Assembly: GCF_000744835.1 (NCBI RefSeq)
Contig: NZ_JQMS01000001.1
Location: 682,001-746,000, forward strand
Direction of reading: 5' to 3'
DNA length: 64,000 nt
Source of the DNA: Flavobacterium sp. 83
Lineage (GTDB): Bacteria; Bacteroidota; Bacteroidia; Flavobacteriales; Flavobacteriaceae
Shown here: in pieces, positions 1-64,000 of the stretch
Layout of the letters: each line of letters begins with the position of its first letter
Position numbering within the stretch: position 1 is the stretch's first letter
Position numbers and translations under genes: made by a program
Notes under the pieces: generated by a model
The model's database searches: none
What the model was told of the DNA's origin: nothing
The model's input: the letters and a program-made list of their open reading frames with translations, nothing else

Positions 1-888
1 GTAAACGGAACTTTAAGTAAAGGTGTAGGACCTAAAGATGTGGCTTTGTATATCATTTCAAAATTGACTACTTCTGGAGGTACAGGATATTTCGCAGAAT
101 ATGCAGGAAATGTTTTTGAAGACATGTCTATGGAAGGGCGTATGACCGTTTGTAACTTGAGTATCGAAATGGGTGCTCGTGGTGGTATGATTGCTCCAGA
201 CCAAAAAACATTTGACTTTTTAGAAGGAAGATTATACGCTCCAAAAGGCGAAGCTTGGACAAAAGCAGTTGAATATTGGAAAACGTTAAAAACTGATGCT
301 GACGCAATTTTTGATGCAGAATTGAATATCGACGCAGCTGATATTGAACCAATGATTACTTATGGTACAAATCCTGGAATGGGAATTGGTATCTCAAAAA
401 ATATTCCAAACGCTAACCAAGTAGAAGGTGGTGAGGAAACTTATAAAAAATCTTTAGCCTACATGGGCTTTGAAGAAAATGACGTGATGATTGGCAAACC
501 AATTGATTTTGTTTTTCTTGGAAGTTGCACCAATGGTAGAATTGAAGATTTTAGAGCTTTTACAGAAATTGTAAAAGGAAGAAAAAAAGCAGATAATGTT
601 ACGGCTTGGTTAGTTCCAGGTTCTCACGTAGTAGAAGCACAGATTAAAGAAGAAGGTCTTTTAGACATTCTTACTGAAGCTGGTTTTGTATTGCGTCAGC
701 CAGGTTGTTCCGCTTGTTTAGCGATGAATGATGACAAAGTACCAGCTGGAAAATATGCAGTAAGTACTTCAAACAGAAACTTCGAAGGTCGTCAAGGTCC
801 TGGTTCAAGAACTTTGTTAGCTTCTCCAATTATGGCAGCAGCAGCAGCAGTTACTGGAAAACTAACAGACCCTAGAGATTTGTTTTAA
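1..888 (+). CDS. leuC: 3-isopropylmalate dehydratase large subunit, 5' end outside window
   Basis: Aconitase-family large subunit, which with LeuD isomerises 2-isopropylmalate to 3-isopropylmalate in leucine synthesis (and citramalate in the citramalate route to isoleucine). The frame is open from base 1, so the N-terminal part lies upstream; the first internal GTG near base 40 is not the start. Visible are the cluster-ligand motifs GSCTNGR and [10 protein letters not shown] and the end of the family near [11 protein letters not shown]. About 295 residues of the usual ~465 are present. It is followed after 154 bp by leuD on the same strand, with a hairpin repeat between. Identity is secure from family motifs and from the leuD/leuB neighbours. 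Confidence 0.96.
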
Positions 889-900
889 AACAAACGCTTT

Positions 901-957
901 TGTCATGTCGAGAGCAGCCGAGACGCTTTATAATTCTCGACTGCGCTCGAACTGACA
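901..957. repeat. Intergenic inverted repeat (REP-like hairpin)
   Basis: The two arms, TGTCATGTCGAGAGCAGCCG and CTCGACTGCGCTCGAACTGA, pair with a few mismatches and end in TGTCA/TGACA. It sits between leuC and leuD and has no long T-run, so it looks like a dispersed extragenic repeat rather than a terminator. A related short hairpin lies at 12609-12632. That this type recurs across flavobacterial genomes is from general knowledge, not tested here. Confidence 0.6.
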
Positions 958-1042
958 ACAAGTTAGAAATATACTTTTTACAAAAAAACATTAACGCTTA
1001 CTATTCAAATCAGAAATCGTTAATCATAAATCATAAATCACA

Positions 1043-1639
1043 ATGGCATACGATAAATTTAATATCCTTACGAGTAGTGCAGTGCCACTACCAATAGAAA
1101 ATGTGGATACCGATCAAATTATCCCAGCACGTTTCTTGAAAGCTACTAAACGTGAAGCTTTTGGAGACAATCTTTTCAGAGACTGGAGATACAACGGAGA
1201 TGATACTCCAAAAGCAGATTTCGTATTGAATGACGCAACTTACAGTGGAAAAATATTAGTAGGCGGAAAAAACTTTGGTTCGGGTTCATCAAGAGAGCAC
1301 GCAGCTTGGGCAGTTTACGATTACGGATTCCGTGCAGTTGTTTCTAGTTTTTTTGCAGATATCTTCAAAGGAAATTGCTTAAACATTGGTGTTTTACCAG
1401 TTCAAGTAAGCCCTGAATTTGCTGAAACAATCTTCAATGCTATTGAAGCTGATCCAAAAACAGAATTGGAAATCAATCTTCCAGAACAAACCATTACATT
1501 AAAAACAACTGGTCAAAAAGAATCTTTTGATATCTCTGGATATAAAAAAGACAATATGATCAACGGTTTTGATGATATTGATTATTTGCAAAATATCAAA
1601 GAAGACATTGTTGGGTTTGCCAATACCCTTCCTTACTAA
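1043..1639 (+). CDS. leuD: 3-isopropylmalate dehydratase small subunit
   Basis: The small (swivel) subunit of isopropylmalate isomerase, 198 aa, which is the usual length. The N-terminal VDTDQIIPARFLK motif and the GKNFGSGSSREHAAWA motif (substrate-binding loop) are both intact. It follows leuC on the same strand and is separated from the next gene by a hairpin with a T-run, so leuCD may be partly uncoupled from the downstream pair. The start is the ATG in ...CACAATGGCATAC. No defects are seen. Confidence 0.96.
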   Translation: MAYDKFNILTSSAVPLPIENVDTDQIIPARFLKATKREAFGDNLFRDWRYNGDDTPKADFVLNDATYSGKILVGGKNFGSGSSREHAAWAVYDYGFRAVVSSFFADIFKGNCLNIGVLPVQVSPEFAETIFNAIEADPKTELEINLPEQTITLKTTGQKESFDISGYKKDNMINGFDDIDYLQNIKEDIVGFANTLPY

Positions 1640-1658
1640 AAAAACAAACAATAAAAAT

Positions 1659-1706
1659 GCAGTTACTGTAAGCTTAACATTATTGTGAGCTTAGTAACTG
1701 CTTTTT
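1659..1706 (+). terminator. Hairpin with T-run between leuD and cimA-like gene
   Basis: GCAGTTACT ... AGTAACTGC, extended by TAAGCT/AGCTTA with a small bulge, is followed directly by TTTTT. It is 20 bp past the leuD stop. It could be a full terminator or a partial one that lowers readthrough into the next two leu-cluster genes. Confidence 0.65.
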
Positions 1707-1777
1707 ACAATTTTATAAAATACAGTAACAAGATTTCAAATTACTGAAATCAAAACCGCTTTAGCATCAAATTCATA

Positions 1778-3304
1778 ATGGAAAAAAGAAAAATTGAAAT
1801 AATGGATACGACGCTCCGTGACGGTGAACAAACCTCGGGAGTATCATTTTCTGCTGCAGAAAAACTAACCATTGCACAATTGTTGCTGGAAGAATTAAAT
1901 ATTGATAGAATTGAAATTGCTTCGGCACGCGTAAGTGAAGGCGAATTTCAGGGAGTAAAAGGAATAATGACTTGGGCAAATGAGAAAGAATATTCTAACC
2001 GAATAGAAGTTCTAACCTTTGTTGACGGTGGACTTTCTATCGAATGGATGAAAAAAACTGGAGCTAAAGTCCAGAATTTACTAACCAAAGGTTCCTTAAA
2101 CCATTTAACCCACCAACTAAAGAAAACGCCCGAGCAACATTTTACCGAAATTGCTCAAGCCATTGCATTAGCTCAAGAAAACAATATTGAGACCAATGTG
2201 TATTTAGAAGACTGGAGTAACGGAATGCGTAATTCACCTGAATATGTATTTCAATATTTAGACTTTTTGACGAAACAGCCTATAAAAAGAGTCTTACTTC
2301 CTGACACTTTAGGAGTTTTAATCCCTTCTGAAACTTTCGAATTTATTTCGAAAATTATAGCGCGATACCCAAATACCCATTTTGATTTTCATGCACACAA
2401 CGACTACGATCTAAGTATTGCCAATGTAATGGAAGCTGTAAAAGCCGGTATTCAAGGACTTCACGTAACCGTAAACGGAATGGGAGAACGCGCTGGAAAT
2501 GCACCATTGGAAAGTACCGTTGCTGTAATCAACGACTTTTTACCAGAAATAAAAATCAGCGTGAAAGAATCTTCTTTATACTCTGTGAGTAAATTGGTAG
2601 AAACGTTCACCGGTTATAGAATCCCAGCAAACAAACCTATTGTGGGTGACAACGTTTTTACTCAAACAGCAGGTATTCATGCTGATGGTGATAATAAAAA
2701 TAATTTATATTTCAATGATTTACTTCCGGAACGTTTTGGAAGAAAACGAAAATATGCATTAGGAAAAACATCTGGCAAGGCAAATATTGAAAAAAATCTT
2801 CAGGAATTAGGGTTGAAATTAAATCCCGAAGATCTAAAATTAGTTACTCAACGCATCATTGAATTAGGTGACAAAAAAGAAACCGTTACCAAAGAAGACT
2901 TACCTTATATAATTTCTGATGTTTTAGACAGTCAGACTTATGAAGAGAAAATTGTGGTAGAATCCTATGTATTAGTTCATGCCAAGGGAATGCGCCCTTC
3001 GACTACCCTATGTTTAAAAATAGATGGTGAAGTAATCGAAGAACACGCTCAAGGTGATGGACAATTTGATGCTTTTATGAATGCTTTAGCAAAAATATAT
3101 AAAAGTAAAAAAATGGAATTGCCTAAATTGATTGACTATGCTGTTCGAATTCCGCCAGGAAGTAGCTCTGATGCATTATGCGAAACCATAATTACATGGA
3201 CTAATCATGGAAAAGAATTTAAAACGAGAGGATTAGATTCAGACCAAACAGTTGCTGCAATTATTGCAACACAAAAGATGTTGAATGTGGTTACAGCCCA
3301 ATAA
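1778..3304 (+). CDS. cimA: (R)-citramalate synthase-like enzyme (LeuA/CimA family)
   Basis: Member of the DRE-TIM metallolyase family, 508 aa. Catalytic barrel (residues ~5-280) with DTTLRDGEQ (Arg14, Asp15) and the metal-binding HAHNDYD motif; C-terminal LeuA-type allosteric dimer domain (~370-505). Blocks such as SGVSFSAAEK, EIASARVSEGE, NVYLEDWSNG and FTQTAGIHADGD resemble, from memory, the Leptospira citramalate synthase more than classical LeuA, whose start motif usually reads DGEQSPG. Citramalate synthase condenses pyruvate with acetyl-CoA; LeuCD and LeuB then carry the product to 2-oxobutyrate for isoleucine, and leuCD and leuB are the direct neighbours. The alternative is a second 2-isopropylmalate synthase, which is how such genes are often named. 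Family membership is certain, substrate is inferred. Confidence 0.75.
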   Translation: MEKRKIEIMDTTLRDGEQTSGVSFSAAEKLTIAQLLLEELNIDRIEIASARVSEGEFQGVKGIMTWANEKEYSNRIEVLTFVDGGLSIEWMKKTGAKVQNLLTKGSLNHLTHQLKKTPEQHFTEIAQAIALAQENNIETNVYLEDWSNGMRNSPEYVFQYLDFLTKQPIKRVLLPDTLGVLIPSETFEFISKIIARYPNTHFDFHAHNDYDLSIANVMEAVKAGIQGLHVTVNGMGERAGNAPLESTVAVINDFLPEIKISVKESSLYSVSKLVETFTGYRIPANKPIVGDNVFTQTAGIHADGDNKNNLYFNDLLPERFGRKRKYALGKTSGKANIEKNLQELGLKLNPEDLKLVTQRIIELGDKKETVTKEDLPYIISDVLDSQTYEEKIVVESYVLVHAKGMRPSTTLCLKIDGEVIEEHAQGDGQFDAFMNALAKIYKSKKMELPKLIDYAVRIPPGSSSDALCETIITWTNHGKEFKTRGLDSDQTVAAIIATQKMLNVVTAQ

Positions 3305-3342
3305 CAATAAATAAAAAACGATATTAATATAAAACTTACCTA

Positions 3343-4404
3343 ATGAAATTTAACATAGCCCTTTTAGCCGGTGACGGAATTGGACCAGAAGTAATCAATG
3401 AAGCTGTAAAAGTTTCGGATGCTATTGCAAAAAAATTTAACCATGAAATCAACTGGACCCCGGCTCTTACAGGAGCTTGTGCTATTGATGCCGTTGGAGT
3501 TCCTTATCCTGATGAAACGCATGAAATTTGTATGGCTGCCGATGCAGTTCTATTCGGAGCTATTGGGCACCCAAAATACGATAACGACCCAAGTGCCCCT
3601 GTAAGACCAGAACAAGGTTTATTGTTAATGCGTAAAAAATTAGGTTTATTTGCTAATGTACGTCCTACATTTACTTTCCCATCTTTGATTGACAACTCTC
3701 CATTAAAAAGAGAACGCATAGAAGGAACTGACTTAATTTTCCTTAGAGAACTTACCGGAGGAATTTATTTTGGTGAAAAAGGAAGAAAAGACGATGGTGA
3801 AACCGCTTTTGATACTTGTACGTACACAAGAGCTGAAGTAAAACGTTTAGCAAAAAAAGGTTTTGAACTTGCTATGACACGTTCAAAAAAATTGTGTTGT
3901 GTTGATAAAGCAAACGTATTGGAAACTTCTCGTTTGTGGAGAGAAACAGTACAAGCTATGGAAAAAGAATATCCTGAAGTAACGGTGAGTTATGAATTCG
4001 TTGATGCTGTAGCGATGCGTTTAGTTCAATGGCCAAACTCTTATGACGTATTGATTACAGAAAACTTATTTGGAGATATATTAACAGATGAAGCTTCTGT
4101 GATATCTGGCTCTATGGGATTAATGCCATCAGCATCAGTAGGAGAACATACATCATTATATGAACCTATTCACGGTTCATATCCACAAGCAACAGGATTA
4201 AACATTGCTAATCCATTAGCGACAGTATTATCTGCAGCAATGATGTTTGAAGATGCTTTTGGATTAAAAGAAGAAGCAGAAGCGATTAGAGCAGTAGTAA
4301 ACAAATCATTGGAACAAGGAATTGTAACAGAGGATTTAGCCGGAAAAGATGCTAAAGCGTATAAAACTAGCGAAGTTGGTGACTGGTTAGTTGCAAATTT
4401 GTAA
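3343..4404 (+). CDS. leuB: 3-isopropylmalate dehydrogenase
   Basis: NAD-dependent oxidative decarboxylase of 3-isopropylmalate, 353 aa, cytoplasmic. The N-terminal LLAGDGIGPEV motif, the substrate arginine region (RKKLGLFANVRP), the catalytic Lys/Tyr segments and the GDILTDEASVISGSMGLMPSASVG metal/cofactor region are all present, as is the C-terminal EPIHGS motif. It follows the citramalate-synthase-like gene by 38 bp and is likely co-transcribed with it. LeuB-type enzymes can also act on erythro-methylmalate, which would serve an isoleucine route. Two hairpins, the second with a T-run, close the operon. Confidence 0.96.
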   Translation: MKFNIALLAGDGIGPEVINEAVKVSDAIAKKFNHEINWTPALTGACAIDAVGVPYPDETHEICMAADAVLFGAIGHPKYDNDPSAPVRPEQGLLLMRKKLGLFANVRPTFTFPSLIDNSPLKRERIEGTDLIFLRELTGGIYFGEKGRKDDGETAFDTCTYTRAEVKRLAKKGFELAMTRSKKLCCVDKANVLETSRLWRETVQAMEKEYPEVTVSYEFVDAVAMRLVQWPNSYDVLITENLFGDILTDEASVISGSMGLMPSASVGEHTSLYEPIHGSYPQATGLNIANPLATVLSAAMMFEDAFGLKEEAEAIRAVVNKSLEQGIVTEDLAGKDAKAYKTSEVGDWLVANL

Positions 4405-4418
4405 AATAATTATAATTC

Positions 4419-4497
4419 TGTAGAAATGCAACGTATTGCATTTTTACAGAATATCTACCAAACAAAAAAGGTGTCAATAAATTGACACCTTTTTTTA
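4419..4497. terminator. Double hairpin at the end of the leu cluster
   Basis: First hairpin 4419-4448 pairs TGTAGAAATGCAA with TTGCATTTTTACA (one mismatch). The second, 4465-4494, pairs AAAAAGGTGTCAAT with ATTGACACCTTTTT and runs into T7. The second is symmetrical enough to serve both leuB (+) and the RRM gene (-), which end face to face here. Confidence 0.8.
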
Positions 4498-4514
4498 TAT
4501 TGTAGAAAAAAATA

Positions 4515-4877
4515 TTAATATCCTCCTCTGTTTCCACCACCACGGTTATCTCCACCACGGCTGTTTCCACCACCATAACCACCGCGTGAATCTCCACCAC
4601 GACTGTTATTGTTAAAACTTCTTCTTTCACCTTCTGGTTTTGGCTCAGATTTGTTTACTACAATTGCACGTCCTTGAACAGTAGCTCCGTTCAATTCATC
4701 AATTGCTTTTTGAGCTTCGTCATCGTTTGTCATTTCAACAAAACCAAATCCTTTACTTCTTCCAGTAAATTTATCAGTAATGATTTTAACTGAATCAACT
4801 GCTCCGTAAGCCTCGAAAGACTCTCTTAAATCTGCTTCCTCAATACTGAATGGAAGACTTCCAACAAAAATATTCAT
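4515..4877 (-). CDS. RRM-domain RNA-binding protein with Gly/Arg tail
   Basis: A 120-aa single-RRM protein of the bacterial/cyanobacterial Rbp type. RNP2 is IFVGSLPF near residue 3 and RNP1 is RSKGFGFVEM near residue 41. Residues ~85-120 form a glycine/asparagine/arginine tail with RGG and RGGGN repeats. Such proteins bind RNA and are often cold-responsive, which is family knowledge. It is monocistronic, convergent with leuB and sharing its terminator. The GC-rich repetitive tail produces an apparent open frame on the same strand that is only a shadow. Confidence 0.9.
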   Translation of the reverse strand: MNIFVGSLPFSIEEADLRESFEAYGAVDSVKIITDKFTGRSKGFGFVEMTNDDEAQKAIDELNGATVQGRAIVVNKSEPKPEGERRSFNNNSRGGDSRGGYGGGNSRGGDNRGGGNRGGY

Positions 4878-5031
4878 ATGTACTTATTTAAATAATAGAA
4901 CAAATGTACTCTTATTTTATTCTAATCCACTATATATTAGCTTATTTATGTTTTTTATTTTAAATGTAAAAATAACAAGAACATTATAAAGAACCCAATT
5001 GAAGCTATTTACAAAGCCAACTTCCCATAGT

Positions 5032-5511
5032 TTATTGAACAAGTGACACAGGAACTTTATAAAAAACACCCTGTTGATAATTTAAAATTTGGCCAGCTAA
5101 CGGATTATTATAAATATTTACTGCATTAAATTTAAATGTTCCAGTAACCGTATTGTTCACAGTATCATATTCCGTAATAACAATTTGACCATCTCCAATA
5201 CCAAAACCTGTAGAAAAAGTAATCATACTACCTGTAACATCAGTTAAAACATAGGTTACTTTTTTAGAATCGCTAGTCCCTAAAAAATAAGTTTTGGCTA
5301 TAGTAGAATTAACCTTTAAAGATAAAATTTCATTGCTAGTATACGCTTCAATAAGCAAAGATCCATCAGGATATTTTATTGCGTTGGACTGAACGGCCCT
5401 CCAAAACACATTGTCTTTCAAGCCCTGCAAAGAAGGATTATTAAAACTAACATCTTCCTGACAAGAAACTAAAGAAAAAATCACAGCAACAAACAAAAAA
5501 TATTTTTTCAT
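5032..5511 (-). CDS. Small lipoprotein, DUF6252-like
   Basis: Predicted lipoprotein of 159 aa. I use the second Met (MKKYFLFVAVIFSLVSC), because it gives a clean signal peptide with the lipobox LVSC followed by Gln-Glu-Asp; an upstream ATG would add seven residues ahead of it. The mature part is rich in beta-strand-type residues (ILSLKVNSTIAKTYFLG, ITGTFKFNAVNIYNNP) and resembles, from memory, the DUF6252 family of Bacteroidetes. Function is unknown; surface or periplasmic location is inferred. It stands alone, divergent from rpsP. Confidence 0.75.
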   Translation of the reverse strand: MKKYFLFVAVIFSLVSCQEDVSFNNPSLQGLKDNVFWRAVQSNAIKYPDGSLLIEAYTSNEILSLKVNSTIAKTYFLGTSDSKKVTYVLTDVTGSMITFSTGFGIGDGQIVITEYDTVNNTVTGTFKFNAVNIYNNPLAGQILNYQQGVFYKVPVSLVQ

Positions 5512-5632
5512 AAAAATGCATCTTTTAAACAAACAAAAGTATGATATTATAGCTAAAAAAATTAAAATTGAGATGAAAAATACACATCAAATTCACTCTA
5601 ATACATTACTGTTCATTAAAATACCAATCGGA

Positions 5633-5663
5633 TTAGTATTTATCGATAAAAAATGTATCTTTG
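5633..5663 (+). promoter_or_regulatory. Bacteroidetes-type promoter of rpsP-rimM
   Basis: The -7 element TATCTTTG (5656-5663) matches TAnnTTTG exactly; 19 bases upstream is TTAG (5633-5636), a weak match to the -33 TTTG. The position is about 50 bp ahead of the rpsP start, as expected for this phylum. Confidence 0.6.
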
Positions 5664-5712
5664 CACCCTTAATTAATCGAGGTCGAGTACCTCAAAATTT
5701 AATCACAAGATT

Positions 5713-6273
5713 ATGTCAGTAAAAATTAGATTACAAAGACACGGTAAAAAACAAAAGCCTTTTTACTGGGTTGTAGCTGCAGATGCACGCTCAAAAAGAG
5801 ATGGTAAATACCTAGAAAAAATTGGTACTTACAATCCAAACACTAACCCAGCTACTATCGAATTGAACCTTGATAGCGCAGTAAAATGGTTGCACAATGG
5901 TGCTCAACCTACTGATACTGCTAAAGCAATTCTTTCTTACAAAGGTGCTTTATTGAAACACCACCTTGATGGAGGTATTCGTAAAGGAGCTTTAACTCAA
6001 GAACAAGCTGATGCAAAATTAGCTGCTTGGTTAGAAGCTAAAGCTGGAAAAGTTGACGCTAAAAAAGAAGGATTGACTAAAGCACAAGCTGCTGATAAAG
6101 CAAAAGCTTTCAAAGCAGAACAAGAAGTGAATGCAAAACGTTTAGCAGCTGCCGCTCAAGCAGAGGCTGATGCTATTGCTGCCGCAACTCCAGCTGTTGA
6201 AGAAGAAGTTGCTGAAGTTGAAGCTGAAGAAGCTCCTGCTGCAGAAGAAAATAACGAAACAACTGAAGCATAA
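5713..6273 (+). CDS. rpsP: 30S ribosomal protein S16 with long acidic/alanine-rich tail
   Basis: The ribosomal S16 domain occupies residues 1 to ~80 (VKIRLQRHGKKQKPFYWVVAADAR, ...GTYNPNTNP), matching the ~80-aa core that binds 16S rRNA. The remaining ~105 residues form an Ala/Glu/Lys-rich extension typical of Bacteroidetes S16, probably helical then acidic (ending EEAPAAEENNETTEA), of unknown role. It is followed 15 bp later by rimM, whose product assists assembly of the 30S head near S19, a common gene pair. A strong -7 element lies upstream. Confidence 0.97.
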   Translation: MSVKIRLQRHGKKQKPFYWVVAADARSKRDGKYLEKIGTYNPNTNPATIELNLDSAVKWLHNGAQPTDTAKAILSYKGALLKHHLDGGIRKGALTQEQADAKLAAWLEAKAGKVDAKKEGLTKAQAADKAKAFKAEQEVNAKRLAAAAQAEADAIAAATPAVEEEVAEVEAEEAPAAEENNETTEA

Positions 6274-6288
6274 TTTTAGAAGGCGAAT

Positions 6289-6813
6289 ATGCGTAAAGAA
6301 GATTGTTTCTATTTAGGTAAAATCGCTAAAAAATTTAGTTTCAAAGGAGAAGTTCTTGCCTATTTAGACACGGACGAACCTGAGTTATACGAAAACTTGG
6401 AATCAGTGTTTGTTGAATGCAACAAACACTTGGTTCCTTTTTTTATTGAAAATAGTTCGCTACACAAAAACGACTTTCTTAGAATTCGTTTTGAAGATAT
6501 GAATACCGAAGAAGATGCTGATGCTATTATAGGCAACGCCATTTATCTTCCCTTAAATATGTTGCCAAAACTTACCGGCAATAAATTCTACTTCCATGAA
6601 GTTATTGGTTTTGAAGTCGAAGACAAACGCTTAGGCGTTGTTGGAAAAATTGAATCCATAAATGACACTACCGCCCAACCTCTTTTTGAAGTTTTAAACG
6701 GTGATGTAGAAATTCTCATTCCCATGATTGATCATTTCTTGATAAAAATCGACAGAGAAAACAAAAAAGTCGTTATGGATTTACCAGAAGGATTGATCGA
6801 AATGTACCTATAA
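6289..6813 (+). CDS. rimM: Ribosome maturation factor RimM
   Basis: A 174-aa 30S assembly factor. The N-terminal RimM barrel begins DCFYLGKIAKKFSFKGEV, with the typical glycine-lysine pair of the family, and the C-terminal PRC-like barrel includes YFHEVIGFEVED and VEILIPMIDHFLIKIDRENKKVVMDLPEGL. It is of normal length and 15 bp behind rpsP, so both are in one operon; trmN6 follows after 55 bp. No defects. Confidence 0.96.
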   Translation: MRKEDCFYLGKIAKKFSFKGEVLAYLDTDEPELYENLESVFVECNKHLVPFFIENSSLHKNDFLRIRFEDMNTEEDADAIIGNAIYLPLNMLPKLTGNKFYFHEVIGFEVEDKRLGVVGKIESINDTTAQPLFEVLNGDVEILIPMIDHFLIKIDRENKKVVMDLPEGLIEMYL

Positions 6814-6868
6814 AAGGTTTAATCGGTTAATCGAAATCTGAAATCAAAAATCGTTAATCTGAAATCTT

Positions 6869-7582
6869 ATGTCCAAATTCCAATTCAAACAATTCTCTCT
6901 TGAACAAGATCGTTGTGCCATGAAAATTGGAACCGACGGTGTTTTACTTGGCGCTTGGACACCAATTGAAAACAATCCATTTAGCATTTTAGATATTGGA
7001 GCCGGAACTGGAATTATCGCTTTAATGCTTGCGCAAAGAAGCAACGCAGAACAAATTGACGCTTTGGAAATCGACGAAGAAGCCTACGAACAATCCGTAG
7101 ACAATTTTGAAAACTCCCCTTGGAGTGATCGCCTATTTTGCTTTCATGCCGGTCTGGATGAATTTGTAGAAGAACCAGAAGACGAGTACGATTTAATTGT
7201 TTCCAATCCTCCATTTTACACTGAAGATTACAAATCCCAAAACGAACAACGCGACTTAGCCCGTTTTACTGATGCGATGCCTTTTGAAGATTTAATTGAA
7301 GCGGCTGACTTGTTACTTTCTGAAAACGGTATTTTCACAGTAATAATTCCTTTTAAAGAAGAAGAACTTTTTTTGGCTCTTGCCGCGGCATACGAATTAT
7401 TTCCTTTGAAAATCACTCACGTAAAAGGAACCCCAACTACCGAAATCAAGCGAAGTTTATTGGCTTTTAGCCGAAATGAAAATACCATCGTTACTATTGA
7501 TGAATTAATTATTGAAACTTCAAGACATCAATACACACCCGAATACATCGAATTGACAAAAGATTTTTACTTGAAAATGTAA
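6869..7582 (+). CDS. trmN6: tRNA1(Val) A37 N6-methyltransferase
   Basis: SAM-dependent methyltransferase of the YfiC/TrmN6 family, 237 aa. The SAM-binding loop LDIGAGTGII is at residues 41-50 and the N6-adenine motif SNPPFY at 112-117. It is predicted to modify A37 of tRNA-Val. The last 62 bp around and past its stop codon recur almost exactly at 9626-9687, which marks this 3' end as an insertion site for the islet that follows. The gene itself is full length, so if an element inserted here it either restored or preserved the coding end. Confidence 0.92.
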   Translation: MSKFQFKQFSLEQDRCAMKIGTDGVLLGAWTPIENNPFSILDIGAGTGIIALMLAQRSNAEQIDALEIDEEAYEQSVDNFENSPWSDRLFCFHAGLDEFVEEPEDEYDLIVSNPPFYTEDYKSQNEQRDLARFTDAMPFEDLIEAADLLLSENGIFTVIIPFKEEELFLALAAAYELFPLKITHVKGTPTTEIKRSLLAFSRNENTIVTIDELIIETSRHQYTPEYIELTKDFYLKM

Positions 7583-7602
7583 TTTGGAATTTTATCCAAA
7601 TA
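7541..7602 (+). repeat. Direct repeat, left copy (3' end of trmN6)
   Basis: These 62 bp, running from GAATACATCGAATTGAC to ATCCAAATA, match 9626-9687 with a single difference (T at 7592, C at 9677). They cover the last 13 codons of trmN6, its stop and 20 bp beyond. Similarity falls off sharply on both sides, as at an attachment or recombination site. Confidence 0.9.
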
Positions 7603-7684
7603 CATTAACTCCCTTATTTAAATAAATTTCGAATCTCAATTTGCCCTCTTTCCAAATAATGGAAGAGATAGGTATAGCTCTCAG

Positions 7685-8788
7685 TCATAAGGTGGTTTTT
7701 GGAAGTTTTAAAAAAGGAATGCTATCAAGAGCATCATATTTACCAATAATTTTTTTATCTTTATCTAATACAAAATAGGCGGGGATTGTTGAAATAATTG
7801 AGCGTATATTATCATTTCCTTTATTTTTGTTAATGAGAAAACCCTTCCATTTATAATTTTCTTTTTTATGGTATAACAACCAGCGATCCTTATCTTCATC
7901 TATGCTTAAAGATATTATTTGAATTTTAGAAGTATCAATCTTTGAATAGTTTTTATTTATTTCTCTTGCTTGAATTATGCAATATTTACACCAACTGGCA
8001 CCAAAATCCAAAACGTATTTTTCTTTATTTGATTCAAAAATACTTTCACTTTTTACTGTTTTTTGCCCACTATTAATAACTTTAAAATCCATAAAACGTT
8101 CTCCTATTTGTGAATTTTTCCTGTTTTTGAAATATTCTTGCAAAGTGTTATAGACGAAAGTGTTTTTAAAATTTTCTCTCAAAGATTCTAAACATTTTAA
8201 AAGTGTATTGTTTGAGAGATTTCTGCTGTTTTCATAAAGCTTTATAGTTGAATAATACTTATCTGAGTTTTCATTAATCCAATTATAAAATTGTTTCTCA
8301 TAGTTTGCCAAGTAAAGATAATCTTTGTCTCTTGAGTTAACAATGCCATATTTAGATATTTGCAAGTTAACATTCAGATTTCTATTGTATGGAAAAACGT
8401 ATTTTGAATGATTTTTTTCGAAAAAATCATTTTCACCACCATTAACTATTATTCGTTTTTTAGTTATTTCATCCCAATCATTCCAAACAATATATATGGA
8501 ATCATTTGTAGCGATAAATTGTACACTATTATTTTTATTTTTAATGATTCCTATAAAGCTTTCCTTCGTTTTTGTCTTAAAACGGAGCAAATTATTTCTT
8601 TTCACGCAAGAATCTATTACTATTGCTGTATAGTCTAAAAGAAGTTTGTGCAAATAAAAAACTTCTCCATCAGGTATTTTAGAAATATTAAATTTTACAG
8701 TTACATTTATAGAATACGGAGTGTTAAATTTATTAGATGATTTTTGACAGCTTACTATTAATAAAAAAAGCAAATAATATTTTTTCAT
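7685..8788 (-). CDS. Lipoprotein with DUF4369-like and thioredoxin (TlpA) domains
   Basis: A 367-aa predicted lipoprotein: signal peptide MKKYYLLFLLIVSC with the lipid-carrying Cys at 14. Residues ~28-100 look like the DUF4369 domain often found ahead of TlpA modules in Bacteroidetes; residues ~230-360 form a thioredoxin-like fold with WCKYC (Cys267, Cys270) and a cis-Pro loop TIPAYFVLD. It is probably an envelope thiol-disulfide reductase. It is the only intact gene of the islet, very AT-rich, lysine- and asparagine-heavy, and transcribed away from the regulator remnant. A Cys-rich peptide frame lies upstream on the same strand, a possible substrate or linked product (inference). Confidence 0.8.
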   Translation of the reverse strand: MKKYYLLFLLIVSCQKSSNKFNTPYSINVTVKFNISKIPDGEVFYLHKLLLDYTAIVIDSCVKRNNLLRFKTKTKESFIGIIKNKNNSVQFIATNDSIYIVWNDWDEITKKRIIVNGGENDFFEKNHSKYVFPYNRNLNVNLQISKYGIVNSRDKDYLYLANYEKQFYNWINENSDKYYSTIKLYENSRNLSNNTLLKCLESLRENFKNTFVYNTLQEYFKNRKNSQIGERFMDFKVINSGQKTVKSESIFESNKEKYVLDFGASWCKYCIIQAREINKNYSKIDTSKIQIISLSIDEDKDRWLLYHKKENYKWKGFLINKNKGNDNIRSIISTIPAYFVLDKDKKIIGKYDALDSIPFLKLPKTTL

Positions 8789-8889
8789 AAGTTTAAGTGA
8801 TATATTGACCCTAGCTTTTTTAAAAGTACGGTTTTTTTTAATGCTTTTTTACTTTATGTTAAATTTTAGTAGCACCAATTTTATATGAT

Positions 8890-8931
8890 AGTAAATGATT
8901 ATAATAGATGAATCTATTATAATCATTTACT
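8890..8931. repeat. Perfect 20-bp inverted repeat with 2-nt centre
   Basis: AGTAAATGATTATAATAGAT (8890-8909), centre GA, then its exact reverse complement (8912-8931). It lies between the lipoprotein start and the Cys-rich peptide frame. On the plus strand it runs into GCTTTATTTTTTTAATT, so it could be a terminator; on the minus strand it would sit just after the peptide stop. Its perfection suggests selection or recent origin. Confidence 0.8.
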
Positions 8932-8942
8932 GCTTTATTTTT

Positions 8943-9077
8943 TTAATTCCCTCGACAACTGCTACTAGTGTATCCACTACAACCACAGTTGAAACAAATC
9001 TCTTTTAAGACCGTTTTTATCTCTTTTAAACTTATTTTTTTTATTTTAGATAATCTAATTAATAAGGAAATAAACCA
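8943..9077 (-). other. Cys-rich peptide-like open frame without ATG start
   Basis: An open frame of 44 codons ending at a TAA (8943-8945). The last 33 codons read IKKISLKEIKTVLKEICFNC then GCSGYTSSSCRGN. A charged, leader-like SLKEIKTVLKEI stretch followed by four Cys among Gly/Ser/Asn is the look of bacteriocin-like or RiPP precursors in Bacteroidetes. There is no ATG, GTG or TTG in frame: the leader would need to begin at an ATA (9042-9044) or ATT, so the gene may have lost its start or be a chance frame. A TAnnTTTG element (TACATTTG, 9128-9135, minus) lies upstream. The redox lipoprotein is next downstream. Low confidence as a working gene. Confidence 0.35.
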
Positions 9078-9232
9078 TCAAACTCCCATTTCAAGAAACG
9101 ACCCTGGCACTTGGCTTTCTATAAAAACAAATGTAAGAATAATTGTTCAAATTTACATTTAAAATTAATTCTCGAAATCCTTTTTTCGTCATAATAAAAG
9201 CATAATTGCTGTTTTTGGTAAAATTGTCTCTT

Positions 9233-9560
9233 ATGATAAAACAAAAACTAACCAATATGCGTGTTGCAAGGAAGCCTTTCTCAAGAAAAAATTGAAGATT
9301 CACTTGGAACATCCCAATCACAATATGATTGCCGAGAAAATGGACTTACTAAAATATCCAAGAAGGAATGTGATAAAATCGCAAAAGTTCTTGATACACC
9401 TTTAGAAAACATTTACGAACCCGAAGATGGTATTTATGTACTGAATAATGAAAGTGTAAGTGGAGATTATTAGGGTAGTCAGAATAATTTTCATAATTAC
9501 CTAACCACATAGTAGAGACTACAAGAAAATTCGTATAAAAATTAGAAGAAATTAAAGCAT
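9233..9560 (+). pseudogene. Decayed XRE-family helix-turn-helix regulator
   Basis: ATG at 9233 opens MIKQKLTNMRVA, then a frameshift near 9268 moves the rest to another frame: GSLSQEKIEDSLGTSQSQYD, ENGLTKISKKECDKIAKVLD, TPLENIYEPEDGIYVLNNES, VSGDY and a stop at 9471-9473. Past this stop the frame still resembles the family tail (GSQNNFHNY) but has several more stops. Flavobacterial HTH proteins of this type (LSQE..A..LG.SQSQY.RRENG) are usually ~110-120 aa with a C-terminal coiled coil. The helix 3 consensus Arg-Arg reads Asp-Cys here. It is a broken gene, probably the former regulator of the islet. Confidence 0.75.
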
Positions 9561-9592
9561 TGAGAGACAATTTTGCAAAACTTCTCTTTTTA

Positions 9593-9667
9593 GTAGTCGA
9601 GGCCGCCAGACACATCTATACCCCAGAATACATCGAATTGACAAAAGATTTTTACTTGAAAATGTAA
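9593..9667 (+). pseudogene. Orphan 3' end of a trmN6-like gene
   Basis: The frame VVEAARHIYTPEYIELTKDF followed by YLKM and a stop aligns with the C-terminus of TrmN6 (SRHQYTPEYIELTKDF, YLKM). The last 13 codons are identical at DNA level, while upstream codons differ in DNA but still encode similar residues. So this is a fragment of a diverged trmN6, not a simple duplication made in place. Confidence 0.85.
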
Positions 9668-9687
9668 TTTGGAATTCTATCCAAATA
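9626..9687 (+). repeat. Direct repeat, right copy
   Basis: Matches 7541-7602 with one mismatch in 62 bp; offset 2,085 bp. Together the two copies frame the accessory islet. Confidence 0.9.
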
Positions 9688-9876
9688 ACTCAACTTCCAT
9701 ATTTAAAATAAATTGCAAGCTACAATTCCTGATTTTATCGTAAATTGGTACAATACTTATTCCTTCCATTAAAATTACGCTTTAATAAACACCTTAATTA
9801 ATTGTAACGTTTCGTTATTTTGAATAAAAATATAAAAATATAACATTTATTAATACTTTTGTTATATTTCTTTATG

Positions 9877-9884
9877 TAAATTTG
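9877..9884 (+). promoter_or_regulatory. -7 element upstream of acyl-CoA dehydrogenase
   Basis: TAAATTTG matches the TAnnTTTG consensus and sits 22 bp ahead of the start codon. A TTTG occurs upstream but at 15 bp spacing rather than 19, so the -33 part is uncertain. Confidence 0.45.
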
Positions 9885-9906
9885 CGTCATATAAAATTAC
9901 CAAACC

Positions 9907-11085
9907 ATGAAACCAGACTTATTTCAAGCTCCAGACTATTATAACCTAGACGATTTACTAACAGAAGAACACAAATTAGTTCGTGATTCTGCCCGTGCAT
10001 GGGTAAAACGCGAAGTCTCTCCTATTATAGAAGAATATGCTCAAAAAGCAGAATTTCCAAAACAAATCATAAAAGGTTTGGGTGAAATTGGCGGTTTTGG
10101 CCCATATATTCCAGAAGAATATGGTGGTGCAGGTCTAGACCAAATTTCGTATGGGTTAATTATGCAAGAAATTGAACGTGGAGATTCTGGTGTTCGTTCA
10201 ACTTCATCTGTACAATCCTCTTTGGTTATGTATCCTATTTGGAAATACGGAAACGAAGAACAACGCATGAAATACTTACCAAAACTGGCCACTGGTGAAT
10301 TTATGGGCTGCTTTGGATTAACGGAACCCAATTACGGTTCTGACCCTGGAAGTATGATTACAAACTTTAAAGACATGGGCGATCATTATTTACTGAATGG
10401 TGCCAAAATGTGGATTTCGAATGCACCATTTGCAGATATTGCCATTGTGTGGGCAAAAAATGAAGAAGGAAGAATTCACGGTTTAATTGTTGAAAGAGGA
10501 ATGGAAGGTTTTACCACTCCGGAAACACATAACAAATGGTCCCTTCGTGCCTCTTCTACAGGAGAGTTGATTTTTGATAATGTTAAAGTACCAAAAGAAA
10601 ATTTATTGCCAAATAAATCTGGATTAGGAGCACCGCTGGGTTGTCTTGATTCTGCACGTTACGGAATTGCTTGGGGAGCCATAGGTGCCGCAATGGATTG
10701 CTATGACACAGCATTGCGTTATGCAAAAGAAAGAATCCAGTTTGACAAACCTATTGCAGGAACTCAATTGCAACAAAAGAAATTAGCTGAAATGATTACT
10801 GAAATCACCAAAGCACAACTATTGACTTGGAGATTAGGCGTTTTACGAAATGAAGGAAGAGCGACAACAGCTCAAATCTCTATGGCTAAAAGAAATAATG
10901 TAGATATGGCAATACATATTGCCCGCGAAGCCAGACAAATGCTAGGCGGAATGGGAATTACCGGAGAATATTCTATTATGCGTCACATGATGAATCTGGA
11001 ATCCGTAATTACGTATGAAGGAACCCACGACATTCACTTACTAATCACAGGAATGGACATTACTGGAATTCCAGCTTTCAAATAG
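9907..11085 (+). CDS. Acyl-CoA dehydrogenase, glutaryl-CoA dehydrogenase-like
   Basis: FAD-dependent acyl-CoA dehydrogenase of 392 aa. Visible are the FAD/substrate motif GCFGLTEPNYGSDPGSM, MWISNAPFADIAIVWAK, and the C-terminal YEGTHDIHLLITG with Glu371 in the position of the catalytic base of glutaryl-CoA dehydrogenases. The family oxidises glutaryl-CoA to crotonyl-CoA in lysine/tryptophan breakdown; in Bacteroidetes the true substrate of this orthologue is often untested. Monocistronic, with a -7 element upstream and a strong terminator downstream. Subfamily is likely, exact substrate uncertain. Confidence 0.85.
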   Translation: MKPDLFQAPDYYNLDDLLTEEHKLVRDSARAWVKREVSPIIEEYAQKAEFPKQIIKGLGEIGGFGPYIPEEYGGAGLDQISYGLIMQEIERGDSGVRSTSSVQSSLVMYPIWKYGNEEQRMKYLPKLATGEFMGCFGLTEPNYGSDPGSMITNFKDMGDHYLLNGAKMWISNAPFADIAIVWAKNEEGRIHGLIVERGMEGFTTPETHNKWSLRASSTGELIFDNVKVPKENLLPNKSGLGAPLGCLDSARYGIAWGAIGAAMDCYDTALRYAKERIQFDKPIAGTQLQQKKLAEMITEITKAQLLTWRLGVLRNEGRATTAQISMAKRNNVDMAIHIAREARQMLGGMGITGEYSIMRHMMNLESVITYEGTHDIHLLITGMDITGIPAFK

Positions 11086-11123
11086 TAATAAACAACTATT
11101 AAAGTATTTATAAAATTGATAGT

Positions 11124-11153
11124 AAAAGCTTCTTGGAAACAAGAAGCTTTTTT
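11124..11153 (+). terminator. Terminator after acyl-CoA dehydrogenase
   Basis: AAAAGCTTCTTG, loop GAAA, CAAGAAGCTTTT then more T. A strong 12-bp stem with a tetraloop. It also shows that an upstream in-frame TTG inside this hairpin is not the start of the next gene. Confidence 0.9.
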
Positions 11154-11177
11154 ATATTTACACAAAAAATACCACTG

Positions 11178-11960
11178 ATGAATATTGAAACAATCAACAA
11201 TAGCATTCAACCCCAGAAAGAGTTATTGTTACAACATCCCTTATATAAAAAAGTAAAAACTATCGAAGACTTACAGTGTTTTCTTGAGAGTCATGTATAT
11301 GCAGTTTGGGATTTTATGTCCTTACTAAAAGCATTACAATCCAAGTTAACCTGTACGACAACTCCTTGGTTTGCCACAGAAAACCCAGAAACCAGATATC
11401 TAATTAACGAAATAGTCCTTGCTGAAGAATCAGATTTGACAATTGACGGTCGCCGACAAAGTCATTATGAAATGTACATTGAAGCAATGATTGCTTGTGG
11501 CGCAAATACAGATGGAATTGAACAATTTTTATCAGAAGTCAATTCGCTAAAAAACATATTTGTTGCTATTAAAAAAAGTAATTTACACCCAAATATTAAA
11601 GCTTTTTTAGATTTCACTTTCAGAGTTATTGAAGAGGGAAAATCACATGAAATAGCTGCTGCTTTTACCTTTGGAAGAGAAGATTTGATTCCGAGTATGT
11701 TCACTGCAATTTTAAAAAACTTTCAAGAAAATTTTCCTCAAACTGATTTGAGCAAGCTCATTTACTATTTCGAAAGACATATCGAATTAGATGCTGATGA
11801 TCATGGTCCTATGGCGATGAAAATGATAACAGAACTTTGTGGAACGGATACCCAAAAATGGTCTGATGTAGAAGAAATTTCGATATTAGCTTTAGAAAAA
11901 CGCATCGGACTTTGGGATGCGATTGAAGAAACCATCATGATGAATGTGGAATTAGCTTAA
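11178..11960 (+). CDS. DUF3050 protein, heme-oxygenase-like fold
   Basis: A 260-aa protein from ATG 11178 (MNIETINNSIQPQKELLLQH); the earlier in-frame TTG lies inside the preceding terminator and is rejected. Conserved blocks HVYAVWDFMSLLKALQ, INEIVLAEESD, SHYEMYIEAM, GKSHEIAAAFTFGRE and ERHIELDADDHGPMA carry His and Glu residues spaced as in the heme-oxygenase/TenA-like helical bundle, and the whole matches DUF3050 as I remember it. Such folds often hold a di-metal centre. Function unknown. It ends before a bidirectional terminator shared with the ferredoxin gene. Confidence 0.75.
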   Translation: MNIETINNSIQPQKELLLQHPLYKKVKTIEDLQCFLESHVYAVWDFMSLLKALQSKLTCTTTPWFATENPETRYLINEIVLAEESDLTIDGRRQSHYEMYIEAMIACGANTDGIEQFLSEVNSLKNIFVAIKKSNLHPNIKAFLDFTFRVIEEGKSHEIAAAFTFGREDLIPSMFTAILKNFQENFPQTDLSKLIYYFERHIELDADDHGPMAMKMITELCGTDTQKWSDVEEISILALEKRIGLWDAIEETIMMNVELA

Positions 11961-12029
11961 GAGCAAATGCTTCATTCTGAATTAGTAAATTCTTTATTTC
12001 CAGAAAAAATTTCACGAAGAGCCACATAA

Positions 12030-12068
12030 AAAAAAGCGTTCAGTCTAGCATAAGATGAACGCTTTTTT
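12030..12068. terminator. Bidirectional terminator
   Basis: AAAAAAGCGTTCA and TGAACGCTTTTTT form a 13-bp stem around a 13-nt loop, A-tract on one side, T-tract on the other. It serves the DUF3050 gene (+) and the ferredoxin gene (-), which converge here. Confidence 0.9.
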
Positions 12069-12069
12069 A

Positions 12070-12387
12070 TTAATTTTCCGGAGCCAACTCCAGTTCTAAA
12101 CCTTCCAAACTTTCGGTGATTGGGATTTGACAGCCCAAACGACTATTTGACTTTACATAGAATGCTTCAGAGAGCATCGCTTCTTCATCGTCGCCCATTT
12201 CAGGTAATGCAACATCATTCAGAACATAACATTGACAAGAAGCGCACATGGCCATTCCGCCACAGGTTCCTTCTACCGGAAGTTCATAGGCTTTACATAG
12301 TTCCATGATGTTCATGGCCATATCTGTAGGAGCCTGTAATTCATGCACTACTCCTTCTCTATCTTTAATTTTTATTAATACATCCAT
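12070..12387 (-). CDS. [2Fe-2S] ferredoxin, adrenodoxin type
   Basis: A 105-aa electron carrier. Cys42, Cys48, Cys51 and Cys86 give the C-x5-C-x2-C-xn-C spacing of vertebrate/adrenodoxin-type [2Fe-2S] ferredoxins (EGTCGGMAMCASCQC, SRLGCQIPIT). It has an acidic surface loop (MGDDEEAML) of the type that binds redox partners. Cytoplasmic. It neighbours NifU-like and Mrp genes on the same strand, though a terminator-like hairpin separates it, so a link to Fe-S cluster metabolism is contextual only. Confidence 0.92.
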   Translation of the reverse strand: MDVLIKIKDREGVVHELQAPTDMAMNIMELCKAYELPVEGTCGGMAMCASCQCYVLNDVALPEMGDDEEAMLSEAFYVKSNSRLGCQIPITESLEGLELELAPEN

Positions 12388-12550
12388 TTTTTTCTATTTG
12401 GAATTGGTTGGTAAATCAATTGTATCTTTTTGGTATCCTGATTTTTTTTGCGTGAGATTTGAAATTACGAGGAAGATAGCCAATGGCTGTTAGACATTTC
12501 AGTATTAAAAAAAGTACCCCCTACACATAACTCTCAAAAAAAAACCATTT

Positions 12551-12596
12551 TAATAAAAAAGCTTGTTACTCATTATATCGAGTAGCTTTTTTATTA
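12551..12596. terminator. Bidirectional terminator downstream of NifU-like gene
   Basis: TAATAAAAAAGCT pairs with AGCTTTTTTATTA, with an inner ACTC/GAGT stem. It ends the minus-strand Mrp/NifU-like pair before the ferredoxin gene. Confidence 0.8.
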
Positions 12597-12608
12597 AAAG
12601 GAACACAC

Positions 12609-12632
12609 CGTCCTTCGACTACGCTCAGGACG
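12609..12632. repeat. Short REP-like hairpin
   Basis: CGTCCT-TCGACTACGCTC-AGGACG. The internal TTCGACTACGCTCAGGA is a sequence commonly seen in extragenic repeats of many bacteria. It abuts the 3' end of the NifU-like gene and resembles the repeat at 901-957. Confidence 0.55.
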
Positions 12633-12637
12633 ACGTA

Positions 12638-12877
12638 TTATAGGATATTTACAACAGTTTCTATTTGTGGAGCAAACTTTTTGATGGTTGTTTCCACGCC
12701 AGCTCTTAATGTCATTTGGTTTACACTGCAACTGGTGCATGCTCCTTCAAGACGCACTTTTACGTGTTTGTCGTCTTCGATGGAAATAAGTGTAATATCT
12801 CCGCCATCAGAGTTCAAGAAAGGTCTAATTTCTTCGAGTGCTTTTTGAACTTCTAGTGTTAATTCTTCTGTTGTCAT
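12638..12877 (-). CDS. NifU C-terminal-domain (Nfu) Fe-S scaffold
   Basis: A 79-aa stand-alone NFU domain. The C-x2-C motif (Cys47, Cys50, in EGACTSCSVNQMTLR) holds a transferable [4Fe-4S] cluster between subunits; the preceding PFLNSDGGDITL block is the family hallmark. It is likely co-transcribed with and downstream of the Mrp-type ATPase, 80 bp away, consistent with a small cluster-delivery pair. Length is normal for the short form. Confidence 0.93.
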   Translation of the reverse strand: MTTEELTLEVQKALEEIRPFLNSDGGDITLISIEDDKHVKVRLEGACTSCSVNQMTLRAGVETTIKKFAPQIETVVNIL

Positions 12878-12889
12878 AATTGAGATTTT

Positions 12890-12942
12890 TAGATAGTTAG
12901 ATTTTTAGATAGTTAGATTTTTTCTAAAAGTCTAACTATCTA
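12890..12942. repeat. Direct and inverted 12-bp repeats
   Basis: TAGATAGTTAGA occurs at 12890-12901 and 12906-12917, and its reverse complement TCTAACTATCTA at 12931-12942. They lie in the spacer between the mrp-like and nfu-like genes and can fold into alternative hairpins. Low-complexity spacers of this kind are common in the genus. Confidence 0.6.
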
Positions 12943-12957
12943 AATTGTCTAAGTAGT

Positions 12958-14088
12958 CTATTTTTTATTTACTGCTGAACAACCTGCCATAGTCGTAATC
13001 TTTACAGCTTCGGTAGCAGGCAAACTTTCGTTTCTGCTTACTACTTCCTGCACAACATTCCTGGTGATTTCTTCAAAAACAGTTTCGATAATTGAACCTG
13101 TTTGCATGGCTGCAGGACGACCATAATCTCCCGCTTCTCGGATTGATTGTACAATTGGCACTTCTCCAAGGAATGGAACATCTAAATCTTCAGCAAGATT
13201 TCTAGCTCCTTCTTTTCCAAAGATATAATATTTATTTTCAGGTAATTCCTCTGGTGTAAAATAGGCCATGTTTTCAATAATTCCCAATACAGGAACATTT
13301 ATTGCTTCTGACATAAACATAGAAACTCCTTTTTTAGCATCGGCCAAAGCTACTGCTTGAGGTGTGCTAACAATTACAACACCTGTTATAGGTAGTGATT
13401 GTACGATTGAAAGGTGAACATCACCTGTCCCTGGAGGTAAATCGATTAACATGAAATCTAATTCTCCCCAATCTGCATCAAATATCATTTGGTTCAACGC
13501 TTTGGAAGCCATAGGTCCTCTCCAGATTACAGCTTGACTAGGCGCCGTAAAAAATCCAATAGATAGAATTTTTACTTCGTAACTTTCAACTGGTTTTATT
13601 TTTGATTTTCCATCCACCAAAATAGATACTGGTTTTTCACTTTCTACATCAAACATAATTGGCATAGACGGGCCATAAATATCCGCATCAAGGATTCCTA
13701 CTGAAAAACCCATTTTAGCCAATGATACCGCAAGATTTGCTGTAACAGTAGATTTTCCTACACCTCCTTTACCTGATGCAACTCCGATAATATTTTTGAT
13801 TCCAGGTATTGCTTTCCCTTTCACTTCTGGTTTATCCGGAACTTCTACTTTACTATTGATTTTAATTTTAGCCTCTGGAGAAACTAATTCAAGAATTGTT
13901 TTTTTGATGTCATCTTCAGCACGTTTTTTAATGTGCATTGCCGGTGTGTGCAATACTAAATCTACCACAACCTCATCGCCAAAAGTAATTACGTTTGCAA
14001 TTGCACCACTTTCAACCATATTTTTTCCTTCTCCAGCTATAGTAATCGTTTCTAAAGCTTTAAGAATGTCTTTCCTATCTAATTTCAT
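12958..14088 (-). CDS. Mrp/ApbC-type P-loop ATPase, Fe-S carrier family
   Basis: Start taken at MKLDRKDILKALETI (376 aa); an upstream Met would add nine residues of no family match. Residues 1-~90 are a MIP18/DUF59-type domain; the deviant Walker A GKGGVGKST is at 106-114, followed by DADIYGPSMP and LIDLPPGTGD. The family carries [4Fe-4S] clusters to apo-enzymes. The usual CPHCG pair after the NM(S/A)YF block is absent: it reads NMAYFTPEELPENKYYIFG, and the only C-terminal Cys near the end is in AGCSAVNKK. How this form would bind a cluster is unclear; dimer bridging by other ligands is possible. Confidence 0.9.
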   Translation of the reverse strand: MKLDRKDILKALETITIAGEGKNMVESGAIANVITFGDEVVVDLVLHTPAMHIKKRAEDDIKKTILELVSPEAKIKINSKVEVPDKPEVKGKAIPGIKNIIGVASGKGGVGKSTVTANLAVSLAKMGFSVGILDADIYGPSMPIMFDVESEKPVSILVDGKSKIKPVESYEVKILSIGFFTAPSQAVIWRGPMASKALNQMIFDADWGELDFMLIDLPPGTGDVHLSIVQSLPITGVVIVSTPQAVALADAKKGVSMFMSEAINVPVLGIIENMAYFTPEELPENKYYIFGKEGARNLAEDLDVPFLGEVPIVQSIREAGDYGRPAAMQTGSIIETVFEEITRNVVQEVVSRNESLPATEAVKITTMAGCSAVNKK

Positions 14089-14367
14089 TTTTAGTTTATT
14101 GTTTTCTATTGGCATCTTAGCACCAGAATATTATCTTTATTTAAACTGATTTCAGATTGCAAATATACTATGAAAAGTTCTTATTATAAAGGATTTGTAT
14201 TGCATTTATTGATGTAGAAATTGACGGTGGTTATTAGCCATTTTCGGCGTTATTATTTTACAATATCAGTCTCGGCGAGAGAGCTATTACTTTTAGATTT
14301 AATTAAAAAAGAACATTATTACCCACCAATAAAGTATTTTTTTGGTCTAAATTTATAGAAAAAAATT

Positions 14368-14952
14368 ATGGGATTAAGTTTTCATTATAAAGGAGCGCTA
14401 AAAAACCCTGGTCTATTACAAAAAATGATTGAAGAGGTTATTGACATTTCATTGGTAAACCAATGGAAATTCCACATTTTTGAAGAAGCTTTTCCAAACC
14501 ATGCTTTTACTCTTAATTCCTATAATGATTCCATTTACGGCATCTGTTTTAACCCACCCAATTGCGAAGTGGTTTGCTTAACTTTTCTATCCAACGGAAA
14601 AATGAGCCCTTTCTATAATTTCGAACCTTCAAAAGTTTACGTAAATGAATTAGACGACAATTATCTATCAGTAAAAACACAATTTGCCGGACCTGAAATT
14701 CACAAACAATTGATCAACATCTTCGATTATATAAACAAAAAATATTTTGAAAATTTTGATCTTACGGATGAAGGAAATTATTGGGAAACAAAAAACGAGC
14801 AACTACTCGAGGATACATTTGAAAAATACACCAATTTAATTAATGGATTTGACAGTTTATTAAACAACATTCCAATTGGAGAAAATGAAAGCATCGAAGC
14901 CTATTTAATTCGAATAGCCGAAATAAACAATAAAAAGAATGATAAAAAATAA
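14368..14952 (+). CDS. Conserved hypothetical protein
   Basis: I do not recognise this 194-aa protein. It has no signal peptide or membrane segment and looks like a soluble alpha/beta protein (GLSFHYKGALKNPGLLQKMI at the start, then a hydrophobic-aromatic middle with NSYNDSIYGICFNPPNCEVV) with an acidic, helical C-terminus rich in Asn/Glu. It lies alone between the divergent mrp-like gene and the convergent alkyltransferase-like gene, about 250 bp past the former. Codon use is like its neighbours. Function unknown. Confidence 0.7.
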   Translation: MGLSFHYKGALKNPGLLQKMIEEVIDISLVNQWKFHIFEEAFPNHAFTLNSYNDSIYGICFNPPNCEVVCLTFLSNGKMSPFYNFEPSKVYVNELDDNYLSVKTQFAGPEIHKQLINIFDYINKKYFENFDLTDEGNYWETKNEQLLEDTFEKYTNLINGFDSLLNNIPIGENESIEAYLIRIAEINNKKNDKK

Positions 14953-14999
14953 TTATAAAGACAAACAAACGTAAAAGCGAACGCACAAAACGGTAAAAA

Positions 15000-15329
15000 C
15001 TATTCCTCCCTAACCTCTGGCTGCCAAAAATGTTTTTCGAAATCCAAAATTTGGTTATCCACTACTTCTATTCCTTCGCTTTCCAGTAATTGCTGCATGA
15101 GATTTGTTCCGTCAAAATGAAGTTTTCCGGTAAGCAACCCTTTTCTATTGACCACACGATGTGCCGGAACATCTTCCATATTGTGTGAAGCATTCATCGC
15201 CCAGCCTACCATTCGGGCAGAGCGTGCTGTTCCTAAAGCTTTTGCAATAGCACCATAAGAAGTGACTTTCCCATAAGGAATTTGTCTGGCTATGATGTAT
15301 ACTCGTTCGAAAAAATTCTCGTTTGACAT
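15000..15329 (-). CDS. Alkyltransferase-like (ATL) protein, MGMT family without catalytic Cys
   Basis: A 109-aa protein with the C-terminal DNA-binding domain of O6-alkylguanine transferases: IPYGKVTSYGAIAKALG, RSARMVGWAM (arginine finger and helix) and VPAHRVVNRKG. The PCHR active site is PAHR here (residues 55-58), so the alkyl acceptor Cys is replaced by Ala. Such ATL proteins bind O6-alkylguanine, bend the DNA and recruit nucleotide excision repair (family knowledge). Bacterial ATLs often carry Trp or Ala there. It stands between a hypothetical gene and a LysE exporter, in the same direction as the latter. Confidence 0.9.
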   Translation of the reverse strand: MSNENFFERVYIIARQIPYGKVTSYGAIAKALGTARSARMVGWAMNASHNMEDVPAHRVVNRKGLLTGKLHFDGTNLMQQLLESEGIEVVDNQILDFEKHFWQPEVREE

Positions 15330-15376
15330 GGTTGTGAATCTGATAAAAATACTTTCTATATTGAATATCGAAAAAA

Positions 15377-16012
15377 CTATCTCAAATAATATCGAATAAT
15401 ATTGAATAACGTTACTGCCGCTATTAATCCGGTTATCGTACCAATAATCGTATTCATATTCCTCATGATATAATCCGTCTTGTTTTGTATTTTTTGAAAA
15501 AATGTGATATAGAAGTAAAAAACCAAAAAAGAACCAATCACCACACCAGTCACAAAAACAAGAATATAGACCATATCATAAAAAAACAAATTGTAAGACG
15601 ACAAAGTAATGCTTACAAAAACATAATATGGAATAGGAAAAAAATTAAGTGCCGAAAGCAACATCCCAAGAAAAAATCGTTTTGTACTGCTGTACTTTTT
15701 TATCTTACCTTTTTTTTTCTTTGGCTTTTTGGCAATCCAAAGAAAATAGATTGTCAAAGCAGTAAAAACTCCAAATCCCGCTTCACGCAATAAAATTAAA
15801 ACATCAGAGTGTTCATTAATATAACGGGCGAATAATATTGCTAGATAAGCTTGAAAAAATATAATAATAACCGCACCTGAAATGAACCATAATGCACTTC
15901 TTTTACCTTCTTTTAAATTTACCTTTGCAGCTGTCATATTAAGTAACCCTGGCGGAGTAATCCCAATAAAAGCAGTTACAAATCCCAAAAATAAAGATAC
16001 AATTAAATTCAT
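15377..16012 (-). CDS. LysE-family transporter
   Basis: An integral membrane protein of 211 aa, start at the ATG giving MNLIVSLFLGFVTAFIGI (a TTG two codons earlier is possible). It shows about six hydrophobic segments and the family N-terminal signature GFVTAFIGITPPGLLNMTAAK. LysE/RhtB proteins export amino acids or related solutes by proton exchange; the substrate cannot be told. A Lys-rich cytoplasmic loop (KKPKKKKGKIKK) is near residue ~95. Confidence 0.85.
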   Translation of the reverse strand: MNLIVSLFLGFVTAFIGITPPGLLNMTAAKVNLKEGKRSALWFISGAVIIIFFQAYLAILFARYINEHSDVLILLREAGFGVFTALTIYFLWIAKKPKKKKGKIKKYSSTKRFFLGMLLSALNFFPIPYYVFVSITLSSYNLFFYDMVYILVFVTGVVIGSFLVFYFYITFFQKIQNKTDYIMRNMNTIIGTITGLIAAVTLFNIIRYYLR

Positions 16013-16067
16013 AGGCAAGTTTTTCGCATTAAAATAAAGAATATAAATTCAAGTTGTAAATGGGAGC

Positions 16068-16745
16068 CTATTCTTTAATTTTGAATCTAATGTACGTAAT
16101 TGCTTTATTAATTTCCAAATATTGTTTTTCGTAAAAGGTTTGAAAAGCAGTCACTTCTTCCGGACTTCCTTCATTTACATACACATTATGATTTGCATAC
16201 AAAACTTCATGACCTTCGCCATGCAGCAATCCCAGCGTATATCCGTGCATGAATTCACTATCAGTTTTTAAGTTTACGACACCGTCTTTTTTGAGGATTT
16301 TTTTATACAATTGCAAAAACTCGGAATTGGTCATTCTGTGTTTTGTGCGTTTGTATTTTATTTGCGGATCTGGAAATGTAATCCAAATTTCGTCAACTTC
16401 GTTTTCAGCAAAAATATGATTGATTAATTCGATTTGGGTTCTGATAAAAGCCACGTTATACAAGCCGGTCTCAACAGCTGTTTTGGCACCACGCCAAAAA
16501 CGTGCTCCTTTAATATCAATCCCAACAAAGTTTTTATTAGGATATCTTTCAGCAAGACCTACTGAGTATTCCCCTTTCCCGCAGCCTAATTCCAGCACTA
16601 ATGGATTTTCATTTTTAAAGAACTCTGAGTTCCATTTGCCTTTAAGCGGAAATAAATCGCCTACTACTTCTTCTCTTGTTGGTTGAAAAACATTGTTGAA
16701 TGTTTCGTTTTCTTTGAACCTTTTTAATTTATTTTTGCTTCCCAC
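16068..16745 (-). CDS. trmB: tRNA (guanine46-N7)-methyltransferase
   Basis: SAM-dependent m7G46 methyltransferase, 225 aa from a GTG start (16743-16745) that begins VGSKNKLKRFKENETFNNVF, the expected family N-terminus. A longer in-frame reading from an ATG 129 bp upstream adds a hydrophobic stretch with no homology and is rejected. Motifs: LELGCGKGEYSVGLAE (SAM), FVGIDIKGARFWRGAKTA, and the TrmB signature ITFPDPQIKYKRTKHR. Convergence with nothing and a promoter region shared with the divergent L,D-transpeptidase gene are seen. Confidence 0.94.
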   Translation of the reverse strand: MGSKNKLKRFKENETFNNVFQPTREEVVGDLFPLKGKWNSEFFKNENPLVLELGCGKGEYSVGLAERYPNKNFVGIDIKGARFWRGAKTAVETGLYNVAFIRTQIELINHIFAENEVDEIWITFPDPQIKYKRTKHRMTNSEFLQLYKKILKKDGVVNLKTDSEFMHGYTLGLLHGEGHEVLYANHNVYVNEGSPEEVTAFQTFYEKQYLEINKAITYIRFKIKE

Positions 16746-16986
16746 TTTTTCAGAATATTTCGGCAAAATTAAGGAAATATATAAGACCGAAAGGTTTGCT
16801 GAGGAAAAAATGAAGAAAATCGTTTTGAAAACTGTTGCTATTGCAAAAATATTTAGCTCCTGAATGCAATTCATTTGAAAATTTCCAATTCTTGTTCTAT
16901 TCAGAAGAAAACAAAAACAGAAACTTACTAATCATTTCCTGTCTATCAAGGAAACATTTCGTTATCTTTATATAAATAATTACGTC

Positions 16987-18597
16987 ATGAGAAACTCCGT
17001 TATATCGTTTGTAATTATCTTTTTTAGCATTTCACTTGCCAACGCTAACCTTATCAATAATAAAAAAGGCAGTACAAAACTAACTGCTACTCCCTCATCC
17101 TATAGAGAATCGACAGAAGAAAATTCGACAATCCTGATTAACAGCACAATTATTTCAGAATTTTTCAAGAAATACCCTGATTTAAAAAACTACAAATCAG
17201 AGGTAACTGCTTTGTATAAAAAAAGGAATTACAAATCCATTTGGTATGATCACAAAGGTGTTATTGCGTTTGCTGATTTGTTATATTCTAAAGCAAATCA
17301 ACTTAAAGAGGACGGAATAAAATCCAATTTAGCCTACAAAGATAAAATTGACGGAATTTTCAACAAACAAAACACTCCTGACTTATCTCCTACCGATACC
17401 GAATTACTTTTGTCCTCGCTTTATATTTTCTATGCCAAAAAAGTATATCAAGGAATTGACACTACAAAAATAAGGGCAATTGGCTGGTTTTTAGTCCAAA
17501 AAAATCTTCCCTATGAAAATCTATTAGACTCTTTATTAATTGATCCACAATTGCTGAATAAAAACGAAAAACAACTTTTTGGGCAATATTACAAATTGCG
17601 TACTGCTTTAAAAAAATACCGACAAATAGAAAAAAACGGCGATTGGAATTCCATAACAGCTGAAATTTTGACAAAAGAATACCAACCCGGAGACAGCTCA
17701 AAAACCATAGCCCAAATCAGACATCGACTGGCAGTTACGGGTGACCTGAAGCAGGACTCCAAAAGTAATTTATACGACAAAACATTAATGAGCGGCGTAT
17801 TGAACTACAAAAAAAGAAACAGCATGAAAGCTGATTATGCGATAACCTCCATGCTAATTCAGCGGATGAATACCCCTATAGAAAAGTACATCAAAGCCAT
17901 CATCGTCAACATGGAACGCTGTCGATGGATTGCTCCAGAAATGACTAAAGCAGATGAATATATTTTTATAAATATCCCATCCTTCAAGCTCATTTATAAA
18001 AGAAATGGCAAAAAAGAATTAGAGTCGGAGGTGTTTGTAGGTGAAACCATGAATGAAACAGCTATTATCAGCAGTCATGTTACTCAAATTGTATTCAGTC
18101 CCTACTGGAATGTCCCCAGCAGCATTATAGAAACCGAGCTCATTCCTGCAATATCACGCGAAAAAAATTACCTTGAAGACCATAATATGGAATGGAATAA
18201 CGGTAAAATCAGGCAGAAACCAGGAGAAAAAAACGCCTTGGGACTTGTGAAGTTTATTTTTCCGAATGACAGTGGCATCTATTTACACGATACGCCATCA
18301 AAAAGCTTATTTGAATCAGAATACAGAGCCTACAGTCATGGCTGTATCAATATGAACAAGGCCAAAGAACTGGCTTTATTACTTTTAAAAGATGATCCTG
18401 ACTGGCCTATTGAACGCATTAACAATGCTATGAACGGAGAAAAGGAAACGGTTTGTACCCTAAAAAAGAAAATCCCTATCCACATAGGCTATTTCACAAC
18501 TTGGGTAAACGATTCCGGTGAAATTAGTTTTTACAATGATGTCTACGAAAGAGACAATCGACTGGCTGAACTATTATTTTTGAATGAATCCAAATAA
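16987..18597 (+). CDS. L,D-transpeptidase, YcbB/LdtD-like (paralogue 1)
   Basis: A 536-aa periplasmic YkuD-domain enzyme with signal peptide MRNSVISFVIIFFSISLANA. An N-terminal scaffold (residues ~45-200) and a peptidoglycan-binding-like region (~215-280) precede the catalytic domain (~300-490). The motif HDTPSK...AYSHGCINM has Cys453 as nucleophile; Asn after the Ile is an accepted form of the SHGC-h-(N/R) motif. It would form 3-3 crosslinks or attach proteins to peptidoglycan. It is similar along its whole length to 20962-22545, pointing to gene duplication, with amtB and an NTF2-like gene between. Confidence 0.9.
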   Translation: MRNSVISFVIIFFSISLANANLINNKKGSTKLTATPSSYRESTEENSTILINSTIISEFFKKYPDLKNYKSEVTALYKKRNYKSIWYDHKGVIAFADLLYSKANQLKEDGIKSNLAYKDKIDGIFNKQNTPDLSPTDTELLLSSLYIFYAKKVYQGIDTTKIRAIGWFLVQKNLPYENLLDSLLIDPQLLNKNEKQLFGQYYKLRTALKKYRQIEKNGDWNSITAEILTKEYQPGDSSKTIAQIRHRLAVTGDLKQDSKSNLYDKTLMSGVLNYKKRNSMKADYAITSMLIQRMNTPIEKYIKAIIVNMERCRWIAPEMTKADEYIFINIPSFKLIYKRNGKKELESEVFVGETMNETAIISSHVTQIVFSPYWNVPSSIIETELIPAISREKNYLEDHNMEWNNGKIRQKPGEKNALGLVKFIFPNDSGIYLHDTPSKSLFESEYRAYSHGCINMNKAKELALLLLKDDPDWPIERINNAMNGEKETVCTLKKKIPIHIGYFTTWVNDSGEISFYNDVYERDNRLAELLFLNESK

Positions 18598-18616
18598 AAA
18601 ACCACCAAAAACCAGT

Positions 18617-19999
18617 TTATTCTGCTTCAACAATCACATCCGAACATTCTATAGGAAACAGCGTTTCATCATGTTGTGACAAATCTAATCCCATAATTTC
18701 GGATTCTTCAGTAACGCGCATTGGAATAATTCTATTCGTTATTTTGAATAAAATATAAGCTCCAAAAAAAGTATAAATAGAAACCAAAACCAATGCCATC
18801 ATGTGGTGTGCAAAAACATTCCAACCACCATGAAGCAAACTAGCATCCTCGCCATGTGCAAAAACAGCTGTTAAAACCATTCCCATGATTCCACCCACAC
18901 CGTGACATGCAAAAACATCTAATGTATCGTCAATGCCTTTTAAAAATTTAGCATTTACTACTGTATTTGAAACAAGAGCAGCTATAAAACCAAAAAACAT
19001 ACTTTCAGGAACGGACACGTATCCTGCAGCCGGAGTGATTGAAACAAGTCCCACTACAGCACCTATACAAGCTCCTAATGCCGAAACTTTACGGCCGTTT
19101 ATTCTGTCAAAGAAAATCCAAGTTAACATGGCTGCTGCCGATGCAGTTGTTGTTGTAGCAAAAGCCATTGCTGCAACACCATTAGCCTCCAAAGAAGAGC
19201 CGGCATTAAAACCAATCCAACCAAACCAAAGCATTCCGGTTCCCAATAAAACAAAAGGAATATTAGTAGGTACATGACGGCTATTTTTTCGTTTTCCTAA
19301 AACAATGACTCCTGCCAAAGCTGCAAAACCAGCGCTCATGTGTACCACAGTTCCTCCTGCAAAATCTTTAACCCCGAAATACGAACCTAAAATTCCAGTA
19401 GGATACCAAACGGCATGGCACAAAGGCGCATAAATAAATAACGTAAACAAGCAAATAAAAAGCAAATAGGAAATAAATCGAACACGTTCCGCAAATGACC
19501 CTGTGATAATAGCGGGCGCAATCACGGCAAATTTCATTTGGAACAAAGCATACAACATAAACGGAACAGTACTGGCTATGCTTTTATGCGGCAACATCCC
19601 TACATAATCCATAAATGCAAAAGTCCCGGGATTACCTACAAAACTATAAAAACCAGACCCAATATGAATTCCCATAGGCTCGCCAAAAGCCAAACTAAAG
19701 CCTACAACTACCCATAATAAAGTAACTACACCCAAACAAATAAAACTTTGCAACATGGTAGATATAACATTTTTCTTCCCTACCATTCCTCCATAAAAGA
19801 ACGACAATCCCGGCGTCATTATTAACACCAGGCAACAAGAAGTTAACATCCACGCAACATCGGCAGGGACGATATGATCTGTAGTAGCAAATTGCAAAAG
19901 AACAGGACTAGTTCCTGACACTGCTGGCCACAATACACCAGTGATACAAACTAAACTTATTATGACAAAGGATATGATCCAGCGTTTCTCTATTTTCAT
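18617..19999 (-). CDS. amtB: Ammonium transporter
   Basis: Amt/Rh-type ammonium channel, 460 aa with about eleven membrane segments. DVAWMLTSCCLVLIMTPGLSFFYGGMVGKKN near the N-terminus, FAGGTVVHMSAGFAALAG and the twin-His region (second His in CHGVGGIMGMVLTAVFA) are as in the family. The cytoplasmic tail is short. No glnK is found next to it, unlike many genomes. It is convergent with the first L,D-transpeptidase gene, whose stop is 20 bp from its own. Confidence 0.96.
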   Translation of the reverse strand: MKIEKRWIISFVIISLVCITGVLWPAVSGTSPVLLQFATTDHIVPADVAWMLTSCCLVLIMTPGLSFFYGGMVGKKNVISTMLQSFICLGVVTLLWVVVGFSLAFGEPMGIHIGSGFYSFVGNPGTFAFMDYVGMLPHKSIASTVPFMLYALFQMKFAVIAPAIITGSFAERVRFISYLLFICLFTLFIYAPLCHAVWYPTGILGSYFGVKDFAGGTVVHMSAGFAALAGVIVLGKRKNSRHVPTNIPFVLLGTGMLWFGWIGFNAGSSLEANGVAAMAFATTTTASAAAMLTWIFFDRINGRKVSALGACIGAVVGLVSITPAAGYVSVPESMFFGFIAALVSNTVVNAKFLKGIDDTLDVFACHGVGGIMGMVLTAVFAHGEDASLLHGGWNVFAHHMMALVLVSIYTFFGAYILFKITNRIIPMRVTEESEIMGLDLSQHDETLFPIECSDVIVEAE

Positions 20000-20223
20000 T
20001 TTCTTTACTTAACCCCGATTTATTAGGGGGCAAAGTTAAAAAAAAAATAATTTAGCACCATAAAACAATTTAAAATAGGGGTACCCAAAACAATTATCAC
20101 TAATTCAGCAATTTTAAAGGCTTTTTATTAAGAGTATGCAATTTAATCCCTTCAATATTGAATGTTTATTGAGGAATGCATTATAATGAATTCTGTATAG
20201 GAATTGAAAAAGAAATCCAATTA

Positions 20224-20733
20224 CTACTTTTTCTGCAGTTCCTTTATCAAGCCTTCTTCAATGGGCTCTTTTATTTTGATAACAGCATCCACATTGTCAT
20301 TAGGAACAGTCATTGACAAAACATAATGTTGAATTTTCCAATTGTTTCCTATTTTCACCAAAACGCCTGAACCTCTGCAAATTTTCATCTGGGTATTCAA
20401 CAATTCATCAAACCAAGCCATTTTTTCTGTTTTATCAAAGTAAATATGACGTTCCAATGCCGTAAAACTCCACGCTTTTCCTTTATCAAAAAAAGGTTTT
20501 GCCCAAACTTGAAAAGCTGCTTTATTCCAATTTTCGGTGGCATCAGTTCCTATAAAAACAGCATCCTTGGTCATTAAATTGAAATAGGCATTATAATTTG
20601 CTTCAGCGGCAGCTTTGTGCCAACTATCCATCAGCATATTGATTTTTTCTTTCTCTTTTTCAGCGCCTTGATTCCTTGTGTTGAAAGCAGAAAACAGCAA
20701 AATAGTCCCACAGAATAGCATTATTTTTTTCAT
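20224..20733 (-). CDS. Exported NTF2/SnoaL-like protein
   Basis: I start at the internal Met (MKKIMLFCGTILLFSAF), giving 169 aa with a signal peptide; the upstream reading adds 19 unrelated residues. The mature part follows the DUF4440/SnoaL cone fold: NMLMDSWHKAAAEANYNAYF, MTKDAVFIGTDATENW, and the WKIQHYVLSMTVPND strand near the end. It is probably periplasmic; no Cys lipobox follows the signal. Members bind small molecules or are catalytic, and nothing identifies this one. It neighbours amtB and the second transpeptidase. Confidence 0.8.
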   Translation of the reverse strand: MKKIMLFCGTILLFSAFNTRNQGAEKEKEKINMLMDSWHKAAAEANYNAYFNLMTKDAVFIGTDATENWNKAAFQVWAKPFFDKGKAWSFTALERHIYFDKTEKMAWFDELLNTQMKICRGSGVLVKIGNNWKIQHYVLSMTVPNDNVDAVIKIKEPIEEGLIKELQKK

Positions 20734-20912
20734 AATTTTTGGATTTTTCAAATATAGAATTTCAAATAAAAAAACAAACACAACACTCAAAATTCTAATA
20801 AACAGTGATTTAAATATTAATTTTCATTGATTTACACATAAAAAGTAAAGATAGGATTTAAAGCTTAAAAAACCCTCTTTTCAAAACCGGTATTACAACC
20901 CTCGATTTGACG

Positions 20913-20920
20913 TATTTTTG
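20913..20920 (+). promoter_or_regulatory. -7 element of second L,D-transpeptidase gene
   Basis: TATTTTTG fits TAnnTTTG and lies 42 bp ahead of the start codon at 20962. No clear -33 TTTG is seen at 19 bp. Confidence 0.4.
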
Positions 20921-20961
20921 TAATGCCTTGAAATGAATTATAATGCCTTAAAATTCAACCT

Positions 20962-22545
20962 ATGAGAAAGTTACTAATTCCAATTATAATTACTGTTTTC
21001 ACATTAACGTTGACCATAACTTCCTGCAAAAAGAAAAGCGAAAACAATGCTGCAGCCAATCAGGAAAATGAAAACACGCCAGAAAACACTGTTTTTGACA
21101 GCACTCAAATCGGGACTTTTTTTGAAAAATATTCAAAACTAGAAAAATACAAACCCGAAGTGGAATCCTTATATCGCAAACACCAATTTCATTATGTATG
21201 GTTTGATAAAAACGGAATCAATGAATTTGGAAATTTATTTTACAACAAGATTAATAATTTGCCGCAGGAAGGTGTTCAAACTATTATTCCGTACAAAGAA
21301 AAATTAGACAAAATTTACGATGACGCTGACAACAATCAGAAACCAAATATTGACGTTGAACTACTCAACTCAGCGCTCTATTTTTTTTATGCTAACAAAG
21401 TATTTCATGGTTTAGATGCCCAAAAAACAAAAGAAATTGGATGGTATCTTCCTCGAAAAAAGCAGTCTTATGTCAGCTATTTAGATTCATTACTCATCGA
21501 CCCTTCCTTAATCAATAAAAATGAAAAAGGCGTATTGCGTCAGTATTACTTATTGAAGGACGTCCTGCAAAAATACCGCCAAATAGAAAAAAAGGGCGGC
21601 TGGAAACCCATAACTATTGATTCGGAAACTAAGTCCCTCAAGCCCGGAGACAGTGCAGCAGCAATTGCTCAAATAAGACAACGCCTATTCATTACCGGCG
21701 ACATCACTTCTGATTCAAAAAGCGCTGTATATGACGCCGCATTAGCTACAGGAATTTTGGAATACAAAAAAAGAAACGGTAATACCCTCAATAAAACCAT
21801 TCTGCCCGAGCACATCAAAAGTATGAATGTGACCGTAGCCGAGCGCATCAAGACCATCATGGTGAATATGGAACGTTGCCGATGGATTTCAAATGACATT
21901 ACCAAATCCAAAGAACTAATCGTCATCAATATTCCTGCTTACGAATTAACGTTTCTTAGAGACGGGAAAGCGGTCTTAAAATCGAAAGTTGTAGTAGGAA
22001 AAGCCATGAATAAAACCGTTGTTTTTAGCGCTCCAATGAAATACATAGTATTCAGACCTTACTGGAATGTCCCAGCAAGCATTTTAAAGAAAGAAATTCT
22101 ACCGGCAATTGAGAAGAATCCAAATTACCTTGCCGAACACTACATGGAATGGAAAGACGATTATGTAAGACAAAAACCGGGACCTGAAAACTCATTAGGT
22201 TTAGTAAAATTTTTATTCCCTAATTCGAATGCGATTTATTTGCACGATACGCCCGCAAAAAGCTTATTCAGTGAAGAAGACCGCGCTTTTAGTCACGGAT
22301 GCATTCGTGTAGCCAAGCCAAAAGAACTAGCCGCAATGATTATGAAAGACGATAAAAATTGGAATCCTGCAAAAATTGAAACTGCCATGAATAGCGGTGA
22401 GGAATACTGGTACACGCTCAAAAATAAAATTCCGGTTTATATTGGTTATTTTACTGCTTGGGTAGATACTGATGGAGTGCTTCATTTCTATGATGATGTT
22501 TATGACAGAGATGAAACATTAGCAAGATTGCTGTTTGACAAATAA
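20962..22545 (+). CDS. L,D-transpeptidase lipoprotein (paralogue 2)
   Basis: A 527-aa YkuD enzyme with lipoprotein signal ITSC (Cys22), so anchored in a membrane, unlike paralogue 1 which has a cleavable signal without lipobox. The same domain plan follows: scaffold, peptidoglycan-binding-like KPGDSAAAIAQIRQRLF segment, and catalytic HDTPAKSLFSEEDRAFSHGCIRV with Cys447. Shared blocks VNMERCRWI, FRPYWNVPASI and HYMEWKDDYVRQKPG tie it to paralogue 1. A strong terminator lies downstream. Confidence 0.92.
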   Translation: MRKLLIPIIITVFTLTLTITSCKKKSENNAAANQENENTPENTVFDSTQIGTFFEKYSKLEKYKPEVESLYRKHQFHYVWFDKNGINEFGNLFYNKINNLPQEGVQTIIPYKEKLDKIYDDADNNQKPNIDVELLNSALYFFYANKVFHGLDAQKTKEIGWYLPRKKQSYVSYLDSLLIDPSLINKNEKGVLRQYYLLKDVLQKYRQIEKKGGWKPITIDSETKSLKPGDSAAAIAQIRQRLFITGDITSDSKSAVYDAALATGILEYKKRNGNTLNKTILPEHIKSMNVTVAERIKTIMVNMERCRWISNDITKSKELIVINIPAYELTFLRDGKAVLKSKVVVGKAMNKTVVFSAPMKYIVFRPYWNVPASILKKEILPAIEKNPNYLAEHYMEWKDDYVRQKPGPENSLGLVKFLFPNSNAIYLHDTPAKSLFSEEDRAFSHGCIRVAKPKELAAMIMKDDKNWNPAKIETAMNSGEEYWYTLKNKIPVYIGYFTAWVDTDGVLHFYDDVYDRDETLARLLFDK

Positions 22546-22581
22546 AAGCCTGTTCTCTTACTACGGAGTATCGCAACAAAA

Positions 22582-22620
22582 AAAAAATGACACCATCTTG
22601 TAAAGACAGTGTCATTTTTT
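22582..22620. terminator. Bidirectional terminator
   Basis: AAAAATGACAC and GTGTCATTTTT form a stem with flanking A and T tracts, between the second transpeptidase gene (+) and the HPF-type gene (-). Confidence 0.9.
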
Positions 22621-22641
22621 TGTTTGCCAAAAGGCAACTAT

Positions 22642-22956
22642 TTAATACGTTTTCTTTTTTTCGAAAGTTGTTTCCAACACTTTTTTGATTTTGTCCAAGG
22701 CGCCGTGAAATGCTTTCTCTGTAGTATCAGCATGATTGGTAACTGCTACAGGCTGCATGTTTATTGGTCGTGCTTCAATAAGGCATCGTTTGTCGTTGAT
22801 ACCACCTTTATCGCTGTTTTCATCACCAAGATGCACTTCTAAACGGGTTACTTTTTCTTCAAAACGCGCCAACGCATTTCCTAATTCCTCTGCAATATAC
22901 GCTTTCAAACGTGCATGTCCTTCTACATTATTGTCTGTATTGATTTGTACTGTCAT
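22642..22956 (-). CDS. hpf: Ribosome hibernation/stress factor of HPF/RaiA family
   Basis: A 104-aa protein of the short HPF/YfiA type: VQINTDNNVEGHARLKAYIAEELGNAL, then VTRLEVHLGDEN and a final helix AFHGALDKIKKVLETTFEKKKTY. Members bind the 30S decoding centre in stationary phase and stop or dimerise ribosomes. The loop GGINDKRCLIEARPINMQPV is the middle strand pair. Length and architecture fit; RaiA and HPF cannot be separated here. Confidence 0.85.
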   Translation of the reverse strand: MTVQINTDNNVEGHARLKAYIAEELGNALARFEEKVTRLEVHLGDENSDKGGINDKRCLIEARPINMQPVAVTNHADTTEKAFHGALDKIKKVLETTFEKKKTY

Positions 22957-23095
22957 GTTTTTATAAATTTAATGTTGTCTTTCAAATTTACCCATTGCAC
23001 CATGAAAAACCGAACCAATTAATAAAACATTATGAAAATAAAAGAAAGAAAAGTGGAGTTGCGGAAGGGAGTGGATTCTGGTTTCAAGTTTGCGA

Positions 23096-23371
23096 TTACA
23101 TTTTTATATTTTGTCTCAAAATAATCTCAGATTGAATTTTGACCACGCAATCCTCGAGATTTTTTTCTATCACCGAACTCCAGAAACGAAGCACTTTCCA
23201 GTTTTGTGATTCCAGATAATTATTGACTTCAATGTCTCTTTGGATGTTGCGTTCTATTTTCTTTTGCCATAACTCCGTATTGGTTTTGACGCGGTTTTTT
23301 TGGTTTTTCCAATCTTTACTGTGAAAGAATTCGCTGTCCACGAAAATGGCTATTTTGAGTTTTTTGTTAAA
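23096..23371 (-). pseudogene. 5'-truncated Vsr-like (very short patch repair) endonuclease
   Basis: The frame IAIFVDSEFFHSKDWKNQKN followed by RVKTNTELWQKKIERNIQRD and VNNYLESQNWKVLRFW matches the C-terminal half of Vsr-type nucleases (FVHGCFWH ... W..K...N..RD......L...GW.VL..W). A TAG at 23372-23374 and no ATG stand upstream, and the part holding the catalytic Asp and metal-binding residues is missing. So it is a remnant, from a lost restriction-modification neighbourhood. A short GTG reading exists but would be inactive. Confidence 0.75.
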
Positions 23372-23413
23372 CTATTTTTAAATAATTATAAAATAAACTG
23401 GAGTTAGATTTAG

Positions 23414-23575
23414 TTATTCTTGAAGTTTTACAGGATAAAAAATGTTGAAAAAAATTTCAAAGGCTTCACAAGGTAATTTTTTATCAAGTTCAAATAATTC
23501 CTCTATAACATCCCACCCTTTTATGTATTCTTCATCTTTTTCTTCGTCTATTTTATCTTCAAATTCATTAATCAC
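23414..23575 (-). CDS. Small acidic open frame, hypothetical
   Basis: A 53-codon frame from a GTG: VINEFEDKIDEEKDEEYIKG, WDVIEELFELDKKLPCEAFE, IFFNIFYPVKLQE, stop. The composition (regular amphipathic, acidic then hydrophobic) looks protein-like. It overlaps the stop of an upstream fragment (GTGA). It may be a short gene or the C-terminal piece of a decayed restriction-associated protein. I do not recognise it. Confidence 0.3.
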   Translation of the reverse strand: MINEFEDKIDEEKDEEYIKGWDVIEELFELDKKLPCEAFEIFFNIFYPVKLQE

Positions 23576-23709
23576 TTAAATTCTAACCGACCAGTCGATT
23601 CAGCAATCCCTTTATAAAAAACTTTCCTTTCTGCATTGGTGTCAAAAACATATTGTTTAAAATTGATGCTTTTTTCTAAATCATTAAAAGTTCTTTGTTG
23701 TAAAACTTC
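23572..23709 (-). pseudogene. Gene fragment without start, restriction-locus debris
   Basis: A 45-codon open segment, EVLQQRTFNDLEKSINFKQY, VFDTNAERKVFYKGIAESTG, RLEFK, stop. It has no start codon and is preceded by a TAG; neighbouring frames continue with similar character (KEQVRKFYNKE), consistent with frameshifts in a former longer gene. Family unknown. Confidence 0.35.
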
Positions 23710-23836
23710 CTAACTTGTTCTTTCCCGAAATTATTTTAGTGTGATAGCTCATTTTTTTTTTAAAATATTTTGATAATGATACTCTAAAAATTCTTTTGAG
23801 GGTGAAAATTTATCTGGCAAGACGATTAAATGATAT

Positions 23837-24166
23837 TCATAATTCAAAAGAAATCAACACTTCGCTTTCGAATGCAAGATTCTCCCAATTATTATTGAAT
23901 TCGTTCCATACAATTTCATCTAATTTACTTGCATTTGCTAATCCTACAATTCCTCTCTTTTTCAATTCTAGATCAAAACTTCCAAAATTTCCGATTTTCA
24001 TTTTTACTGAATTTGTACTTCTATCAATTATTTTTGCAATACGAATAATGTCTGGATGATTTGAAGAAACTTTATTAAATGGAATTTTACAATAAAGATT
24101 CAATGCCACTATAGTTTGTTCTCTTGTCCAATTATATCTAGCCCTAAAAATGAAGTTTTGCCCTAA
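23837..24166 (-). pseudogene. N-terminal fragment of HNH restriction-type endonuclease
   Basis: The open frame reads LGQNFIFRARYNWTREQTIV, ALNLYCKIPFNKVSSNHPDI, then KMKIGNFGSFDLELKKRGIV and ESEVLISFEL, stop. The first ~100 residues match, from memory, the N-terminus of Bacteroidetes HNH endonucleases (WTR...AL.LYCKIPF). The C-terminal nuclease domain is gone and no ATG precedes the frame. A candidate tail (LPDKFSPSKEFLEYHYQN) in a different frame near 23770-23825 may be the other end of the same gene after an internal deletion. Confidence 0.7.
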
Positions 24167-24533
24167 TTATTTTTTTGAAATTTACAAAAATAAATTTCAG
24201 TTGTTTTTAATCTATCAAAATAATAAATAGTTAAAGATCTCTTTATTATGGCAATTGACACGCCTACAATTAACCTCAATAATTTTTAATTTTCAACTTG
24301 ATTTTTGGCAAGTAAATTGTTCTCACAAAAAAACGCTACTCTTTCGAATAGCGTTTTTTGAACTTCTTATCAATCTATTATGTGATTGCCACGTTCCTCG
24401 CAATAACAATCGTCCGGGGAATCCAATGCCCTAGCCCTGATGGGAGCGGCATCCTTTCTTGTCCTGAATTTAGTTCCGGATCCTGAAACGAGTTCTGGAC
24501 AAGAAAGATACAGTGTACAGCAGGATTAAGCTC
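24167..24533. other. Intergenic stretch with terminator and dispersed repeat
   Basis: No protein gene seen. It holds a bidirectional terminator (24327-24360) and a long dispersed repeat from 24432 that runs into the stop codon of the TonB receptor gene. The part 24170-24320 shows nothing recognisable. Confidence 0.6.
24327..24360. terminator. Bidirectional hairpin terminator
   Basis: AAAAAAACGCTA and TAGCGTTTTTT around CTCTTTCGAA. It ends transcription from the TonB receptor gene on the minus strand, although the receptor stop is ~175 bp away. Confidence 0.8.
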
Positions 24534-24535
24534 CT
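24432..24535. repeat. Dispersed intergenic repeat, copy 1
   Basis: Begins TAGCCCTGATGGGAGCGGCA and ends GTACAGCAGGATTAAGCTCCT; a hairpin with arms CTTGTCC/GGACAAG fills the centre. The outer parts match 46548-46636 (TAGCCCTGATG ... ACAGCAGGAAATAGCTCCT), while the central stem differs. It overlaps the last bases of the TonB receptor stop codon. Confidence 0.8.
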
Positions 24536-26741
24536 ACAAAATAAAATTCACCCCAAAAACAATGTTTCTTCCTATGTTAGGAATGCCATCCGTTTTCAAG
24601 CGCGAAAGGTGCGCGATGTATCTTTTGTCCAACAAATTATTTGCGTTCAGGTTGATATCAAAAGCCGTTTTTCCCAATTTTATTTTGCCTCCAAAACCCA
24701 GATTTACCAAGGAATACCCATTGGATTTGGTTTCAAAACCACTCACGTTATTTTGATTGAAAGTCGTGGACAAATTCAAAGTGGCGAAACCATCTTCGAG
24801 CCAGTTTTTGATATTGTATTCGGCTCTAATGGTGTTATTCCAATTATTTGCAGGAATCAACGGTAGGAAATCACCATTTTGTTTCTTTCCGGTTACGGTT
24901 TCAAAACTGGTTTCATAATGCAACCAATCCAATGGATGCGGGTGAAAATGCAGTCCTATTTCGCCTCCGTACAACTTGGCATTGTTCTGAATGTATTCAA
25001 AAACATCATTATTATTCATAACTGCTCCTGTTGGCGAAGTGTAGATATAATTGTTGATGTGGTTGTAAAAACCATTGGCAAAAAACTCAAAATGATCTGT
25101 TTTGTATTCTAAATTCAAATCGGTCTGTACGTTTTGCTCTGTTTTCAAATCACTGTTTCCTACTTCATAGCGGTTCGTTCCTTCATGCACACCATTAGAA
25201 GTTAATTCGGCAAGGTTTGGTGCTCTAAATCCGGAAGCCAGATTCAGGCGCAAGGTTAAATCCTCGGCCAGATTGGTTTTGTAACCTAAGGAAGCATTGA
25301 AACTGTCGAATGATTTATCGATGGCTTTAAAATAGCCTTCCTGACCTGCAATTCCATGTTCTATTGAGGTAATTTTTCTATTATCGAAACGCAATCCAGC
25401 TTGAAAAACATTCTTTTTCCACTCATAATTAGCCGTTCCAAAGACACCAAAATCATTGGTAGACGCATCAGGAATCAGATATTCTTCCCCGGAATTGGTA
25501 TTGGTTTGGTGCATGCCCTGAATTCCAAAAATAGATTCTACATTACCTATTTTTGGTAAATGGTATTTCGCATCATAATTGAATGTTTTGAGTTTCATGT
25601 GTAAGCCAGCGACATTGCTGTCTACAAACTCGCTTCGGTCATTGGCGATATAACCCAAATCAACATCCAGTTTTGATTTTTCGAAAAAGAAAACATTATT
25701 TAAACTCAACAAATGATTGAAAACGCCTTGCCTTGGAAATCCTGTTTCTTTACTGGTCGTTTGGTCTGCAATGCCTTCTTCCGGGATTCCTAAATCCAGC
25801 TTGTTGTAATTGTAACGCAACACACTGGAAAACTTGGCATTGCTGTAACCAATTCCTGTTTTGAAATCGGTTTCATTGTAACGGGTATTTGTTACTCGGT
25901 CACCATTTGGAATTTTATAATCAGAATGGGTATTATAACTTCCGCGAGCGAGAAATTTCCAATTATCAGTGGATGTTTTCAACCCCAAAGACGAATTGCT
26001 ACCTAAAGTATTCGAAAATAATTTCTGGCTGAAATTAGCTTTGAAGGTATTGGCATCGGCAAATTTTTCGGGGTTAAAATACAGTACACCGCCTAAAGCA
26101 TCTGACCCGTATAATAACGAAGCCGGTCCTTTGATAACCTCAACACTTTCTATTCCCGAGTCGTTTAATCCCAAACCGTGTTCGTCACCAAACTGCTGAT
26201 TTTCCATACGAACACCTTGGGAATATACCAAAACCCGATTCCCACTTAGTCCACGAATCACCGGTTTCCCAATGGAAGTTCCAGTAGACACCTGAGAAAC
26301 CCCGGGTATCGTTGCCAATCCTTCAATTAAAGTGGCCGTTCCTTTTCGTTGCATCTGTTTGATACTTTCGTGCTCCACCTTCATCACATTTTGCGATTGT
26401 ATTTTATTGAAAGCGGTGGAAACAATTACTTCATCCATCTGGAATATCGTTTCTTCAAGGATTACGTGAAGTGTATTTTCCTTTTGCAAACTGTTTATGG
26501 TTTTATTCTGTGTTCCATATCCAACAAATGTAAAAGTCAATTTTAAGTTTCCATTAGGCAGATTAGTAAATACGTATTTTCCGTTTTCATCAGTTGCGGT
26601 TCCTTTGTGCAATTCTGATGCGTAAACTGAAACCCCTTTTATGGGTTGATTATTTTTACCTGTTACTATTCCAGAAAGTGTGTTTTGCGCTTGAAGCATC
26701 GCCGAAAACCCTAAGAACAGGGCTATAATAAATTTTCTCAT
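24534..26741 (-). CDS. TonB-dependent receptor, probably for a metal or metal complex
   Basis: Outer-membrane receptor, 735 aa. Signal peptide MRKFIIALFLGFSAMLQAQ; carboxypeptidase-D-like beta domain (~20-105, GIVTGKNNQPIKGVSVY); plug (~115-225, with IRGLSGNRVLVYSQGVRMEN, GPASLLYGSDALGG); then the 22-strand barrel, ending in Phe-Ile-Leu. The plug loop ENQQFGDEHGLGL and the VIRGLSGNRV block recall ZnuD-like metal receptors. The His/Cys-rich exported protein directly upstream on the same strand (26867-27220) supports a metal role, by context only. Repeat copy 1 abuts the stop codon. Confidence 0.88.
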   Translation of the reverse strand: MRKFIIALFLGFSAMLQAQNTLSGIVTGKNNQPIKGVSVYASELHKGTATDENGKYVFTNLPNGNLKLTFTFVGYGTQNKTINSLQKENTLHVILEETIFQMDEVIVSTAFNKIQSQNVMKVEHESIKQMQRKGTATLIEGLATIPGVSQVSTGTSIGKPVIRGLSGNRVLVYSQGVRMENQQFGDEHGLGLNDSGIESVEVIKGPASLLYGSDALGGVLYFNPEKFADANTFKANFSQKLFSNTLGSNSSLGLKTSTDNWKFLARGSYNTHSDYKIPNGDRVTNTRYNETDFKTGIGYSNAKFSSVLRYNYNKLDLGIPEEGIADQTTSKETGFPRQGVFNHLLSLNNVFFFEKSKLDVDLGYIANDRSEFVDSNVAGLHMKLKTFNYDAKYHLPKIGNVESIFGIQGMHQTNTNSGEEYLIPDASTNDFGVFGTANYEWKKNVFQAGLRFDNRKITSIEHGIAGQEGYFKAIDKSFDSFNASLGYKTNLAEDLTLRLNLASGFRAPNLAELTSNGVHEGTNRYEVGNSDLKTEQNVQTDLNLEYKTDHFEFFANGFYNHINNYIYTSPTGAVMNNNDVFEYIQNNAKLYGGEIGLHFHPHPLDWLHYETSFETVTGKKQNGDFLPLIPANNWNNTIRAEYNIKNWLEDGFATLNLSTTFNQNNVSGFETKSNGYSLVNLGFGGKIKLGKTAFDINLNANNLLDKRYIAHLSRLKTDGIPNIGRNIVFGVNFIL

Positions 26742-26866
26742 TGAAAATGATTGTATTGTTCCTTATCCCAACCCTTTCTATAGAAGAGGGAGCTGAGACA
26801 GAAATTATTTAGTAAATAAATAGAAATGAAATGTGCTGAAATAAACCAACAGAAGCTGAAAAGAAT

Positions 26867-27220
26867 TCAGCTTAAATTATTTACAGGGGGCCCGCGAAGG
26901 GAATATAAACTTCCGGAAAACGAAAGAACCGTTTCCTTTGCAGCAAAGAAATAAGGAATTTCTTTATAAACTGCATATAATTGATAGGAAAACTCTTTTG
27001 GAGAAATATAACTTCCAAAAGTAAAATCACAGACATAACAATGATCAAAATTATGGTGTTGATGCGTTATCTCTTTATTGGTAACATTGTATTTATGATG
27101 GCACTCTTTTTGGAAAAGTTGCTTCTCTATATGCTCATAGGTATGAAAAGACTGAAACAGTATTGAAAACAATACCACAACGACCAAAGAAAGACTTACT
27201 ATGAGTTTATTCTGTTTCAT
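26867..27220 (-). CDS. Small His/Cys-containing membrane-anchored protein
   Basis: A 117-aa protein from the ATG (MKQNKLIVSLSLVVVVLFSI), with a TTG three codons earlier as a weaker choice. One N-terminal membrane or signal segment (~5-22) is followed by HTYEHIEKQLFQKECHHKYN and HQHHNFDHCYVCDF, dense in His and with a CxxC pair. This looks like a periplasmic metal-binding protein of the DUF2946-like kind seen next to metal TonB receptors. It lies 125 bp ahead of the receptor gene and is likely co-transcribed. Function is inferred. Confidence 0.7.
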   Translation of the reverse strand: MKQNKLIVSLSLVVVVLFSILFQSFHTYEHIEKQLFQKECHHKYNVTNKEITHQHHNFDHCYVCDFTFGSYISPKEFSYQLYAVYKEIPYFFAAKETVLSFSGSLYSLRGPPVNNLS

Positions 27221-27397
27221 CCTTGGCAAAGGTAACGAAACAATTTAGAAAAGTAATACGCTTCATTTTTTACCCTATAAGAAAATTAAGGAAACGTACA
27301 TTTTACAAACCCAAATAAACCGTTCTCTTAAATGAACTTATATTCCTTAGCAGTTTTAAAAAACTAACTGTTTTGATTAGGAAAAACTGTAAAAAAG

Positions 27398-27450
27398 AAA
27401 ACCATTTGTTCTAGCAAAACTGTAGTGTTTCGTTAAAACAAATGGTTTAA
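27398..27450. terminator. Terminator of asd
   Basis: AAAACCATTTGTT and AACAAATGGTTT form a 12-bp stem with a ~27-nt loop; on the minus strand it leads into TTTTCTTTTTT. It is 20 bp past the asd stop. Confidence 0.75.
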
Positions 27451-27469
27451 AAATATTCTTTTGGAATTA

Positions 27470-28459
27470 TTACACCAATTTAGCAGCAATCAAATATTCT
27501 GCAATTTGTATGGTGTTTGTAGCAGCTCCTTTTCTAAGGTTATCCGCAACAATCCACATATTCAAGGTATTTTCCTGGCTTTCGTCACGACGAATTCTAC
27601 CTACAAAAACATCATCTTTACCTTGTGCATATCTAGGCATTGGATAAGTAAAGGTCTCTAGATTATCTTGCACTGTAATTCCATCCGTTTGGCTCAAAAT
27701 AGTTCTTACATCCGCAACATCAAAATCATTTGAGAATTCTACATTAACCGCTTCACTATGACCACCTACAACAGGAACACGAACAGCAGTAGCCGTCACC
27801 TTAATACTATCGTCACTTAATATTTTTTTAGTTTCTTTAACTAATTTCATTTCTTCTTTGGTATACCCGTTATCCTCAAAACTATCACATTGCGGAATAC
27901 AGTTACGGTTTATTTTATATTTATAAACCATATCTCCTTCGATACCGGCACATTCATTTTCAAACTGTTGCACCGCTTTTACACCAGTCCCTGTAATGGA
28001 TTGATAAGTAGAAACGATCACACGTTTAACGTTGTATTTTTTATGCAAAGGTGCTAATGCCAATACCATTTGAATGGTAGAACAGTTTGGATTTGCAATA
28101 ATCTTATCTGCTGCAGTCAATTCAGATGCATTGATTTCAGGAACGATTAATTTTTTAGTTGGATCCATTCTCCAAGCTGATGAATTATCGATAACAGTTG
28201 TACCCGCTGCCGCAAATTTTGGAGCCCATTCTAATGATGTATCACCACCTGCAGAGAACAAAGCAATATCCGCTTTCATGTCTACAGCAGTTTGCATACC
28301 AACTACTTTATATTTCTTTCCGTTGAATTCAATTTCTTTTCCAATTGATTTCTCTGAAGCAACAGGGATTAATTCTGTTACAGGAAAATTTCTTTCTGCC
28401 AATACTTCCAACATGATTTCGCCAACCATTCCAGTGGCACCTACAACTGCTATTCTCAT
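27470..28459 (-). CDS. asd: Aspartate-semialdehyde dehydrogenase
   Basis: NADP-dependent enzyme of the aspartate pathway (aspartyl phosphate to semialdehyde, towards Lys/DAP, Thr, Met), 329 aa. GATGMVGEIMLEVL is the nucleotide loop, ANPNCSTIQM carries the nucleophile Cys126, and GGHSEAVNVEF contains the catalytic His. The length and motifs match the Gram-positive-like Asd form usual in this phylum. Monocistronic, with its own terminator. Confidence 0.96.
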   Translation of the reverse strand: MRIAVVGATGMVGEIMLEVLAERNFPVTELIPVASEKSIGKEIEFNGKKYKVVGMQTAVDMKADIALFSAGGDTSLEWAPKFAAAGTTVIDNSSAWRMDPTKKLIVPEINASELTAADKIIANPNCSTIQMVLALAPLHKKYNVKRVIVSTYQSITGTGVKAVQQFENECAGIEGDMVYKYKINRNCIPQCDSFEDNGYTKEEMKLVKETKKILSDDSIKVTATAVRVPVVGGHSEAVNVEFSNDFDVADVRTILSQTDGITVQDNLETFTYPMPRYAQGKDDVFVGRIRRDESQENTLNMWIVADNLRKGAATNTIQIAEYLIAAKLV

Positions 28460-28596
28460 AGTATATTTTTATTATTGAGTACTAAATTTGAATGGCAAAA
28501 GTAAGTAATATTCAAATTAAAACAAGCGTGTTCACAAAAAATAACAAAATGTTATAAATACAACAATTTATTATTTTCTATTTTTAAACAAAAGAA

Positions 28597-28642
28597 AAAC
28601 CGCCTCAATTACGAAGCGGTTTAGTCCTGAATTAATTCAGGA
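28597..28642. terminator. Terminator of mscL plus adjacent perfect palindrome
   Basis: AAACCGC/GCGGTTT (28597-28622) is a compact hairpin; on the minus strand it is followed by TTTTTCTTTTG. Next to it, TCCTGAATTAATTCAGGA (28625-28642) is an exact 18-bp palindrome of unknown role. Confidence 0.65.
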
Positions 28643-28671
28643 TAAATTTAGAATATATAATGTAGCGGTAA

Positions 28672-29088
28672 TTATTTTTTCAATAAATCTCTAATTTGAG
28701 TAAGCAATTCTTCTTGTGTAGGTCCAGCTGGAGCAGCTGGTGCCACTTCTTCTTTCTTTTTAGCTTTTTCAGCAGCTCTTAAAACAACAAAAATAAAGAA
28801 TGCAATAATGATAAAATTAATGATAGCTTGTACCAGATTTCCATAAGTAATTACAGCAGCACCAGCAGCTTTTGCAGCAGCCAAAGTTTCGTAACTATTT
28901 CCGTCTAAAGTGACAAATTTTTGTGTAAAATCTATTCCACCAGTTAATAAACCAACGATAGGCATAATAACATCATCCACAGCTGAACCTACAATTTTAC
29001 CAAAAGCACCACCAATAACTACAGCAGTTGCTAAACTCAATACATCACCTTTCATTAAAGATGCTTTGAAATCACTGAAAAATCCCAT
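28672..29088 (-). CDS. mscL: Large-conductance mechanosensitive channel
   Basis: A 138-aa MscL channel subunit that opens on osmotic downshock. [45 protein letters not shown] is the N-terminal helix plus TM1, interrupted here for length as [11 protein letters not shown] and AFGKIVGS motifs; the second TM is [18 protein letters not shown]. The C-terminal [13 protein letters not shown] forms the pentameric bundle. A stretch [16 protein letters not shown] is in the periplasmic loop. All as expected. Confidence 0.96.
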
Positions 29089-29174
29089 AATATTTTTTTT
29101 AGTTTGTTAATACATTAAAAACGAAAATAGTTAAAATTTAACATTATTTTGATTTTTTTATAAAAAAAATCAAA

Positions 29175-31619
29175 TTATCGATAAAATACCCGCTTTACTC
29201 GTTGAGAAACACTGGTAAGTATCTCGTAAGGTATGGTATTCAATTTTTGGGCTATATAATTTACCGTTGGGCTTTCGCCAAAAATAATTACAGCATCCCC
29301 TTCTTTGCAATCAATTTCGCTGACATCTACCATTAACATATCCATACAAATACTGCCAAGAATAGGTGCTTTTTCATTTTTAATAGTCACAAAACCTACT
29401 CCATTTCCCCAACCTCTTGAAATTCCATCTGCATAACCAATAGGAATTGTTGCTATTCTTGTAGGTTTCTCAGCCATAAATCGTCGGCCATAGCCTACAC
29501 TTTCACCTGCAGGAATGGTTCTGATTTGTGAAATAACTGACTTAAGCGTTCCTACATTTTCTAAATACTTCTGTTCTTCACTGTCATTTGAAACGCCATA
29601 AAGACCAATTCCCAAGCGAACCATATCGTATTGTGCCTCTGGATAATTACTAATTCCCGAAGTATTTAAAATATGCCGAATGGGTTTTATCTCTAATTCG
29701 GTCATTAATTTTGAGGATAATTTCTCAAACAAATCAATTTGCGAATGCGCAAAATCACTGTGTTCTAAATCGTCACTGGTAGCCATGTGCGATAAAATAC
29801 TTTTTATTTTAATGGTTTGATTTCCTTTTAAAGTCGCAATCAAATCATCAATTGTATTGTGCTCAAATCCCAATCGATGCATTCCAGTGTCGAGCTTTAT
29901 ATGAATAGGAAAATGTTTCAATTTTTTTTGCTCGGCAATTTTCAAGAAGGCACGTAATCCTTTCAAACTATAAATTTCAGGCTCTAACTGGTGTTGAATG
30001 ATTGCCGCAAAACTGGTAGTTTCCGGATTCAATACCATAATTGGTAAATTAATTCCGCCATTTTTTAACGAGATTCCTTCATCGGCGAAAGCCACACCCA
30101 GGTAATCCACTTTGTGATGTTCCAGTAATTTAGCTATTTCAAACCCCCCGCTTCCATAACCAAAAGCTTTAACCATCACCATTATTTTAGTTTTGGGTTT
30201 CAGCTTTGATTTGAAGAAATTCAGATTATGACTGATGCCGTTCAAGTTAATTTCAAGAACGGTTTCGTGTGTTTTCTCTTCTAATAAAGCTACAATTTCC
30301 TCAAAATGAAATGTGCGCGCTCCTTTAATCAAAATCGTTTCATTGTTGAAATTCAAATCATCGAAACTGGATATAAATGCTTCGGTATTCTTGAAAGTGA
30401 TACAATTCGTAAATTTATTTTCGAATGAGGAGATAACTTCTCCAATCCCGATAACTCGGGTTATTTTGTTAGAAACTATCAATTGGGCAACTTTCGAATA
30501 TAAGTCTTCATTTGTTAAACCACTTTGAAAAATATCCGATAATATTAATGTCTTTTTTTGGCGTTTATTTTGACTTTCGAGAAAATCCAACGCTATTTTA
30601 AGCGATTGAAAGTCGGAACTATAACTGTCATCAATGATACTGCAATTGTTGATTCCGTTTTTAACTTTCAAACGCATTTCGACCGGATACAACAATCCCA
30701 TTCTGTTTTGAATCGTCTTTTCATCATATTTAAAATACAATAAAACCATCAAACACGAAATTGCATTTTCAATCGACGCTTTATCCTGAAACGGAATGGT
30801 CAATTCAAACGAATTTCCTTTGTATTGGTATTGAATACTTGTGTTGTCATTTATGAGTGCCGTTTTAAACACAAAAACATCCGCTTCTTCTGAAAGAAAA
30901 CTCCATGTAAATGCTTTTGTATTTTTAGAAATACAAGAATCAACAGTGTCATTTTTTTGATAAATAACTACTTCTGAATCTTCAAAAAGGAGCATTTTCT
31001 CTTTTATTTTTTCTTCTAAACTTGAAAACCCTTCATCATGTGCGGAACCAATACTCGTCAAAATCCCAATCGTGGGTTTGATAATAGGCTCCAGTTTTTC
31101 CATTTCGGAACCGGTAGAAATTCCGGCTTCAAAAATACCGAGATTGTGTTGTTCATTAATTGCCAAAACTGACAAAGGGACTCCTACTTGTGAGTTGTAA
31201 CTTTTGGGGCTTCGAATAATATTATAATCTGGGCCTAATAAAAAATTAAGCCATTCCTTTACTATCGTTTTACCATTACTTCCTGTCAATCCAATAATAG
31301 GAAAATGAAACAGACCGCGATAATAGGCGGCCATTTGCTGCAAGGCTTTTACTGTATTTCCAACAATCAGAAAATTAGCTTTGCCTTCGCAATTATCCGG
31401 AATATGGTTAACGACAAAGCTCTGAACCCCTTTTTCAATTAAATCCTTGATGTAAATATGCGCATCATTATTGGTTCCAACCAAAGCAAAAAACAGGGTT
31501 TGCGAACCATTTTGCAACGAACGACTATCAATGGAAATTGCATCAATTGAAGCAGAGCTTTTATTGCCAACAAATTCAGCCTGAATTTGTGGAATTATAT
31601 TTTGGATTTTTAGACTCAT
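29175..31619 (-). CDS. murF-alr: Fused MurF ligase and alanine racemase
   Basis: One 814-aa protein. Residues 1 to ~450 are a Mur ligase with ATP loop TGSNGKT (112-118) that adds D-Ala-D-Ala to UDP-MurNAc-tripeptide; residues ~455-814 are a PLP alanine racemase with Lys484 in MVMVKAFGYGSG and the C-terminal YADGISRGWGNG/MDMLMVDVSE motifs. The fusion makes D-Ala and uses the dipeptide in one chain, and is known in Bacteroidetes. No separate murF or alr is in this window. The gene starts 300 bp from the divergent membrane protein gene. Confidence 0.94.
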   Translation of the reverse strand: MSLKIQNIIPQIQAEFVGNKSSASIDAISIDSRSLQNGSQTLFFALVGTNNDAHIYIKDLIEKGVQSFVVNHIPDNCEGKANFLIVGNTVKALQQMAAYYRGLFHFPIIGLTGSNGKTIVKEWLNFLLGPDYNIIRSPKSYNSQVGVPLSVLAINEQHNLGIFEAGISTGSEMEKLEPIIKPTIGILTSIGSAHDEGFSSLEEKIKEKMLLFEDSEVVIYQKNDTVDSCISKNTKAFTWSFLSEEADVFVFKTALINDNTSIQYQYKGNSFELTIPFQDKASIENAISCLMVLLYFKYDEKTIQNRMGLLYPVEMRLKVKNGINNCSIIDDSYSSDFQSLKIALDFLESQNKRQKKTLILSDIFQSGLTNEDLYSKVAQLIVSNKITRVIGIGEVISSFENKFTNCITFKNTEAFISSFDDLNFNNETILIKGARTFHFEEIVALLEEKTHETVLEINLNGISHNLNFFKSKLKPKTKIMVMVKAFGYGSGGFEIAKLLEHHKVDYLGVAFADEGISLKNGGINLPIMVLNPETTSFAAIIQHQLEPEIYSLKGLRAFLKIAEQKKLKHFPIHIKLDTGMHRLGFEHNTIDDLIATLKGNQTIKIKSILSHMATSDDLEHSDFAHSQIDLFEKLSSKLMTELEIKPIRHILNTSGISNYPEAQYDMVRLGIGLYGVSNDSEEQKYLENVGTLKSVISQIRTIPAGESVGYGRRFMAEKPTRIATIPIGYADGISRGWGNGVGFVTIKNEKAPILGSICMDMLMVDVSEIDCKEGDAVIIFGESPTVNYIAQKLNTIPYEILTSVSQRVKRVFYR

Positions 31620-31919
31620 TGAAGCGATGCGAATGACGCCGATTTATTGATTGACACGAATTATTATTACGAAAGAAACACAACATAACTTTTGCGAAAG
31701 CGCAAATGAACTCTTGGCTTCTTTATAAAACTTCCTCAAAAATAAGACTTCTTTTCAAAATGGAGACTTTCAAACGCTACAATTTACAGCTATTTTTATT
31801 CATTAAAACATCGCTAAAATCACCTATAAAAGTATAAAATACGTTAAAAACGATATAAATACCCACTAACTATTTTATCATTATTGCTATATTTGTTTGC
31901 ATAAATACCCTAAGAAATC
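31620..31919. other. Divergent promoter region
   Basis: A 300-bp gap between murF-alr (-) and the membrane protein gene (+). It holds a small inverted repeat (TTTGCG/CGCAAA near 31695) and, near the right end, the -7 element listed separately. No gene is seen. Confidence 0.55.
31888..31895 (+). promoter_or_regulatory. -7 element before 31920 membrane protein
   Basis: TATATTTG fits TAnnTTTG and lies 24 bp ahead of the TTG start at 31920, supporting that start. The -33 part is weak. Confidence 0.45.
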
Positions 31920-32525
31920 TTGAAAAAAATCCTGCCAATATTCTCCTATATTTTTCACCCGATATTTATTCCGGTAATGGCAACGCTGGTTTATCTTTTT
32001 TACAATGCTTCCGCTATCATAAATCAGGAAAAACTTTTTATTTTTTCTCAGATTATAATCATCACGGTAATCGTTCCTGGGTTGCTGTTTTTAATATTGC
32101 GGGCTGCGGGAAAAATTGATTCCATTATGGTTGAGGAGGTTTCGCAACGCAAAATTCCGTTACTGATTCATTCGTTTCTGATTATTTTATTAGTTCGAAA
32201 AAGCATTACTATAGATCGATATCCGGAGTTGCATTTCTTTTTTTTGGGCGCCTTAATGAGTACATTGCAGGCTTTAATATTATCTTTTTTCAAAACAAAA
32301 GCCAGTTTACACATGATGGGGATTAGTTCCTTAACGGTATTTTCTATTGGATTAAGCATGCATTATCAGGTTCAAAGCACTTTTTTGATTGCTTTTTTAA
32401 TCCTTATCAATGGTCTCGTGGCTTCTTCCCGTTTAGAAATGAAGGCGCACACAACTACTGAACTAATTATCGGATTTCTGCTAGGAAGTGTGTCGCAACT
32501 GCTTTTGTTCTATTTATGGCTATAG
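31920..32525 (+). CDS. PAP2-like integral membrane protein
   Basis: A 201-aa protein with about six membrane segments. An in-frame TAA lies just upstream, so the start is the TTG at 31920 (LKKILPIFSYIFHPIFIPVM) unless a rare codon or the Met at residue 20 is used. The segment SRLEMKAHTTTELIIGF resembles the SRxxxxxHxxxD/E end of the PAP2 phosphatase motif, and such proteins in Bacteroidetes are named PAP2-related. The first PAP2 motif (KxxxxxxRP) is not clear, so activity is doubtful. Its stop TAG meets the CTA of the opposite gene's stop. Confidence 0.7.
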   Translation: MKKILPIFSYIFHPIFIPVMATLVYLFYNASAIINQEKLFIFSQIIIITVIVPGLLFLILRAAGKIDSIMVEEVSQRKIPLLIHSFLIILLVRKSITIDRYPELHFFFLGALMSTLQALILSFFKTKASLHMMGISSLTVFSIGLSMHYQVQSTFLIAFLILINGLVASSRLEMKAHTTTELIIGFLLGSVSQLLLFYLWL

Positions 32526-33221
32526 AATATAAAAAATTATTCCAATATTCATAGAAGTCATATCGATGGGTTTACCATCAATTTTAGCCGATTTGAACAG
32601 CGAATTTAAACCGTAATACGCATATACATTTATAGTATTATACCCCGATGAAATGTAGGCACCGTATAAAAATTTATTAAAATCTTTATTGCCCGAAACA
32701 ACTATTTTCCCTTGAGCATCATTATAAATGGATCGATCATATATCAAATAACTAAATTTAAATCCGCCGTAAATTCTCCAAAATTTATAGCTTTCATACG
32801 TTGATGTTCTCCATCTGAACTCTAGAGGAACCTCAACTAACAGTTGCGAAAATTTATTTTTACTAAAGGTTGTTCCAGCATCAATAATAGAATAAACTGG
32901 TGTTTGATCCGTTTTTGAAATGGCAAGATTCTGATTGTAATTATTATATGAAAAACCAACTCCCGAAGCTATTGCAACAGTCCTATTTTTATTTATTGGC
33001 ATATCCCTAAGAAAACCCGCTGAAAAACCCGCTGATAATTTACTTTGAGACAAGCCCGCAGGCTTATTCAATAACGTATTGTAGGTAAATCCAAAGTAAA
33101 ACTGATCTTCTCTGTACAACGAATCAATTTTTACTTTTGGAGCACTAACCGGAGCCACACTTTCTTGCGAAAAAACAGGAAAAACAGATAATAAAAGAAA
33201 ACAACTCAGGAATAATCGCAT
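32520..33221 (-). CDS. Outer-membrane beta-barrel protein, porin-family-like
   Basis: A 233-aa exported protein, signal peptide MRLFLSCFLLLSVFPVFSQ. The mature part alternates polar/aromatic strands (FYFGFTYNTLLNKP, LSAGFSAGFLRDMP, VAIASGVGFSYNNY, FRWRTSTYESYKFWRIYGGF) and ends IGIIFYIL, typical of a small barrel. It resembles PorT/porin-family barrels of Bacteroidetes, but I would not call it the gliding PorT/SprT itself. It is convergent with the PAP2-like gene, the two stop codons overlapping head to head. Function unknown. Confidence 0.75.
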   Translation of the reverse strand: MRLFLSCFLLLSVFPVFSQESVAPVSAPKVKIDSLYREDQFYFGFTYNTLLNKPAGLSQSKLSAGFSAGFLRDMPINKNRTVAIASGVGFSYNNYNQNLAISKTDQTPVYSIIDAGTTFSKNKFSQLLVEVPLEFRWRTSTYESYKFWRIYGGFKFSYLIYDRSIYNDAQGKIVVSGNKDFNKFLYGAYISSGYNTINVYAYYGLNSLFKSAKIDGKPIDMTSMNIGIIFYIL

Positions 33222-33625
33222 AGTGTTTTTGATTTAAAAAATTATTTAATGAATTTCCCAAACCTATTGGAGGTTTCTATTTTTCATTATGACTTTACAA
33301 ATATAGGATTTTGATACTTTTCTTATACGTTTTACTGACAAATAAAGCTGATTATAAACTAAAATCACACACGCTGAAACAACTTCAATTTCTTCAATGC
33401 ATAAAAAACGCAAGCCTTGTAATAAACAATAATTTATCAAAAAAATTGTGCTGTAATCCTAATCAGTCTTATATAAAAAACATTAATTAAGATATTGATT
33501 TAAGCAAGTTTAAATATTTCTTGAATAAATAGCTTCTTAAAAAATTAAAACCAATATTTTTACTTGAAAAATTTTTAGAACGCTTTTGCAAAAGGATTTA
33601 AAAATACACTTAAAAACAAACAGTC
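33222..33625. other. Divergent intergenic region
   Basis: About 400 AT-rich bases between the beta-barrel gene (-) and gnd (+). A TATATTTG -7 element for the minus gene is at 33298-33305. No gene or clear operator for the gluconate genes is seen. Confidence 0.5.
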
Positions 33626-34525
33626 ATGCAAATTGGAATTATAGGATTAGGAAAAATGGGCTTCAACCTTGCCCTTAATTTACAGCGAAATGGTTACGAA
33701 GTAGTAGCCCAAGATGTAAACACAGACTTTGTAACAAAACTAGGCTTGGAAGGAATTACAACTGCACATTCCGTAAACGAATTGTGTGAAAAACTGACTG
33801 ACCGAAAAGTGATTTGGTTAATGGTTCCCGCTGGCGAAATTGTAGACGGAGTAATCACTTCCCTAATTCCTTTTTTAGAAAAAAATGACATTATTATTGA
33901 CGGAGGAAACTCGAACTATAAAGATTCGAAACTCCGTTATTCCCAATTAAAAGAGCTTGGCATCGACTTCTTGGATTGCGGAACTTCGGGCGGAACGTCA
34001 GGAGCCTTGAATGGTGCTTGTACGATGATAGGCGGAGACGCAGCCGTATTTGAATATGTAGCGCAGCTTTTCAAGGATATTTCTGTCGAAAATGGACATC
34101 TTTATACCGGTGCAGCCGGAAGTGGACATTTTACTAAAATGGTTCACAACGGAATAGAATACGGCATGATGCAATCTATTGCCGAAGGTTTTGAGGTTTT
34201 TGAACATTCTGAATTTGACATTGATTTCGAAAAAACAGCTAAACTCTTCAATCATGGCTCTGTGGTACGCAGTTGGTTAATGGAACTCACCGAAAATGCT
34301 TTTTCGAAAGACCCTAAATTAGACAGCATTAAAGGAATCATGCATTCTTCAGGCGAAGGGAAATGGACATTAGAAACTGCTTTGGATTTAGGCGTTCCTA
34401 CTCCAGTTATTGCACTTTCAATCATGATGCGTTACCGTTCCCAAATGCAGGATACCTTCTCAGGAAAAGTGGTAGCAGCACTTCGCAATGAATTTGGCGG
34501 TCATGCCGTCGAAAAGAATGAGTGA
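33626..34525 (+). CDS. gnd: 6-phosphogluconate dehydrogenase, short (NAD-type) form
   Basis: Oxidative decarboxylase of 6-phosphogluconate to ribulose-5-phosphate, 299 aa. GLGKMGFNLALNLQRNGYEV is the dinucleotide fold (Gly at 7, 9, 12), then IIDGGNSNYKDS, CGTSGGTSGA and the catalytic GSGHFTKMVHNGIEYGMMQ. The ~300-residue length marks the short YqeC/GndA group, often NAD-preferring, versus ~470 for the classical enzyme. It heads the gnd-gntP-gntK cassette for gluconate use and so probably serves imported gluconate rather than the pentose cycle proper. Confidence 0.93.
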   Translation: MQIGIIGLGKMGFNLALNLQRNGYEVVAQDVNTDFVTKLGLEGITTAHSVNELCEKLTDRKVIWLMVPAGEIVDGVITSLIPFLEKNDIIIDGGNSNYKDSKLRYSQLKELGIDFLDCGTSGGTSGALNGACTMIGGDAAVFEYVAQLFKDISVENGHLYTGAAGSGHFTKMVHNGIEYGMMQSIAEGFEVFEHSEFDIDFEKTAKLFNHGSVVRSWLMELTENAFSKDPKLDSIKGIMHSSGEGKWTLETALDLGVPTPVIALSIMMRYRSQMQDTFSGKVVAALRNEFGGHAVEKNE

Positions 34526-34616
34526 TAAAAAGACATTATTTAAAAGTTTAAAGAAACCTAAACTCCACTCGATTTGACTTCCACAATATAATTTCTAATT
34601 TAGAAAATTCCAGCCT

Positions 34617-35936
34617 ATGTCCATATTGATTTTAATTGCAAGTATACTCTTATTGCTTGTTTTGATATCCGCGGTAAAACTCAATGCCTTTATTTCATTG
34701 ATTATTGCTTCTCTTTTTGTGGGAATTACTAAAGGCATGGCCTTTCCTGATATCATAAACTCATTGCAACAGGGAATTGGTAGTACATTGGGATCCTTGA
34801 TTTTGATTATCGCTTTGGGAGTTATCTTAGGAAACATCCTTTCGGATAGTGGTGCGGCACAACGGATAAGTACGGTAATGATACGGTCTTTCGGTATAAA
34901 ACACATCAAATGGGCGATGCTGCTTACCGGTTTTGCAGTAGGTATTTCGATGTTTTACAATGCTGGTTTTGTGATTTTGATTCCTATGGTTTTCGCTGTC
35001 GCAAAAAGCACAAAACAACCCATAATTTATCTTGGAATTGCTATGGCTTCTGCACTTTCGGTGACACACGGTTTTTTGCCACCTCATCCGGGACCAACAG
35101 CCATTGCCGTAATTTTTAAGGCAGATATTGGAAAAACATTACTTTACGGATTGGTGATTGCTATTCCAACGTTACTACTTGCAGGTATTATTTTTCCGGA
35201 ATTCATCAAGAAAATTGTAGCCAATCCTCCCAAAGGATTATTTGAAAGTAAAACATTTGAAGAAAATGAAATGCCCTCTTTCGGCATCAGTTTTCTTACG
35301 GCTCTAATTCCGGTTATCTTAATGGCATTGGCAACAACAAGCGAATTAACCTTACCCGAAACATCTTCATTCCGTCATATTCTTGCATTCATTGGAAATC
35401 CAACGACTTCGATGCTCATTGCAGTATTATTTGCAATTGTATTTTTAGGCATCAATCGCGGCCGGAAAATGCAGGTTATTATGGACAAATCCAGTTCGGC
35501 ACTGAGTTCTGCTACCATGATTATTATGATTATTGCGGCTGGTGGGGCATTCAAACAAGTATTAATTGACAGCGGTATTGGTACTGATTTAGCTGCTTCT
35601 TTCGAACAATCAACACTTTCTCCTTTACTTTTAGGTTGGTTAATTGCGACAATTATTCGCATTGCATTGGGTTCAGCAACCGTTGCCGGATTAACGGCGG
35701 CAGGAATTGTGCAGCCTTTGGTTGTTAGTTCGGGGATAAGTCCTGAATTAATGGTATTGTCTATAGGTGCAGGAAGTTTAATGTGTTCGCATGTGAATGA
35801 TACGGGATTCTGGATGTTCAAAGAGTATTTCGGAATCAGTATTTCAGATACATTTAAAACATGGACGGTGATGGAAACGATAATCGGAATAATGGGATTA
35901 GCTGGCGTATTGTTACTGAATTTATTTGTGGGATAA
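34617..35936 (+). CDS. gntP: Gluconate:H+ symporter
   Basis: GntP-family permease, 439 aa with ~12 membrane segments. The HGFLPPHPGPTAIAVIFKADIGKTLLYG block and the C-terminal SHVNDTGFWMFKEYFGIS motif are hallmarks of the family. Takes up gluconate or related sugar acids. It lies 91 bp behind gnd and 28 bp ahead of gntK, so is in one operon with a kinase and dehydrogenase for the same substrate, which makes gluconate the best assignment. Confidence 0.93.
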   Translation: MSILILIASILLLLVLISAVKLNAFISLIIASLFVGITKGMAFPDIINSLQQGIGSTLGSLILIIALGVILGNILSDSGAAQRISTVMIRSFGIKHIKWAMLLTGFAVGISMFYNAGFVILIPMVFAVAKSTKQPIIYLGIAMASALSVTHGFLPPHPGPTAIAVIFKADIGKTLLYGLVIAIPTLLLAGIIFPEFIKKIVANPPKGLFESKTFEENEMPSFGISFLTALIPVILMALATTSELTLPETSSFRHILAFIGNPTTSMLIAVLFAIVFLGINRGRKMQVIMDKSSSALSSATMIIMIIAAGGAFKQVLIDSGIGTDLAASFEQSTLSPLLLGWLIATIIRIALGSATVAGLTAAGIVQPLVVSSGISPELMVLSIGAGSLMCSHVNDTGFWMFKEYFGISISDTFKTWTVMETIIGIMGLAGVLLLNLFVG

Positions 35937-35964
35937 GGTTCAGCCTTTTGAAAAAAATAATTAA

Positions 35965-37383
35965 ATGGAGCAGTTTTATATCGGAATAGACATTGGCACC
36001 ACAGCAACTAAAGCAGTGTGTTTTGACAAAACAGGGAAAGTGATTCGTCAATTTACCCAGTCATACCCCATGTATCACCCAAAACCTGATTGGAGTATAC
36101 AAAAACCAGCGGAAATTTTAGATGCCGTTTTACAATGCATTAACGAGATCACAAAGGAAATCAAGCCGGAATTCATCAGTTTTAGTTCGGCAATGCAAAG
36201 TATAATTGCAATAGATAAAACTGGAAAACCGATTACTGATGCGATTCTATGGGCAGATAATCGAGCTCATTCATTGGCCGAAGCATTAAAAGAATCAGGA
36301 CAAGGACTTCATTTTTATCAAAAAACAGGAATCCCTATTCATACTTTTTCACCCATGACAAAAATTGCCTGGTTGAAAGAAAATGACATAACACCCTTTT
36401 CCAAGGCTTTCAAATTCATTAGTATTAAAGAATACATTTGGCATCATCTTACGGGAGAATATGTAACTGATTCCTCGATGGCTTCCGGAACTGGCTTAAT
36501 GAACATTCATACTCTAGAATGGGATTTGGATATTTTGGATTATTTAAAAATAGAAGAATCGCAACTTCCCGCTATTATTAGTCCAATGCATCAAAGCAAA
36601 GGACTATTCGATGGTTTTCATTATATTTTGGGTGGTGGTGACGGCGTATTGGCAAATTTAGGAACAGGAGCAATGGAAAAAGGACGTATGGCGTTATCTA
36701 TTGGAACCAGCGGTGCGGTGCGTTTGCCAGTTGACAAACCTTTTATTGATTCCAAAATGCGAACGCAATGTTACCATTTGATAGACAATAAATACTTAAA
36801 ATTAGGAGCCGTAAATAATGGCGCAATTGTTTTGCAATGGCTGAAAGAATCCATTTTAAAAACAGATGAATCTTTTGAAGAATTATTCGAACTAGCAGAA
36901 ACAATTCCTGCAGGCTCTGAAGGCTTGCTTTTTGTCCCTTATTTATTAGGCGAAAGAGCACCTATTTGGGATGCTTCAGCACAAGGGACACTTTTAGGCA
37001 TCCGCATTATCCATTCCAAAGCACACTTGATTCGTGCCACCTTAGAAGGAATTTTATTCGGATTGCTGAGCATCACTGAAATCTTACTTCCTAACTCTGG
37101 CGAAAGACATAAAATCACTGTAATGGCGAGCGGTGGTTTTGGAAAAAGTGAACTCTGGCTACAGATGGTCGCTGATATTTTCCAAATGAAAGTAATCGTC
37201 GCAGAAACTATTGAAGCATCTGCTTGGGGGGCTGTTTTAATTGGGTTTAAAGCTAGAGGAATCACCGTTTCAAATCATCCCAAAATTGGAAAAACCTTTT
37301 TACCTAATAAAGATTCTAAAGAAATCTATGAGCAAAGTTTTGATAAATTCAAAAAGGTCTATCCTTTGTTAAAAGATATTTAG
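35965..37383 (+). CDS. gntK: Gluconokinase, FGGY family
   Basis: A 472-aa FGGY carbohydrate kinase. IGIDIGTTATKAVCFDKTGKV is the N-terminal phosphate loop, GGGDGVLANLGTGAMEKG and MASGGFGKSELWLQMVAD are the ATP/FGGY C-terminal lobes. The operon with gntP and gnd assigns it to gluconate (making 6-phosphogluconate, the Gnd substrate). This is the long FGGY type, unlike the short P-loop GntK of enterobacteria. A long hairpin follows. Confidence 0.92.
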   Translation: MEQFYIGIDIGTTATKAVCFDKTGKVIRQFTQSYPMYHPKPDWSIQKPAEILDAVLQCINEITKEIKPEFISFSSAMQSIIAIDKTGKPITDAILWADNRAHSLAEALKESGQGLHFYQKTGIPIHTFSPMTKIAWLKENDITPFSKAFKFISIKEYIWHHLTGEYVTDSSMASGTGLMNIHTLEWDLDILDYLKIEESQLPAIISPMHQSKGLFDGFHYILGGGDGVLANLGTGAMEKGRMALSIGTSGAVRLPVDKPFIDSKMRTQCYHLIDNKYLKLGAVNNGAIVLQWLKESILKTDESFEELFELAETIPAGSEGLLFVPYLLGERAPIWDASAQGTLLGIRIIHSKAHLIRATLEGILFGLLSITEILLPNSGERHKITVMASGGFGKSELWLQMVADIFQMKVIVAETIEASAWGAVLIGFKARGITVSNHPKIGKTFLPNKDSKEIYEQSFDKFKKVYPLLKDI

Positions 37384-37410
37384 TTAAAATCTAAGCGTAA
37401 GCATTTTTAT

Positions 37411-37457
37411 CTTCAAATACCATTAAAGCTAAAACTTTAGTGGTATTTGAAGATTCA
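37411..37457. terminator. Long hairpin after gluconate operon
   Basis: ATCTTCAAATACCA pairs exactly with TGGTATTTGAAGAT, and the inner TTAAAG/CTTTAG adds pairs. No T-run follows on the plus strand. It lies between gntK (+) and the small membrane gene (-), so it may stop both. Confidence 0.7.
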
Positions 37458-37484
37458 TAGGTTTCTATAGATACTTTTGTCATA

Positions 37485-37610
37485 TTAAGTCAAAGTATAA
37501 ATTTCCCAAATAGAAACTCCCATTAAAATTGCTACTGATAAACTCACACTAGCAACAAAAAATCCGCCGATGATCAAAAACACTGTGTTTTGTTTGTTAT
37601 CTGTTTCCAT
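37485..37610 (-). CDS. 41-aa single-span membrane protein
   Basis: ATG at 37608-37610 to TAA at 37485-37487: METDNKQNTVFLIIGGFFVA then SVSLSVAILMGVSIWEIYTL and Thr. A polar N-terminus, one ~25-residue hydrophobic span and a Trp near the far end look like a real small membrane protein. It is flanked by a terminator-like hairpin and a long AT-rich leader. Its size is below usual gene-calling limits. I do not know the family; small proteins like this can be subunits of respiratory or transport complexes. Confidence 0.55.
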   Translation of the reverse strand: METDNKQNTVFLIIGGFFVASVSLSVAILMGVSIWEIYTLT

Positions 37611-38129
37611 ATTTTAACTATTTAATTTAAATCCTTTAACTATTCCTTTCAGCAGTAAAACCTATACTCTAACTTTTTTAGAACTATCAAGTTTTCTAAT
37701 TTCAAAATTTTATTTAGAGGTATACCAAATCTTAAATGCTTACTTAAATTTAAAACATTTTAGATTAAACTACAAATTTAACCGACTAAATACACTATTT
37801 AACACATATAGTAGTTTTTTTCTTATTTTTTATATTTATAAAAAACGAAACGCTTTAATTTAGAAAATTCATGAAATAATATTAAAATTAACACTGAAAA
37901 AACGTCTAGATAAAAATTGTTTAACCTTAAGGTAATTTAAAACAATTTCTTATTTTTTTGATTCAACTCAATAGTATCGTATTTCAAAAAAAACAGTATC
38001 AACAAAATCAAGGATTGATTTCTTTTTATATTGATCCAAAGTTTGCAGTACAAGAAAAAATTGAACTAATTATAATCATAAAAAAACCCAATCACTTCAA
38101 TTATAGTGATTGGGTTTTTAATTATTCAG
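37611..38129. other. AT-rich intergenic region ahead of tRNA-Ser
   Basis: No protein gene seen on either strand; short readings on the plus strand run through the tRNA and are shadows. The right part holds the tRNA terminator (38080-38119). The rest, 37620-38070, shows only AT-rich sequence that includes the upstream region of the 41-aa gene. Confidence 0.55.
38080..38119 (-). terminator. Terminator of tRNA-Ser
   Basis: AAAAAACCCAATCACT and AGTGATTGGGTTTTT, loop TCAATTAT, just past the 3' end of the tRNA on the minus strand. Confidence 0.85.
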
Positions 38130-38216
38130 CAGAGAGGATGGGATTCGAACCCACGATACAGTTACCCATATACTAGCTTTCCAGGCTAGCTCCTTCAACC
38201 ACTCGGACACCTCTCT
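38130..38216 (-). tRNA. tRNA-Ser, anticodon GGA
   Basis: On the minus strand: acceptor AGAGAGG / CCTCTCT with discriminator G, anticodon arm GCTAGC-CTGGAAA-GCTAG with anticodon GGA, long variable arm (TATATGGGTAACTGTAT) as in class II tRNAs, and TΨC arm GTGGGTTCGAATCCCAT. Length 87 nt without CCA. It reads UCC/UCU serine codons. No integrated element is seen at its 3' side. Confidence 0.95.
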
Positions 38217-38272
38217 ATTTTGGTTTGCAAATAACATGAAAAAAAATGAGTTAGAAAAGTAAAATCTGAATA

Positions 38273-39301
38273 TTATACCATTTCACCCCGTAAAGAAGTT
38301 TCAAAAATCGTTTTGAAATCTTTTGCCTCAATTTTTTGACTCAATAAATACATTAATTTTGTGATCGCTGCTTCGGTAGTGATGTCTTTTCCTGAAATTA
38401 CTCCTATTTTCTTCATTCCAGTGCTAGTTTCATATTGACCCATATTAACGCTTCCGCCCGAACATTGTGTAACATTAATGATATACAATCCTTTTTCAAT
38501 GGCTTTTATCAATAAATCTATAAACCACTCTTCGGTTGGAGCATTACCTGACCCATAGGTTTCTAATACAATTCCTTTAAGATTTTGAATATTAAAAATA
38601 GCTGACAAAACCGTTTCACTAATTCCAGGAAACATTTTTATGATGACTACATTAGTATCTAAATCCTTATGAACCTTTAATTTCCTAACTCTTGGTATCG
38701 GTAAAAACAATTCGTTATTCCTATTTAAATGAACCCCAGATTCTATCAAAGCAGGGTAATTTGGGGATGTAAATGCTTTGAAATGTTCTGCATTTATTTT
38801 AATTGTTCGGTTACCTCGATATAATTTATATTCAAAATAAAGGCAAACTTCTCTTATTACAGCTTTTCCATTTTCACGCAAAGATGCGATTTGGATTGCG
38901 GTAATCAGATTCTCTTTGGCATCCGTACGCAAATCTCCAATAGGCAACTGCGAACCGGTAAAAATAACTGGTTTCGACAAATTTTCGAGCATAAAACTCA
39001 ATGCCGATGCTGAATACGACATAGTATCTGATCCATGAAGTACGACAAATCCATCAAAGGCCGCATAATTTTCTTCTATAATCGAACCAATTTTGGCCCA
39101 TTCGTGAGGATTCATATTAGAAGAATCAATGGGAATTTCGAAAGAAATAGTCTCTATTTCACAATCTAATTGTTTCAGTTCAGGAATCCGTTGCAATAAT
39201 TTACTAAAATTGAAAGCCTTGAGCGCACCAGTTTCAAAATCTTTACTCATACCAATGGTTCCACCAGTATAAATGAGCAGTATTTTAGCTTTAGATAACA
39301 T
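38273..39301 (-). CDS. ansA: L-asparaginase, type I
   Basis: A 342-aa cytoplasmic asparaginase without signal peptide. IYTGGTIGM (first catalytic Thr) and VLHGSDTMSYSASALSFML (second Thr/Asp motif) are intact; C-terminal GVISGKDITTEAAITKLMYLLSQ is usual. It overlaps the upstream acyltransferase gene by 11 bp (ATGTTATCTAA), so the two are translationally coupled, although the functions are not obviously linked. Confidence 0.93.
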   Translation of the reverse strand: MLSKAKILLIYTGGTIGMSKDFETGALKAFNFSKLLQRIPELKQLDCEIETISFEIPIDSSNMNPHEWAKIGSIIEENYAAFDGFVVLHGSDTMSYSASALSFMLENLSKPVIFTGSQLPIGDLRTDAKENLITAIQIASLRENGKAVIREVCLYFEYKLYRGNRTIKINAEHFKAFTSPNYPALIESGVHLNRNNELFLPIPRVRKLKVHKDLDTNVVIIKMFPGISETVLSAIFNIQNLKGIVLETYGSGNAPTEEWFIDLLIKAIEKGLYIINVTQCSGGSVNMGQYETSTGMKKIGVISGKDITTEAAITKLMYLLSQKIEAKDFKTIFETSLRGEMV

Positions 39302-40427
39302 TATGGTATTTTGATTTATTAACTACAGGATTAGAATACATAGCTAAAAATCCTTGTAATGCAATGGGATTAGTTTCATCAATACGCATCTCTAACCTAC
39401 GTTCAAAAAGTGATTTCTCATTTTCTGTATAAAGATGGGAATGAGTATTGATTTTATTAACAATATCATAAGCAATATAATTGGTCGGCCACAGTTTATA
39501 ATTTGACAATATTGAGTCATCAATAACTTGTGCCAAAGCTAATATTTGCTTGTTACAATTGTCATTTATAGCGCCGATTGCATCTATTTCTGTATCTAAA
39601 ACTTTTCCTATGTGAATGTGAATTCTTTTCTTCTGTCCCAAAGCGCCGCTAAGAATGGTCATAAAATCTTCATTCTCTTCTTTTATGTACACTTCATTAT
39701 TGGCTTCAGCCATTAATTGAGGCATTTTCAAAGCGTCAGTTGGGTCGTATTCATAGGAAATGGAAACTGGGACGATTTTAAGTTTTTTGAAATAATCCAT
39801 CAAATTCTTTTCATCAGAAGCCATTCCCAACATTTTTAAAACACCTGGATTTGTCGCATCATTCCCATCTTTAGTCCTTCCTTCGCGTTGAGCAATCCAA
39901 ACTGAACGATTTTCATGAAGCAATAAATTACCTATATATTCTGATAATAACTTTGAACTTTGCAACATTTCCCTTGGCGTTAAGCCACGTTGAACGAGAA
40001 AATTACGATTCAATTTTGCTAAAGTGTTCAAAAAAGATTTTTTCACCAAATTATCTCCAATTGCAGAAGCCGTCATCACTAATCCATGCTCAAATAAAGC
40101 TGCGTTCAACAAAGTAGTATCTAAAAGAATATCTCGATGATTCGAAATAAATAAGTAAGCCGTATTAGGCTCTAAATTTTCGAAACCCGAAGTAGTTAAT
40201 CCTTCTGAGCTTTTTTCTAGCACTTTCTGAACGGAGTTATAAATAAAATTGCATTGAAAATCACGAATAGAATGCGTTTTTCGAAGTTGCTCTTTCCAAA
40301 CTTCGTCAGCAACATCCGGAAAAGAAAAATTCATTAATGCTTTCATCATAGGATGATGAATCACACTTTGAAGAGCCTCGTTAATTTCAGAGTCATAAAA
40401 TGGCCGAATAGCGTCAAATTTCTGCAT
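39291..40427 (-). CDS. 1-acyl-sn-glycerol-3-phosphate acyltransferase family
   Basis: A 378-aa PlsC-type enzyme; I start at MQKFDAIRPFYDSEI because an upstream reading adds twelve residues of no family match. The acyltransferase motif is FISNHRDILLDTTLL, followed by FLVQRGLTPREMLQS and the WIAQREGRTKDGND substrate block; C-terminal part holds helical residues. It may acylate lysophosphatidate or an ornithine/glycine lipid; the substrate is not shown. It is co-transcribed with ansA. Confidence 0.85.
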   Translation of the reverse strand: MQKFDAIRPFYDSEINEALQSVIHHPMMKALMNFSFPDVADEVWKEQLRKTHSIRDFQCNFIYNSVQKVLEKSSEGLTTSGFENLEPNTAYLFISNHRDILLDTTLLNAALFEHGLVMTASAIGDNLVKKSFLNTLAKLNRNFLVQRGLTPREMLQSSKLLSEYIGNLLLHENRSVWIAQREGRTKDGNDATNPGVLKMLGMASDEKNLMDYFKKLKIVPVSISYEYDPTDALKMPQLMAEANNEVYIKEENEDFMTILSGALGQKKRIHIHIGKVLDTEIDAIGAINDNCNKQILALAQVIDDSILSNYKLWPTNYIAYDIVNKINTHSHLYTENEKSLFERRLEMRIDETNPIALQGFLAMYSNPVVNKSKYHNVI

Positions 40428-40493
40428 TGTTAGTTTTCTATGTTTGTGTGGGCAAATGAACAAAAAAAAAGTTAAAAAAAAAGTAAATTTGTT

Positions 40494-41273
40494 TTAAATC
40501 CCAAAAATAGCTTTAGAATTCTCTGTTGTTATTGTTGCAATTTCATTTGGCGTCAGACCATAAATATCGGATAACTTATTTACAACATTTACAAGGTAGC
40601 TACTTTCATTTCTTTTTCCTCTATAAGGAATAGGCGCTAAATATGGGGAATCCGTTTCTAAAACAATGTATTTTAAATCTATTTGATTCAAAAACTGATC
40701 AATTTTACCGTTTTTAAAAGTGACGACACCTCCTATTCCAAGCTTCATATTATAGGAAATTGCTTTTTGAGCTTGTTCGTATGTACCTGAAAAACAATGA
40801 AAAATACCAAATAAATCATCCGATTTTTCATCTTCCAAAATTTCAAAAATTTCATCAAAAGCTTCTCGGCAATGAATGACAATAGGTAACTTATATTTTT
40901 TTGCCAATCGAATTTGAAATCTGAAAGCAATCTGTTGTTCTTCTAAATGGGTTTTATCCCAATACAAATCAATCCCAATTTCACCTATAGCATAAAATTT
41001 CCTTTTCTCTAATTCATTTTCAACATGCTGCAGCTCTTCGAGATAATTCTCTTTTACATACGTGGGATGCAAACCCATCATCAAGAAAACATTCTCCGGA
41101 TAATTTTTCTCTAATTCATACATTGAAGCTGTACAAGACGAATCGATTGCAGGAATAAAAAAACGAGAAACACCGGCATTTATAGCTCTTTGTATCATTT
41201 CATTTCGATCCTGATCAAATTCCTCAGAATATAAATGCGTGTGTGTGTCGGTGATTATTGTATTTGTTTCCAA
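40494..41273 (-). CDS. TatD-family metal-dependent hydrolase
   Basis: A 259-aa amidohydrolase-fold protein. DTHTHLYSEEF (first metal His pair), GEIGIDLYWDKT, VIHCREAFDEIFEIL, GIFHCFSGTYEQA and ETDSPYLAPIPYRGKRNESSY are the family motifs in order. Members are 3'-5' DNA/RNA exonucleases or deoxyribonucleases. It precedes the acyltransferase-ansA pair on the same strand with a 66-bp gap, so may be in the same transcript. Confidence 0.93.
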   Translation of the reverse strand: METNTIITDTHTHLYSEEFDQDRNEMIQRAINAGVSRFFIPAIDSSCTASMYELEKNYPENVFLMMGLHPTYVKENYLEELQHVENELEKRKFYAIGEIGIDLYWDKTHLEEQQIAFRFQIRLAKKYKLPIVIHCREAFDEIFEILEDEKSDDLFGIFHCFSGTYEQAQKAISYNMKLGIGGVVTFKNGKIDQFLNQIDLKYIVLETDSPYLAPIPYRGKRNESSYLVNVVNKLSDIYGLTPNEIATITTENSKAIFGI

Positions 41274-41422
41274 GTGTAAAGTTTAAGTGTACAAAACTAC
41301 AAGATTTATACTAGTAGGGAAAGTGGTTTAACAAAGATTCGCATATTTCCATCAAAAACTCCAACAAACTACTTGTATATTTGTTTAACAGAAAACTAGA
41401 ATCTGAAACAAATTTGGCATAA

Positions 41423-41863
41423 ATGAAAAACCTGCACGAAATCCTTAAAAAAGAAAATTACAAGAAAATAAAATTTAAAATTACCAAAACACAGCATCTT
41501 TTAATAAAGGCAAAAATCAATGGTATCATAGGAAACTTTATTTTGGATACAGGTGCCTCAAATAGTTGTGTGGGATTTGAAAGTATTGATTTATTTTCAT
41601 TGGAAGCAATGAAATCTAAAACTAAAGCTTCAGGTGCAGGGGCAAACGGAATGTTTACACAAATTGCTTTTAAAAATAAACTTCAATTGGGTAATTGGAA
41701 AGATTTGGAGTTTGACCTCGTTATTTTTGATTTATCCCATGTAAATGAAGCCTTGATCCAACACAAATCAAAACCAGTACATGGCATTATAGGTGCCGAT
41801 GTTTTAATGAAAGGCAAAGCGATTGTGGATTATTACAATCATTATTTGTACTTATTGAAATAA
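41423..41863 (+). CDS. Retropepsin-like aspartic protease
   Basis: A 146-aa single-domain protein with the clan AA motif FILDTGASNSCVGFES around residue 42, then GAGANGMFTQIAFKNKLQLG and HGIIGADVLMKGKAIVDYYNHYLYL (the flap and the second GADVL motif). One Asp motif means it would act as a homodimer like retroviral proteases. It has no signal peptide. Bacterial members have unknown substrates. Monocistronic, with a terminator behind it. Confidence 0.85.
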   Translation: MKNLHEILKKENYKKIKFKITKTQHLLIKAKINGIIGNFILDTGASNSCVGFESIDLFSLEAMKSKTKASGAGANGMFTQIAFKNKLQLGNWKDLEFDLVIFDLSHVNEALIQHKSKPVHGIIGADVLMKGKAIVDYYNHYLYLLK

Positions 41864-41867
41864 AAAA

Positions 41868-41898
41868 AAGAGCATCAGTTATCCTGATGCCCTTTTCC
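41868..41898. terminator. Terminator between protease and T9SS protein genes
   Basis: AAAAGAGCATCAG and CCTGATGCCCTTTT, loop TTAT, one mismatch. It serves both converging genes. Confidence 0.75.
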
Positions 41899-41919
41899 AC
41901 TACACTAACATAACCAAAT

Positions 41920-44829
41920 TTAATCTTTAATAATTTTAGCGACATTGACTTTTCCGTTAATCTCTGTTTTTACTATATATACTCCTTTTTGAAGTTCACT
42001 CGTTTGTAAGATTGTTGAATTATTTTTGGGACTTTTTACTAAAACCTCTTGACCCAAAAGATTATAAACAGCGACTCTTTCAATCGTGTTATTTGCTTCA
42101 ATTGTCATATAATTACTAGTCGGATTTGGATACATTCTAACTTTTGAAATCTCAAAATTAGCAATGCTCAGATTAGTGGCTACTTTACTAAAATATACAT
42201 TATCCATATAAATCGTGCCAGCTAATCCGGAGAAAACAAACTGTGCAACATGTGCTTTTGTTGTCAAACCTGTAAACTCTGACATTGGAATATCTAAACT
42301 ATTCCAGCCACTTAATGTTAATGTACGAGTCACTTCAAATTCCTTATCATCACCGCCTTGATAAGCGCCATCAGCACCAAAATCTACGATTTTTACTTTG
42401 AATGTAGCTACATTTGGAGTCCAAACATCAACATGAAAATAAAGCATTGGAGTGGCGTCAATTTTATTTGCTTCCGTAATAACTCCAAAATAACTTAGAT
42501 CTGTATATTTCTTAGTATCATTTCCCGCAATTTGAAGGTCCGATAAAACATTTCCTGATTGTCCCCAATCAGCTCTCCAATTGTCAACTGTTACATTTGT
42601 GTAAGCATTACTAAATAATGAAATCACATTTGACTGAGCTGTCGCAGGCGTTGGCGCAGCCACTGTAGGAACAGTTGGGACAACAACTACAGCTGTTTTA
42701 TTAAAATAGACATTATCAATATATATTGTTCCTGCTGATCCGGAAAAAACAAACTGTGCAATATGCGCTTTTGTAGTCAAACCTGTAAACTCTGAAAGCG
42801 GAATTTCTAAACTATTCCAACCACTTAATGCTAATGTACGAGTCACTTCAAATTCCTTATCATCACCACCTTGATAAGCGCCATCAGCACCAAAATCTAC
42901 TATTTTGATTTTAAATGTAGTTACATTTGGCGTCCAAACATCAACATGGAAATTAAGCATTGCAGAAGCATCTATTTTATTGGCTTCCGTGATGACTCCA
43001 AAATAACTTAAATCTGTATATTTTTTAGTATCATTTCCAGCAATTTGAATGTCCGATAAAACATTACCAGATTGTCCCCAATCAGCTCTCCAATTATCAA
43101 CAGTGACATTTGTATAAGCGTTACTAAATAACGAAATAACATTTGCTGCAATAACCGTAGGTGTCGGCGCTGCAACTGTTGGCACACTTGATACAACAGG
43201 CACATCTATTTTTGCAGAAAACCTAATATTATCCACATAACATACATGATTGGCCTCTCTTGTTGTTCCATCCGGAATAAAATCAGGGAATACAATAATT
43301 TGATCAATTCCTGTTGAAACTCCTTCACCTATTTTTCCTGCAAAGTTGAATGTTAATTCTTCCCATTCGTTAATTTTAGTATTAGTGACTGTGATTTCAC
43401 CTGTCGAACCATTATCAGGGCGTGCAAACTTGATTCCTACTTTACTGATAACATCTTTATACACCATCATTTTAACCGTGCTGTTTGTTGCGTCCAAAGT
43501 AAAAGTCCCAATACCATTAACTCCTGAAGCATGTGAGGTTTCAAAACCTGTATACCATGCACCTGTAATTAAAGCTGTAAATTTTGCAACTGTGTTAGAG
43601 CTATTGATTCCAGTTTTATCGGGATTTATACTTAACAAAGATGTTGTTGACGGTCCAGAAGGATTATCAAAAGAAGTCAAAGTCCAAGTAGAACCATACT
43701 CGCCTGTTTCAAATGTAACTGGCGCATAAGGAGCAGCAGGAGGAGGAATAACTGCCGCCGTTTTGTTAAAATAAACATTATCTATGTATATGGTTCCTGC
43801 AGTTCCAGAGAAAACAAACTGTGCAATATGCGCTTTTGTAGTCAAACCTGTAAATTCTGACAGCGGAATTTCTAAACTATTCCAGCCACTCAATGTTAAT
43901 GTACGGGTAACTTCAAATTCTTTATCATCACCTCCTTGGTAAACGCCATCAGCTCCAAAATCTACTATTTTGATTTTAAAGGTAGTCACATTTGGTGTCC
44001 AAACATCAACATGAAAATTAAGCATTGCAGAAGCGTCAATTTTATTGGCTTCCGTAATAACTCCAAAATAACTTAAATCAGTATATTTTTTAGTGTCATT
44101 TCCAGCAATTTGAATATCAGATAAAACATTACCTGATTGTCCCCAATCTGCTCTCCAATTATCAACAGTCACATTAGTATAAGCATTGCTAAACAACGAA
44201 ATTACATCTGCTGCTAGTTTCGTGGGTGTTGGCGCAGCAACTGCTGGAACAGTAGCAGTTGGTTTTGCTGAAAAAGTAACATTATCAAAATAACTGGTTG
44301 TTTCTGTTGTTCTGGCATTGAAATCTAAAAAGAATATAATTTGATCAATATTGATGGTTTCAAACAATCCTATCTTTCCTGAAAAGTCAAAAGTTAATTC
44401 CTCCCATTCGTTAATTTTAGTATTTGGCACTTTAATTTCCGGTTGAGCACCACCATTTGCTATTGCGAATTTGATTGCCACATCGCTTATGACAGTTTTA
44501 TATACCATTATTTTTATGATACTATTGGAAGCACTTAAAGTAAAAGTTCCAATGCCATTTGCACCCGAAGCATGTGCAGACTCAAATCCAGCATAGGGAG
44601 CCGCACCAGATGCAGTTGTTCCTGCTATAAATTTCCCTACCGTCGCTGAAGTGTTAATTCCGCCCGGAAATGGATTAGTAACTTTTGAATATCCAGCTCC
44701 ACTTCCATTTTCAAAAGACCCAAATGTCCAAGTAGAACCGGGATCTCCAGTCTCGAAAGTTATAGGTGCATTTTGCGAATATCCTATGCAGGAGATTAAC
44801 ACCAAAATGAACAAAGTAATTTTTTTCAT
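41920..44829 (-). CDS. Secreted mosaic repeat protein with T9SS sorting domain
   Basis: A 969-aa protein: signal peptide MKKITLFILVLISCIGYS; module A (~22-189, FETGDPGSTWTF); module B (~208-357, VISLFSNAYTNVTVDNWRAD); A again (~370-541); B again (~563-712); B again (~733-882); then the C-terminal sorting domain (~895-969, VRMYPNPTSNYMTIEA, VYNLLGQEVL, ending KGVYIVKTEINGK). The A and B modules look like jelly-roll carbohydrate-binding or adhesion folds; related B modules occur in flavobacterial glucan-degrading proteins (from memory). No catalytic domain is seen. Secretion by type IX machinery is expected. Confidence 0.88.
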   Translation of the reverse strand: MKKITLFILVLISCIGYSQNAPITFETGDPGSTWTFGSFENGSGAGYSKVTNPFPGGINTSATVGKFIAGTTASGAAPYAGFESAHASGANGIGTFTLSASNSIIKIMVYKTVISDVAIKFAIANGGAQPEIKVPNTKINEWEELTFDFSGKIGLFETINIDQIIFFLDFNARTTETTSYFDNVTFSAKPTATVPAVAAPTPTKLAADVISLFSNAYTNVTVDNWRADWGQSGNVLSDIQIAGNDTKKYTDLSYFGVITEANKIDASAMLNFHVDVWTPNVTTFKIKIVDFGADGVYQGGDDKEFEVTRTLTLSGWNSLEIPLSEFTGLTTKAHIAQFVFSGTAGTIYIDNVYFNKTAAVIPPPAAPYAPVTFETGEYGSTWTLTSFDNPSGPSTTSLLSINPDKTGINSSNTVAKFTALITGAWYTGFETSHASGVNGIGTFTLDATNSTVKMMVYKDVISKVGIKFARPDNGSTGEITVTNTKINEWEELTFNFAGKIGEGVSTGIDQIIVFPDFIPDGTTREANHVCYVDNIRFSAKIDVPVVSSVPTVAAPTPTVIAANVISLFSNAYTNVTVDNWRADWGQSGNVLSDIQIAGNDTKKYTDLSYFGVITEANKIDASAMLNFHVDVWTPNVTTFKIKIVDFGADGAYQGGDDKEFEVTRTLALSGWNSLEIPLSEFTGLTTKAHIAQFVFSGSAGTIYIDNVYFNKTAVVVVPTVPTVAAPTPATAQSNVISLFSNAYTNVTVDNWRADWGQSGNVLSDLQIAGNDTKKYTDLSYFGVITEANKIDATPMLYFHVDVWTPNVATFKVKIVDFGADGAYQGGDDKEFEVTRTLTLSGWNSLDIPMSEFTGLTTKAHVAQFVFSGLAGTIYMDNVYFSKVATNLSIANFEISKVRMYPNPTSNYMTIEANNTIERVAVYNLLGQEVLVKSPKNNSTILQTSELQKGVYIVKTEINGKVNVAKIIKD
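42184..44208 (-). repeat. Three near-identical ~150-residue coding repeats (module B)
   Basis: The copies lie at 43759-44208, 42694-43143 and 42184-42633 on the minus strand, about 1065 and 510 bp apart. Protein identity over the 150 residues is very high (a handful of changes, such as VYQGG/AYQGG, ILSLEIPLSE/LDIPMSE), and DNA is similar too, as expected for recent duplication or gene conversion. Copy 1 is separated from copy 2 by module A, and copy 2 from copy 3 by a short linker. Confidence 0.85.
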
Positions 44830-45228
44830 AATTTTGAGTTATTAGTTATTCTCAAATTTATGAATGTATTGTTTTGTGATTTTAAAATAGAAGTATCTAA
44901 AAACTATACAGCTTTACAAACAAATTATTTAATTATAAATAGCCGTATTCACTAGTATTACTGACACTTATCATTATTACTTAATCTTTTAAATAATTGT
45001 TTAATTCTATTTACTTTTGCTATGTTGTGGTAATGTAATGGTGAATTCTTATTTTTTAATGTTTTAATTTACACTTATCATATTTTTTTTCACAATAAAA
45101 AGATGTAACCATAAAAAAACAAATTTACCAGACATTTTTAGTTTTGATTTTAAGACATAAAAAAATCCCGTCTTGTTTTACAAGACGGGATTGGCATTTT
45201 TCCTTTGTCATTTGACAAAGTTATAGTA
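44830..45228. other. Intergenic region between T9SS gene and sucB
   Basis: No gene seen. It contains upstream sequence of the T9SS gene (a TAAATTTG -7 candidate on the minus strand near 44850), the sucB terminator (45161-45200), and an inverted repeat CTTTGTCATTTGACAAAG at 45202-45219. Confidence 0.55.
45161..45200 (-). terminator. Terminator of sucA-sucB operon
   Basis: AATCCCGTCTTG and CAAGACGGGATT form a 12-bp stem with loop TTTTA, with T-tract on the minus strand side (TTTTTTATG). It lies after the sucB stop. Confidence 0.85.
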
Positions 45229-46470
45229 TTACAATTCTAATGCTTTTTTAGGATTGTTGTCCATCAATAATTCTAATGGGTTTTCTAAAGCTTCTTTTAC
45301 TGCAACCAAGAAACCTACAGACTCACGACCATCAATAATTCTGTGGTCATAAGATAAAGCTACGTACATCATTGGGTGAATTTCCACTTTACCGTTTACA
45401 GCAATTGGACGTTCGATAATGTTGTGCATTCCAAGGATTCCAGATTGTGGAGGATTAATAATTGGAGTAGATAACATACTTCCAAAAACACCACCATTAG
45501 TAATCGTGAACGTTCCTCCAGTCATATCATCAACAGTAATTTGCCCATCACGAGCTTTTAATGCTAATCTTTTAATATCTGCTTCAACTCCGCGGAAAGT
45601 CAAGTTTTCAGCATTACGAACTACAGGAACCATTAATCCTTTTGGTCCTGAAACCGCAATTGAAATATCGCAAAAATCGAAAGCAATCTTATGATCACCA
45701 TCCATCATCGAATTTACATCCGGGAATAATTTTAATGCTCTAGTTACAGCTTTAGTAAAGAAAGACATGTATCCTAAACCAATTCCGCCGTGTTTTGCTT
45801 TGAACGCATCTTTGTATTCATTACGAATCAAGTTGATTGGCGTCATGTTTACTTCATTGAAAGTAGTCAACATCGCTGTTTCGTTTTTAGCAGCTACTAA
45901 TCTTTCTGCTACTTTTCTACGCAACATCGATAATTTCGTACGCTCTGTTCCGCGAGATCCACCTGTAGGTGTTCCCATAGATGGCACTGCATTAACGGCA
46001 TCATCTTTAGTGATTCTTCCGTCTTTTCCAGTTCCTGTTACTGAAGCTGGTGCAATATTTTTTTCGTCTAATATTTTTCTTGCTGCTGGAGATGGAGTTC
46101 CTGAAGCATAAGTTGCTGCTGGAGCTGCTGCTACCGGAGCTGCTGCTACCGGAGCTGCTTTTGGCGCTTCTGCTTTAACTTCAGTTTTTGGTGCTTCAAC
46201 CACTGCTTCTGGTGCAGAACTAGATGGTTTTGCAGCGCTAGTATCAATTAAACAAACTACCGCTCCTACTGCTACAGCATCACCTTCTTCTGCTTTTAAT
46301 GTAATGATTCCGCTTGCTTCTGCAGGTAATTCTAATGTCGCTTTATCAGAATCAACCTCAGCAATTGCTTGGTCTTTCTCTACATAGTCTCCGTCTTTTA
46401 CTAACCAAGTTGCAATTTCAACTTCTTTTATAGATTCCCCTGGTGATGGGACTTTCATTTCTAAAATCAT
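45229..46470 (-). CDS. sucB: Dihydrolipoyl succinyltransferase (E2 of 2-oxoglutarate dehydrogenase)
   Basis: A 413-aa E2: lipoyl domain (1-~75) with Lys43 in [14 protein letters not shown], Ala/Pro-rich linker, E3/E1-binding domain (~125-160, [14 protein letters not shown]), and catalytic domain with [20 protein letters not shown] holding the His-Asp pair. It makes succinyl-CoA in the TCA cycle. sucA lies directly upstream on the same strand, 168 bp away, with a dispersed repeat between. Confidence 0.95.
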
Positions 46471-46547
46471 GTTCTATTATTTTAAATTATGAATTTTAAA
46501 TTTTAAATTGTTCTAAAAACAACCTATGCTTATTATATGTACCATTT

Positions 46548-46636
46548 TAGCCCTGATGTCCAATTGCTCTCGCAATTACCTTTTTCTTTTTTCTTTAAAA
46601 AGAAAAAGATATAGCGCACAGCAGGAAATAGCTCCT
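46548..46636. repeat. Dispersed intergenic repeat, copy 2
   Basis: TAGCCCTGATG ... a long A/T stem (TTTTTCTTTTTTCTTT/AAAAAGAAAAAG) ... CACAGCAGGAAATAGCTCCT. It shares the ends with copy 1 (24432-24535), differs in the central stem, and also stops within a few bases of a minus-strand gene's stop codon (sucA). Confidence 0.8.
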
Positions 46637-46638
46637 TA

Positions 46639-49410
46639 TTATCTAAATAAATTTTTATCGAATACCATTCGTATTGCATCAGCCTGACGGCGTTTTGCTC
46701 TTGTATAACTTCCTGCTGCCGGTGCTGCATATGCTTTTAGTGAAGCCAATCTCCATTTTACTAAATCGAAATTCATCAACATATAGCTGTAAGCTCCCAT
46801 GTTTTTAGGTTCTTCTTGTGCCCAAACATAATCATCCGCGTTTGGATATTTAGCGATAATGGCTTTTAATTGTTCTACCGGTAATGGGAACAATTGTTCG
46901 ATTCTAACTACAGCAACATCATTACGACCGTTATTTTCTCTTTCGGCAGTGATGTCATAATAGAATTTACCGGTACAGAAAACTAATGTTTTCACATCTG
47001 CTTTATTTACTGTTTCATCATCAAATGTTTCTTGGAAACTACCATTTGCAAATTCTTCAACAGAAGAAACAACTCTTGGATCACGCAATAAACTTTTTGG
47101 TGTGAACACAATAAGTGGTTTACGGAAAGTAGTTTTCATTTGTCTTCTCAACAAGTGGAAGAAGTTGGCTGGCGTTGTACAATCAGCAACATACATATTT
47201 TGTCTGGCACACAATTGTAAATAACGTTCCATTCTAGCAGATGAATGCTCTGCTCCTTGTCCTTCGTAACCGTGAGGCAATAATAAAACAATACCGTTTT
47301 GATTGTTCCATTTATCTTCTCCACAAGAAATATATTGGTCAATCATAATTTGGGCTCCATTACTGAAATCTCCAAACTGTGCTTCCCATATTGTAAGTGT
47401 ATTTGGGTTTGCTAAAGCATAGCCATAATCAAAACCTAAAACACCATATTCAGATAAAAGAGAATTGAAAATATTGAATTTCCCTTTTTTGTTTTCGATA
47501 GCATTCAATAAGATTACTTCTTCCTCAGAATCTTCTACTTTAACCACTGCGTGGCGGTGAGAGAATGTACCACGCTCCACGTCTTGACCTGAAATACGAA
47601 TATCAAAACCTTCTGTCAAAAGCGAACCATAAGCTAATGCCTCAGCAGTTCCCCAATCTATAGTGTTATTGTCGTAACCTGTTTTTCTATCAGTAACAAT
47701 TTTAGTTATTTTATTGATGAACTTCTTATCTGACGGTAAGCTTGAGATTGTTTTTATAATAGAATCTAATCCGTCTTTAGAATACGAAGTATCGACGTTT
47801 TCAAGCATTTGCGTATCCGTTACTTGTTCAAAACCTTTCCATTCATTTTTCATAAATGGAGTAATGATTGTCAAGTCTTTTTTACGGGAAGCTTCAAGAT
47901 TTACTTCAAGATTAGATTTGTATTCTTTTTCTAATCCGTTTACATATGTAGCATCAATAATTCCTTCTGACAATAGCTTTTCAGCATAAATATCTCTTGG
48001 GTTTTGATGTTTTGCAATAATTTTATATAAAACTGGCTGCGTGAAACGAGGTTCATCACCTTCATTATGTCCGTATTTTCTATATCCTAATAAGTCAATG
48101 AATACATCACGACCAAATTGCATTCTGAAATCCAACGCAAATGACATAGCGTGTACTACAGCTTCAGCATCATCTGCATTCACGTGTAATACAGGCGAAA
48201 GTGTTACTTTGGCAACATCTGTACAATAGGTTGATGAACGGGCATCCAGATAATTAGTTGTAAAACCAACCTGATTATTGATTACAATGTGAATTGTACC
48301 TCCCGTTTTATATCCGTCCAATTGTGCCATTTGCACTATTTCATAAAGAATTCCCTGACCGGCAATTGCGGCATCCCCGTGAACGGCAATTGGCAATACT
48401 TTAGAGAAATCATTAGGGAAATATTTATCTTGTTTTGCTCTTGTGATTCCTTCAATTACTGCACCTACAGTTTCTAGGTGAGAAGGATTTGGAGCTAAAT
48501 TGATATTTATTTTTTTACCTGTACGGGTAACTTTATCAGCCGTAAGACCTAAGTGGTATTTTACGTCACCATCAAAATATTCCTGATCGTAATCTTTACC
48601 GTCAAACTCACCAAAAATATCTTGAGTTGATTTACCAAAAATATTGGCCAAAACATTTAAACGACCACGATGTGCCATTCCCATTACAAATTGCTCTACT
48701 CCTTTTTCGGCAGCCTTTTCAATTAAAGCATCCAAAGCAGGAATTACAGATTCCCCTCCTTCAAGTGAAAATCGTTTTTGACCAACATATTTTGTATGTA
48801 AGAAATTTTCAAAAGAAACTGCTTCATTTAATTTGTCAAGAATAGATTTCTTTTCATCAGCAGAAAAATTAGGCTGATTATCGTTTATTCCTAATTTATC
48901 TTGAATCCAATTAATCATTTCAGGCTTACGAATATACATGTATTCAACACCAATATGCTGACAATAAATTGCCTCAAGGTGCATTATAATTTCCTGAAGT
49001 GTACAAGGCTGAATGCCGATAACTTTTGCCGCATCAAAGACCGTATTTAAATCAGCCGGAGAAAGCGAAAAATTTGCGATTTCAAGTGTAGGCAAAGTAG
49101 CTCTTCTTTCTCTTACAGGATTTGTTTTGGTAAACAAATGCCCACGAGAACGATAGCCATCAATCAATTTAAGTACGTTAAATTCTTTTTGAAGTTTTTC
49201 CGATACATGAGTGCTCTCCATATTCCCAGAAGCTACATTTGCAATGTAGGTTACTGGATTCTCCTCATTGTAAGTGGTCATTCCAAAGTCAAAACCTTGA
49301 AAAAAACTTCTCCAACTTGGCTCTACGCTATCTGGATTTACTAAATATTGATCGTATAATTGTGCGAAAAATTCGGTGTGTGCTGCGTTTAAAAATGAAA
49401 ACCTATCCAT
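46639..49410 (-). CDS. sucA: 2-oxoglutarate dehydrogenase E1
   Basis: Thiamine-diphosphate E1 of 923 aa from the ATG giving MDRFSFLNAAHTEFFAQLYDQYL (an upstream ATG adds 13 residues before the family start). VMGMAHRGRLNVLANIFGKS, HGDAAIAGQGILYEI (ThDP/Mg) and GHNEGDEPRFTQPVLY are motifs in the first half; the second half has FSHRHAVVKVED and HGYEGQGAEHSSARMERYLQL. Decarboxylates 2-oxoglutarate and passes succinyl to SucB. Head of a sucA-sucB operon. Confidence 0.95.
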   Translation of the reverse strand: MDRFSFLNAAHTEFFAQLYDQYLVNPDSVEPSWRSFFQGFDFGMTTYNEENPVTYIANVASGNMESTHVSEKLQKEFNVLKLIDGYRSRGHLFTKTNPVRERRATLPTLEIANFSLSPADLNTVFDAAKVIGIQPCTLQEIIMHLEAIYCQHIGVEYMYIRKPEMINWIQDKLGINDNQPNFSADEKKSILDKLNEAVSFENFLHTKYVGQKRFSLEGGESVIPALDALIEKAAEKGVEQFVMGMAHRGRLNVLANIFGKSTQDIFGEFDGKDYDQEYFDGDVKYHLGLTADKVTRTGKKININLAPNPSHLETVGAVIEGITRAKQDKYFPNDFSKVLPIAVHGDAAIAGQGILYEIVQMAQLDGYKTGGTIHIVINNQVGFTTNYLDARSSTYCTDVAKVTLSPVLHVNADDAEAVVHAMSFALDFRMQFGRDVFIDLLGYRKYGHNEGDEPRFTQPVLYKIIAKHQNPRDIYAEKLLSEGIIDATYVNGLEKEYKSNLEVNLEASRKKDLTIITPFMKNEWKGFEQVTDTQMLENVDTSYSKDGLDSIIKTISSLPSDKKFINKITKIVTDRKTGYDNNTIDWGTAEALAYGSLLTEGFDIRISGQDVERGTFSHRHAVVKVEDSEEEVILLNAIENKKGKFNIFNSLLSEYGVLGFDYGYALANPNTLTIWEAQFGDFSNGAQIMIDQYISCGEDKWNNQNGIVLLLPHGYEGQGAEHSSARMERYLQLCARQNMYVADCTTPANFFHLLRRQMKTTFRKPLIVFTPKSLLRDPRVVSSVEEFANGSFQETFDDETVNKADVKTLVFCTGKFYYDITAERENNGRNDVAVVRIEQLFPLPVEQLKAIIAKYPNADDYVWAQEEPKNMGAYSYMLMNFDLVKWRLASLKAYAAPAAGSYTRAKRRQADAIRMVFDKNLFR

Positions 49411-49446
49411 AATGCTAGTGAATATACTTTTTGTTAAATAGTTTGA

Positions 49447-49454
49447 CAAAAGTA
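49447..49454 (-). promoter_or_regulatory. -7 element of sucA
   Basis: TACTTTTG on the minus strand fits TAnnTTTG, 37 bp ahead of the start. No clean -33 TTTG at 19 bp. Confidence 0.45.
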
Positions 49455-49480
49455 CAATAATCCAGTATATCTAAATCTAT

Positions 49481-49504
49481 TTTTTACGTACTTTTACGTA
49501 AAAA
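49481..49504. promoter_or_regulatory. Inverted repeat, possible operator between sucA and beta-barrel gene
   Basis: TTTTTACGT and ACGTAAAAA around ACTTTT. It lies in the divergent promoter region (49411-49527), 27 bp from the minus-strand -7 element, where a regulator could act on sucA and/or the plus-strand gene. No regulator is identified. Confidence 0.35.
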
Positions 49505-49527
49505 TTTGTTAAAAAAACCCCAAAAAC

Positions 49528-50070
49528 ATGAAAAAAACTCATCAATTAGCCATTTTAAGATCTTTATTGATTTCGATAGCCTTATTCTCTTCCTGTTTTT
49601 TATCGGCTCAACAACAAACAATTGCAAACCATTCACAAAGTGATTTCTGGAAAAAAGTACAATTTGGAGGAGGGATAGGATTAAGTTTTGGCTCTCAATA
49701 TACAGATGTATCTCTGGCTCCAAGTGCTATTTATAACTTCAATGAATATGTAGCTTTGGGTCTTGGCGTCCAATACACTTACATAAAGCAAAAGAATTAT
49801 TACGCTTCCCATTTATACGGCGGAAGCATTGTAGCGCTCCTTAATCCTATAAAGGAAATTCAACTTTCGGCTGAATTGGAAGAATTAAGAATTAATGTCA
49901 ATTTAATTGGTTCTAACAGCAACTCACAAGATTACTGGAATACCGGGTTGTTTCTGGGAGCTGGTTATAGAGCTGGAAATGTAACTATTGGCGCACGTTA
50001 TAATGTACTAAGCGACAAAAACAATGTCTATGGTAATGCGTTTATGCCGTTTGTCAGGGTTTATTTTTAA
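49528..50070 (+). CDS. Outer-membrane beta-barrel protein next to sucA
   Basis: A 180-aa exported protein: signal peptide ending LSAQ, then alternating strands (KVQFGGGIGLSFGSQYTDVS, YNFNEYVALGLGVQYTYIKQ, ELEELRINVNLIGSNSN) and a terminal Phe (PFVRVYF) as in small barrels. Orthologues in this genus are often labelled alpha-ketoglutarate decarboxylase because of the neighbour sucA; nothing in the sequence supports an enzyme. Function unknown. Confidence 0.75.
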   Translation: MKKTHQLAILRSLLISIALFSSCFLSAQQQTIANHSQSDFWKKVQFGGGIGLSFGSQYTDVSLAPSAIYNFNEYVALGLGVQYTYIKQKNYYASHLYGGSIVALLNPIKEIQLSAELEELRINVNLIGSNSNSQDYWNTGLFLGAGYRAGNVTIGARYNVLSDKNNVYGNAFMPFVRVYF

Positions 50071-50136
50071 TCCCTGACCCTCTCAAACTTTCGGGGGCTA
50101 TCCAAAAGAGAGGAATGAAAACCCTTAAAAAAGCGA

Positions 50137-50493
50137 TCAACGATATTTATTCCTGAACCACACTTTTTGCCATTCTCGTTTTAAAATTAAAAAAGCTACT
50201 TGTTCAGCAAGAATTACTAAATCCGAGCCATCCAGTTTTTTTATTTGTTCTTCAGAAACATCAATTATGTAGAGTAGATTAAGATATTCGGCAAATTTAT
50301 ATTGAATGAGTCGATAGATTTTTTCATGTAATTGTATCTTCAATTCATTGGGAGAAACACTCATCGGAAAATCAATTCCTTCGTTGGCCAAATTGAAATC
50401 CTTATTGATTTGTTCAATTAATTTCAGGTACAAAGATTCCTTTTCGGCTTCTTCGAGTAATTTATTGGAATTTATTGGAGCAATGAAATTCAT
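50137..50493 (-). CDS. Conserved hypothetical protein, 118 aa
   Basis: Not recognised. It is soluble, mostly helical by composition (NKLLEEAEKESLYLKLIEQI, LHEKIYRLIQYKFAEYLNLL, DLVILAEQVAFLILKREWQK), with no signal or metal motif. It shares the strand of the lycopene-cyclase-like gene 38 bp upstream and may be in the same transcript. No function proposed. Confidence 0.65.
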   Translation of the reverse strand: MNFIAPINSNKLLEEAEKESLYLKLIEQINKDFNLANEGIDFPMSVSPNELKIQLHEKIYRLIQYKFAEYLNLLYIIDVSEEQIKKLDGSDLVILAEQVAFLILKREWQKVWFRNKYR

Positions 50494-50530
50494 TTTTTAT
50501 TTTTTTACGACTAAATTATTTGGCTGACTA

Positions 50531-51223
50531 TTATTCTGAAAGTTGAATCTTTTTTTTGCCAGAAGCAAAATTATAGGCCACACCCGAAAAGCTTCCCCAA
50601 GTAAAATACCATATCATTTCTGTTAACGGAATATTACCATAAATAGTTATTCCATATTTAGTATTGGCCAAAAGCCAGCATTTATCCCAGAAATCAATAA
50701 AAATCATATTAAACAATATATGATAATTTACAAACATCATAATTAGCATAATGAAACCTGAGTAAAAAGCCTCTTTCAACAAATCAGCTCTGTTGATTAA
50801 CATAAATACAGTGAGTATTACAAATGTAATCGAACTTACAAAAATGGAATTATACCCTAAAAATATATTAAACACAAATAATGACACCACGCCAATCAAG
50901 AACATAATTCCAAATATTCTCTTATTATTAGCGACAAACTCTTGATCTTTAGTTTTAAAGAAAATATCATATGCAACTACTGAAATTCCTGTAATTGTAA
51001 AGCCAAAAATAAAATCTTCAACCGAAACTATCTTTCTGCCAAGTACTGAATAGGGATGCCAATAATCTTTAAAATACCAATATTCAGCTATAAAACCAGC
51101 AAAGCCGCCAAACCAACTCACTTTAATTAGCTTTCTTCTAATGTCTTTCCTTATTATGTAAAATGAAATCCAAATTACGAACAAGAATATACCTAAAAAT
51201 AAATACCCATATTTATCGTCCAT
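50531..51223 (-). CDS. Polytopic membrane protein with lycopene-cyclase-like halves
   Basis: A 230-aa protein with six to seven hydrophobic segments. Two related points, SVEDFIFGFTITG (~67-79) and IPLTEMIWYFTWGSF (~200-214), recall the P-x-E-E/D-x4-F motifs repeated in the two halves of heterodimeric-type (CrtYc/CrtYd) lycopene cyclases. Key Pro-Glu-Glu residues are incomplete, so activity is uncertain. The next gene upstream, 118 bp away on the same strand, is a polyprenyl synthase, giving a possible isoprenoid or pigment link (inference). Confidence 0.55.
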   Translation of the reverse strand: MDDKYGYLFLGIFLFVIWISFYIIRKDIRRKLIKVSWFGGFAGFIAEYWYFKDYWHPYSVLGRKIVSVEDFIFGFTITGISVVAYDIFFKTKDQEFVANNKRIFGIMFLIGVVSLFVFNIFLGYNSIFVSSITFVILTVFMLINRADLLKEAFYSGFIMLIMMFVNYHILFNMIFIDFWDKCWLLANTKYGITIYGNIPLTEMIWYFTWGSFSGVAYNFASGKKKIQLSE

Positions 51224-51341
51224 ATCAAATGCCGTATCGCTGTTGTATCATATAAATAATCTCGATTCGAAAATAGGAAATAGGCAGTGAAAAAAAAATA
51301 TTTCTTTGGAATAAAATTCTTCGCCAAAAAAAATAGTGATA

Positions 51342-52316
51342 TTATTTATTTCTACCCATTAAATTTTCGCCAAAGTCTTTTAACATCGCTTTTTTATCTT
51401 CCGAAATATCCATTTTCTCTAAGGTTTCAAAAGCTTTCAATGTATACTCTTCAATAGCTTTTTGCGTGTCTTGAGATGCGCCAGTTGAATTGAAAATTTC
51501 TTTCACGGCACTAATTTTACTTGCATTATCATCCATTTTAATAGAAAATGAATGCAACAATTGCTCTTTTTCTGCTGGATTCGAAAACTCGATGGCTTTT
51601 AGATACAAATACGTTTTTTTGTTTTCTATGATATCACCTCCTACTTGTTTTCCAAAGGTTTCTGGATTACCAAATGCATCCAGATAATCATCCTGTAATT
51701 GAAAAGCCAACCCCAAATTCAAACCAAATTCATAGATTAAATTTGCATTTTCTTCTGAAGTTTGTGCAACTATTGCACCCATTTTCATTGCAGCAGCTAC
51801 AAGAACGGCTGTCTTATACTCAATCATTTTGAGATATTCAGGAATGGTCACATCATTTCTAACTTCAAAATCCACGTCCCATTGTTGTCCTTCACAAACT
51901 TCAAGAGCCGTTTTACTGAACAATTTAGCAAGTTTACGAAAAATCACAGGTTCGTACTTTTCAAAATATTGGTATGCTAAAATCAGCATTGCATCACCAG
52001 ATAAAATACCCGTATTGATATTCCATTTTTCATGCACCGTTTTCTTTCCTCTTCGCAAGGGAGCATCGTCCATAATATCATCATGGACCAAAGAAAAATT
52101 ATGAAAAACCTCAACAGCCAAAGCAGCTGGCAACGCTCTTTTATAATCCGCATCAAAAACTTCAGCGCTCATAAGTGTAAGTACTGGACGCATTCTTTTT
52201 CCTCCAAGATCTAAAATATAATGTATGGGTTCATACAAATTTTTGGGCTCTTTGGGTTCATATTGTGATTGCAAATATTCCGAAATGAACTCCTGATACT
52301 GGTAAATGGTATGCAT
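51342..52316 (-). CDS. Polyprenyl synthetase
   Basis: A 324-aa trans-prenyltransferase. First Asp-rich motif HDDIMDDAPLRRG (Asp79, 80, 83), second LAFQLQDDYLDAFG; GGKRMRPVLTLM precedes. The length and motifs fit farnesyl/geranylgeranyl or octaprenyl synthases; the product length cannot be told by eye. It is separate from any ubiquinone or carotenoid cluster except the cyclase-like gene downstream. Confidence 0.9.
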   Translation of the reverse strand: MHTIYQYQEFISEYLQSQYEPKEPKNLYEPIHYILDLGGKRMRPVLTLMSAEVFDADYKRALPAALAVEVFHNFSLVHDDIMDDAPLRRGKKTVHEKWNINTGILSGDAMLILAYQYFEKYEPVIFRKLAKLFSKTALEVCEGQQWDVDFEVRNDVTIPEYLKMIEYKTAVLVAAAMKMGAIVAQTSEENANLIYEFGLNLGLAFQLQDDYLDAFGNPETFGKQVGGDIIENKKTYLYLKAIEFSNPAEKEQLLHSFSIKMDDNASKISAVKEIFNSTGASQDTQKAIEEYTLKAFETLEKMDISEDKKAMLKDFGENLMGRNK

Positions 52317-52401
52317 AAATTAATTTTTGGCTAATTTACAGTATTCACTCTTCATTCCAAACCGCATTTCTTAATGAAATGTTAAATAATTAAAATACAA
52401 C

Positions 52402-52441
52402 GGAAACTATTTTGGTATTCAAAGTTTCCAATATACATTTG
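52402..52441 (+). promoter_or_regulatory. Promoter and operator of yceI, copy 1
   Basis: The palindrome arms GGAAAC/GTTTCC (52402-52429, 16 bp between) overlap a full promoter TTTG-N19-TACATTTG (52411-52441). The 28-bp block is 24/28 the same as 53083-53110. The predicted start of transcription is ~80 bp ahead of the yceI ATG. Confidence 0.7.
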
Positions 52442-52522
52442 CATCGAAATTTAACATATTAATACATCAATCATTTCTACTTATTTTGAAATGAAAACCC
52501 AACCCACATAACCCAAATCATT

Positions 52523-53044
52523 ATGACAACAACATGGACAATTGATTCAACACAATCTGATGTTTTGATTAAAATAAGACATTCGATAATTGCATATTTG
52601 GCAGGGACAATCAACAAATTCAAAGGCCATATAGACATTCAGGACAATGAAATTGAAGATGCTTCAATAGAATTTTCTTTGGATGTGAACAACACCGATA
52701 CGAAACTGGAACAAATTGATTCGCATCTAAGACTGAATGATTTTTTGGATGTTAATGAATATCCAATAATAAGTTTTAAATCAACCTCTTTTCAAAAAGT
52801 AAATAAGAATATTAATTTTTTAAAAGGAAATTTAACTATCAAAAATATCACTAAAATTGTTGAACTTGATGCAGAATTCATTGGAATCAGCGCTTATAAT
52901 GGCGATCAAAAAGCAGCCTTTGAAATAACTGGAGCTATTAATCGTAACGACTTTGGATTAACATCAAATGCATATACGCAAACTGGTGGTATAACAACAG
53001 GACAAGACATTAAGCTCATTGCAAATTTAGAATTCACAGTTTAA
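52523..53044 (+). CDS. YceI-family protein
   Basis: A 173-aa lipocalin-like protein: TWTIDSTQSDVLIKIRHSII, SLDVNNTDTKLEQIDSHLRL and FEITGAINRNDFGLTSNA. It lacks a signal peptide, unlike many periplasmic YceI proteins, so is probably cytoplasmic. YceI proteins bind isoprenoids or other lipids. It shares a near-identical promoter/operator with the downstream efflux operon, so both likely answer the same signal through the TetR regulator. Confidence 0.88.
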   Translation: MTTTWTIDSTQSDVLIKIRHSIIAYLAGTINKFKGHIDIQDNEIEDASIEFSLDVNNTDTKLEQIDSHLRLNDFLDVNEYPIISFKSTSFQKVNKNINFLKGNLTIKNITKIVELDAEFIGISAYNGDQKAAFEITGAINRNDFGLTSNAYTQTGGITTGQDIKLIANLEFTV

Positions 53045-53082
53045 GACCTATTATGTAAAGGTTAAAAAAACAAAAAATAAAT

Positions 53083-53122
53083 GGAAACTATTTTGGTGTT
53101 CTTGGTTTCCTTCTTAGATTTG
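53083..53122 (+). promoter_or_regulatory. Promoter and operator of tetR-efflux operon, copy 2
   Basis: GGAAAC (53083-53088) and GTTTCC (53105-53110) flank the -33 TTTG (53092-53095); the -7 TAGATTTG is at 53115-53122, 19 bp further on. Arms and spacing equal copy 1. A TetR dimer here would block the polymerase. Confidence 0.72.
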
Positions 53123-53182
53123 TACTCGAATTTTAATTTACTTCCAAATAAATTAAAAAAATATTGGTTTAATTTAAACAAA

Positions 53183-53779
53183 ATGAAAGAGAAAATAATA
53201 TCAAAAGCAAGCGATATGTTCTTAAAACTAGGTTTTAAGAGCATTACAATGGATGATATTGCAGGTGAAATGTGTATTTCTAAAAAAACAATCTACAAAT
53301 ACTTTTGTAATAAAGAATTACTAATTGAGGAAAGCACAGCTACAATACATAAAGAAGTGCATCAAATTATTTATAGCATCATTGCTAAAAATTACAATGC
53401 CATTGAGGAAAATTTTGAGATAAGAAAAATGTTCAAGGAAATGTTTAAATCCTCAGACACCTCCCCTATTTACCAATTAAAAAAGCACTACCCTGAAATA
53501 CATAATAAGGTAATGTCAAGAGAAATAGAAGAGTGCAACACCATATTCAAACAAAATATTGAAAAAGGAATTAAACAAGGTTTGTATCGAAGTGATCTAA
53601 ACATAGAAACCTATGTACGGTTTTATTATATCCTTATTTTTAGTATTAATGGAAATACTAAATCTGAAAAAGAAGCCCAAAAAATAGAACTTGAAATTCT
53701 AGAATACCACACCAGAGCTATGGCAACAGAAAAAGGAATTATTGAACTTGAAAAACAATTACTAAACCCTAATATATAA
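53183..53779 (+). CDS. TetR/AcrR-family regulator
   Basis: A 198-aa regulator from the ATG at 53183 (MKEKIISKASDMFLKLGFKS); an upstream in-frame ATG at 53081 lies inside the predicted promoter and is rejected. The HTH is ITMDDIAGEMCISKKTIYKY, followed by a helical ligand domain. It overlaps the tolC-like gene by one base (TAATG). It heads the efflux operon and most likely represses both it and yceI by the palindrome. Confidence 0.9.
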   Translation: MKEKIISKASDMFLKLGFKSITMDDIAGEMCISKKTIYKYFCNKELLIEESTATIHKEVHQIIYSIIAKNYNAIEENFEIRKMFKEMFKSSDTSPIYQLKKHYPEIHNKVMSREIEECNTIFKQNIEKGIKQGLYRSDLNIETYVRFYYILIFSINGNTKSEKEAQKIELEILEYHTRAMATEKGIIELEKQLLNPNI

Positions 53780-55122
53780 TGAAAAATATAATTTTAATCA
53801 CCTTCTTGATATTTGCAATAACTGCAAAATCACAAGATACCAAATCGCTAACGCTTAAAGATGCGATTACTTATGCTTTAGAAAATAAAGCAGATGCTAA
53901 AAAAGCCAAACTTAAAGTAGAAAACAGCGAATACCAAATTCAAGAAGTTCGTTCCAGAGCATTACCACAAATTTCAGCTAATGGAGGTTTAACATACAAC
54001 CCTATTTTACAAACTACATTCCTTGACGGAGGCTCTTTTGGTGGTGAACCTGGAACTACCGTTAAACTTAATTTTGGACAAAAATGGAACTCCACAGCTG
54101 GGGTTTCTTTAACACAAACACTTTTTGACCAATCTGTGTTTACCGGATTAAAAGCTGCCAGATCAACTAGAGAATTCTATCAGATAAATGATCAATTAAC
54201 AGAAGAACAAGTAATTGAAAGAGTTGCAAATAATTACTATCAGGTTTATGTTCAAAGACAAAAATTAAATGTTCTGGACAGTACTTATGTGAATACCAAC
54301 AAAGTGAAAACGATAATTAAAGGACAATTTGACAATGGTCTTGCCAAAAAAATTGACTTGGATAGAATTTTAGTAAAAATTTCGAACATCAATACACAAC
54401 GTCAGCAAATTTTAAATGCAGTTCAATTACAAGAAAATGCTTTGAAATTTTACATTGGAATGCCAATTGAAACTAAAATTACTATTCCACAAACTGAATT
54501 TCAAGTTACGCCTCAAGCATTCTCTGAAGCGCCAAATACAGCAAACAGAACAGAATATTTGCTTTTGAAAAAACAAGAACAATTATTAATGTTTCAAAAG
54601 AAAGCAGATGAAGCGGCATACTACCCAACACTTTCCCTTTCAGCGGGCTACAATTATATTGGTCAGGGCCCAAAAATGCCTTGGGGAGCAAAACCTGCTG
54701 ATGGTGTTTACTGGTCTGATTACTCTTCTATTGGCTTGAACTTAAAAGTTCCCATTTTTACCGGATTTGGAACTCGAGCCAAAGTAAGACAAGCTGATGT
54801 TAATTTAAGATCCTTGAAAGAAGACATAAAAGACACCAAATTAAGTCTTGATTTAGCGTATGAAAATGCTAACATTCAAATTAACAACAGCGTCATTACG
54901 ATAAATAATCAAAAGGAAAATGCGCAATTAGCACAAGAAGTATTAAACAACACCAGAAATAATTACATACAAGGATTGGCTTCTTTAACTGATTTATTGG
55001 ATGCAGAAAATTCATTGACAGAGGCACAGAACAATTATACTTCTGCAATATTAGATTACAAACTGGCAGAAATTCAATTAATCAAATCAAAAGGAGAATT
55101 AAAAACATTACTAAACAACTAA
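53779..55122 (+). CDS. TolC-family outer-membrane efflux protein
   Basis: A 447-aa outer-membrane channel, signal peptide ending AKSQ. Two related repeats of helical hairpin plus strands: LTLKDAITYALENKADAKKA and later SLKEDIKDTKLSLDLAYENA, then TRNNYIQGLASLTDLLDAEN, LTEAQNNYTSAILDYKLAEI. It joins a membrane-fusion adaptor and RND permease downstream to make a tripartite pump. Start overlaps the tetR stop. Confidence 0.92.
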   Translation: MKNIILITFLIFAITAKSQDTKSLTLKDAITYALENKADAKKAKLKVENSEYQIQEVRSRALPQISANGGLTYNPILQTTFLDGGSFGGEPGTTVKLNFGQKWNSTAGVSLTQTLFDQSVFTGLKAARSTREFYQINDQLTEEQVIERVANNYYQVYVQRQKLNVLDSTYVNTNKVKTIIKGQFDNGLAKKIDLDRILVKISNINTQRQQILNAVQLQENALKFYIGMPIETKITIPQTEFQVTPQAFSEAPNTANRTEYLLLKKQEQLLMFQKKADEAAYYPTLSLSAGYNYIGQGPKMPWGAKPADGVYWSDYSSIGLNLKVPIFTGFGTRAKVRQADVNLRSLKEDIKDTKLSLDLAYENANIQINNSVITINNQKENAQLAQEVLNNTRNNYIQGLASLTDLLDAENSLTEAQNNYTSAILDYKLAEIQLIKSKGELKTLLNN

Positions 55123-55126
55123 TAAC

Positions 55127-56188
55127 ATGAAGAAAAATATAATAACCGGAATAATTATTTTAGGCGCACTAGCAATCATAGCAGTAGTTTTAACAAACAA
55201 TAAAAAAGAAAATAAAGCAAAAACAGATGTTGTTGCTCAAAAAAATGCAAGTGTTTCTGTTAAAGTTGAAACGGTAAAAACAGATGAAGTTTCACTTGAT
55301 TTTTCGGCTAATGGAAATTTTGAGCCACTGCAAGAATTGAGCTTTTCTGCTGAAAAACCTGGAAGAGTGGTACGTGTTTTAGTAGATGAAGGATCGACAG
55401 TACATATAGGTCAAACTCTGGCAATTGTAAGAAGTGAACAAATAACATCAGACTTAGAAACAGCACAAGCTTCCTACCAAAATGCATTAACTGATTATAA
55501 TCGTTTTGAAAATGCATTCAAAACAGGAGGAGTTACAAAACAACAATTAGACCAGGCAAAATTAGGGCTTGTTACTGCAAAATCAAGATTGCAACAAGCT
55601 AAAGTCAATATTGGTGATACGAACATCAAATCCACCATTAACGGAATTGTAAACAAAAGATATATTGAGCCAGGATCAGTTCTTGGTGCTGCAACCCAAA
55701 TGTTTGACATTGTAAATGTTACTAGGCTAAAATTAAAAGTTACGGTTAATGAAAATCAAGTAGCCAGCTTAAAATTAGGAAACAATGTAAATGTTAAAGC
55801 AAGTGTTTATCCTGATGCTAATTTTTCAGGTAAAATTACTTTTATCGCTCCAAAAGCGGATTCCCGTTTAAACTTTCCTATAGAAATAGAAATTGCCAAC
55901 AATTCCTCTAATGATTTGAAAGCAGGAATGTACGGAACAGCTGAATTTGCTTCAAACCAACAAAAACAATCGTTGATGATTGTTCCTAGAAATGCATTTG
56001 TAGGTAGTGTAAGCAGCAACCAAATATTTACAGTCGAAAATGGAATTGCTAAACTAAAAAAGGTTACCGCAGGTAGAATCATTGGAGACAAAGTAGAAAT
56101 TTTAAACGGTCTTTCTGATGGTGAAACTGTGATTGTTACAGGCCAAATTAACCTTCAAGACGGATCTAAAGTAGATATTATAAAATAG
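55127..56188 (+). CDS. RND efflux periplasmic adaptor
   Basis: A 353-aa membrane fusion protein: N-terminal anchor (~5-22), then a barrel-sandwich half (LSFSAEKPGRVVRVLVDEGS, IGQTLAIVRSEQ), a coiled-coil hairpin (LETAQASYQNALTDYNRFEN ... QQLDQAKLGLVTAKSRLQQA), the second half (IKSTINGIVNKRYIEPGSVL) and the C-terminal barrel. Bridges TolC and permease. Four bp behind the tolC-like gene. Confidence 0.92.
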   Translation: MKKNIITGIIILGALAIIAVVLTNNKKENKAKTDVVAQKNASVSVKVETVKTDEVSLDFSANGNFEPLQELSFSAEKPGRVVRVLVDEGSTVHIGQTLAIVRSEQITSDLETAQASYQNALTDYNRFENAFKTGGVTKQQLDQAKLGLVTAKSRLQQAKVNIGDTNIKSTINGIVNKRYIEPGSVLGAATQMFDIVNVTRLKLKVTVNENQVASLKLGNNVNVKASVYPDANFSGKITFIAPKADSRLNFPIEIEIANNSSNDLKAGMYGTAEFASNQQKQSLMIVPRNAFVGSVSSNQIFTVENGIAKLKKVTAGRIIGDKVEILNGLSDGETVIVTGQINLQDGSKVDIIK

Positions 56189-56277
56189 TAGAAAGTCATA
56201 AAGTCAAAAGTAGAAAAGTCAAAAGTAGAAACACTAAGACTTTATACCGTAAACTTTAAGACCTAAAAAACAAATAT

Positions 56278-59200
56278 ATGAAATTAGCAGAAATATCTAT
56301 AAAACGTCCCTCCTTAGTAATTGTATTGTTTACAATGCTGATATTAGGCGGACTATTCAGCTACAGTCAACTGGGCTACGAATTAATTCCTAAATTCGAA
56401 CAAAACGTAATTACCATTGCAACGGTATATCCTGGAGCTTCACCAAGTGAGGTAGAAAACACGGTAACCAAAAAAATAGAAGATGCCGTTGCTTCTCTAG
56501 AAAACATCAAAAAAATTGATTCTAAATCCTACGAAAGTTTGTCAGTCGTATCGATTTCGTTTAATTCAAATGCCAAAGTTGACATCTCGATGAATGATGC
56601 GCAACGAAAAATAAATGCCATCATCAGTGATTTACCAGATGATGCCAAGACGCCTTCATTATCTAAATTCTCTTTGAGCGATTTACCAATTATAACCATT
56701 GGTGCCAACGGAAAAATGGATGAAGTCGCTTTTTATGACTTAATTGATAAAAAAATAGCTCCAGTTCTTTCTCGAGTTGCAGGTGTTGCGCAAGTAAACG
56801 TTATTGGAGGACAAGAACGTGAAATTCAAGTCAATCTTGATGCTGCAAAACTGCAAGGTTATGGTCTTTCAGTTCCGCAAGTGCAGCAAACTATTTTGAG
56901 TTCCAATTTAGATTTCCCAACAGGAAATATTCAAACTCGTGATCAAAAAATATTAATTCGTTTAGCGGGGAAATATAAAAATGTTGAAGAATTGCGCAAT
57001 TTAGTAGTCTCGTCTCAAAACGGAGTTCAAGTTCGTCTTGGTGATATTGCCGATGTCCAGGATACTCAAAAAATTGCTGAAAAAATATCACGAATCGATC
57101 AAAAAAGCGCTATCGTTTTACAAATTATTAAACAATCTGATGCAAATGCAGTTGCCGTAAGTGAGGTATTGATTAAAACAATAAACAAACTTACAACTGA
57201 TTATAAAAAAAATGGATTACAACTTCAAGTAGCCAAAGACAGTACTATTTTTACACTTGAAGCTGCTGATTCTGTTGTACATGATTTATTGATTGCAGTA
57301 CTTTTAGTTGCCTTTGTAATGTTGTTTTTCTTACACAGTATTAGAAACTCGCTTATTGTAATGGTTTCTATTCCAGCATCATTAATTGCTACATTTATTG
57401 GGATTTATTTGATGGGATACACTTTAAACTTAATGAGTTTACTTGGATTATCTCTTGTAGTTGGTATTCTTGTCGATGATGCCATCGTGGTCCTTGAAAA
57501 CATTTACAGGCACATGGAAATGGGTAAAAACCGCGTTCGTGCTGCTTATGACGGAACAGCTGAAATTGGTGGAACTGTAGTGTCAATTACTTTAGTTATT
57601 GTGGTTGTGTTTTTACCAATCGCCATGAGTTCAGGTTTGGTTTCAAACATTATTACACAGTTTTGTGTAACCGTTATTATCTCAACATTATTGTCATTAC
57701 TAGCTTCGTTTACCATTATTCCTTGGTTGTCTTCCCGTTATGGAAAATTAGAACATATTGAAGGTAAAAATCTTTTCGGAAGGATTATCCTTGGATTTGA
57801 AAGCTATTTAACCCGTTTCATCAACTGGATCTCCCATTTATTGACATGGTGTTTAGATCATTATAAAACGACCTTAGCAATTGTTCTTGTCCTCTTTTTC
57901 GCATCAACTATCGGATTAGCTGCAGGAGGTTTTATAGGTGGCGAATTCTTTGCAACATCAGATAGTGGTGAGTTTTTAGTTCAAATAGAAATGCCAAAAG
58001 ATGCGTCATTAGAACAAACCAACTTTATGACTCAAAAAGCAGAAGCTTTTTTGAAAACACAAGAATATGTTCACAGTCAAATTACAACTGTTGGGCAAAC
58101 GAGCGAAGGTTTTGGTGCCTCACAGGCAACTGCTTATAAAGCTGAGATTGACGTAAAAATGATTGAACAAAAAGAGCGTACTGAGGGAGCATCAGTTTAT
58201 GCCGCAAAAATCAAAAGAAAACTAGAAAAAATATTAGTTGGTGCCAAAGTAAAAACAGCTCCGGTTGGTATTTTAGGAACAGCTGAAATTGCAACTTTAG
58301 GTTTAATTGTAACTGGGCCAAACGTGGAAAGCGCCATGAAATTTGCCAAATTAGCTGAAGCTGAATTAAAAACAATTCCTGGTACTACCGAGATTAAACT
58401 TACTGTTGAAGATGGAAATCCAGAAATTAACGTACAGGTTGACAGAGATAAAATGGCTGCTCTTGGACTTACTTTACAAACAGTAGGAGGAACAATGCAA
58501 ACCGCTTATTCCGGAAACACAGATGGAAAATTCAGAGCCGGTGAATACGAATATGACATCAATATAAGGTACAATAGTTTTGACAGAAAAAGTATTGAAG
58601 ATGTTAGTAATCTAATTTTCATCAACTCATCTGGTCAGCAAATTAAATTATCGCAATTTGCAACAATCAAGGAAGGTTCCGGACCAAGTCAATTAGAACG
58701 TAGAGACAAAACTGCTTCGGTAACGGTACAAGGTCAAAATGTAGGTGTGGCTTCTGGAACCATTGTTTCGCAATGGCAAGAAAAACTTGACAAGTTAGAA
58801 AAACCAACTGGTGTAAACTATATTTGGGGTGGCGATCAAGAAAACCAAAGTGAAGGTTTTGGAACATTAGGAATAGCCTTATTAGCAGCTATAATCTTAG
58901 TTTATCTTGTAATGGTTTCTTTATATGACAGTTTTGTCCATCCATTTGTGGTATTATTTGCTATTCCGCTTTCGTTCATTGGAGCAATGTTAGCTTTAGC
59001 GTTAACGAATAACACTTTGAATATTTTCACCATTCTTGGAGTAATCATGCTTATTGGTTTAGTGTGTAAAAATGCAATTATGCTAGTCGATTACACCAAT
59101 CAAAGAAGAGCCGCAGGAGAATCGATAAGAACGGCATTAATTCAAGCGAATCACGCGAGACTTCGTCCAATTTTGATGACAACTATTGCGATGGTATTTG

Positions 59201-59454
59201 GTATGTTCCCAATTGCATTAGCATCTGGAGCCGGAGCTGAATGGAAAAATGGTTTGGCTTGGGTAATTATTGGAGGATTGATTTCTTCGTTATTCTTAAC
59301 CTTGATTGTCGTTCCTGTAATTTATGAAATTATGGAGAAATTAATTTCTAAATTTAGCAAAGGAGAAAAAACAGACTACGAAGCTGAAATGGTTGCCGAT
59401 TATGTTCACACTGAACTAAGTGAAGATGGTTTTAATCCAAAACATACGCTTTAA
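56278..59454 (+). CDS. RND efflux permease, HAE1 type
   Basis: A 1058-aa inner-membrane proton-driven pump, 12 membrane spans and two large periplasmic loops. TM1 SIKRPSLVIVLFTMLILGGL; TM4 has the proton Asp pair in LVVGILVDDAIVVLENI; TM10-11 has LVCKNAIMLVDYTNQRRAAG. It completes the operon tetR-tolC-adaptor-permease. The substrate is unknown; hydrophobic toxins or bile-like compounds are typical. A short direct-repeat spacer (AAAGTCAAAAGTAG twice, 56197-56230) precedes it. Confidence 0.93.
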   Translation: MKLAEISIKRPSLVIVLFTMLILGGLFSYSQLGYELIPKFEQNVITIATVYPGASPSEVENTVTKKIEDAVASLENIKKIDSKSYESLSVVSISFNSNAKVDISMNDAQRKINAIISDLPDDAKTPSLSKFSLSDLPIITIGANGKMDEVAFYDLIDKKIAPVLSRVAGVAQVNVIGGQEREIQVNLDAAKLQGYGLSVPQVQQTILSSNLDFPTGNIQTRDQKILIRLAGKYKNVEELRNLVVSSQNGVQVRLGDIADVQDTQKIAEKISRIDQKSAIVLQIIKQSDANAVAVSEVLIKTINKLTTDYKKNGLQLQVAKDSTIFTLEAADSVVHDLLIAVLLVAFVMLFFLHSIRNSLIVMVSIPASLIATFIGIYLMGYTLNLMSLLGLSLVVGILVDDAIVVLENIYRHMEMGKNRVRAAYDGTAEIGGTVVSITLVIVVVFLPIAMSSGLVSNIITQFCVTVIISTLLSLLASFTIIPWLSSRYGKLEHIEGKNLFGRIILGFESYLTRFINWISHLLTWCLDHYKTTLAIVLVLFFASTIGLAAGGFIGGEFFATSDSGEFLVQIEMPKDASLEQTNFMTQKAEAFLKTQEYVHSQITTVGQTSEGFGASQATAYKAEIDVKMIEQKERTEGASVYAAKIKRKLEKILVGAKVKTAPVGILGTAEIATLGLIVTGPNVESAMKFAKLAEAELKTIPGTTEIKLTVEDGNPEINVQVDRDKMAALGLTLQTVGGTMQTAYSGNTDGKFRAGEYEYDINIRYNSFDRKSIEDVSNLIFINSSGQQIKLSQFATIKEGSGPSQLERRDKTASVTVQGQNVGVASGTIVSQWQEKLDKLEKPTGVNYIWGGDQENQSEGFGTLGIALLAAIILVYLVMVSLYDSFVHPFVVLFAIPLSFIGAMLALALTNNTLNIFTILGVIMLIGLVCKNAIMLVDYTNQRRAAGESIRTALIQANHARLRPILMTTIAMVFGMFPIALASGAGAEWKNGLAWVIIGGLISSLFLTLIVVPVIYEIMEKLISKFSKGEKTDYEAEMVADYVHTELSEDGFNPKHTL

Positions 59455-59479
59455 TACCTAATTATATTTTAGAATTTAG

Positions 59480-59510
59480 AACCTGTCCATTCGTTTGGGC
59501 AGGTTTTTTT
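59480..59510 (+). terminator. Terminator of efflux operon
   Basis: AACCTGTCC and GGGCAGGTT with loop ATTCGTTT, then TTTTTTT. Confidence 0.85.
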
Positions 59511-59566
59511 GTTTTCAATAATTAGCACCCTACAAATTCTTTCTCCAATACAATAAGCAACTGGTT

Positions 59567-60007
59567 TTAAAGCTTTTTTATCACATAAGTCACGATTCCC
59601 CAGATAATCAATTGATTTTCCTCACTCACTTTTATAGGAGAATAATTAGCATTTTCAGGCATGAGATACAAACAATCTTTCTCGAGTTGAATGCGTTTCA
59701 CCGTAAATTCTCCATCGATAAAACAAATGGCGATTTTATTGTTTTGCGGTTCTAAACTTCGATCTACTACAAGTACATCCTTGTCATTTATACCCGCATC
59801 AATCATTGAATTCCCTTTGACTTTGATATAAAAAGTGGCTAAAGGATTTTCACTTAGCTCTTTGTTTAAATCGATATTCGTTTCCATAAAATCAGCTGCC
59901 GGTGAGGGAAATCCCGCTGAAACGCCTTCGGATATAAAAGGAATTTTTAAATCACTTTCAAAATCCGGCAGAAAGAATGTTAGTTTTTGTTCTTTGTTTA
60001 CTGGCAT
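59567..60007 (-). CDS. umuD: UmuD-like LexA/S24 peptidase
   Basis: A 146-aa self-cleaving protein of the SOS mutagenesis system. Cleavage point is Ala31-Gly32 in GVSAGFPSPA; the dyad is Ser67 (KGNSMIDAGI) and Lys104 (FTVKRIQLE). Cleaved UmuD' activates the UmuC polymerase. It overlaps umuC's start region by 10 bp at its end, so both are made together. It may also take the place of a LexA-like sensor. Confidence 0.92.
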   Translation of the reverse strand: MPVNKEQKLTFFLPDFESDLKIPFISEGVSAGFPSPAADFMETNIDLNKELSENPLATFYIKVKGNSMIDAGINDKDVLVVDRSLEPQNNKIAICFIDGEFTVKRIQLEKDCLYLMPENANYSPIKVSEENQLIIWGIVTYVIKKL

Positions 60008-61272
60008 TTTATTTCTAGAATATCTTTAAAATTAGTAGTGTATTTTGGCGACAAATGCTTCTGATTCATATTCCAAGTCAAGCTTAAATTTTGAGTGGCT
60101 AACTTTACTTTTTTCTCTCCAATTTTATTATTGAGACGATCCATTACTTTCATTAACTCCAAATGTTTTGGGTTTTCCTCCTCAAATAGCTGCAACTGTT
60201 TTCTGTTTTCATCAATAAGTTCAGTGACAATAACGCCTGCTTTTTTGAATTTTATATTCTCATTTCCCTTATACAATTGCTGAAACATATCAATGGCAGC
60301 ATTCGATATTGTTAAGGTTGAATTCGTTGCAAAAGGCAGGGTAACGGCCATATTAAAATAATATTTAGAAGTTTGCACCGTATGTTTATCAATGACCAAC
60401 AGTACTATAATCGTATGACAACAAGAGTTTTGTTTCCGTAATTTCTCAGCACAAACTGATGCAAAGGTGGCAATACGTTCCCGCAACAAATCAAAATCAG
60501 AGATTTGTTTTGGAAAACTTCTGGTAATAGCAATACTCTTTTTTTGATCTGCAAGAGGTTCTAAATCTAAAACAGATTTCCCTTCTAATTCATATTTTAA
60601 CCGAAGGCCTACAACTCCCATTTCTTTCTTAATCCAAGATTCGTGTTGTGGTGCTATAAAGTCTAAAGCAGTGGCAATATTTCGTGCTTTCATCTTTTTA
60701 TTCATCCGATAGCCAATTCCCCAAACATCTTCAATTTTAGTCCATTTTAAAGCTTTGATACGTTTTTCATCACTGTCTATTACATAAACACCTGCCGTTC
60801 TCTCTTGAAATTTCTTAGCTATTTTATTGGCTACTTTTGACAATGCTTTGGTTTCGGCAAAGCCAATGCAAACCGGAATTCCTACCCATTTTTGGATGCG
60901 GGTTTTCATTTGAACCCCATAATCATGATAGTCCAAAACATTCATACCGTCAAAATTCAGAAAAGCTTCATCAATACTATAAATTTCTAAATTAGGCGTG
61001 AACTGTCCCAAAATTGACATGACTCTATTACTCAAATCACCATAAAGGGCATAATTCGAAGAAAATAACGTTACTCCTTTCTCTTTTACTAGCTCCTTGA
61101 TTTTAAAAGCGGGTGCACCCATTGGGATTCCAGCCGCTTTAGCTTCACTGCTTCTGGAAATTACACAACCATCATTATTTGACAATATTGCAATAGGTTT
61201 TCCTGCAAATTGAGGTTGAAAAACCCTTTCGCAAGAAGCGTAGAAATTGTTACAGTCGACTAAAGCATACAT
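59998..61272 (-). CDS. umuC: DNA polymerase V catalytic subunit (UmuC)
   Basis: Y-family translesion polymerase, 424 aa. Catalytic Asp6 (MYALVDCNNFYASCERVF) and Asp101-Glu102 (YSIDEAFLNF); SNNDGCVISRSSEAK is the fingers region; the C-terminal little finger and tail follow. It precedes umuD on the same strand, with a 10-bp overlap. UmuC in Bacteroidetes often lies in such a pair under damage control. No LexA-type operator could be identified upstream. Confidence 0.94.
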   Translation of the reverse strand: MYALVDCNNFYASCERVFQPQFAGKPIAILSNNDGCVISRSSEAKAAGIPMGAPAFKIKELVKEKGVTLFSSNYALYGDLSNRVMSILGQFTPNLEIYSIDEAFLNFDGMNVLDYHDYGVQMKTRIQKWVGIPVCIGFAETKALSKVANKIAKKFQERTAGVYVIDSDEKRIKALKWTKIEDVWGIGYRMNKKMKARNIATALDFIAPQHESWIKKEMGVVGLRLKYELEGKSVLDLEPLADQKKSIAITRSFPKQISDFDLLRERIATFASVCAEKLRKQNSCCHTIIVLLVIDKHTVQTSKYYFNMAVTLPFATNSTLTISNAAIDMFQQLYKGNENIKFKKAGVIVTELIDENRKQLQLFEEENPKHLELMKVMDRLNNKIGEKKVKLATQNLSLTWNMNQKHLSPKYTTNFKDILEIKCQ

Positions 61273-61375
61273 TGTACAAAATTACTCAATATGCTTTTAT
61301 GCGAGTAAGTAACAAAAGTTAATTTTAGAGATTGTTAATAAGTAAAATAGATCTAATTTCAAGAAATAAATTAAA

Positions 61376-62095
61376 TCAAAACTCGAAATTGAACCCTTTT
61401 TGAGTTAGCTTTTCATAAATTTCAGCATCAAATTTATACAACTTTGCTGCTCTATGGGAAACATCTTGTTGCTTTTCATCCAAAGCAAGCAGTAACTTCA
61501 TGTGCAGAATTTTTCTACGAAAATTAGATTTATCCATCTCTACTCCCAAAACCTCCTCATAAAGATGCATGAGTTCTAACAAAGTAAACTTTTCAGGCAA
61601 AAGATTAAAACCTATGGGAGCCTGACGCACCCGATTGCGTAATTGTTTTAAGCTGTAATCTAAAATTTCATTGTGGTCATAAATTAAATCCGGTATCTCA
61701 TTAATTTTATACCATTTTGCATCAGCTGCAGTAAAACCAGCCTTTACATTATAATCGGCCCTTTTAATCAAAGCATAATAACCAATTGTAATAACTCTTC
61801 TTAACGGAAAACGATCCGGCTCTCCAAAAGCTTTCAATTGCTCTAAGAATATTTTATCTAACCCTGTAAGTTCTCCCAACAATCGATGGGCAGCATTATC
61901 TATACTTTCTTTCTTTTTTATCCAACCTCCCGGAAGTCCCCATTTTCCTTTACTAATACCTTCAGCATGTTGCACCAAAAGAACTTCTAAAATCCCGTTG
62001 TCAAAACCAAATATTACACAGTCAATCGTTATTGCATTCATGGCTGATTGTTCCACTGTTTTTAAGGAATTCGTTTCCGTGTTATTTTCAACCAT
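61376..62095 (-). CDS. NrtR-type transcription regulator (Nudix domain plus winged helix)
   Basis: A 239-aa protein: Nudix-like domain (~20-155) then a winged-helix domain (~165-235, FTLLELMHLYEEVLGVEMDK, FRRKILHMKLL). The Nudix box has lost catalytic residues: G57-x5-E63 is present, but the R-E pair is R71-L72 and the E-E pair is E75-L76. Such domains sense sugars or ADP-ribose rather than hydrolyse. Next gene, divergent, is xylB, as for the AraR/XylR regulators of this family in Bacteroides. A shorter start at Met19 is possible. Confidence 0.85.
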   Translation of the reverse strand: MVENNTETNSLKTVEQSAMNAITIDCVIFGFDNGILEVLLVQHAEGISKGKWGLPGGWIKKKESIDNAAHRLLGELTGLDKIFLEQLKAFGEPDRFPLRRVITIGYYALIKRADYNVKAGFTAADAKWYKINEIPDLIYDHNEILDYSLKQLRNRVRQAPIGFNLLPEKFTLLELMHLYEEVLGVEMDKSNFRRKILHMKLLLALDEKQQDVSHRAAKLYKFDAEIYEKLTQKGFNFEF

Positions 62096-62477
62096 AGTCT
62101 AAAAATTTGAATGAAATATAGAAAAAAAATTAAAAACCAAATCTTATTTTCTTTCTGTGTTTTAAAGCTCAAATGCTTTTTTTGTAAATATTTAAAAAAA
62201 TAACGGAATTATTGACAGATTATCTTTAAAAAATTCATTTGCAGTTAAAATTTAAAAAAAATAATTTTTATCAGATAACACTGCCTTTATTTGATACAAA
62301 TGTATAATAATACCCTCAATTAATTATTAATTACAAATTTTTAAACATAAAATATTGTTAATATAAAAAAATGTCTTACACTTGTAGTCAAATTAACCAT
62401 AAGCATATAGTTAATCTGAATGTAAGTTTAAAAAAGCAAACATAAACAACACATACAACCCCTTAAAAACAAGTAAT
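62096..62477. other. Divergent control region of regulator and xylB
   Basis: About 380 AT-rich bases between the two genes. The promoter of xylB is listed separately. A few short palindromic stretches occur (for example TTAATTATTAATTA near 62320), but no operator can be picked by eye. Confidence 0.5.
62354..62384 (+). promoter_or_regulatory. Candidate xylB promoter
   Basis: ATTG (62354-62357), 19 bp, then TACACTTG (62377-62384), close to TTTG-N19-TAnnTTTG. It leaves a leader of about 90 bp before the ATG, room for an operator. Confidence 0.5.
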
Positions 62478-63971
62478 ATGTATTTTTTAGGAATAGATTT
62501 AGGAAGCTCGTCGATAAAATTATCGGTATTTGATCCCGAAAAAGGAATTACTGTTGGTTCAGTAACTGTTCCTGAATTTGAGATGGATATTATTGCGCCT
62601 AAATTTGGTTGGGCTGAACAAGATCCTAATTCTTGGTGGCAAAATGTTAAGAATGGCATACAAGTTTTAGGAACAAAACAGCATATTGATTTAAAACAAA
62701 TAGCAGGAATTGGCATAGCCTATCAAATGCATGGTTTGGTTTTAACCGATGAAAAATTGAATCCTGTGCGTCCTTCGATTATTTGGTGCGACAGCAGAGC
62801 TGCAATCATAGGTAGCGAGACATACAATCGTATGGGATCGGAATACTGCCAACAACAAATTCTGGGAAGTCCAGGGAATTTTACAGCTTCTAAATTAAAA
62901 TGGGTTCAAACCAATGAACCTGAAGTTTTTGAAAAAGCTGCCTACATGATGCTTCCCGGTGATTTTATAGCCGCAAAACTTTCAGGGATTCCACAAATCA
63001 GCACTTCGGGATTATCAGAAGCCGCATTATGGAATTTTGCAAAAGGAAGTTTAGCTACCGAAATACTTCAAGAAATGGGACTTCCAGAGAAAATGATTCC
63101 TGAAATTGTACCCAATTTTGGCTACCAAGCTACTATAAATCAAGATATAGCTATTGAATTAGGTCTAGACAAAAACACCAAAATAACGTATCGTGCCGGT
63201 GACCAACCTAACAATGCATTATCACTAAATGTACTAAAGCCAGGAGAAATAGCTACTACAGCTGGAACTTCAGCTGTAATTTATGCTGTAAGCGACAAGG
63301 ATATCTATGACAAAGAAAATCGCATCAATACGTTCTTGCATGTAAATAACACCGAATCTCAAAAAAACAATGGGGTGATGCTTTGCATTAATGGTTCCGG
63401 TATTTTGTACCAATGGCTACGAAAAATCATGTCCGTTGACAAAGCAAATCTAATTGCATACGAAACGCTTAATGCTGAAGCCGCAAAAGTTGAAGTAGGA
63501 AGCAAAGGCCTTCGCTTCTACCCTTTTGGGAATGGTGTCGAACGTATTTTTAATAATAAGAATGCCAATTCAGGGATTCAGAATTTAAACTTTAACATCC
63601 ATCAATCCGGACACCTCATTAGATCAGCTTGTGAGGGAATTGTGTTTGCAATGAATTACGGTTTTGATGTCATGAAATCCGTAGGAGCATCTGGAGATGT
63701 TGTGAGAGCAGGGAATGCAAACTTATTTTTAAGCCCTGTTTTCAGAGAAATTTTCACTAATACTACCCAAACTACTTTAGAACTCTACAACACTTCCGGA
63801 GCCGAAGGTGCAGCACGTGGTGCAGCCTACGGTTTTGGGTTTTATGCTTCCCTTGATGAAGCTTTTAAAGGGTTGAAATGCATCGAACGAATAGAACCCA
63901 ATCCTTCGCTGACTTCACAATATCATGACCTATATCAAGAATGGAAAAATCATATTAAACTAGAACAATAA
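62478..63971 (+). CDS. xylB: Xylulokinase, FGGY family
   Basis: A 497-aa kinase making D-xylulose-5-phosphate. N-terminal loop LGIDLGSSSIKLSVFD, Asp in WCDSRAAIIG, the GIAYQMHGLVLTD block, GTSAVIYAVSDKDIYD and C-terminal GNANLFLSPVFREIFTNTTQ. Adjacent to a NrtR-type regulator, divergently transcribed, with the next gene starting inside its stop codon (TAATG). It belongs to a pentose catabolic operon. Distinct from gluconokinase at 35965 in the same family. Confidence 0.92.
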   Translation: MYFLGIDLGSSSIKLSVFDPEKGITVGSVTVPEFEMDIIAPKFGWAEQDPNSWWQNVKNGIQVLGTKQHIDLKQIAGIGIAYQMHGLVLTDEKLNPVRPSIIWCDSRAAIIGSETYNRMGSEYCQQQILGSPGNFTASKLKWVQTNEPEVFEKAAYMMLPGDFIAAKLSGIPQISTSGLSEAALWNFAKGSLATEILQEMGLPEKMIPEIVPNFGYQATINQDIAIELGLDKNTKITYRAGDQPNNALSLNVLKPGEIATTAGTSAVIYAVSDKDIYDKENRINTFLHVNNTESQKNNGVMLCINGSGILYQWLRKIMSVDKANLIAYETLNAEAAKVEVGSKGLRFYPFGNGVERIFNNKNANSGIQNLNFNIHQSGHLIRSACEGIVFAMNYGFDVMKSVGASGDVVRAGNANLFLSPVFREIFTNTTQTTLELYNTSGAEGAARGAAYGFGFYASLDEAFKGLKCIERIEPNPSLTSQYHDLYQEWKNHIKLEQ

Positions 63972-64000
63972 TGAACACAACTAAACAAACTTATTTTAAA
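63971..64000 (+). CDS. Start of next gene, possibly xylose isomerase
   Basis: ATGAACACAACTAAACAAAC and on: MNTTKQTYFK, cut by the window. The ATG shares one base with the xylB stop, so it is translationally coupled. A xylA product is the natural partner, and the YFK near residue 8 fits its N-terminus, but ten residues cannot prove it. Confidence 0.45.
   Translation, partial: MNTTKQTYFK

Follow-up and report, generated by a model that had tools for sequence, protein, structure and literature searches.

In E. coli K-12, the 15-kb prophage e14, which carries an integrase gene, lies at the 3′ end of icd, and published accounts describe icd as rebuilt with a substitute 3′ end, the displaced piece, icdC (165 bp with 12 exchanges), being found on the far side (PMC11148124, PMC6379469). 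Cis-mobilizable elements (CIMEs), treated together with the tandem accretion of ICEs and IMEs, have no integration genes, keep gene-end repeats and form layers at one site (PMC5704250). Hotspots free of mobile elements are described as variable accessory genes between core genes, with no integrase and with allele switches in the flanking gene (PMC5635113). How genes are gained at integrase-less hotspots is an open question.

We analyzed a window of 64,000 nt from Flavobacterium sp. 83 (contig NZ_JQMS01000001.1, positions 682,001 to 746,000 of the forward strand), in which a small islet of accessory genes lies between trmN6 and acd. A search of the open-licence literature found no paper on trmN6 or its site as an insertion site. 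The reading that we favor, at a probability of roughly one half, is that DNA carrying a trmN6 tail integrates by one crossover in the 3′ part of the gene, probably through homologous recombination.

Anatomy of the window locus

Table 1. Features of the trmN6–acd locus, with positions counted from the first letter of the window.
Feature	Position	Strand	Basis or remark
rimM, conserved left neighbor	6289..6813	+	TIGR02273, E 9.8e-28, above cut-off; PF01782, PF24986
trmN6, intact, native	6869..7582	+	NF047853 TrmN full length, 249 bits (curated cut-off, 350, not reached); L031 is sister in the trmN6 tree
Left copy of the 62-nt repeat	7541..7602	+	Last 13 codons of trmN6, stop and 20 bp
First 62 bp 3′ of trmN6	7583..7644	+	Resembles the native trmN6–acd spacer of L031 (86%) and L128 (79%)
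Cargo gene, 367 aa	7685..8788	-	DUF4369-like N-terminus, AhpC/TSA-thioredoxin C-terminus
Open frame with Cys-rich end (ICFNCGCSGYTSSSCRGN)	8943..9077	-	No start codon seen
Helix-turn-helix regulator fragment, 70 aa	9261..9473	+	PF01381, 1.2e-7, above cut-off
Foreign trmN6 tail, ~codons 212–224 of another allele	9588..9625	+	Left limit approximate
Right copy of the 62-nt repeat	9626..9687	+	61/62 bases shared with the left copy
Spacer to acd	9668..9906	+	239 bp; native from ~60 bp past the stop
acd (acyl-CoA dehydrogenase gene), conserved right neighbor	9907..11085	+	PF02771, PF00441, PF02770

Alignment confirmed the 62-bp direct repeat of the trmN6 3′ end reported in the initial annotation: the two copies start 2,085 bp apart, differ by one mismatch and sit within a wider homology of 114 nt that is 83% alike (7523–7636 versus 9608–9721). 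With up to three mismatches allowed, the first 50 nt of the repeat occurred at two places only in the window, against 0 expected from 100 shuffles. GC content is 26.8% between the repeat copies, compared with 34.2% for the window and 37.7% for trmN6, and the islet DNA past 7644 matched none of the loci compared. When an RNA at the repeat was looked for, Rfam gave no match across 7400–9950.

The 367-aa cargo protein matched PF00578 (4.2e-10) and PF13905 (6.9e-8) above cut-off and PF14289 below cut-off, and its sequence suggests a TlpA-like lipoprotein. With no more than five candidates scored in each of 397 other genomes, no relative of it was found at 1e-20; a shared cargo was rejected on this result and on the lack of matches to the islet DNA past 7644. 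The open frame with the cysteine-rich end is possibly a decayed peptide precursor, and the helix-turn-helix fragment is followed, past its stop, by more decayed codons, read by eye to ~9585.

The initial annotation had also assigned the right copy to a trmN6 allele other than that of the intact gene. The right-copy fragment matches TrmN6 residues 207–237 or 213–237, depending on the program, and its 5′ side reads VVEAARHIYTP where the intact gene reads IIETSRHQYTP, with many third-position changes. This pattern is consistent with another functional allele and unlike random decay, and the stretch at ~9588–9625, left of the right copy, is a foreign trmN6 allele. Site by site, the left copy agrees with L031 and L128 at positions ahead of codon 225, where the right copy is foreign; from codon 225 to 9 bases past the stop the two copies are identical, with a single difference up to +20; and from ~60 bp past the stop through to acd the right copy agrees with relatives. 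Between +20 and +60 both copies are native-like, the left slightly more so, and because this holds for both copies between the stop and +60, the left switch point is not placeable in the window. The allele claim stands in a narrower form, with the right copy foreign only to ~9625 and identical or native-like thereafter.

In quick single-gene trees, L031 was the neighbor of the window for trmN6 (SH-aLRT 94) and rimM (91), and the acd tree placed the window together with L031 and L128 (SH-aLRT 99). Since all three genes group with L031, the intact trmN6 is native.

Empty sites, recurrence and specificity for trmN6

In close relatives, the trmN6–acd gap is 232–239 bp and holds one copy of the gene end, which constitutes an empty site; measured from the right-copy stop, the corresponding gap of the window is 239 bp. 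Compared with these one-copy sites, the window carries an insertion at the 3′ end of a protein gene, as had been proposed. A local tandem duplication of the same allele was rejected because the tail represents another allele and empty sites exist. Among 80 named neighborhoods, the interval was at most 300 bp in 26, held a trmN6 tail in 4 and was larger with no tail found in 26, and acd lay outside the DNA covered in 24. Three of four extra close relatives, chosen on purpose, are empty, and the fourth (L127) holds a thioredoxin-domain cargo gene and no tail. Tail-less islets are common, and every explanation has to accommodate them. No tails of acd were seen among the loci, and in the loci examined the content between conserved core genes is variable, with no integrase found. 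The initial annotation had pointed to a comparison of this interval across genomes, including integrase-bearing versions: relatives do not all share the same interval, both empty sites and islets with different cargo were found, and an integrase-bearing version occurred in 0 of 98 loci.

Recurrence was assessed by searching 398 Flavobacterium genomes with a 60-residue query from the TrmN6 C-terminus. At least one match was obtained in 386 genomes and more than one in 20. For 15 of these 20, contig and strand were shared and the second match lay ~35 nt to 11.6 kb downstream and reached the last residue, so defining a linked, 5′-truncated trmN6 tail in 15/398 genomes. The remaining five (G064, G085, G179, G243 and G274), with a second match on another contig (E 0.011–0.032), were left out, and G147 (E 0.04) was retained, with 65/75 bases shared with its own gene end. 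Tail-bearing species were sampled at one genome per species, and loci were fetched for 14 of the 15 tail genomes, the window aside. The islets of G223 and G317 are near-identical and the tail of G415 is identical to that of G256, which leaves ~13 histories, to which the named neighborhoods add L035 (F. limicola). Tail lengths range from ~17 codons up to the whole gene.

The cargo varies between these islets. Thioredoxin-domain proteins are found in the window, L116 and L117; other cargo includes an erythromycin-esterase-domain protein, an S41 peptidase, a Porph_ging protein and CarbopepD_reg_2, and some cargo proteins have no Pfam match. The same kind of scar with different cargo suggests that DNA enters repeatedly without a recognizable integration enzyme. 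Defence genes as cargo were rejected, with no PADLOC match among ten cargo proteins. In many Flavobacterium genomes, the trmN6 site is also the place of a double-glycine peptide export locus; given this locus, the cargo may matter in competition between strains.

The scar recurs at this one gene. As a control, 1,051 ORFs of at least 150 aa were taken from the window and the 80 named loci; 5 trmN6 genes, and 0 of ~970 other ORFs, had a truncated copy of their end (Fisher p = 2.4e-6, with one trmN6 counted in each of the 81 neighborhoods; an open trmN6 was confirmed by a strict test in 73/81, and the denominators are approximate). Within the window's own genome, trmN6 alone has a truncated copy (window plus 20 stretches, 464 kb, 308 ORFs). 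A general habit of genes in the genus or genome, absent in both controls, was accordingly rejected. Outside the genus, a second match was found in 0 of 147 genomes from other genera in the family, with a first match in 127 and short distant tails liable to be missed.

Hybrid copies, stacked layers and the route of entry

Of all loci, L035 is the most clear-cut: its sister L032 is empty, and its islet ends on the right with a second trmN6 that spans the whole gene but is decayed. At the differing sites, its left copy mostly agrees with L032 up to ~codon 221, and its right copy mostly agrees with L032 from ~codon 222 on and through the flank. The copies are largely reciprocal hybrids, as one crossover between a resident and an incoming gene would leave, although the hybrid is not clean: the first ~16 codons, plus scattered sites elsewhere, favor the right copy. 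SELAQQ is part of an additional in-frame stretch in the incoming copy. A comparable stretch is present in the tail common to L111 and L112 and in the L124 tail, and in only 2 of the 98 intact genes (95 distinct), those of L043 and L098; the displaced middle copy of L112 spans the same place without the stretch, which is thus held by 3 of 4 independent tails. Often, then, a tail is not a copy of the host's own gene.

Layers are stacked at the site. In locus L112, the intact trmN6 is succeeded by cargo and then by a displaced piece of trmN6, after which come another, related cargo and a tail that is older. A tail lies between the 828-aa cargo gene and the S41 peptidase gene of L041, and the flank of this peptidase gene is found directly behind the intact trmN6 in L119. 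New cargo seems to enter adjacent to trmN6, with older ends shifting outward. The switches between alleles differ among loci. L033 is native in the gene to the stop, its tail is foreign to ~codon 231, and native sequence returns only towards acd; it may have received its islet whole. The right copy of L042 is slightly more native than the left from -120 to -60. The last ~25 codons are where most switch intervals overlap, and most tails contain little beyond them. With L035 native from ~codon 222 and L033 foreign to ~codon 231, the crossover apparently has no single fixed point, an argument that fails if the L033 islet arrived whole.

A homemade profile built from ten tyrosine recombinases of the window's genome detected a tyrosine integrase in 0 of 98 loci at 1e-4, a result that concerns the tyrosine type only and would miss larger elements and other enzyme types. 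The 98 loci represent 95 distinct ones (L114, L120 and L122 repeat L042, L041 and L033), and coverage downstream of trmN6 is at least 9 kb in 62/98 and below 2 kb in 4. The profile recovers one of its own members in 20 own-genome stretches. Phage, plasmid and viral collections gave no match linked to the trmN6 gene end, and descent of this end from such sources was rejected on this result. No integrase-bearing partner element for the trmN6 site was found in the 98 loci or in these collections.

Under the favored explanation, the islet would stem from incoming DNA that brought cargo together with its own trmN6 tail and inserted at the 3′ end of the trmN6 already resident. One reciprocal crossover between the incoming tail and the resident gene would rebuild an intact trmN6 on the rimM side, with a native 5′ part and an incoming 3′ end, and, towards acd, would leave the incoming tail continuing into the native 3′ end. 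The incoming DNA would be circular, or linear with tails at both ends, and the crossover would be ordinary RecA-type homologous recombination with the tail as sole homology, for which no integrase is needed. The explanation draws on the empty sites, the grouping with L031, the right copy of the window with its foreign and then native sequence, the L035/L032 hybrids, the 15/398 tails, the stacked layers, the gene specificity, the 98 loci in which the profile detected no tyrosine integrase, the variable tail lengths and the differing switch points of L033 and L035. Against it count the overlap of switch intervals in the last ~25 codons, which would be expected of an attachment site, the imperfect L035 hybrid, the left switch point that is not placeable in the window, the limited flanks and the homemade integrase profile.

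The same overlap belongs to the case for reading the repeats as attL and attR of an integrase directed at the 3′ end of trmN6, with the enzyme lost or acting in trans and the stacking arising by accretion as in CIMEs. The anatomy is that of e14 at icd, where the gene end is duplicated, the gene rebuilt and the displaced end left on the far side (PMC11148124, PMC6379469); trmN6 alone is affected, layers stack next to the gene, identity blocks overlap in the last 25 codons, and the ten tyrosine recombinases of the window's genome could act in trans. Such an enzyme was found neither in the 98 loci nor linked to the gene end in the phage, plasmid and viral collections, and tails of up to the whole gene with differing crossover points also argue against it. 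We regard this origin as the main rival but somewhat unlikely, and place it behind entry of tail-bearing DNA by homologous recombination. Of the reading in the initial annotation, the gene-end insertion, the single-copy empty sites, the different allele and the recurring scar hold; an integrase-type element is so far unsupported, given 0 integrase-bearing versions in 98 loci, variable tails and crossover points that are apparently not fixed.

Two further routes were considered. In the first, homology-facilitated illegitimate recombination, the left side would arise by a crossover in trmN6 or rimM and the right side by a random join within the resident trmN6. The right tail would then be the former resident gene. 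Variable tail starts fit a random join, the cargo lacks mobile genes, and the slightly more native right copy of L042 (-120 to -60) points the same way; a native right copy is nevertheless predicted, and that of the window is foreign before codon 225 and that of L035 mostly foreign to ~codon 221, which makes this route improbable. A ready-made islet could instead have moved by double homologous recombination in flanking core genes, its scar made once elsewhere and the window receiving it whole. Turnover of this kind is proposed for hotspots without mobile elements (PMC5635113), the L033 pattern looks like whole-islet receipt, and 26/80 named loci have larger intervals without a found tail. From codon 225 up to acd, however, the sequence of the window's right copy is native-like, so the right crossover would sit in the tail itself, and the first origin of the scar is left unexplained; we consider this the least probable of the explanations.

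Building on the favored crossover within an incoming tail, we tentatively propose that integrase-free mobile islets move by carrying a piece of a housekeeping gene as a homology handle, and that some tails may represent a special allele seldom seen in intact genes. If so, the trmN6 tail of an islet would recombine with any host's trmN6, rebuild the gene and leave a new direct repeat, and because such a repeat would be left at each entry, the islet would stay excisable and re-insertable. Other bacterial islets without integrases could be of the same kind.

Comparison with known systems

This one gene end records many separate entries as graded tails, stacked layers and hybrid copies, and homologous and site-specific entry are therefore distinguishable by experiment. 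What appears to set the locus apart from known systems is a single gene end as the apparent sole homology, combined with graded tail lengths and no enzyme found. As with e14, the trmN6 end is duplicated on the far side, the gene is intact and relatives have a single-copy empty site; unlike e14, the trmN6 islets hold 1–12 kb of cargo without a recognized integrase, and their tail lengths are very different. They resemble CIMEs in lacking found integration genes, in keeping end repeats and in forming tandem layers at one site (L112, L041), but no integrase-bearing partner was found for the trmN6 site and the crossover point does not look fixed. As in mobile-element-free hotspots, variable accessory genes lie between conserved core genes with no integrase found, and alleles switch in a flanking gene, at this locus inside trmN6 in L035 and at the window's right copy. 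The hotspot model relies on homology to the left and to the right, whereas a single trmN6 end apparently does duty for both and persists as a direct repeat.

Peptide export genes and islet cargo

In many Flavobacterium genomes (L040, L045, L047, L051 and other loci), the interval between trmN6 and acd, the acyl-CoA dehydrogenase gene that is its conserved right neighbour, is the site of a peptide export locus. Across the Flavobacterium loci, the ORFs of this interval include a 27-ORF cluster of C39-peptidase ABC exporters, HlyD (14) and VKOR with a C39 match (18), and a SPASM-domain protein is encoded there in L040. Four of the six loci examined encode small peptides that contain Cys and carry a double-glycine leader. 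In the window's islet, the accessory DNA between two copies of a 62-nt trmN6 3'-end repeat, the open frame listed in the table may be a decayed peptide precursor.

In several islets (L116, L117, L127 and the window, 7685-8788), the first cargo after trmN6 is a thioredoxin-domain gene. These genes are dissimilar to one another in sequence, and each lies on the strand opposite to trmN6.

Repeats and the upstream gap

The L124 arrangement is perhaps an islet after near-complete deletion. The 44-bp direct repeat looks like ordinary repeated domains.

Features of the islet, of L124 and of other direct repeats
Feature	Location	Strand	Description
Open frame	window 8943-9077	-	ends in KKISLKEIKTVLKEICFNCGCSGYTSSSCRGN; no start codon; next to TlpA-like gene
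Inverted repeat	window 8890-8931		perfect; 20-bp arms, 2-bp gap; AT-rich; within islet
Two trmN6 ends	L124:1-240		about 35 nt apart; SELAKQ remnant between
Direct repeat	window 42746 and 43811		exact, 44 bp; in long repetitive reading frame
Direct repeat	L158:3886 and L158:5188		exact, 1,001 bp; copies about 1.3 kb apart; window's own genome

Among loci L031-L128, the gap between trmN6 and its conserved left neighbour rimM is mostly below 300 bp; a subset has approximately 570-830 bp (for example, 583 in L031, 832 in L033 and 631 in L111), and the loci with this long gap come from scattered lineages.
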